The position numbers were made by a program, and so were the translations under genes. A stretch of 64,000 nt of DNA from Anas platyrhynchos (Eukaryota > Chordata > Aves > Anseriformes > Anatidae), in contig NC_092597.1 of NCBI RefSeq assembly GCF_047663525.1, positions 24,638,501 to 24,702,500 on the forward strand. Direction: 5' to 3'. The notes beneath the pieces were generated by a model. It ran no database searches, was not told the origin of the DNA, and was given only the letters and a program-made list of their open reading frames with translations. This document shows, piece by piece, positions 1 through 64,000 of this stretch. Within the stretch, counting starts at the first letter, position 1, and each line of letters begins with the position of its first letter.

Positions 1-1063
1 GGTAACAATGCAGCAACCGTGTCGATAAACTGCAAATTAAAAGTTTTCAGGCCAGTCGCTGACCAGTGCCCTAGTGAGGCAAGCCTGACAATTCTCCCTT
101 CTGGAGAACAAACCTATTCTGCAAGTGTTGAGACTACGCAGGAACACGTTCCTCACCATTAAGAAGTAACCTTTGATATTAAAACCCAAAACAACAAATA
201 AAGCAACAACAAAAAATGCATAATGCAAAAGCATTCTGAAACAAAATGTTTCGGAAGGCACAAAAAGGTGTGCTCCCGGTACACAGGAGACATTACAGCT
301 TTCCTGCAGCCTTCACCGACTCAGAGCAGGCTGAGTCCCAGCCGTGCCTTACAAACAAAGCCACCGCAGGCAGCCTCGAGGACCAGGGCAAGTTCTCAGG
401 CCAGGAGAGCTCCGCGGCTGTGCCCCTGCTAAGTGCAGCGTGCTGCAGCCTCTCGCTGTCACTCCCACAGCTGCTGCTGAGGGCCAACTCTTCAGCCCCA
501 TGCATTCAGCTTACCGGACAGTGCTGAGAACTGCAATGGTAGATGATAGAGAGCTGGTGTCGTAGACCCTTTAAAATGAAATATTGCGTTAATAAGAGGT
601 ACGTGTTAAAAAAGGCAGCCCCTTCCTCATAAAGCACTTTGCACACATCAAGACAAGACCCGACAAGACTGGAATACGGCAGCAAAGAACACGGCTGCCC
701 AGCTGGGGTACGAGCACCCACATCCCCGCTGCGATTTTCAAATACTTTTAAAATAGATTTGCTTTTAGCTAGAATTGAATTTACCCCCTGTAAATCTTTA
801 GGATCCCCAGCACCCAGGTGCAAGTTCAACAAACTGCTGAGTGAAGACTTGCAGCACCTGTAGATTTTCCTATTCATTGTTAAATATTCTTCAGGAAAAT
901 AAAAAATTAACAAAAATTAAAAATTGTGCAGCATTAAAAATGCCTACACAAGAAAACCAAATCAATGCAGGATGCTCTCAATGACAGTTAATGAAGGCAG
1001 GAAACAACAAACTCTATCAGTTGGTATTTTCCATATAGTTCACTCTTTCCCACACAGCCTTAC
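1..1063 (-). other. WDR76: Part of a WDR76 intron
   Basis: No open frame here matches the missing C-terminal WD blades, and no splice-bounded exon is visible. I read it as intron of WDR76 continuing off the window. Confidence 0.6.
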
Positions 1064-1216
1064 CTCAGTTTATCATCAGCACACACTGTCACGACTCTGT
1101 TGCCAGTTACAGGTGAGAAGTACGCAGAAGCAACACTTTTTGTGTGTCCATTAAGAGTGCTCACAGGCTTGTTCCCATCAGACTTCAGGTACCGAACATC
1201 ATAAATACGAACATCC
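1064..1216 (-). CDS. WDR76: WDR76 coding exon 11, last visible
   Basis: 153 nt, phase 2 at both ends. It encodes DVRIYDVRYL...STLNGHTKSVASAYF...VVTVCADDKL. The following exons (the FDSS... and LTRF...-type blades of the family) are not found in 1-1063 and must lie to the left. Confidence 0.94.
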
Positions 1217-4200
1217 CTGTAACACACCAGGTGGCAGGTAAATAAACAGAGCTTTTATTTTCCATTTACCAAAAAAGGCTCAAAAGACTGCCACACGTTT
1301 CACATGAACCGTGTTTAAAACTTTACTTCAGCAGTGCCTATCAACAACCACAACAGCGAGTGGCTCTGCGGGACTTTGTGAGCACCAAAACCACTCCAAA
1401 CAAACAGCACAGTTAAACACCTCTCCACCGGGATCTCTCAGAAAACAAACAAACAAAAAACCAGACTATGCACTGAGACTAAGAACCTGCCTCCCTCCCC
1501 GGCAGCTGGTCCTGCTCTCCAAACCTGCCACTTACAGCTGATGTCAAACACCGATGCAAACGGAACATTTCATATACACAATAACTGCAGTTCACTTTGA
1601 GCTACATACACTGAGCCAGCAGCAACGAAATACTGTTTATTCACTGGGTGAACATGGACTGTCCTCGTTATTTTGAAGCCAATGTTAGCAGAAAGCTCTA
1701 AAGATGTTCCTGGGGTCCGTCTGTCCACGACAGCGACACTGCCATTCCAGTATCCTACTATTGCAGTGGAGGCGTTATCTTCCAAAAAATCAAAGGAGGA
1801 TAAGTCTTCTTCACTTCTGCATATCTGCAGATAGAAAAGGTCAAATGAAACTGAAATTATTCAAGTAAATACACATTCACAATACCCAAAACACTGTGGG
1901 CATTTTTGCTTTTTAAATATACTAAAAATACTGAAGACAACTACCTCATTTGATGACTCCAACCTTCGCTATCCACTTAGGCAACCTTTCTGTTAACCTA
2001 GTATCCTTATTACAGCGTATGTAATTAGCCATCCAAACCCGTCTGACAAGAGCATGTTGTGAATTCTCTGTTAAAACTCTTACAAGACCCTATCGCCTCT
2101 GTGTTCCCGTAATCCAACAACCGTTATCTTGAGCGAGGACTAATGAGCACGCTCCTTTCTCCAGTGCTGCAGAAACCTTTTCATCATGTGCGGACATGTG
2201 AATTAGGCTTCCTGTAATTTGGGAAATGAGTCAGAGACAAGTGAGGGAGTGCTCACCTCATCAAAGATTGCCCTAGTAACGTCACCGCATCGTAGAACAT
2301 CGTGGCTTAGGGACAGCAAATGAGCAGGGTTGGATGGAGAAAAGTGCATGCAGTTGACTGAGTAGTTGTGAGGAGTGAAGACATGTGCTCCTTCTTCACC
2401 CTTACAGTCCTGAAAAACACAAGCGAGTCGATGGACACATACAGATGATTATTTCCATCCATTCATTCTTTCTGTTAATTGCCACAACTTTCAGAGTCAA
2501 GTCTCTTTTTCAAACGCTGTCTTCCCTGAATAGCTACATGGAGGAGGCAGCAGGAGCTTGGTGAGGGGAGGCACAGTGCAGGCAGCAAGGCAGCCAGGCT
2601 GCTCTGGGGCACAGCTTGCCCAGGCTAATGTCTCACTGGGACCGAGGGAGTTTCAGCTTAGCAAGGAATAAGGAACTGTCTTCACGTGCACTTTCAGCAC
2701 ACTGCTGACAAGCTTGGGCCTCCCTCCAGTACCATTTTCACCACTATACAAGTGATTTAACTCAAAAGAGCACCAAGTTACCACTGAACCCCTTGCTGAG
2801 TATGCTGATACATGCATATGCTTTTAACAGCAGAACACAGACACACTGGGTTGCTTACAGCTCAGGCTAAATTACATTCAGCCAAATTGAATGTAAAGCA
2901 TCATCTCCTGTATCTTCTCTTCAAACCTTGGTATCCTTCCAGCTCTGATAATTTAAAAGAAACCAAGCGCTCATTTTGGAACAAGTCATTCCACAAAGAC
3001 TACTCCCAGCTTGGTAAAGTCCAACTCCCTTCATGAAGGGAAAAAAAAAAAAGGGAAATCAAGAGGGAAGACAGTAAGACAGTAATTTTAACATTTCTAG
3101 GCTTCCACATGAAATGTCTTTGCAAGGCCACGAAGAACGCCTGTGGCATTCAGAAAACTCAACCAGATCATGCTTCTCAATAGGAAGCAGCAGCAGCTCT
3201 GCAGTCTCAGCTTTCTATGCTGCACTTTAAACGTCTTTACAATTGAGTCGAGTCTCAAAGCTGAAGCTAGTCAATCAATTTCCTGAAGCTGTCAAAGTTG
3301 AAATGACTCAAGAGAAACTCCACAGAAAAGGTTAATAGCATTGCAAACAACGCAAAGAAAATCTGTATGTGTGCAAACGTCAAGCAGCTGGTTTAGATGA
3401 TGTGGGATCAGAGAAGAGGGTGGGAGGGAGGCTAGAAAGGTGTAAGTCACAGGCACAAAGATTCTTGCTGCAGGAGTAATTAAGGCAATTCAAAATCCAT
3501 AATGAGGCTATCTGCAAAGCCCTCAGCAGTTTTCAAATTCCCAAATGCTAAGCTATTTTTCACAGGCAATGTACATAAATATGTGTCAGCATATACTGGT
3601 ACTTTTGTTTCTGCTAACTGGAAACACAGCAACTCTCTGCATCTACCCAAAATTTATATAAAAACCCAAATACTTGAACATCCATCTACCCTCGCTCTCC
3701 AAAACCTATTTATGGTATTGCTAACAGAGTACTGTAACTAGATCCCAAATCTTTCAACTGTAAATTGTAATTTTAACCCTCACTGGGTTTCAGCTGGTGA
3801 TCCATTTTCTTCCTCTCTCTCCTCCCTAAAATTGCCAGTTTCTTCCCATTAAACCAGGGCTTGCGAAGGACCAGACCTTTTGAGCAACTCTAGTGAGCCT
3901 GAAATTAACAGACACCCTGGTGTTATCTGCAAAAAATGAGTACAAAACACCTTTGCAAGCCAAGAAAAGGACACTCCAGCCTGTGCCCCACCCGCCCCCA
4001 TCCTGCCACAAACACTTCTGCCAGGCGAGGAGCACGCAGAGGACTTACGACGTTCCAGAGGCCGATTTGCCCGTACTTGTCCCCAGCTGCCACAAAGATG
4101 AGGCTTTCAGAAGGATGGATGGCCACAGAACATACTCGGTTTTGCACAACCTTCCTGACATTATCTTCGCTGAGGACCATACTGTTTAGGCTGTTTTGAT

Positions 4201-7200
4201 ATCTAGAGAATATCATTACAATATGAGTTATGAAAGAGAAGAACAAACTAGACATGATCTAGTTTTTAGCTGCTCCCTTCAGATTACCTCTTCATGTCAC
4301 ACATGTGCTTTTCTGTATCATTGGGTTTCGTCTGCAAATTGAAAGGAAAAGAAATTATAATATCAGAATTAGACTACTTCAAACTCAAGTTAATTTATGT
4401 AATCTAAATATCATTAATTATAGCTAGTAATACCTCGCTTATTTTCATCCATGTAGCCAGTAATTCCTCTGTCAATTTGCTGTTCTCCACCTGATTTTCT
4501 GGAACCATTGGCAGAGGTCCGGCTGGAACCTGAGGCTGTGGAATGACATTAGCAATTTTCGTAACTCAGATCAACTAAAACTATGAATAAAGTGATTTTT
4601 TATTTTCTGCACACCAGATATTCTGAGAACACATCCACTCTAACACAAGAAACAAACGTTAAAAAAAGATTTTACCTCGAGGATTTACCTCGTCATTGAC
4701 ACTAACGCACCTTCCCGAATGTCTGAAGGTTTTTGCAATAAGCTTAGCAAAGGCAAGCGTTATGAATTAACTTCACTAGCACTGTTTTTCTAACACTTCT
4801 AAGCATATGCACAGGCTTCTGTAACCCATCCCCATCTTACATATTCCTCCTCTGCCTCTGGCTGGGTAGGCACCTCCAGCACTGAGGGCTCTACTCTTTG
4901 CAGGCGCATAGACCTTCGTCGTACTGTTTCCTCTTCTGCCTTCTTAGGCTTAGGTCTACAACAAGTAAAACATTTCAAAAATTACACAGTTAGATAACGT
5001 GAGCCCTCAGCATTTAAGTAAAACACTACGGAATAGGTTCTTATCTGCAGCTCTGACACCTCAATGTTCTGACCGACTTTAGGAGCACTGCGATTACTTT
5101 CTCTTTCAGCGATTGCAACAACAAAAAGACCAGTTAGCAATGCATATATACTGATGACATGTTTCCCTTGTAATACATCCTGCCACTGCTGCTTTTCTTC
5201 CCCATCCTCATTTATAATTCATCCTTCCACTCATTATCTAGCCACCTTTTTCTCTCCTTTCCTTGCTTATCTTACTCTCTATTTTGTATTTCAGCTCATT
5301 TTTCGGCTTTGCCTAACATTGCTTTGGCACTGCCAAATGTCTTTTCTTTAACAATTGCTTAGCCTATCCCTTCCATCTGTTTCTCCCCCCAAACCCTTTC
5401 TTTCCCATGCCCTTTCCTATTATTTGTTCTCATCATTTAACATTTCTTTCTTTAGCCATCATGCAGAAAAATCACAAGTAGAAAAAAAAAAATTACCTTA
5501 ATACAAATATCACAAAAATAGCACGTTCTGTAATTTGATGAAAAGGGCATTCATACTAGCATTTTCTTTCCATAGGATGGCAGAGGAGAGCCACTACCTT
5601 GGAGCTACCTATTTACAAATTCATACAGCTCAGGATAATCAGTTATGCAGATTCAGCTTTGGAGAGTGACTCATCATTAGCTCTCCCTCTTGCTGGTATC
5701 TGCTATGTGCAGGTGGTAGCACTAAAACAGTTAAAACTCAATGAAGGAACATTGGTATGAGTCTCATACACGGTTGTTTTACCTTTTAGTGACATTAGAT
5801 TGTCGTCTAGTTGCAATTTTTTGAAGTCTTGCAGCTGACTTAAAAAGAAAAAATAAAAGATTAAAAATATATCTAACAAGCATAAAAGGCCAACCTGTAT
5901 AAAGGCTGCAGTAAACTATATTGTAATTGCTTATAACAACAACAAAAAGGAACTTTTAAATATCAGATTGTGTTTTTTCTGCTTTGCACTGGTCTTCTAC
6001 GTACCCTCAAGAATTCCCCTGTTTCACCCTAGCTGATGGCTCTGGCCTTTGCCCTGCCGGCAGCGCTGTGGCTGCAGGCAGACGTGCCTTTGCTGACCTC
6101 TCTGAGGGTAACTGGGAAGAGTCATTTTTACTCAAGCTGCAGTCTTGGTGGTAAGGAAGGAGCCTCGCTGCCTCCCAGACAGGCCCAGCCACAGCTGTGT
6201 GCTCGGCTGCCCCTGGGCCAGTGCTCAGCTGGCCCTGCTGGGATTTTGCTCACCCAGCTTTCCGTGGGGTCACCTAACGGCCTCCCCTCCTTGGAGGGAG
6301 CTAACTAACAACATGAGTGCTAATGTTTAATCCAGTCAGGGCAGTGCTGATGCCCTCTCCTGATGCCCCTGTCACTATCAGGGCAGGGTTTCCCAACGCG
6401 GGGCAGCAGGCTGCTTCCTGGGGCACAAGTGCCCTTACGGGAGGGAGCACGGTGGCTGACACTGGGTAGGATCTATACTAACCTCGTGCAGCTTTAAGGC
6501 AGCGAAGAATTTTGCATTTTCTGTAATGTTCTTTAGTCTTTTCCTTTCATAAGCTGATAGCTGTTGGTATCCATCCTACAAAAAGAAAAGTGAGACAGAC
6601 CTCAGCACAGTTACACGGCACGCCAGAGCTGGCCCAGGCTTCTGGGCTCTGAGTCTCTAGTGATTGTCTGGATTGTCCAGAGCTGGTTTGATGCACGTTT
6701 AAACAAATAAAAGGCCCACGAACCACCGGGGTGATCCCCTATCAGTGCTGGTCTATAGAGGTAGTAGCACACATTACAGCACCGACTGCTAGCATCAGTC
6801 CTGCGAGAGGGGCCAGCTCATCAGAACCTTGCTACAACTGAACCAAAGCTGGTGCAAAACAAATAGCAACTTACAGCTTGGCAATACGGCAAATGTGGCA
6901 CCTAAACAGAACACAGCTTTGTTCGTTTCCATCTTTGAGAGAAAAAGGCGGCCAGGACAAGTTGAAATGGTGATTTTAACACGAATGAGCACTGACAAAA
7001 CCGTCGTATCTCATCTCTGTACCCAGCCACCGCGTTCCCCAGGAGCTGGTTATGACCCTCGGGAAGGCGCTGGTGGTTTTGGCAGCGGCTCGTGCAGCTC
7101 TGCGGCCCCTCAGCCGTTCCCAAGGGGTAAAACGCGCTCTGCCGAGGCCCAAGGAGGCCAAAACGCCCCCAGCCTCGCCTTCCCAGCCCCCCTCCGCTCA

Positions 7201-7688
7201 CCTGCGCCTCTCCCCCGCCGTCGCTGCCGTCGCTCTCCGCGTCCCAGCCGCCGTCCGAGCCGCTGCCATGAGGGGAGGCGGCGGCGGTGGGGGCCGGGCC
7301 GGGCGGGCTGCCGGGGGGCGTCCCGGGGGGCTCGGCGCGGAGCCTCTTGCCCGCCGCCTCCCCCTCAGCGTCGTCGTAGGCGCCCAGCAGCCGCTTCTGA
7401 GGCATCCTGCGGCCCGCCACAGAGAGCGGCGTGAGCAGCACCCTCAGCTGCCGGCCCGGCTCCGCTCGGCGCCCGCCCTGCTCCGGGCCTCGCCTCAGCT
7501 CCGCGCCGCCGCTCGGGGTGCGCTCCTGAGGGGATGAACGGGGAGCGGTGAGCGGGGGCCCATCCTCCATCATCACCACCACTACCACCACCCCTAACGG
7601 CACCCACACGGCCACGGACCTGCTCCCGCTGCTGGCTGAGAGGCGACAGCTCCTCGGGAACGGCCTCGCTGGGCTCCGACAGCGCCAT
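1064..7688 (-). CDS. WDR76: WDR76, WD repeat-containing protein 76 (3' end missing)
   Basis: Eleven coding exons: 7620-7688, 7202-7525, 6483-6575, 5783-5838, 4841-4955, 4434-4535, 4288-4331, 4049-4202, 2257-2409, 1610-1824, 1064-1216. They encode about 492 residues and stop in phase 2, so the last WD blades and the stop lie beyond the left edge (human protein about 626 aa). The N-terminal ~130 residues are Ala/Gly/Pro-rich and poorly conserved. Family hallmarks follow: LSAYERKRLKN, ESAARLQKI, RRRSMRLQRVEP, then WD blades including LIFVAAGDKYGQIGLW, VDRRTPGTS, VHVHPVNKQYF and SVASAYFSPVTGNRVV. WDR76 is a nuclear protein reported to bind CUL4-DDB1 and chromatin remodelers and to gather at DNA damage; those roles come from the family. 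The start ATG (7686-7688) is the first in a CpG-rich exon with a good donor. Next upstream is the 3' end of BLM, 1.55 kb away, on the same strand. Confidence 0.93.
1610..1824 (-). CDS. WDR76: WDR76 coding exon 10 (WD blade)
   Basis: 215 nt, phase 0 to 2. It encodes SSFDFLEDNASTAIVGYWNG, VVDRRTPGTS and HVHPVNKQYFVAAGS, all closely matching WDR76 of other vertebrates. The donor is GTATGT. Confidence 0.95.
2257..2409 (-). CDS. WDR76: WDR76 coding exon 9 (WD blade)
   Basis: 51 codons, phase 0. It encodes the blade CMHFSPSNPAHLLSLSHDVL followed by RCGD. Against the mammalian pattern (D-G-T-L-R) the D-V-L-R turn is one residue shorter. Confidence 0.95.
4049..4202 (-). CDS. WDR76: WDR76 coding exon 8 (first WD blade)
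   Basis: 154 nt, phase 2 to 0. It encodes VCSVAIHPSESLIFVAAGDK followed by YGQIGLWNV, a clear WD blade. The donor is GTAAGT. Confidence 0.95.
4288..4331 (-). CDS. WDR76: WDR76 coding exon 7
   Basis: A 44-nt exon, phase 0 to 2, encoding TKPNDTEKHMCDMK plus a split Arg codon. It is needed to keep the frame between exons 6 and 8. Confidence 0.87.
4434..4535 (-). CDS. WDR76: WDR76 coding exon 6
   Basis: 102 nt, phase 0. It encodes PQVPAGPLPMVPENQ...LLATWMKISE, the linker ahead of the WD domain. A second in-frame acceptor 6 nt further in (4529) would drop two residues. Confidence 0.85.
4841..4955 (-). CDS. WDR76: WDR76 coding exon 5
   Basis: 115 nt, phase 2 to 0. It encodes the basic RRRSMRLQRVEPSVLE segment followed by a Glu-rich tail. 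The donor is GTAAGA. Confidence 0.92.
5783..5838 (-). CDS. WDR76: WDR76 coding exon 4
   Basis: 56 nt, phase 0 to 2, encoding SAARLQKIATRRQSNVTK plus a split Arg codon. An alternative acceptor AG 4 nt further in gives the wrong frame; the chosen one restores the conserved ESAARL. Confidence 0.9.
6483..6575 (-). CDS. WDR76: WDR76 coding exon 3
   Basis: 31 codons, phase 0. It carries the family motif LSAYERKRLKNITENAKFFA, which is close to the mammalian sequence. Confidence 0.93.
7202..7525 (-). CDS. WDR76: WDR76 coding exon 2
   Basis: 108 codons, phase 0 at both ends, acceptor CCCCTCAG, donor GTGAGC. It encodes a low-complexity Ala/Gly/Pro/Arg-rich segment with one basic patch (RRMPQKRLLGAYDD) and an acidic Ser/Asp/Gly-rich tail. 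It lies inside a CpG island. Confidence 0.82.
7557..7600. repeat. Short (CAT/CAC)n-like tract
   Basis: A run of cat/cac triplets in WDR76 intron 1, low complexity. Confidence 0.6.
7620..7688 (-). CDS. WDR76: WDR76 coding exon 1
   Basis: It encodes 23 residues from the start ATG (MALSEPSEAVPEELSPLSQQ...), phase 0, with donor GTCCGT. The short acidic start is not conserved with mammals, so the start rests on position and splice phase. Confidence 0.8.
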
Positions 7689-7708
7689 GGCGGGGCCGGG
7701 CTGAGGCG

Positions 7709-7793
7709 GGGGCCGCCCCTCACGGAGCGGGGGGCGGGAGGCGGGAAGCGGCGCTTCCCGCCTCCCGCCCCCCGCTCCGTGAGGGGCGGCCCC
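7709..7793. repeat. Perfect 85-bp palindrome (42-bp arms, 1-bp centre)
   Basis: Bases 7709-7750 are the exact reverse complement of 7752-7793, with one G (7751) at the centre. Symmetry breaks at once on both sides (7708 and 7794 are both G). The arms are very GC-rich. It begins 21 nt upstream of the WDR76 ATG, so it would fall in the 5' UTR or core promoter and could fold as a cruciform or an RNA hairpin. A fold-back sequencing or assembly artefact is an equally serious explanation. Confidence 0.95.
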
Positions 7794-7984
7794 GGTGACT
7801 TGAAGGAGTTTCGGGGGTCTGAGGAAGCGAAGAGCCCAAGGGGAGTTTGTGGAAGCCTTACAGTACCTAAAAGTGGCTTTAGAAATAAAAAAAATAAAAA
7901 CGGAGAGCGACTTTTTAGTCATGTAATGATAGGACAAGGGGGTGGGTTAAAAAAGAGAGATTTAGGTGAGGGGTTTGGAGGAAA

Positions 7985-8139
7985 TGCTTCGCTCATGGGG
8001 TGGTGAAGAATTTCCCTCAGGTTGCCCTGAGAGGTTGTGGATGGCCCATCCCTAGAAGGGTTCAAGGCTAAGTGGAATGGGTAACCTGGTATATTCGGTG
8101 GTGGCCCTGTCACACAGGAATGAGATGATGTTTAAGGTG
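7985..8139 (+). mobile_element. CR1 LINE 3' fragment (degenerate)
   Basis: The text ctgagaggttgtggatggcc, followed by catccctagaagggttcaag and a trailing gatgatgtttaaggt, follows the 3' end of avian CR1 elements. It is diverged and lacks the terminal octamer repeats. A second CR1 end follows directly. Confidence 0.72.
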
Positions 8140-8402
8140 ACAGGACGAGGGGGAATGGGCTAAAGTTGTGCCAGGGGAGTTTTAGGCTGGATGTTAGGAA
8201 GAACTTCTTTACCAAAAGGGTTGTTAGGCACTGGAACAGGCTGCCCAGGGAGGTGGTGGAGTCACCGTCCCTGGAAGTCTTCAAAAGACGTTTAGATGTA
8301 GAGCTTAGGGATATGGTTTAGTGGGACTGTTAGCGTTAGGTCAGAGGTTGGACTCGATGTTCTTGAGGTCTCTTCCAACCTAGAAATTCTGTAATTCTGT
8401 AA
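8140..8402 (+). mobile_element. CR1 LINE 3' end
   Basis: Hallmark CR1 tail text: ggatgttaggaagaacttct, actggaacaggctgcccagg, ggttggactcgatgttcttg and aggtctcttccaacctag, ending in the microsatellite-like attctgtaattctgta. This is a 5'-truncated, non-coding copy, as is usual for this family. It is plus-oriented, opposite to the genes. Confidence 0.93.
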
Positions 8403-9244
8403 CCTGAGCTATTCAGTGATTCAGAATCCACACAGGCACGAGATCAAAATCTTTGCTAGACAGCCAAGAGAAGTGATTAATTGTACTCTACAGCTTTATG
8501 CTGCAGCTTGGCATGTTCAGGATAGAAAAAGTGTACTTTTTTTTTTTAAATAGTGAGGTTGATTGAAACAGCCTTGAGCACACTTCACTCACAGGACAGG
8601 TTATATAAAGTGCTTGCTATCAGACTCCTTGCTCAGCAACAGCTGAAGGAATCCTCTGCTCCAGTCAAGCAAACCAACAGTGGGGCTGGTTCTGCCCCTG
8701 CTGTGTCAGGCATTTCATTGAAATGCACATGTAGGAACACATATCTAAACCCTACCTGAACTTAGCATGGCTGCCTTGTGCAAGGCTGGAAGGTGAAAGA
8801 AGGGCACATCAAATGCCCTTATCACAGCTGTGATGATAACACAGCTCCACAGTGTAAAAACAAACAGGATATCTAAAAGAGCACTCCCAGGACAGCACTT
8901 GGCACTTCAGCAGACACTCCAGCCCCAGTATCTGGGGAAAAAAAAAAGGAAGCTTACAACTGTTAATCATATTTTATACGTCAGGTTAACATCCCAAGAC
9001 TTAAATTCTCAGAACTCCTCTGCTATGTAGCTCTAAATTACTTAGACATCTAGCAAGGGAGAAGAACAGAGGCAACCACATCTCTAGGATTCACAGTTCC
9101 AGTAACTGCTTTTGATTCATGATCTCAAGTGTATCCTGGAGGTAGCTTTAATGCAGGCTTACAGGGATTATTTTCCCAGAAACAGTAGGGCATCTAGAAC
9201 AAGTCAGAACTCATATTTGTAGTAGAAAAAAGGTCTGAAAAATT

Positions 9245-9390
9245 TATGAGTTTAAAAATATTTATTTAACATGAACTTTTGGACTTCACAAGTGTACAAA
9301 TTTAAGGAAGTTCAGCAAATCAAATAAAGATTTATAAACAATGATTACAGCTTCATGACATGCTTTTATACAGTATTTACACTTTCCTAG
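9245..9390 (-). other. BLM: BLM 3' UTR
   Basis: A short, AT-rich region of about 145 nt between the stop and the first canonical polyadenylation hexamer. Confidence 0.7.
9261..9266 (-). terminator. BLM: BLM polyadenylation signal AATAAA
   Basis: On the minus strand the text reads gttaaataaatattt, the first AATAAA after the BLM stop. Confidence 0.72.
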
Positions 9391-26802
<17,412 letters not shown>

Positions 26803-27254
26803 GGCGGCACCGGGCGGCCCCTCACGGCCCCGCCGCCCCTCGCCTCACCTCAGCGGGAGCCGCCCCCGCCGCCCGCTCCCGCCACACCGCGCGCGCCCTT
26901 CGCATTGGTTCGCATTGGGCGCGCAGCCGCCGCCCGCCTGCCCATTGGACGGCAGCGCTGCGCCGGAAGTGACGACACGGCGGGGCCGTCTCCATGGCGA
27001 CGGGACTCGCCCCGCCCGCCCGCCCACCTCCTCCACAAAATGGCGGCGCAGGGCGATGAGGGGGGGGGAGGTCCCCCGGGTTTTGGTGGCGCCGCGCGGA
27101 GCCCGTCGGCCTGACGGGGCCTTTTTGTGTTCGTTTGTTTGTTTTGCAACCACGTTCAATCCATGTTCATGATCAGAAAGCAACGCTTCCGCTGTTAGCG
27201 CAGCATCTCGTGCGGCACGTGACCGTGCTCATTAATTAACACAGCTGTTAACGA
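26803..27254. other. BLM-CTSH intergenic region
   Basis: About 450 bp between the BLM start codon and the presumed CTSH poly(A) site. It is GC-rich up to 27115 (BLM promoter) and mixed after that; a cacgtgac E-box lies at 27216-27223. No coding sequence is supported. Confidence 0.6.
27036..27047 (+). promoter_or_regulatory. YY1-type motif and possible divergent start
   Basis: The text caaaatggcggc fits the YY1 consensus found just downstream of many mammalian and avian start sites, and is on the plus strand. A 24-codon frame opens at its ATG (27040) and ends at 27114. It may mark a divergent, probably non-coding, transcript from the BLM CpG island. Confidence 0.35.
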
Positions 27255-27968
27255 GGGAGAGGTGGAGGTGGTTTTTATTTCCCGGTAGCAGGCAGCAGCG
27301 GGGGCAGCGGCAGCACGACACAACGCACAATGCCCTCTGCTGGCGAAAGGGCTTCTCACAGGAGCCTTGTCAAACGGCAATAAAGTTTTTACTTCATTGA
27401 TTGGTTGATAAAAGAAAATCATCCCTTCCTTCACTGCTTTCCTTAAAATAGCCTCACTTGGTCATCCTTTACAAAAATACTGAAAACGTTAAATGAGCAC
27501 ATATAAAACTTAAAAATCACAGCACTCGTCTTTCTCTAGAGAAAGGAAAAATCGCCTTCAGAGAAAAAAAAAGTCCCTAAAAAAGTTGCATCGGCTGACT
27601 GAGAAATGAGTGGCTCGGGGAAGGGCTGGGGTTGTGGCACGGCACCCTGACATCGGGGGCTGCCTGGCATTTGTGCCTCGTGTGCTCCTGGATCTGTCCC
27701 CCCTCAGTGTGGGGAGCCCAGCACACGCCACCAGCAGCCGGGGGTTCTGGCTGTAAGGGCAGGAACACGCTTGGTTTGGGCTAGGGACAGCGGGCACGGA
27801 TCTGCCTACCACAGGAAGCTTTGTGCAAGCACAGGAATCTACCTGCACCTAACAAATATCAGCAGACTTCTTTCTTCTTCTTGCTTTCTTGATTCTAGCA
27901 TTTAGAAATTCACACGTGATCAATTATTCCTTTTTCTGTATCCACTTTCCCCAGCCTGTGCTCTCCTC
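27255..27968 (-). other. CTSH: CTSH 3' UTR (probable)
   Basis: About 700 nt from the stop to the first AATAAA on the minus strand. No conserved coding content is visible. The extent depends on that single hexamer being used. Confidence 0.5.
27274..27279 (-). terminator. CTSH: Candidate CTSH polyadenylation signal AATAAA
   Basis: The minus strand reads cgggaaataaaaacc. I found no earlier AATAAA or ATTAAA between here and the stop. Confidence 0.5.
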
Positions 27969-34215
<6,247 letters not shown>

Positions 34216-34430
34216 CGCCGAGCCGTGCCGAGCCGTGCCGAGCCGAGCCGTGCTGAGCCTCCGCGGGGCGGAGCGGGGCACCCGGGCCCTCCCCGGGGCG
34301 GGCCGGACCCGCCGCCGCCAGGCCCCCCCCCCCTCCCGGGCACGGCTCCCCCTGACCCCCCCCTCCGGAGCAGTGCGGGGCCGGCGTTTGGCCCCGGGTC
34401 AGGCTGATAAAAACGGCAGCAGTCCTCGTT
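34216..34430 (-). promoter_or_regulatory. CTSH: CTSH promoter region, between CTSH and the RASGRF1 3' end
   Basis: About 215 bp of very GC-rich DNA without a TATA box, starting with agccgtgccg repeats and containing several GGGCGG-like boxes. It must hold the CTSH promoter and lies directly downstream of the RASGRF1 poly(A) site. Confidence 0.55.
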
Positions 34431-35381
34431 CACCCTGAGATAGAATAGATTTATTAGCAAGAGGTAATCAGGAAACATATATTTTTACAAAAATGGAAAT
34501 ATTTTTCCAAACAAGCTGTAAGTTGAAATATTTTAGGGCTTGAAATAGAATTCTCATACCACGAGGTATTGCTTACAGCAAAAGTTTTCTGTCTGTTATA
34601 GTGGAGCATGCCTGCCACTTTAAAGTTAAACTGTGTTTATATACTGTACAATGTAAAAAATACATGGTAATATTCACAGAATAAGCACTACATTACTATA
34701 TTCCTGCTAGAAGGTGGTTAGACAGGATTACAGTATATGTAATAAAAACACTCGGTCATTTTGTCTAATTCTACATCATGTTACTCAGTTGTCACAAGGA
34801 ATACGGAGCTGTAGCATATCAACAGGAGCTTGCGGGAGCAGAATGCAGCTAAGGGCACGAGGTCCGTTTCCTCTCCCCGCTCGCAGCGGGCTCGGTTCCG
34901 CGCAGGAGCCCCCTGGCAGGGGGTGGTGGCACACAGGGAGGACAGCTTGGTCCGCTGGGGTGGCTCGGACGGGTGGGTGCTGTCCCGCTGCCCTGCAGAG
35001 CCGGGGCCACGGCCACGTCCCCCTGCCCTGCAGCCCGGTGCCACGCAGCCGCTCCCCAGGCTGGGCAGGGGAGGCGAGTGCCCGCGCGGCTCCTGTACGT
35101 CCCCCCCCGCCCTGCTGTCCCCGGCCCCCTCGAGAAGAGCAAATGACAAAAATTAACATCGTCGAAAAGAAACCGGGACTCCAGCAAAGTGTCAACGCGT
35201 GAAACCTCAAACAACGCGGGGAATCCTACGCGAGGGCTACTGCAGCCTAACACCGAGGGGCTGGGTTTGCTCGGAGAAGCACAGAGGTGGGAGTCACTGC
35301 AGGGCGCCCGACATGAACAAGGAGCTATGTACAGGATGCTAGAGCGTGTGTACACGAGCAGCCGCCGGCCGCTCTCCGGCT
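34430..35381 (-). other. RASGRF1: RASGRF1 3' UTR
   Basis: About 950 nt from stop to poly(A) signal. The stop-proximal half is GC-rich and the distal half (34440-34850) is AT-rich. No coding content. Confidence 0.7.
34450..34455 (-). terminator. RASGRF1: RASGRF1 polyadenylation signal AATAAA
   Basis: The minus strand reads cttgctaataaatctattc. It is the last AATAAA before the GC-rich CTSH promoter and only about 235 bp from the CTSH start codon. Confidence 0.72.
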
Positions 35382-35474
35382 TCAGGAAGGCAGCTTGGGC
35401 TCTATTCGCAGGGACGCTTCGTAAAGGGTCTCCTCATCCATCACGAACGTCTGGTCCAGCAGGTACTGCGTCAC
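35382..35474 (-). CDS. RASGRF1: RASGRF1 exon 27 and stop
   Basis: 93 nt with stop TGA (35382-35384), encoding [20 protein letters not shown] and [10 protein letters not shown], the conserved C-terminus. Confidence 0.96.
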
Positions 35475-38400
35475 CTGGGGACGGGGCAGAGCGTTAGCAC
35501 TGTGCTCACCTCCACCCCGCACCTAACGCTGAAATAAGGAACAGGGAGAGGCCGAGAAGGGCCCGCGGTTCCTGCCAACAGACACAGGCACTGCACGTGC
35601 TTATCCCACCCCAGGATTGCAAAGTCACCCAGTCCCCACTTGCTCTTCTGCTTTTCTTGCCTAGCCGTCCTCTGCAGGGCTGTGTTATCAGCCACACAGC
35701 TCTCTTAGGTTGAGAACACCAAATCCTGATAACGAAGGCCCTCTAACCTTAGCACAGGGAACGCAGGCTCTTGCTGTGGGAATGCTGCTGACAGGGCAGG
35801 ACATTTGCTCTGGTGTTAGCAGAAAACCTGCTAGCAGTTCCTGGGAGAGTTTTTCCCCAGTGCCATTTTGGGTCCTGGTGCAGCTGGTGCTGGCTGGAGG
35901 GGGCATGGGGTGGGGGGGTTGCGGTCAGCTGGCAGCAAAGCACCAGCAGCAGTTGCACTCGGGTTTGGCAGTTTTCAGTGGGTTTCTCAGGCCTGGGGAG
36001 CTTTCACGGACACTTCTCCCTTCCCCAAGCACCAGAGGCCAAGAGGAGGCAGGGATTTATCTGGTGCGTCCCGGTGAGACCCAGCTGCACCAGCCTGGCC
36101 CCTCGCGGGTACCAGGCTGTGGGTACCAGGCTGCAGAAGTGAAAATCAGAGCCTGGATCCCAGCTGGTGGTCATGGTCCAGAGGAACATGAGCAGCTCCT
36201 GCCACCACCCCAGGAGCCCCCAGCACCCCAGGGGGGGTTTGGTGCCACGGCTGGGGCATGGCCCAGGCTCAGCGGATGGCTGCAGGGCAGAGGCACTGCT
36301 CCAGGATGGGCCCTGCTGCTTCTGGAGAGCAAGAGCCCTGCAGGCAGCGGAAACCCCGCACCACGACGATGTTTCCTGGGTGGTTCCCTTGTGCAGCAGC
36401 AGAGGAAGCACGAGGGTGGCCACAACTTGCCATCTCCTCACACATGTGGGGTACCGCATGGCAGAGGCCACCAGCGCCAGGCTGTGTGGGTGGGACAGTC
36501 TGTAACTCAGCACGGTGACTCCTCCTGGTCTCTAGCCTGGGCTGGGACAGCCCAGCTGCAAGCTGGCTGCTTGGCACAACTTTTGGGGGCCGGGGTAGGA
36601 CACAGAATGGCTCTGCTCTGTGCAAAGCTGCTGAGGGAAATGGCAGCACCGAGGGAGGGCACAGCCGCTGTGCTGCATCGCACTGTGGTCCCTGCAAGCA
36701 AGCAGTGTGTGCGCTTTATCATCACTCCAAGCAGCCCCAGGAGCACCCCAGGGTGCTGGCTGCTAACCGCCCACCCTGCCCACCCCACACATAGCTGGCC
36801 AAGGCAGCCCTTGGTGCACACATCGCAGGTCCTGTGCTGTTAGCCACGCGCTGCGGGTGCACGGGGCGCTGAGCGAGCACAGCCTGGACACGACCCCAGC
36901 TCTGCCGAACACCCACAACGGCAGGAACCACATCGGGAGGAAGGTCAATGCTCAGCCTGTGCTGGGCCTGTTGCATCCAGGCGTGGCGGCTGCCTGAAGC
37001 AACGCCTCCCCTGCAGCACCCAGGGGAGCTGCTGCGGCTGCCCTCGGTCCCTGCAGCCCTGCTGAGCCCCTGCAGCACAGCACAGCAGCAGCAGGGAGGC
37101 ACCAGCCACGCTTCTGCTGCAGCAGCAAACACCAAGGGAGCCACTTGTTACTCATTCCTCCTTTCAGCCCCAGGTAAAACACGAGCTCTGGCCAAGTGCC
37201 TGCCTGGGAGCCGCTCTCCTGCACAGGGGAACCCCCCACCATGAACCCCCTCACCCCCTCGCTGTGCACGGCTCTGCTGCTCCCCAGCCACTCCAAGCAC
37301 GGGGAGCACAGAGGTCCCACATCTTCCCCAAAGGAGCTGCCACAGATCCAAGGCTTGGGTGCTGCAGCTCAGGTGGGGCACGAGGAGAGGAGGGAGTGTG
37401 CGGCCCTCATACCTTAGGCTGGTGCTCGATCTTGTAGGAGGTTTGCTGGAACTGGCGGATCTCTCTTATGATGTGGGAAATCTGTCCAGGGAGAGGACAA
37501 AGCTGCTGTTAACGGCCCTGCCACCAGCACTGCCACCACGTCCCGGCACCAGCGGGGCAGCGAGCCACCGCCCTGCCCGCATCCTTCCACCCCAGCACAC
37601 AGCGGGGCCGCCTGGTCCCCTTTGTACCTGTCCAGGACCCAGAGCCACCGGTCCCACCGCCTGGCACAGCGGGGCCACAGCACTCACCATCCTCATTTTG
37701 GAGAAGTTCACCAGCCCGTCCTCGGTGTAATTGGGGGTCCCCTCCTCTATGAAGGCCAGGTCGGTCAGGTACATCCCCAGGTAGGGGACACAAGGAGGGT
37801 CGCAGCTTCAGGAGCGAATGGGAAACGAACGAGAGAGAAAACTTCCTTACTCGGGGCTTGCCTGGGCTCTGCAGGGGAGGGAGAAGGGTCGGGCCCCGCG
37901 GAGGTCAGGGTTTGAAGGGTTCTCTAACGCACAGGGACTCCAGAGCTCATCCCTGCAGCCTCCCTGCAGGCTGACACCATCAATGAAACCCACCCGGGAG
38001 GCCCTTTTGTTCACGCCTTCCCGCACCACTGCCCAAAGGAGCAGCACATTATTTGGGATTGCTCCGCCAGCTGCCTGCTGGACGGGACTTCCCGTCAGCA
38101 CGGGCTCTGAAATGAGCTCGGGAGCGAGGTCTGGACCGGGGGTGCCTGCACAAAGCGAGAGCCTCCCCGACGGGGCGCAGCGCTGGGCTGGGACCTGTGC
38201 CAGCCGCGGGGCATCGCCGCCCACACTTACTTCTTCAGCGCCTCCCTCAGGTTCTTGAACCTGCCCTCCGACGACACCAGCTTCTGCAGCTTGTCGATCA
38301 GAGCCTTCGTCTGCAAGAGACCCAAGGGTTTGGGGCAGGGTGGGAAGAGACCCCGTCCCCGGGGCCGACCCATGCTGCCCACCCTGCTGCAGCCGCTGCG

Positions 38401-41400
38401 AGGAGCTGAGCGAGCGCTGGAAAGCAAAAACCTCCAGCATGTACTAGGGATTGGCAATGCACAGCTCCCCTCCCCTACCTCCCACCTGCTCCTTCTCCAG
38501 TGCCTGTCTAAATTTACAGGTTTGGCTTTTTGCAGGAAAAAAAACAACCCACGATGTTTCAGATTCCGAGAGGAGCCCACACAGCAGCTCCGGCAGCCCC
38601 TGGGCTCAGTCAGACTCGATACAAGCTATTTCTGTACCAAGTAAACCAACACGTGAATTAATTTTGCTCGTCCATATTTGGTACAAGGAGCCCAAAAAAC
38701 AGCTTAAAGAAGCGCGCACACGTGTGCACTGCAACAACCACGCTTCAGAAAAGGCTCCTGGGGCTGCAGGCACAGCCAGCCTGACCCGACGGCTCAGCCC
38801 CGCGCCGTACCTGCTTGGAGACCTTGAGCCAGGTTTTCTTCAGGCGGAAGATGGCACTGCGGTTGAGGGAGGAGGTGATCTCCAGCACGGCGTTGTAGTT
38901 GTGCAGGCAGCGGCAGATGTCCGCCACGGCCACCCACTTCTCGATGGAGCTCACCCGCGCGTTGATCTCCTCGTTGCGCAGGATCTCAGACGCTATCAAG
39001 TTACTGACCTTCAGGAGGACAACAGCCCCAGCCCGGAGTCACAAGGGCAGCAGCCTCTCCCCCCCCCCTCAGCCACAAGCTTTCCAGCTTTTTTTTTTTA
39101 CAAGATTTCCCTTTTTTACAAGATTTCCCTTCGCTGCAGCAGCAATGGGCGCAGAGGAGCCCGCACGCCTGTGCCACGAGGCACCCCACCTGCGGTGTTC
39201 CCCAGAGCACCGAGCACCCATCGAGCACAGACGGAGGCAGACAAAACCTGCAGCCCCCCAGCCCTGGCCAGCACTGGGCCAGGTGTGGCTGTGCTGCTGC
39301 TCCTGCGCCCTGTCCCTGCCCGCTGGCCGCACTTACGTCATTGAAGTGCTTTGTGTTTTTCATGATATAAGGAGTCCTCTCGTTCTTCTCCAGCTTCATC
39401 CAGCCTTGCCCAAAGAACTCCCTGTGAAGGACACCGTGCACAGCAAGGCTCCTTCCCCATCATCCCGCAGCACCCAGGCCCTACCAGCCCTCGGGGTGGC
39501 CGGGACCCCCCGTCTGGGCTCCAGGTGGACCCTGCGGGTGGGGGGGTGCTGACCAGGGGATGGGAGGAGACCCCCCCGGCCACGTGGGACACTTACTCGT
39601 ACGGGATCTTCTTGAAGACGAGGTGATCGAGCAGCGTCAGCTGCTCCGCTATTTCCAGAGCCGAGTGGTTTTCAAAAGGCTCTGCTTTGACCCCCTCGGC
39701 CTAAACAGCAAAGGTGACAATTAGGGCCAATTCGTTAAGACTTCTCACAACTCAGACATGAAATAAGGCCAAAAGGAATCTCCAGCACCAAGAAATGCAC
39801 CAAGCAGCCAGGAGGGAGCTCACGGGGCAGGGTCCCCGCGTCCCACCAGCACTGGGATCTGCTGGCTTCGTGCAGACCGGGGAGCTTTAACCCCGTTACC
39901 ACCCGTGCACATGTGCGAACACCAAATTAACTCATCTCGACTGCAGTAATTAGGTGTCAGCTCCGGAACAGGCCCCGGCACGCTGATTTCTGTAACCGCT
40001 GCCTTTCTGCTCCACGTCTGTTTAATTAATAAAGCACCAGGGAGTCCCAGCTGGAGCAGCACCGCTCCACAAACATCCGTGGGGTCAGCAGAGCGAGGAC
40101 CCGGAGCTGCTCGGGATGGCTTTTCCAGGGGGTGTCCATAAAAGCAGCACGAACAGGGACATCTCTGTCCCCTGGCTGCAGCTGCCCAGGTGCCCGCAGC
40201 CCCCACCCAAACCGGGGGGGCTGGGGCACAGCCACAACTTCTGCCCCCAGACCCTGTACAGGGCCCTCACGCAGGGACCTGGCTGTGCTTTGGCACTAAC
40301 ACCTCAAATCCCTGCCCTGCCTGCAGGTCGCTGCTTTTCCTGGGTGTTTTCCTTAAAGCTGGGCTCCTCGGGAGGAGGGGCAGCCTGAAAACCTGGCTTT
40401 GTTTGTGCTCTCCCCTTCAAAGGCAGTTTGCAGCACCAGTGACTGCAGACAAAAGCCTAAAAAACCCTGCAGGGACTCAAAAACTCCAGAAACCAGGAGG
40501 CAGATCCGAAGGCACTGTTATTTCAGGTGCACCAGGCCGATTTGAAGTGGCTCTTGGTTTTTGCCTGGGAACCGGCCTTGTTTTTGCTAAACACAGAGAA
40601 GTGGCACCCGAGCTGCAGCCTCCCCGAGGTGTGTAAGCTCACTGCACGCTCCCTGGGCTCTGCTCACAGGCACAGCTCTGTGCTGGAGCCAGCTGTGCTA
40701 ACACTCATTGCTCTGAGCCCACACACAGGACGAGGACACGGGGACACCGGGAGCCACGGAGTTCTCCTGCGCCCCTCGGGCGGACGCATCCACATGTCTC
40801 TGCATTGGTGCTGCTGGGGGTGCAGATGGACAGACGTGGCTAGGGCAGGATCAGAGCTGCCAGCACCAGCAGCACACCCAGCTGTGCTCACTGCTGGCCC
40901 TGTCCTTAAACCTGTCCCTGCGCTGTGACACCCTGACAGTGGCCCTGGAGAGCTGCTCCCTGCCAGGCCGGGTGTGCACAGGTCCCGGGGGGCAGGAGGA
41001 ACCCCGCAGGGCCCTGTGCAGCCTCCATCTGTCCATCTGTCTGTCCAGCCACAGCAACAGGACCTCCTCAGGGCTGCTGTGCCGCCGCCTGCCCAGCACC
41101 TTGTCAAGCAACCAGAGGGAGTGAGGAGGGGGGAGGCACTCACCATCTGCACCACCTCCTCCAGGGTTATCTGGTTGTCTCCGGGATCCTCCTGCGTCAG
41201 AGTCCTGCAGCACAAAAAGGCAGCGCTGCCTCAGCTGGGGAAGCGGTGGGGCCACGGCGTGCCCTCGTGTTCATGGGCTTTCACAGGAACTTGGTGTTAA
41301 GCACCAGTGAGAGGCACAAGGGGTGGAGGTGGCATGCCCTGCTTGTGGCCCCCGCGCTCCCGTTGCTGCTCGGATGCGCAGGGACGCAGAGAGCCTTTCC

Positions 41401-44400
41401 TCTTTGCAGGCACCTCCTGAACCTGCTGCCAGACCCCGTGCTAGGGTTTCATGCCTGCTTTTATCCTGGGTGAGAGCTGAAAGCAGCCGCCGAGAGCCTG
41501 GCACAGCACCCAGGAAAAGCAAACGGCACCAAGGGCCCTTTACCTTATAATGTTGGCCGCCGCTTTTCTCTCCTGGGTCAGGAGCTCGGGATCGTGAATA
41601 ACTTCCTCCAGAAAGCTAATCACTCTGAACTTCAGCTCCTCGTTGGTTTCAAAGTCCTGCCAAAACAGGCACAGTTACAACTTGAATCAATTGTACTCGC
41701 ATTGTAGCTCTCCTTGCTGCCTGCCTAAAGCCTGGCTTTAATCCCCGCGCTACCCACGGAGGGGGCACAACGGGGCCGGCTGCTCCCACCCCGCAGCGCC
41801 TTGGCCAACACCCTGGGGAAAACCAGCAGGAAATGCTCTGGCTCATTCTGTAATTTGCATTGGCATCTCCTGGACTGGGAGAAACCCGTGGCCCTTCCCA
41901 GTAACAACTGGGGGGTGCCTGCGCCCAGTGCCCCTCCCCAGCCAGCTGTGCCCTAGCCTGGAGAAACGGGCAGCAGAGGGGGACAAGGGACAGCAGGGGA
42001 AGCCCCGGGCTCTGACCCTGATAGCATCCTGCAGCCTCTGTGCAGGAATCAAACCCAGCTAACACATTTCCAGCAGCACCATGCTGTGGTATCCAGCAGG
42101 AGGATACCAGCAGGTCCCACCCCTCCTCGTGTGCACACCAAATATGCAAACGCTGCAATCAAACCACCTCGTCCCTCGTGCCATGCACGAGAAGCTCCAG
42201 CTCCCCTGCTTGGCAGCTTTCATCTCCTCCCCATGTCCACTCATTTGCTTAATTAAAAAAAAAAGGCAAATTGCCTTTCCAGCTGGAGCCTGGCTGAGCC
42301 CACAGGAATGCAGCCGAACCTGTGCCAGCGCTGAGCGACCCCAAAGAGCTCTCCAAGGCCCCTGAGCTGCCCAGCCCCTGCGTCGTGTGGGAGCCCCCCG
42401 AGCCTGGGACCCCCCAGTGCCCATCCCAGCCCCCCCGAGCACACCTGTGAGTGTTTGGAGACCCAGTGCCGCAGCACGTTGAGGACCCTGTTGGTGGCTG
42501 CTCTCCGGATCACAAACTCCTTGTCCCCGTTCCGCTGGTCGGTCGGGAAGCCTGCAAGGACGGCCCGTCATTTAGCACAGCCACAGCTCCGCCAGGGATG
42601 GCTCAGGGCTATTTGCAGGACGGCTGGGAGGCAAAACCCCAGCTCTCCCAGCACCGTGAGGATGCAGGAGCCGGCAAGGCTCAGGGCAGGGGGTGCCTGG
42701 CTGCTCACACGGTGCTGACCCCAGAGCCAGACACCACGGAGATGGGCACCCACAGGGCTTGTCCCCGCAGCGGGGCAGCCCGGGGCCGTGTACCTGCGCT
42801 GGCGAGGGACATCCTCCGGTACTTCTCCTTGGTGGGCGTCCCCTCGTTGGCCCCCGCCGTGGCTATGGCGAAGGCGGAGGCGGCGGACAGGGCGCTGCGG
42901 GTGCTGTCGAGCTCCCGGCAGGACGGCATCACCACGCCGTTGTTGTAGGAAAACAAGGAGAAGTCTGGGGGGACACAGCAGCACTCAGCCCCGGCAGCAG
43001 CCCCAGGCAGTCCCCTCCCCGCAGCACCCCGTCCCCGTGCCGAGCCCCCCGCCCTCACCACCCCGCATCTTGCCCAGGGGGTGGGCGGCTCTGGGCACTG
43101 AGGTTTCATCCAGCACAGCTCTAAGAGAGGTTAAACCCGCAGGGTGCTGTAGGTAACATTCAGGTTGCTACAGGGGAGAACCTATAAGGTCAGAGCTTGG
43201 GCTCACGTTTTTGCAGTGTAACTCACTCCTAAAATGCCAGATCAGCACAGAGCTGGGGGAGAGGGAACAGGAGACCCAGTAAGGAGCACAGATGCAGACC
43301 AGCTCTGCGATCTGGGCCAGGGACTTTGGCATTTCCCAGTTCCCTTGCAGCAAACTAAAGGGTGGAGCCCTGCTCCTTTCCACGTCCGCCTTAGGTTTAT
43401 GCCTGCATCTTTCAGCAGGTCTGTAGGGCAGGCTCGAAGGCAGAGGGCAGCTGCCAACGGCCCATGAGTTGGATGCGCACGGCTCCCTCGTTACCTGATG
43501 AGTTTTTGCACTTGATGGACTTCGGAGTAGTCGGAGACTTTGTGGGGGAAGTTTCAGCCTCTGCCTCGTCGCTCTGGTTGGGGTCAGTGTCGGACTCCTC
43601 CCTGACGGACACGTCTGAACCTGGGAGAAGCAGGGGGCACAGCATGAGCACTGCTGGAAACGCACGTGGTGCAGCCCCAAATCTTCCAGGCTTTCCCCAC
43701 AGACCCGGCTGCTCCTTCCAGAGGGACATGGAGGGCGCTTGGCCGGCAGCCTGGGTCAGGACAGTGTCGAGGCACAGACATTGCAGCCGGGGGGCTGCAG
43801 CCTTTTCCCATTCCCTTTAAGGATGGGGGGCATCTCGTACAGGATGGGGTCACAGCTCACGGTGCCACAGCCGTGCGCCCCCACCCCTGCCCGCACCAGC
43901 CCACAGGGACTCACTCTGCTTGCTCGGCAGCGATTCCTCCTGCTTTTCTGAGGCTGCTTCTCCTTCGTCGGGGATTTTGTTGGGGTAGTTACTGGACACG
44001 TACAGTTTGTTTATGTCCAGAGTGGTCTTGCTGAACGGAGCCATGGACGAGTACATGCTTGCATAGCCGTTGGAGGAGCAGCTGAGCGCAGCCAGGTCCA
44101 GCGCCTTCCCCCCCGTGATGATGGGGATGTTGAGGGAGAGCTTCCTGCGCCGGCTGGGGGACGAGGACTTGGTGATGGAGAGGGGGGGCGGCGAGGAGAA
44201 CTTGCGGTTGGCCCTGGGGGACTTGGGGGGCTCGCCGTAGAGCAGCTTGTTGTTCTGGCTGTTGGCAAACAGGAGCTCCAGGGACCTGGGCAGAGGGAGG
44301 GGGAGAAGGGCGAGCTGGCACCCGCTCTGCGGTGGTGGTGGTGGCTCCAGGGCCACTCAGCAGTGCTGGCTCTGGGGGGGGCTCCAAGCCACAGTGGGGG

Positions 44401-47400
44401 CAGCCCCAGGGCATGGCCCCCGCAGGGTGAGCCCCTGCTGTCCACTCCTGCTCCAAGGCAGGGCACGGGCAGGGTTTACCAACGGGGTGGGATGACCACA
44501 GGGCAGCCCCAGAGCCCAGAAAACCAGAGGACGGACTGGGGACAAAGAAAGGCACCATGGGGGGCGCAGCCTCCCCCCACCGTGCACCCTGCAGGCCCTT
44601 AAGGGGCAGAAACCATCCCGCCACGGGGCCTCACCGGGCAGGGATGGCGCTGATCGGCTTCTTGTAGATCGTGATGAGCTTGTCGAGGACGACCAGGGCG
44701 GTGGTGAAGACGCGGTAGGAATGCAGGAATGTGTTCAGAAAGTCAATGCTCAGGAACCGCAGGTCCGTCAGCCTCTCCAGGAGCCGTTCCACGCTCGCAT
44801 AGCGGATCTGGAGGACCTTGCAGGAATTCATCGTTTTACTGAACCTAATGTCAACATCATCACAATACAAGCTGGCATCAGACCTGCAGAGAAACAAGAT
44901 ATCTGTGGTTCCAGCCTGGGACGAAACCAAGGGCTGCTGAGCGAGAGCAGCTGCACCTGAGACGTGTGGGGCCACGGAAAAGGGGTGGGGGCTCCTCGGT
45001 GGGAAGGAGCCTCGCGCACGTGGGGGTGCCATGGGAACGCTCCCGGGGAAAAATGGGAATTCAGCCCCCCAAAGTGGGCGGAAATTCTGCACAGTGCTCA
45101 GCAGGCAGATGGAAAGGGTCGGTATCTGCCAGGCCATAATAATGCCTCCTGAGCCTCGCCCAGCACCGGTCCTTGCAGCAACGCAGACTGGGGGCAGCAG
45201 CAGGGCCGCACACCTCTCCCACCTGCTGCATGGTGATTTGGGCAGTACCGGGGCGCTCAGCCGCGGGGGGAGCTGTGCTGGAGCGGGGCAGGGCAGCGGC
45301 CCTGCAGCACCCGGCCGTGCCCGGCTCTGGCAGCACTCACTTGATCATCTGGGGAACGGTGACCTTGGAGTTCTCCTCGAAGGCGTTCATCATCAGGCCG
45401 TTGCAGCGGATGTTGTCCACGCACTGCAAGTGGCACGGGTGGGACGTGGGAGAGGGCAGCGGCAGTGAGGACAGCCCCATTTGGCATCCCCCCGAGCTCT
45501 GCGAGGCCCCGGCTGGCACAGCGTGCTGCCAGGCACCGGGCACCGCAGCAGACCCCAGAAACCTGCGCTCCCCCCTCACCGCCCCCGCTGAGCTCCTCGC
45601 TCCGGGGCTTGGCAGCTCGGTCCTACCTGGCTGATGTCACTGGTCCAGGCAGCCTTCTCCTGCCTGGACGATGCCACGAGGATGACAGTGAAAGATGAGG
45701 CATCTTTTGGCTCCACCACAATTTTGAAGTCGAGGTGGTCGATGTCTTGCCCCGACGCTTTTGCTTTGGAATAGGAAAAAACAAACACAGAGCTTTCAGG
45801 AAGGGTTCTCCACCCCCTTCTCCCCAGGATACGCTGTATTTAAGGCTTTTTTAAGGCTCGTTGCATTTTGAGGGTTGTCTGGGGTGAGGACACGATGGGT
45901 TCCTGAGAAAGGCTCTGTGCTTGCCAGCTCAAGTCTGCACGCCACCAGCACAGCGTGGCCTCGTGTTCGGGCCCAGTGCTGTGTGCCAGGGGAGAGTCTG
46001 GCTCCAGCTGAGGGTTGGAAAACCTGTAATGAGGGCAGGAGAAAGGGACCTGTGCTCTTCTGCAACTGATCTGTAATTAAGCAGGCACGGCTGAGTGTCC
46101 AGCATCTTTCCCTTTTGCACTGAGCTGTGTGGTGCTCGCTGCCTGCCTGGGAAGGATTATTTGCATACGTGTGCATCTGTCTGGTACACGGTAACTAATT
46201 TACCTAATTACATTCAGCCAGGAGATTATGACTTCCTTGACTCTGTTCAGGGCCTGAATCTGCTCCAGGAGCTCTGTGCAGCCAGTTTTACCCCGCACGG
46301 AGGGACTGTAGGAGCTTCCAGGGGGGAATTTCCACACCAGTTACAGGGGACACCGGCAGCACCGCGCACGCTGTGACTGCCCCCAGGGCCGCGGGGGCGC
46401 AGAGGGCACCTACCGTCCTCATCGGTGCTCTCCTGCTCCTCTATCAGGGTGCAGTCAATGAGGGAGATGACGCCGTTCTGCAGAGCAGGGGTAGGAGGTC
46501 AGAGGTGGGACAGCAAACCCCAGCCCTCCCGGGGCAGGAGGGGGTCCCTGCCCAGCACCCCGCTCACAGCCACCCACTCGCAGCCCCGCTCCCCAGCCCG
46601 GGGCCGGGAGGTGCCACAGGGCTCCTGGTGCCACCACCAGCACAGAGAGAGATTTGAGTGGAAAAAAGCAGTTTCTGACTGCTGGGGTGTCAGTTTTCCT
46701 TGTACAACCGATCAACTGTTTGTTTATAAATTATTTAATATGAGCTTTAAATTAAATTTCCCAAAAGTCTGTTGTAATTATCAGCTCTTCGCCACGGACT
46801 GTAATTTTTCAAACTGATAATTTAATGCCAGTAACGAGCAATTTCTCTATGATTCTTGCTCAATTAACTGCAAAACTTCCCCCAACAAAAGCCTGAGTCT
46901 TGGGAAGGGACCGGAGAAGACTGCGAGTGCTGTGCAGAAGCCGAGGCTGTAATTTAAGTTTCTCGCTGAATAGATTGTCAGGGCTCTGCTGCAAGGCACC
47001 TTCCTTTGCCAAGAGCTGGCAGTCTCTCGTCTTTGCACATGACTCAGCTCACACACCGCTGACAGCCACCCGGCCACGTGGAAGGAATGTGATCACCCAG
47101 TGCCCACAGGGGGCTGCAGGCACATGAGGGTGTGCTGGAGCCCGAGGCCCCCCCTGTCTGCCCCTGCCACCTGGCACCCACCTTGGTGAGGTGCAGCTTT
47201 CCTCCCGAGCCCCGGGTGCAGATGATCAGGTGCTTGGAGAAGAGGAAGCACTGCCGCTCGCCCTCCTTCCTCAGCGAGAGGGACCCCAGGCGCCCCCGCG
47301 TGATTTTCCCCTTCTCCGACATCGGCACTTGGATGAGGGACCCTGCGAGACAGAGGCACCGTCCCTGGCTCTGCCGCCACCGCGCATTGGAGGGATGGGG

Positions 47401-50400
47401 ATGGGAACAGGGCACGGTCCTGGGGCCGGGCAGTGGCCAGGGTGACTGCGAGCACAGGGCTGGGACGGGACCAGCGAGCGGTTATTGTGGCCCCAGGGAC
47501 CGAGAGGGCACCGGCTGCAGCCCCTGGTCTCCCCCGTGCCCGCCACCTGTCTGGGGTAGGAGCCCAGTAACAGCGACACACGCTGTGCCTCCGTGCTGAG
47601 CTACACCACGATGCTGAGGCTGCCTGACACGAGGCGCTTTGGGGCAGGGAGAAGTGGAAAAGGGGCGAGAGTTTGAATTTCACAGCTCACCAGACTGCGC
47701 CGCAGAGCGCTGCTGTGCCCAGGGTGGGGGCCGGGGGGCGTTGCGTTAAGAGAGGAGGGGAGGAAGGTCAGCACGAACACGGTACCTTGTCTGACAAAAG
47801 TCTGGCTGGTGTCCAGCAGAATCTCACAGCCCTCAATAATCATCCTCTCTATCGCCAGATTTTTCCGAATATTTTCGGTCTCGCTCACTTCGTCGTGCAT
47901 TATCCTGAAGGAGAGAGAAGGAAAAGGTGGAGTTGCAGTGCAATGTGCCTGAGCTCTCCCAGTGGATCCCTTCCGACACCCCGAAGGGCTGCACTAGGTA
48001 GGATCACAAATGAAGAGATATCAAGAGAATTACAGCCCTCATCTGTATTTATACAGACAGGCTCTGGAGCTCAGGAGATAACCTAGATATTGGTCCAGAT
48101 TACACCTCTAGATTTCTAGAGATTGAAGTGCTTCTTGTGCTCCTGTCCTTGCTGGGAAATCACAAAATTGTGGCTCAGGGCAGACAAATTCCCCCTCATC
48201 ATGAAACCACCTCCAACGTCCCCGCTCCTTGAGGAGCAGAAAAGGGATGGAAACTCAACATGAGCGGGCTCAGGACTGAGGACCAGTGGGTTTGGCACAG
48301 AAAATACCTGCCACTGCTTCATTTCTCAGCCTGCTGAAAGCACCAGGCACCGAGTCCTGGGTGCCTCCAGGACATGGAGCCCCTGCCCCATTGCCTCCCC
48401 CTGCCCAGCCCCAGAGCCCCCGGCACAGGGCCCCCCGGCAGCGCTGACCTGGACAGCTCTTCCAGCTTGGACTTGGCATAATCCAGGCTGTTCCTCTCCA
48501 CGTGCTCGTGCGGGGTGTGAGCCAGCAGCTCGTGCAGCGTCAGGATGTACCGGGGGATCTGCAGCGCAGCAAAGCACAGCAGGGCATCAGCCGTGGCCGT
48601 GGGGGGATGCGGATGGGCTGGGGGCGCACAGAGGGCTCTCGGTCCCCACCCGCTGCTGCCTCCAACCCCCTGATCTGGGAGGTTGTGAAAGCTCCCAGAC
48701 TCCTTGTGCTAAAACTCAGCGATGGGAGGGAAGGCTCTGGGTCTGCCCAGGACCCTGCCGTGCCCCATCTCTGTCCTGGCAGCGCGGGGTCACCCCCACA
48801 CCCCCAGCCCAGCACTGCTTGAGCAGCTGAGGCTCTGCACGGGTTCCAGCCCCTGCTGATCCTTCCCCACCACCAGATGCTTCCTGCAGGGCTCAGGGTT
48901 TGGCACCACCACGTTGTGCCTCTGGAGCCCGCGGTCACCTGGAACATGGGGTAGGTGAGGAAGGTCTCCAGGGTCCTCTCCTCGCAGTCAGGCTTGGCCT
49001 CGTAGTGCTTCAGCAGCTTGTCGAAGTCGCGGTTCTGCTTGCAGTGCGCCAGGATCTGCAGGCTGTACTGGTGGTTCCTGACAAACTCCTGGTAGATGTT
49101 CAGCATGGGCAGCAGGATGTCGAACAGGTCGGCTGCGAGCAGAAAGGCGCAGCAGGGAGGTGGGCGCGATGCCCCAGCCCCGCCTGGACGGGGCTCTGCC
49201 TGCCGCTGCCCCTGGCCAAGCACAGGGCTGGGGGCTGCAGGGCTGGGGGCTGCAGGGCCGGGGGCTGCAGGGCTGGGGGCTGCAGGGGCCCCCACGCTGG
49301 GATGCCCAGGACATGGGGACCTGAGCATGGCTGGGATGAGTGCGTGCACCCCATTAAGAGCCCCTGTCAGCTGCTAGCTGGGGGACTGATCAGCGCACTC
49401 ACAGAACTGGGATCACAGAAACTGGTTGGGTTTTGGTGGTTTTTGTTTTGTTTTTATGCTCAAGCCCTTGCCTCCATGCCCGACGTTACCACGGCCCAGG
49501 GGCTGGCAGCGATGTGCCACGCTGCACTGCTCTGCTGCCCCCAATTAGCAGAAAGTCTGCTCAGCCTCGTTAGGACGAGCAGTGCAAACCAGAGGGTGCA
49601 GCACGACCCGCAGCAGGGGGGAGGTGAGGGGCACTCACCCAGCACGAGCGTTGGCCAGCTGGATATTCTCGCTTTCAGGCCTTGGTAAAAGATTTGGTGC
49701 AAAAACATGATCGTTTCGCTGGAAGATAAACCCAGAGGTGAAAGGCAGATGAACGAGAAGCAGATAATGAATGATTAGACCAAACCAGTAGCCCAGCTGG
49801 GGCACAGGGGAGCCCCCAGGTAGCCCAGGGACATGGCCCTACAAGGGAGGTCCCCTGGGGCAGGTAGGGGATGGTGGGCGAGGACAGAGGAGCCGCCTGG
49901 AAGCTGCCCTCAGACCCCCACTGTGTGGGGACGAGCCCCCTGCTCCTCCCAGCCCAGCCCCACAAACACATCGGGTTCTCTGTGCACAGCCCCACAAACA
50001 CCATTAATTTCTCTGCACAGCCCCACACATCGCTCTGCAAACCCCAGTCCCCCCGGCTCAGGCTGGGAGCTGATTGGGATTCCCCTTTGCTCTCACTTCT
50101 GCTCCCTTTGGGAAATTGATGCCTTCTGCTGCTGTCTCGCCTCTGTTTGCTGGATTTGTTTAATTTCCAGTGGCTGATAAATCACCTTGGTGCTCTCCCC
50201 GCCAGGCAGCCCTGCCTACATCCCTGCCCAATGCACCTCATCCCCCAGCCCTGCCCGGTGGCTCCGGTTGCTGCACCGCGCCGTGCCAGCTCCCTGCCAC
50301 GTGCAGCCACGCTGCCTCCGTCCCCTGTGCCCTGCGGGACCTTTCCACCCCCTCCCAGCACCGTCACCGCAGACACCTCCCCAGCACACCCCCACCCAGG

Positions 50401-53400
50401 CCCTGCATGGCCCAAAGCCCTGCTGCAGGCTCCGGGGAGCACCCCAGCACCCATCCCTGGGAGCCCGGAGCCTCCCCAAGCGCCCCCTGCCCCGTGCCCT
50501 CTGACGAAGCCCCCCCAGGCTGGCGCCCACCTGTTGAGGAAGATGCTACTGACATCGTCGTGCGTGATGGGGGGCTTCTTGGAGCTGGCTGCCATCCGCA
50601 GGGGCCGCAGGAAGTTGTTGACCAGGATGTGCAGCTGCTGCACGTACTCGGCCTCGGCCTCCAGCATGCTGAACACCACCTGGTTCCTCTTGCGCATGCT
50701 GTCGGCGTGGGGGGACCTGATGTAGTCCTGGATGATGGTCTTCCACTTCCTGCGGCACAGCCAGCCCCGCAGGAAGCTCTGCACCTGCCGAGCGAGCGGG
50801 GGCTTCGTCAGGGCACGGGCTGATGGCCTGAGCGGCCGCGCTGCGCTCGGCATGAGGGGTTAGGGGGGCTCCATCACACCGCCTCCGGGAGGCAGAGACA
50901 CCTAGTTATGTTCCCCCGTCCTGGTGCACAATGTTATCTGTACCTCTGTGATGCCTCCCGGCTGGGAAGCAAAGAGTAAATAATTGAAACGCACCTCCTT
51001 ATAGCAGACAGTGTCCTCTCTCCCCTTTTTACAGAGGGGAATGTAAAACCCCTATGGAAAGAGGCTGTTGCATTAACTCCTGCCCCCCTGCTGCACAGAC
51101 ACCGTGCCAGGCACCTTCCCACAGCAGGACCACGGACCCCGAACCCAACCTAAATGCAGGTTTCATCGCCCATGCCCTGCAGGTGCCCGGGGAGGCTCCA
51201 GGGCAGCACCCACACCTTGATGCGCTCGCCCTGTGCCGCTGACCACGGCATGGAGCTGGAGCAGGGCGTGCAGTGAGTGGCACCTGCTGCGCAGCACAGC
51301 GTGCTCTCGCCAAGGGCAGGCAATTTGCAGCAGGTTTCACTGCAGGGGCTGTTGCTTCCTGCAGAGAATTCTGCTTGGGCAGTGGTTTTTCTTCTTAAAA
51401 ATACAAGGGTTAACCACAGCCCCTGGAGAAGTGACACGTAAGAAGGTGTGATTTGTGTGTGAGCTGGCCACGGCTGCTCAGTCACCAGGGGAGAGCGGAG
51501 AGCACCTGACGGAGCAAAGAGCCAGCAGAAGGACGCCCGGATTTACAGGGCACATTCACCTCCTTACAGCCTCGATGAGCAACAATGATCCCTGGTATCT
51601 GCTCGAGCAGCTCCCCCACAGCCTGCTCCAGGAGAGCAAGGATCGCGCTTCCAGCCCTCAGCCTGTCCCCGCGGGTCCCCCAGCCGGGACAAACCTTTTT
51701 GATTTTCTTGATGTCGCTGTCGTCGTCACTCGGAGCGCTGCTCTGCACGGACTGGATGCGCTCGTGGTCCTTGAGCAGGGAGGCGATCTGCGGGCACAGG
51801 GACAGCGTGAGCGGGGCTCGCCGCGACCGCCCCAGCGCCCCTGCACCGTGCCAGCAGCCGGCACGCGCTCGGGATGCCCTGAGGATGTGAGCATCAGGCT
51901 CATTCTGTCCTCAGTGGGACATCAGCCAAGAGCCAAAAGGGGACATGTCCCACACCCATCAGGTGTGGTGCCCTCCCTGCATCACTGACCACACGGCACA
52001 ACTGGAGACCTCGCCAGGCGCCAAACACCGGCTGCACCACTGCTGCCTGGGGGCACCTCCACGTGCTGTGCTGGAGAAGTGATTAGGAGAGAAAGGGGCA
52101 GAAAGATCTAAAGTCCCTGAAGCTTGCAGAGAGGGACAAACTTCGATTCAGTCACAGCTTTACAGCACAAATTTGGTTGAATCTATTTTTAGCTTTACGC
52201 ATTTGAATTTTTAGCTTCTTGCTGCCGTACTCATCGCCCTATCCCCAGCGCTGCAACTATTCATAAAGCTACAGGGAAGGGTAAGAAAAAACAAAAAGTG
52301 CTACCCAGAAAATAAAAAGGGTCACACGAGCCAAACGTGTGCTGGTCTTTGGAGAGCTGGGCTGGCAGGGAGGAAGGAAGGTCCGTGAGAGCACAGCTGT
52401 CCTGCGGGTGGGCAGAGCTGCTTCTGCCACACGGTCGCAGCCCAGGAAAAGGAAGTTATTTCTACAAATTTCTGAGCGTTTCAAATGAATTGCCTCTTCC
52501 AAACTTTAACAAAATGCCACATTTTTCATGCAATCATTAGGTAGAAAACGCTTCATGTCCCTCTGATCACTGCCTGTGAACGAGGCTCAGCAGTGCTGGT
52601 GGATGCTCCGGATCGAGCCATGACCAGGGGAACCCCTGGAGCCCTTCAGGACCCCGCATGGCCATGGGATCACTGCAGGCTTCCCCTGTTCCCATCCCTA
52701 GAGCTGCTTTTGGGAAGAGGTGGCTGCAAGGCCTCCAGCAGCTCCTCTCCCCTCTGCTCTCACAGGGAGCAGCGCCTGCACCTCGACTCTCAGTGCCTGC
52801 CGGCACCACCCCATGATCCGCACCCTGCCTGGCAGCTGACTTGTGATTAGGGCTGATCAAACACAGCTTCTTAAAAAATGAAGTGGGGTTATTTTGGATT
52901 CCCTATCGGTTAATGGCTGGAAATAATCCTTCCCGGGGCTGGAAGTGAAGTTTATGCTGTTTGGCTGATGAACACACACAGCATGGGAAAAGGACTGGGG
53001 GTTGGGGGGTCTCGTGCTTTTTGGTTGTTGTTGTTTTGTTTAATTGAGTAAGCAAAATTTGCACATTAAAGTAGAAGCAGATTATTTGATCTCTACACTT
53101 CAAAGCCTGCAGATGAGTGAAAAAAACCTGCACAAGGTAAAAGCCCAAGTACCTGTGCCCGGGGAAGCGCTGCGGAGCTGCAGCTCCCTCCAGCCCCTGC
53201 CCCGTGGTTTTAACCCACAGCCCCGGGCTGGGGCTGGGCGCTGTGACACCCGCACCTCCCCAGGCAAAAACACCGACGGGCAGCAGCGAAGCCTTAATCC
53301 TGGTGGGAAATGTGATGGGAACTTGGCCCAGGGTGGGCCCAGAGGGGGACAGGGACGTCACACACCAAGCAGGTGGAGGGCTTGGGCACTGCTCCTGCTG

Positions 53401-54843
53401 TGCTGGAGCGCACAAGCTCAGCGGTGCCACGGCTGCTCCTGGGGCACCCCCAGGGGTGAGGAGCCGACAGCTCCAAGCAGCAGCCACAGCACCCCAGCAG
53501 CACCCGTGCTGTGCAGTGTGGGGATGCCGGGGGCTGCAGCCCTGCTGGGGGGCAGGTGGGTGGCAGGGGACACGCTCAGCCCTCGGAGCCGGCTGCTGAG
53601 TCACGGCGGTGTCTCGGAGCCTCGCCTGCCCTCACCCGAGCCACTCAGCCTGCCCACGGCCGAGCTGCTGCGTGCCAGCCGCCGGGAGAGGTCCGGGCAG
53701 CAGGCCTCGGGAGCAGCTCCCGTTGGAAAGAGAACCCCTTCCAAGGGAACTGGTTTATTTACAGCGTGGTTTATGTTAATTCCCTGATGTATTTAGGTTA
53801 CCAGAACGGCTGCAGCTTGCAGCTGGCAAAGGCAGCATCCCTCCCCAAGGCGATCCAGCCTCCCCGTTCCTGTTCCTGTTACTCCTGCAGCTCTGCAGTG
53901 CCCAAAAACACCAGGCACAGCCCGCACAGAGGTGTCCAACCATGGTGTGTATGATGAAAACGACAGAGGGCAAAATGTTACAGCAGGGAGGCCCCATCTC
54001 TCCCCTGTACCTCATACCAGGACTCGCCAGCCCCTTCCCCAGCCCTCTCTGATGGAGCAAACGTTCCCCTGCCCCAGCAGTCACAGCCACTCATGTAACA
54101 GGAACCCCAAATGCTGGAAACTGCTCCATGCCCGTGACACCCTCACTCCTCTCTGCATGAGGATCAGGCTGGGGTTCACTAAACAAATGTAAAAACATGA
54201 CCGAGGTGCCCACAGGACCACGGTCCGAGCCGGTGCAGGTGCCACCACTGCCGTGCCCACACGACCACCCTGAGCCCCCGGAGCCGTGGCACCCGGCGCA
54301 GCAAAGCCAGGCTCCGTACCTCTGCCTTCAGGCGCTCGATCTCGATTTCCCCATCTTCAATCTGTTGTCGAAGTTGCTTGGCAACAGTTTTCTCAGTTTC
54401 CACAATCTGAAGTAAATGGAGGTACTTCTGCATCAAAGCCTCGTGCTCCGTGGCCAGGTTCCTGTAGCTGCAGGCAGACGCGGCCGTTAGCACGGCTCCT
54501 GGCTCCCTGCTCCCCACCACGGCCCCTGCGCATCCCCGGGGACCCCACCACGAGCTGCTCGGGCTGGCTGGGGCTGTATCCTGCCCCCCTGGCATGTAGG
54601 TTTGCCACATGCTTGGGGGGATTGCAGACAGTAAAGATAATGCAGATTTTAAGGGAACGGCAGGGCAATAAAATGAAACAAAAATCACGACCAAACCTCT
54701 GACTGCAGGGTGACACGAGGGGCCCGCAGCCCTCACCTGGCGTGAGCGATCGCCGCCACCCACTCGTCGCAGTCCTTGGCGTCCTCGGTGCGCAGCTCCA
54801 GGGTCTTCTGGTTCTCGTGGGTGAAGTTCACGGTAAAGTAATG
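35382..54843 (-). CDS. RASGRF1: RASGRF1, Ras-specific guanine nucleotide-releasing factor 1 (5' end missing)
   Basis: Twenty-six coding exons: 54737-54843, 54320-54467, 51695-51787, 50531-50784, 49639-49718, 48939-49132, 48449-48558, 47786-47904, 47182-47342, 46414-46477, 45627-45763, 45341-45423, 44635-44883, 43915-44285, 43495-43620, 42794-42964, 42445-42551, 41544-41656, 41144-41204, 39597-39700, 39337-39421, 38811-39008, 38231-38310, 37688-37805, 37413-37481, 35382-35474. They total 3495 nt, or 1164 aa plus stop; the first ~92 residues (human numbering) are in an exon off the right edge. Domains: end of PH1, coiled coil, calmodulin-binding IQ motif, DH (Rac GEF), PH2, REM (RasGEF-N), Ser/Thr-rich linker, and the CDC25 catalytic domain for Ras. 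In mammals it is mainly neuronal and couples calcium and NMDA-receptor input to Ras-ERK. CTSH lies downstream, as in human. Confidence 0.96.
37413..37481 (-). CDS. RASGRF1: RASGRF1 exon 26
   Basis: 23 codons, phase 0, encoding [20 protein letters not shown]. Confidence 0.95.
37688..37805 (-). CDS. RASGRF1: RASGRF1 exon 25 (CDC25 catalytic hairpin region)
   Basis: 118 nt, phase 2 to 0, encoding [20 protein letters not shown] and [10 protein letters not shown], a signature RasGEF block. Confidence 0.96.
38231..38310 (-). CDS. RASGRF1: RASGRF1 exon 24 (CDC25)
   Basis: 80 nt, phase 0 to 2, encoding [20 protein letters not shown] and LREALK. Confidence 0.95.
38811..39008 (-). CDS. RASGRF1: RASGRF1 exon 23 (CDC25 core)
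   Basis: 66 codons, phase 0, encoding [20 protein letters not shown] and [19 protein letters not shown] second acceptor AG at 39004-39005 would break the frame. Confidence 0.96.
39337..39421 (-). CDS. RASGRF1: RASGRF1 exon 22 (CDC25)
   Basis: 85 nt, phase 2 to 0, encoding [20 protein letters not shown] and NTKHFND. Confidence 0.95.
39597..39700 (-). CDS. RASGRF1: RASGRF1 exon 21 (CDC25 domain start)
   Basis: 104 nt, phase 0 to 2, encoding [20 protein letters not shown], the opening helix of the RasGEF domain. Confidence 0.95.
41144..41204 (-). CDS. RASGRF1: RASGRF1 exon 20
   Basis: 61 nt, phase 2 to 0, encoding [20 protein letters not shown]. Confidence 0.93.
41544..41656 (-). CDS. RASGRF1: RASGRF1 exon 19
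   Basis: 113 nt, phase 0 to 2, encoding [20 protein letters not shown] and [13 protein letters not shown]. Confidence 0.95.
42445..42551 (-). CDS. RASGRF1: RASGRF1 exon 18
   Basis: 107 nt, phase 1 to 0, encoding [20 protein letters not shown] and SKHSQ, leading into the catalytic region. Confidence 0.95.
42794..42964 (-). CDS. RASGRF1: RASGRF1 exon 17
   Basis: 171 nt, phase 1 to 1, encoding [20 protein letters not shown] and [15 protein letters not shown] fits the PKA site (mouse Ser916) known in this family. Confidence 0.95.
43495..43620 (-). CDS. RASGRF1: RASGRF1 exon 16 (acidic/SP-rich linker)
   Basis: 126 nt, phase 1 to 1, encoding [20 protein letters not shown] and [10 protein letters not shown]. 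Confidence 0.95.
43915..44285 (-). CDS. RASGRF1: RASGRF1 exon 15 (linker)
   Basis: 371 nt, phase 2 to 1, encoding [40 protein letters not shown] and a Glu/Ser-rich tail. It is rich in Ser-Pro and basic-Ser sites that could be phosphorylated. Confidence 0.95.
44635..44883 (-). CDS. RASGRF1: RASGRF1 exon 14 (REM / RasGEF-N)
   Basis: 249 nt, phase 2 to 2, encoding [20 protein letters not shown] and [20 protein letters not shown]. It joins exon 13 directly as QMIK-SDASLY; the mammalian protein has extra residues here. Confidence 0.95.
45341..45423 (-). CDS. RASGRF1: RASGRF1 exon 13
   Basis: 83 nt, phase 0 to 2, encoding [20 protein letters not shown] and VTVPQMI. Confidence 0.95.
45627..45763 (-). 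CDS. RASGRF1: RASGRF1 exon 12 (end of PH2)
   Basis: 137 nt, phase 1 to 0, encoding [20 protein letters not shown] and [15 protein letters not shown] with the PH-domain Trp. Confidence 0.95.
46414..46477 (-). CDS. RASGRF1: RASGRF1 exon 11 (PH2)
   Basis: 64 nt, phase 0 to 1, encoding [20 protein letters not shown]. Confidence 0.93.
46640..46870. other. AT-rich island in RASGRF1 intron 10
   Basis: Between GC-rich flanks, this stretch contains homeodomain-like TAAT cores (taattatcag, gataatttaat) and long A/T runs (tttaaattaaatttccc). A candidate conserved non-coding element; function not shown. Confidence 0.35.
47182..47342 (-). CDS. RASGRF1: RASGRF1 exon 10 (PH2)
   Basis: 161 nt, phase 1 to 0, encoding [20 protein letters not shown] and [20 protein letters not shown]. 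Confidence 0.96.
47786..47904 (-). CDS. RASGRF1: RASGRF1 exon 9 (end of DH)
   Basis: 119 nt, phase 2 to 1, encoding [20 protein letters not shown] and [13 protein letters not shown]. Confidence 0.96.
48449..48558 (-). CDS. RASGRF1: RASGRF1 exon 8 (DH)
   Basis: 110 nt, phase 0 to 2, encoding [20 protein letters not shown] and [11 protein letters not shown], the conserved DH helix that contacts the GTPase. Confidence 0.96.
48939..49132 (-). CDS. RASGRF1: RASGRF1 exon 7 (DH)
   Basis: 194 nt, phase 1 to 0, encoding [20 protein letters not shown] and [19 protein letters not shown]. Confidence 0.96.
49224..49283. repeat. 15-bp minisatellite in RASGRF1 intron 6
   Basis: Four head-to-tail copies of agggctgggggctgc (49224, 49239, 49254, 49269); the third has one change. 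Confidence 0.9.
49639..49718 (-). CDS. RASGRF1: RASGRF1 exon 6 (DH)
   Basis: 80 nt, phase 2 to 1, encoding [20 protein letters not shown] and WPTLVL. Confidence 0.96.
50531..50784 (-). CDS. RASGRF1: RASGRF1 exon 5 (IQ motif and start of DH)
   Basis: 254 nt, phase 0 to 2. It encodes the IQ motif [20 protein letters not shown], then the DH opening [20 protein letters not shown]. Confidence 0.97.
51695..51787 (-). CDS. RASGRF1: RASGRF1 exon 4
   Basis: 31 codons, phase 0, encoding [20 protein letters not shown] and [11 protein letters not shown]. Confidence 0.95.
54320..54467 (-). CDS. RASGRF1: RASGRF1 exon 3 (coiled coil)
   Basis: 148 nt, phase 2 to 0, encoding [20 protein letters not shown] and [20 protein letters not shown], a heptad-rich helix. 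Confidence 0.96.
54737..54843 (-). CDS. RASGRF1: RASGRF1 exon 2 (C-terminal part of PH1)
   Basis: 107 nt, phase 0 to 2, encoding [20 protein letters not shown] and [10 protein letters not shown], the last strands and helix of the first PH domain. Confidence 0.95.
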
Positions 54844-56278
54844 CTGCGGGGGCAAGGGGGGGGGTCACTGCTCACTCACGGGGCCATCAGGAAGGCCCCT
54901 TATGGTCAACCGCACGCTGCTTGGTTTTAAATAAAGCCCCTGGAAGCCCTGCCTCGGGAGCACGCAGGGACATAGGGCCATGGGGGGGGGAAGATGCTGC
55001 CAGCTGGCCAAGAGGCTCAGCCCCACCACGGGCACTTACGGGGACACGAAATGCTGGGAGGTGACGGCTGCTGGCAAATGCTGTTTGCAGCCACATAAAA
55101 CAACCCCGGCCAGGAGGCTGAAACCTTGGGGAGAGCCTCGCCACGGGGCAGGGGCTGAGCAGGACGCGCCACGGCCCCTGGTGCCAGGGTGAAGCCGCAG
55201 CCCCACGCGTGGCAGCGCCAGCACCGGGCGGCTCTTGCGGCCGGCAGCGTAGCAGGACGCGGCACAGCAGCTATATTTAGCCTCCCTTGACATTTACAGT
55301 ATTTGTGTTAATTGTGCTGGCGGTGGCAGCCCGCGCTGGCTCGCGGTTTGTGCCGTTGGAGCGTTTTGCTGCTGTCTCCTTGGAGACCGGTAACGCGGCA
55401 GCGCCAGATCCCACCGCCGGCGGCTGGACCAAGGCGAAACCCACCGGGAGCAGCTCCTCCTGGCACCAGCTCCTCAGCCGCTCAGCTTAACACGGGTCCT
55501 GAATTAATGGGGCAAAAACAACTCCCAGCAAGGACAGGGCTGATGCAGCCGCGGCTCTGAGGACGGCGGGCAGCGAGCACGAGCTCCGGCACTTCTGTCC
55601 AGGGAGCCCAAATGCTGCTGGAGCTGTTGGCTTCTCGAGCCGTGCAGGTTGTTGGGCCTCCCTGGTGCATGCCCAGCTCTCTTAACACCCCTTCCCCTGC
55701 AAACAGGGCTAAGCAGCTTGTCCAGTCCACCAGCCCAGAAACCCTCCCCTGGAGCACGGGCCCCAGGAGCATCCCCAGCCCCACAAGGACACGGCCACGG
55801 TGCTCCTGGCCCTGCCACCTGCCCGCGAGGACGTGCTTGGGGGGCGAGGACATGCTTGGGGGGCTGCAGCAGGACGTGAGGCCGGTGCCGGGCAAGGCTC
55901 ACAGCACAAATGGCCCCAAAAAGCAGCGGTGTGTGTGCGGCAAGCAGCACCGAGCCCCCCGCACACCGCGGGGCTGCTGCCCCCCGGCCACCCCTCGTGC
56001 TCCAGTGCGGGGTCCTGGGAGCCGCGAGCAGGGCGCAGCTCGCGCTGTCACTCCGTTACCCACAGACAATACCCAGGAAGTGCAGCGTGCTCGGAAGGAG
56101 GAAGTTATTTTATATTTGAATAATAAAACTCCCACCACCTGTTATCTCCTCCTGAATTATGAGCCTTCTCTGTTATCACAGCGACACATCACACTCGACA
56201 GCACGGGAACATCTCCAGCGGCGCCTGGAGCCCGAGACAGGGCTGGGGCACGGGGCAGGAGCTGGGAGGGCACCAGAG

Positions 56279-56338
56279 CAGCACCGTCCCCTCCCCACAG
56301 CACCGTCCCATCCCCACAGCACCGTCCCCCTGCCCGCA
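56279..56338. repeat. 19-bp tandem repeat in RASGRF1 intron 1
   Basis: Three copies of a cagcaccgtcccctcccca-type unit with small changes. Confidence 0.8.
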
Positions 56339-59300
56339 GCCAGACCCCCCAGCCCAGCTCCCCGCAGAACCTGTGCAGGCAGCCAGGCCGTCCCCACCCC
56401 ACCGCAGCTCACATTTGCTCCTTCTCAGTCCCTTCTCTGCTCATTTGCAGCCCTCATTAGCTCACAGCTGTGGAGGTACTTAGGAACCAAATCACCTTTA
56501 ATCAAACCACCACTCACTCTGCTTTCTGAGGAAGGAGACATACGCAGCTCCTCAAGTCCCTCATTATGGGGCATTTTGCAGCCTCCCCGTCCCTGCGGTG
56601 CCTTCTGCAGCCTGCAGGCTCCGGGTGCCAGCTGCAGGATGCTCGTCCCCCCCTCCCCAGCACTGCAGAGGTTTTATCCCTTGTTTGGGGGCAGCAAGTC
56701 TGCCTGCAGGGCGACACGGGGGCATTTCAGGTCACAAAGCAAAACATTGCAAGAAAGAGCAAGAAAGTCACCAGCCCTGTGCCCGCAGCGGGACAGAGGC
56801 AGCCCTGCGGCCGTCACCTGCCCTCTGCAGGCACCGAAAGCCCCAACGTGCAGAGCTCCTTGGTGGGTGCTGCCCAGGGACCCCCGTGGCCACCACTCTC
56901 TGCCCGCCGAGCCCAGCCCGCTGGGCAGCCCTGGGGACAGGGCAGGCTCCCTGCAGCCTGAGCCAGGCTCAGCACCGCGTCCCTGGCAGGGCTCTGCAGG
57001 AGCCAGACCCTTTTTCCAGAGCCTCGAGCCACCCAGGCATCCCAGGGAGCCGGCTGCAGGCATTTCTCAGCACAGGCAAACAAGGCACTCTGCTTTCGCC
57101 TCAGCCCCTGAAACACTTCAAACACACCGAGATAATGCAGCCCGGGGCAGACACCGGATAAAAAACCTCAGCTCCTGCAGCCTGGCAAAGCCAGCACCTG
57201 GATGCTGGGCGCTGCTGCGGGGTGCTGAGCATGGGAGCAGCCAGGGCCACGTCCCCACTGCACAACCGCTGCTCCTGCGGGAACCTGCGGGACCCCGCTT
57301 GTCCCCCACCATCAGAGGTGTCCCCAGGGCCCTGTGGTGGCACGGAGCAGGGACCCAGCCCGGAGGGACCTGCTGCAGCCCCGGCACCCCGAGCCCCGCT
57401 CCAGAAGTCCGCTCCCGCTGCCACTTCGGCAAGGTCCCCAGCGCCAGCGCGGCTATTGTTACTGAGACAAGAGGACAAGAGCAAAATGCTGCTTGGGAGC
57501 TATTTCTGCTTCCAGAATCTCAACAAACGACTTTGAATTAATGAAGGAGACTACCCGAGTGATTAATGTGCAGGGCCTAGCTGCACAGAAACATCCTCCC
57601 TCATGTCTGATGTCCCCGGGCTGGCGCAGCCGGCGGCTCTGCCCTGTGCCAAGCAGCGTGCCATAGAGGCAAAGCCTGGGTGTGCACACACCGCTCACAG
57701 GGGCTGTGCTGGGGGGGCATTAACAGGGAACTGGTGCATGGGGTCCGACCGCTGAGACCGGGCAGGCTGAGCAAGGGGCTCCGTCCTCACCCTGGGACCT
57801 GGGGACAGCACCGGCACTGCAGGTACTGGGGACAAAACAGCCCGGTCTGCGGTGTTCAGAATAAAGGAGAAGGGAACGGCAGGGGCAGACCTGCCGTACG
57901 CAGGAGCACTGCTGTTGGCCCAACCACGCTCTTTTGTTTCTTACCTTTTACTAAGCAAGCACATTAAAAATAAATAAAAACCCAAAGGTTTAAAATCATG
58001 CATTGTTTCAAAAATAGGAGATCGAACTGTTCCAGACCTGGAGCCGGGCTCTCTTGGCAGCAGCTGGCCGAACACCTCTGGGTGCTGCTGCTGGCTCAGC
58101 CGGGCGCTGCTCGTGCAGGAGGGTTTGGCTGGGGACGCTCGCCCAGCTGTGCCGAGGAGCCCAGCAAGGTGCCGGGGTGCGGGCAGGAGCTGGGGCACCG
58201 AGCCCTGGTGCCTCTGGGAGCGGTTCTCAGGACCCCTGAGCCCCTCCAATGCCTCAGGTGTGAGGGCAGGCTTCATTACCAGCCGTGACTTGAGGCCACA
58301 GCTCTGTGCCCAGTGCCACCTCCCAGCTCCAGTGGGTGCCAGCAATTTGCTGCATGGAGCAGCTCTGCCCGGCCGTCCCGTGGGGCTCCCCACCCGTGGC
58401 AGGCGCTGCCCCATGTCCCGCAGTGGGGTGCTGCCCCTGCACGGGGACACACATCCCCTCGTCGCCCGTGGCACGCAGGTACGTGGACGCCTGCTCATGC
58501 CGCTGACGGTTATTGCAGCTGACATAAAGGGCAAGGGAGGAGAAATGGCCTGCTCTGGATGGATGAGTCTAAAAATCCACAGCCAGCACCGGCAGCTTTG
58601 AGCTTCACTGACCTACATACCGTGGGCGCTGGGGAGCCAGGACCTGTGACTCAGACGGAGAGGGGTGGCCAGGCAGCTCGCTGGCTTACGGGCAGCTCTC
58701 ACAAAATAAGAGAGGCAGCAGGTTCCCTCCTGTGCCGCAGGACGTGCTGTAAGGGGCTCACACACGGGCACTTTGGGCAGGCTCTGAAGCTGTGCTCCCA
58801 TGCAGCCAGGGAGCGCAGCCATCACCTCAGCCTTGGAGGGGGCACGAGGGGCACAGCAGCACCCCAAACCCCTGAGCTGGGGCGCAGCAGAGACGCAAAC
58901 CTCTGCCCAGCTCCATGTACGAGCATCGGCATCGCTGCAATGCCTCCGTGTTTGTGCGAATCCCCTGCCCCTCTGGCAGATTTCACAAATCTCCTGGATG
59001 AGAACGTGTGAAAGCCAGGGAAGAACTGGCATCAGGCTTAAAACACAGAGCCACCAGGACCACCTGCAGGTTGGTGAGTAGTTGGGGTTTACAGTTCAGG
59101 AACTGTACTTTATGTTCAAAACAGATTTCATGTAAATACACTCAGGTTCCTAATGCCCCGGGTATGAAGGCGGAGTTACTGCCACCTTCATCTCATGGCA
59201 GAAAGCCTGGCTGGAAGCTCATGGTTCTAGAAAACTGTTCTGACTCCAAGCTCATAAACACCCAGCTGGACAACGGGCACAGAGCCAGCGAGCCACGGGA

Positions 59301-60099
59301 AGGAGGCTGACAGGAGAAGCCAAGCTGCGCTCTGTGGGCCAGGAGGTCTCTGAAGAGAGCCATACATCTCCCCCCAAAAAAAGTTACACTGGAAAAAAAA
59401 ATCCTTTTAGGTTTTGAATAGTGTTTTGCTTTTCAGATCTTCTGGTTTTGTTTCAGATGTGAAAATGCTCTCAGCCTTTTTCCTTTATCAGAAGCCACAG
59501 TGTACTACTGACCTCCAGTCTTTGGTGATGAAAACACCCTGATGACCATTCTATGACTTCGGCTGGGGGTTTTGATGCACCAAACCACTTTTTTCAACGA
59601 CACAGCAACCTGGCAGCTCCCGGGGCAGCGGGGATCTGAGCCGCCAGTGCTGAACTTTTGGGACTGGATCTGCCAAACCCTGGGGAGGCGTTTAGTGCCT
59701 GCACCCCTCCGTGGCTGGGACAGCTGGGGACATCCTACTGACCACACAGTAACCAAACATACCTGGAACACCACCAAAAAACACCAGCTTGGAATACCCA
59801 CAGCAAAGGAAGCTGTGACACAGCACGTCCTTTGCTCTCCTGATGTTCTGGGACCTGTGGATTTGGGTGGACCGGAGACTTTTAAAAAAAAACATTTGTA
59901 AACGTGTAGACAAGCACAGCCCCGAACAGCACGGGCAGATGACTGCTTAATGTGTGCACCCTGCTCAGCCTGGCCACAGGCACCGCAGACGCTCGTGGGC
60001 CCCTGCTGCCAGCAGGGTCCGGGCTTCAGGGGGGTGCCGGCAGCCCCGGCAGCGCAGCCCCACTGCCCGCTCGCAGCGAGCTTTGTCCTGACCGGCTCA

Positions 60100-60420
60100 T
60101 GTTGTGCTTACTGCTGGGGGGATAATTTATTCAGTGACTTCAGCTCCTTTGTTCGCAGAACATCTGTAAGAAGAATTTTTGCCCCCAAATTTCCTTACTG
60201 GGATTTCTATGAGAAATTTGGGGAATTTGGCTTTTTATCCTATGACAAAGCCAGTCAGCGCAGAGGCAAGGTGTCCTGTGCTCGCTCACAGCCACCTCGC
60301 TTCATCGCGATCAGTCACACAGATCACATTATATTATCCTGTCCTTTGAATAAGCGTAATGTGAATAATCAGAGAGCCTGCAATCAGACAGCAGCAGGCT
60401 CAGGATACCCCCAAGAAAAA
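60100..60420. other. AT-rich island in RASGRF1 intron 1
   Basis: A compositionally distinct block of low G+C in a >60% G+C intron, with ataatttattcagtgactt and gaataagcgtaatgtgaata. A candidate conserved non-coding element; function not shown. Confidence 0.3.
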
Positions 60421-63400
60421 TCAGACTTTTCTAGAACACGGCGAGCGCAGTCCCTCCCCGTGCAAAGCGCGCTTGGTACAGAAACTCAGCCGCTGCTGGA
60501 TTCAGGGCCAATGACAGCATCTCCATGCGGCTCGCCGAGTGCTGTCTCCACGCAGCCCTGCCGCATGGCCCGGCACCCACTGCTTTTGTTTTGCTGCGGC
60601 TGGCAGCCGGCCCGCGGTAGCGCCCTCACCCCACGCCTGCCCCCAAACACCTCCCTGCTGGTCCCCGTGGGGAGCCGTGTGCCCTGCCCACAGGCCCAGC
60701 GCCGCTCTCCCTTTCCTGCTGCTCATTTTGGGGCCACGTTCAAAGCCGCTTGTGGCTCCCTTTCTGCTGCTCCCACTCCCACTGCCCACAGCCTGGGTGG
60801 TCCCTGCCAGCCGGGACATGGCACAGATCCCTGAGACGGGTGCTTGTCCATTCCCACCAGCTGTACTTGCAGCTTTCCTCCAGTTCATCCATTATCGCCC
60901 CTTTCTGTGGGCTCTGTACCCGTGAGCTCTGCCATGTGCACCCTCAGGGAGCTCCCCGTGCTCCCCATCCACCAGCAGCAGGAGCTCAGCCGCAGCTCCC
61001 AGCCTGGCCAGGGTCGCTCCCTCCCAGTGAGGGCAGCGCGCGCTCCGTGGGCACCGTCTGGGACCCTGCTGGGGGATTTGGGGCAAGGAGCACACAAGGA
61101 CAGCACCCACGGGAGGGCAGCTCAGGGGGTTGGAGGTGCTCCAGCACCCCTCCCCTCCAGCCCCATGGCACGGGGATGGTGCTGCCGGACGGGGTGCCCC
61201 GGTGCCCACGGTACCTCTGGTTGGCACCCACGACTCCTTGTGCTGCTGGTGCTGCGGAGAGATGTGGTTTTCTCACACCCTCCTTAGCTGTGCAGGGAAA
61301 TAAATGAGCAGGGTGGGATGGAGGGGAGCAGAAACCCACCTCGAGGGGCTGGAGGGAGCCACTGCCAGCGGCCGTCACCGCCCCACCGGGCAGCTGCCCA
61401 GCTCCCCTCCAGCCTCGCATCTCACAAGACGCTTCCTCCGGTCCCCACTGCCTCCCCAGTAGCACAGACAATAAATGTTATTATGCCTATCACTGGCAAA
61501 AGCTTAAGAGATGGGGGAAGAAAATCCAGAGTTATACGCCGTGTGCGCACAAGAGCAGCCTCGCCTTTGTGGGAAAAAAGCCTCCTCGCTTCAGAGTGCT
61601 CCCGAGTTTCAAGTCAAGGGTTTTCGCACAGCGCTGCCACTTGACTCAGCATCATCTTGGCTCTCATCTGAGCCACAGAGGGCTGCTGGTGGAGCACTCG
61701 TGGCACCGGGTGCAGGCCTGCAAACCCGCCTCGAACTGTGTCCCCCTCCCTCCTCCTTTGCCCCCTGTGCCTCCCACAGCTGTGATGTGGCAACGCCAAA
61801 ATCCCCATAGCCTTGTCCTCGCTGGCTGCAGGGATGGGGACAGCAGGTCCCAGGGGAATGCCTGGTGCAGGCACCAACGGGGGACAAAAAGGGGGAGTCA
61901 CCCCGCAGGGCCGTGCACCTGCCCACTGCCCTGTCAGTTCTGCACCCCAAAGCCCCCCGCAGCACCCCCTGGCAGCTGAGCAGTGGGCTGTCCCCGGGGC
62001 CAGAGCCTGGCACCCCACCCAGACACGAAATATTTCGCAAAAGCAAAGAGATTTGAAGAAAATTTCATCTGCAGAAACACAGGCTAAAAGAGAGGAGTTT
62101 CCAGAGGTGCCCAAATCCCTGTTCAGTGCCTCTGTTTTTCAAATAACTTTGCTCCTTTATTCTCCCATGTGCTGCATGCTAAAAATACACCGCATTCACA
62201 GGAAAAAAAAATCCACACCAAAGCAAAATACAGGAGCATTAAAACAGAGAGGGTTTTGGAAGACCAACTTTTTAAAAATTCTCTTTTCTGGAGAATCTGA
62301 AACCTTCCAGGTTTTACCCCAGTTACGAAGGACTCTAAATGTGAACCTCCTCCGTGAAGGGAACCCTGTCCCCCCAGCCTGACCCACAGCTGCCTGGATG
62401 GATGAATTCCCTCAGAAAACAATTAACGGTGATGATGGGCAATGCTCGAAATTTCCTCAGCACCTTCCTCCCGAAGAGCCACCAATGCTGAACAAGGCTT
62501 GGTACCAGGTGAGCTGGAGGAAAGCATCCCCTCTGTTCTGCAGGACTGACCCCTTCCTCAGACACCTCCCGGCTTTCCTTGCCGTTTGCTTGCCTTCAGC
62601 GTCCTGCACAGCCCCGTTGCAGACCTGCACCATGAATATTCTGCTGCTAACCTCATCTGGTATGAGATTAATTCGTTGCAAAGCAGTGAGTATTCAAGTG
62701 TTCGAGCGCTTTCATTTAAAATTGTCCCAGTGAATTCTACAAAATCACGAGCCAGGTGCTAGCCCTGGGTAAAGCAGTGCGGGTCAGGGCCTTGCAGTAC
62801 TTGGTGTGCCAGGAGCTCTCTGCACCGCCTGGTTGCAGCCCCGTTACACCAGAGGAAAATCTTCCAGGTGTGTTCTGAAATTGAAAGGGATGGTGACGGC
62901 CTCCCCTTAGCGTTCCCCTGACAGAAAATCCCTCCTGTACAAACACAAAGAGCCAAAACCTGGCTAGCAAGCTTGATTTGAGCCAAACCAGGGATGAGCA
63001 ACAGCATCTATCACGCTGCCACGGGGGCGCAGCTGCCAGAGCAGGACAGCAGCGTGACCCCCCCGCAGACACACACCCCTGGCTGCTGCTGGAAGCAGAC
63101 CACGCAGCACGCAGGGGGCCACTCGAATGCAAGAGCCAGGACTGGGAGAGAAAAAAACACAATGGTATTTCGGTCAGAGCAGTGAGATATTCCAGTGATC
63201 CTGCTGGGAGTGCCAAGACGTGCCAGGCCTGCTGGTGCTGCACTGCCTCGCTGCCGTGGCAGGGCTTCTGGAGTGCTGAGCACGCCGTGCCCAGCCAGAG
63301 GCGATTCGGTGGCTTCTTTCCTTCTAGCCTGTCCCTTGGCCCAGCCGGGTCGCTGCGGGGTCCGTCCCGCAGCCCTGCAGGCACGCTCACCACCGTTTCA

Positions 63401-64000
63401 CCGGGAGCCTGCTTAGCCAAAATTATGCAAGACCTGCAGAGCTGGACCCGAGATGTGCGGTGCCTCCTGCGAGCACGCAGCCTGGGCTTTGCACGCCGGG
63501 AAAGGCGCCAGCGCTGCTCCTGCTGAGGGGCTTCTCTGCGCCCTCCAATGGGGGCACTTGGCTTGGTGCAACACACCGCGTTTGGGGGCTGAATTCATCC
63601 ACAGCGAGCCAGCTCCTGTCCTCCTCCCTGAGACCGGGGGTAATTTTGGAAGCAGTGGCAGTGATGGATGGGGATTTGTGTCCCTGGGTTAGAAATCCCC
63701 TTCCCACTTGACACCAAGCCCTGCACTGCCCGAGTGCTTGGATGGATCAGCCTCCAGCAAAGGGCCCCACACAACCGAGCCAGAGGTCTCCAGCACATCC
63801 CACAGTGCTGCTAGCGATCACCCCGCTGAGCCGGGGGGTCAGCCTGCCCTGCGGGCTGCCGGGGAGCCCGGGGACCCCGATCCTTGTGGGGTCTGGCAGC
63901 GGCTGTGCTCCCTCAGTGCCATTTCCACCTGCAGACATTAGCATCTGGCGATGAGCACTGCAGACAAGTAACAGCCCTGCGTGTGCCATGTGGAGCCCCC

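Follow-up and report, generated by a model that had tools for sequence, protein, structure and literature searches.

Template-switch mutations, among them those described for MIR633 and for an insertion in insect rRNA, create a perfect stem in a single step out of neighboring sequence (PMC8794818). Similarly, short-range switches in the great apes, inferred by comparison of related genomes, leave a reverse-complement copy of adjacent sequence, often as a perfect inverted repeat (PMC7954356). Quasi-palindrome conversion in bacteria and yeast also proceeds by synthesis templated on a fold-back, yet it requires an imperfect repeat that already exists (PMC7202029; PMC3820800; PMC8604942). Additionally, false sequence has been described in bird genome assemblies at first exons and 5' flanks located in GC-rich islands (PMC5632298; PMC9516821).

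A palindrome at the putative WDR76 promoter of the duck, Anas platyrhynchos, shares a characteristic with each of these systems while differing from each. Like the first two it consists of a perfect stem made of adjacent sequence, but its arms are 42 bp long, 86% GC and located in a CpG-island promoter, and it is read from a single genome, in contrast to the great-ape events. An imperfect precursor of the kind on which quasi-palindrome conversion acts would be hypothetical for it. Finally, whereas the bird assembly reports describe gaps, sequence falsely copied in tandem and a contig in inverted orientation, the duck case is a gap-free, perfect palindrome of 85 bp. Of the kinds already known, it behaves like a perfect inverted repeat derived by template switching and, judged from its sequence, is probably one.

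The locus was analyzed within a stretch of 64,000 nucleotides, referred to below as the window. Specifically, positions 7709-7750 are followed by G7751 and then, at 7752-7793, by the exact reverse complement of the first 42 bases, such that 42 of 42 pairs are complementary; the perfect 85-bp palindrome reported in the earlier note is thus borne out. Its placement 21 nt before the WDR76 start codon and within a CpG island, also claimed there, is likewise confirmed: the edge at 7709 is position -21 relative to the A of the ATG at 7688, with 20 nt between the two, and GC content drops from 0.77 to 0.44 at the right edge of the palindrome, where the best change-point in the interval 7400-8000 is 7795 and the six best are 7793-7799. 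The features of the palindrome and of the adjoining gene are as follows.

7709-7750, plus strand: left arm of the palindrome, proximal to WDR76, read from the sequence
7751, no strand: spacer of one base, G, read from the sequence
7752-7793, plus strand: right arm, reverse-complementary to the left arm at every base, with the GC change-point at its outer edge
7794-7925, no strand: upstream flank, GC 0.43, with no palindromic match to the left side
7620-7688, minus strand: putative coding part of WDR76 exon 1, 23 codons, from frame and splice consensus
7526-7619, minus strand: putative WDR76 intron 1, GT...AG, 94 bp, from splice consensus

The start codon occupies 7688 to 7686 on the minus strand in the context CCGCCATGG, in which G at both -3 and +4 makes a strong Kozak match. 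Putative exon 1 reads MALSEPSEAVPEELSPLSQQREQ and ends in CAG|GT at 7620/7619; an acceptor, CCCCTCAG, precedes 7525, from which exon 2 begins in phase 0 with a frame that runs through MPQKRLLGAYDD. At 94 bp (7526-7619), the putative first intron is very short. The name WDR76 rests mainly on the call made in the earlier note and on a fragment of human WDR76, to which an exon farther on, at 6560 to 6483, shows 77% identity over 26 aa. A Pfam search of one supposed WDR76 exon returned a single WD-repeat match, to the WDR75 model, that stayed below threshold at 16.6 of 45 bits, and another supposed exon gave no Pfam match. Among the matches listed by a literature search, itself a weak instrument for absence, no title concerned WDR76 or a palindrome there.

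By any measure applied, arms of this length are out of the ordinary. For arms of 42 bp and spacers of 0-20, the analytic expectation in 64 kb is 2.9e-16, and Markov sequences of island composition (n=300, 794 bp) contained best arms of 6-12 bp. Within the window, allowing up to 20 nt of spacer, the runner-up has perfect arms of only 11 bp. When the window was combined with 28 sampled loci of 10 kb (344,000 bases in all, locus L001 being omitted as it overlaps the window), the next arms measured 17 bp (a GGA repeat), 15 bp and 14 bp (poly-T), the first and last of these being of low complexity. The palindrome is an outlier by a wide margin in these 344,000 bases, and the rarity ascribed to it earlier holds in the sequence examined, a sample that covers about 0.03% of the genome and includes 20 CpG islands of at least 300 bp, 14 of them inside the window. 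Composition sets it apart as well. AT-rich sequence predominates among the long perfect repeats of eukaryotes (PMC13155455; PMC7680136), which renders a palindrome of 86% GC atypical; in a human palindrome catalogue only 2% of entries exceed 80% GC, though this catalogue permits four mismatches and no spacer, so that its counts are not directly comparable with the present case (PMC7680136).

Several other identities for the sequence were considered. A search of both strands of the 1.26-Gb assembly (42 contigs), which skips very common words, located the 85-mer at a single site, and further copies, as expected of a dispersed inverted-repeat (MITE-like) element, were not found there; a single location gives no sign of a dispersed element, and a dispersed hairpin was consequently rejected. 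A plasmid origin was rejected as the interval 7600-7900 has no match among plasmids, and a viral origin as the central 23-mer has no exact match in viral contigs. Rfam returned no miRNA precursor at gathering score in 7400-8500; with E of 1 or less the interval has 23 matches, all of which lie inside 7708-7793 and fall short of gathering, the top one being mir-H1 with 48.8 of 97 bits on both strands. These sub-threshold matches are attributable to the long stem, and a known miRNA was rejected. Searches for bacterial-style promoters and terminators, using models that are not applicable to bird DNA, found none.

The reading that we favor, with modest confidence, is that the palindrome is real, that it is a recent fold-back duplication produced by one template switch, and that its effect is a mild, transcriptional one. 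While the WDR76 promoter was being replicated, or resynthesized in repair, the polymerase would have jumped a few bases to a template of reverse-complement sequence, read it backwards for 42 bp and then returned to the original template; a single event of this type, known as a template-switch mutation, would leave a perfect inverted repeat with a 1-nt center. Among the processes described, short-range template switching is, to our knowledge, the best fit for an origin in one step. Two properties of such an event are observed directly, in that the right arm is a perfect reverse-complement copy of the sequence beside it (42/42 pairs) and in that its source is local and its limits abrupt, the symmetry ending at 7709 and at 7793. 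The GC change-point at the right edge is expected if a piece of the island was copied outward into a flank of lower GC, though it would equally suit the loss of an island piece. Either a switch to the other strand or a snap-back on AAGC-GGC-GCTT, with 3 nt in the loop, would fit a spacer of 1 nt. In repair-deficient yeast, inverted repeats of 5-9 bp separated by spacers of 3-12 bp can drive large palindromic duplications (PMC7999016, a review). Counted against a real template switch are the atypically high GC content noted above, in a class of promoter at which bird assemblies fail, and the finding that the largest pattern of this type described in PMC8794818, at 59 bp, did not pass quality control.

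Regarding age, the earlier note held that a real palindrome would mark a very recent inverted duplication. Such a duplication finds support as the likeliest origin if the palindrome is real, while its recency would follow from perfect identity alone. Substitution rates of 1e-9 to 4e-9 per site per year were used for this estimate: at 2e-9, zero differences in 42 pairs set the 95% upper bound on age at about 18 Myr, with a range of 9-36 Myr for rates from 4e-9 to 1e-9, figures that homogenization of the arms in vivo would invalidate. Homogenization is central to an account that we consider improbable, namely that an older quasi-palindrome owes its perfect arms to recurrent correction in vivo, by template switching or by gene conversion of one arm by the other. 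When templates are switched locally in vivo, the typical result is that a near-perfect inverted repeat becomes a perfect one (PMC7954356; PMC3820800; PMC8604942). Such an origin sits poorly, however, with 42 pairs that include no mismatch or indel, and with the sequence outside the arms, in which no decaying remnant of symmetry was seen. Specifically, comparison of the reverse complement of 7509-7708 with 7794-7993 revealed no further symmetry (local score 14), base shuffles (n=300) having a mean score of 16.8 and reaching at least the observed value in 289 of 300 cases. A longer, decayed palindrome outside 7709-7793 was rejected for the same abruptness on both sides.

The same boundaries bear upon the question of artefact. 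It is possible, though distinctly less probable than a real fold-back duplication, that the second arm, a longer spacer now lost, or the perfection of the arms was generated by hairpin extension during library preparation, by polishing or by gap closing at a GC-rich promoter. The prior likelihood of trouble at such sites is high: in earlier assemblies of zebra finch, hummingbird and platypus, missing sequence climbs to 40-70% at the transcription start site, and one inverted contig carrying first exons, that of KCTD15, is described in the same report (PMC9516821). In addition, GC-rich bird promoters have been found to harbor gaps flanked by erroneous sequence together with false tandem duplications (PMC5632298), and in libraries from FFPE tumor samples, hairpins between nearby palindromic sequences give rise to inverted chimeric reads (PMC8674242). 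Of the 18 contigs seen in the present assembly, 11 have sizes in multiples of 2,500, which suggests Hi-C scaffolding.

Against these precedents stands the requirement for two false junctions, one at the center and one at 7793/7794. The earlier note had envisaged a snap-back in which all sequence beyond 7751 would be misjoined, and this form of the artefact is weakened, since the copy stops after 42 bp and a second junction is needed. As non-palindromic sequence borders the copy at either end, a simple snap-back with one junction would offer no explanation; an alternative to the second false join would be a real inverted repeat from which a spacer was lost or mismatches were polished away. No N base is present at or beside the palindrome or anywhere else in the 64-kb window, but a closed gap would leave no trace. 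The other islands of the window, including a 500-bp stretch at 0.79 GC, were likewise passed without N, as was one sampled locus with a GC content of 0.66; short N runs, which may be assembly gaps, occur in 2 of the 28 sampled loci. Finally, as no other perfect arm exceeds 17 bp in the 344,000 bases, a small sample of 20 islands, there is little to suggest a general tendency of the assembly toward fold-backs.

If the palindrome is a real product of template switching, its likeliest consequence would concern the motifs that it carries, which are listed below.

7740-7747, minus strand: E2F-type site TTCCCGCC, left copy, by sequence match
7755-7762, plus strand: E2F-type site TTCCCGCC, right, inverted copy, by sequence match
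7713-7718, minus strand: GC box GGGCGG, mirrored at 7784-7789 on the plus strand
7732-7737, plus strand: GC box GGGCGG, mirrored at 7765-7770 on the minus strand

The center of the palindrome reads GGCGGGAA-GCGGCGC-TTCCCGCC, an inverted pair of E2F-type sites with 7 nt between them, and the pair is flanked by four GC boxes in mirror order. In the 64-kb window, TTCCCGCC or its complement GGCGGGAA occurs only at 7740 and 7755. As a chance event in an island of such composition the site is not rare, being present in 112 of 2000 Markov islands generated by a model trained on 7000-7751, the left arm included. A CHR-like CTTGAA is present at 7799-7804, far from the E2F-type sites. In human, WDR76 appears as a G1/S gene in the tables of PMC5453983, Table 2 of which names 49 genes including WDR76, with only CDKN2A given there as not a DREAM target; WDR76 also appears in a table of genes chosen for promoter binding by RB and E2F1 (PMC9090780). 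An E2F site near the start of WDR76 is therefore to be expected. BLM, the neighbor of WDR76 in the duck, is found in the same RB-E2F target table (PMC9090780).

By the proposed template switch, a single E2F-type site would have become a mirrored pair, and the number of GC boxes would have risen from two to four. With an E2F/GC-box core promoter of this layout, initiation inside or just downstream of the palindrome is more likely, we infer, and most mRNAs would then lack the full hairpin. The likeliest consequence would be mild and transcriptional, and selection for the palindrome itself is not claimed.

The predicted RNA structures depend strongly upon where transcription starts. The palindrome as RNA has a predicted fold of -110 kcal/mol, and a transcript from 7793, comprising the leader and 30 nt of coding sequence, one of -132 kcal/mol; for the same leader and coding portion the prediction falls to -66 kcal/mol with a start at 7765, to -42 with a start at 7755 or 7751 and to -40 with a start at 7740. 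Any block to scanning is thus wholly dependent on start-site choice. The suggestion in the earlier note that a hairpin could block ribosome scanning on WDR76 mRNA accordingly survives for transcripts that start in or upstream of the right arm and fails for those that start at or after the center, for which an ordinary GC-rich leader is predicted; on these folding models, a scanning block of the main WDR76 transcript is unlikely.

The predicted hairpin of -110 kcal/mol ending at -21, together with the mirror pairing of E2F-type sites 7 nt apart, might also be read as a selected device, either a WDR76 5' UTR hairpin acting as a barrier to scanning or an E2F/GC-box operator of dimeric form. We consider selection very unlikely: a full hairpin of such strength is expected to shut off any transcript carrying it, starts at or after the center escape the hairpin, and the doubling of motifs is an automatic consequence of any palindrome. 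Slimmer still is the chance that one template switch created a translational switch coupled to start-site choice, in which starts upstream of or within the right arm would yield WDR76 mRNA silenced by the hairpin while starts at or after the E2F pair would yield translatable mRNA.

Should the fold-back duplication prove real, it would represent an unusually long, GC-rich and perfect single-event mutation on a core promoter, in which mirror-doubled transcription factor sites could have altered expression in one stroke, and it would provide a natural test of the survival of long GC-rich palindromes in a vertebrate germ line. Should it be an artefact, gap-free promoters in bird assemblies may still hold false sequence.

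The surroundings of the palindrome offer further observations. To its right, a flank of about 130 bp is followed by what we take to be the 3' end of a CR1-like LINE (7926-8400), located immediately upstream of the WDR76 promoter and terminating in attctgtaattctg. BLM lies farther upstream on the same strand, as indicated by an RQC domain (E 4e-7) an HRDC match just under the cut-off, and an 83% match over 36 aa to a reference fragment; from reading frames, its extent is estimated at about 10900-26600 on the minus strand. WDR76 is the next gene downstream of BLM on that strand, at a distance of about 3 kb. In human, BLM and WDR76 lie far apart on chromosome 15, and MFAP1 is the head-to-head neighbor of WDR76; a head-to-head MFAP1 neighbor was rejected here, a human MFAP1 protein sequence having no match in the window. 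Elsewhere in the window, GC-rich imperfect tandem repeats with periods of 5, 15, 20 and 35 are assembled without N at 33904-34259, in the CpG island where a cathepsin-like gene has its 5' end (33464-33838 includes a match to the I29 propeptide), and a perfect 18-bp tandem repeat of 2.1 copies is present at 39094-39131.
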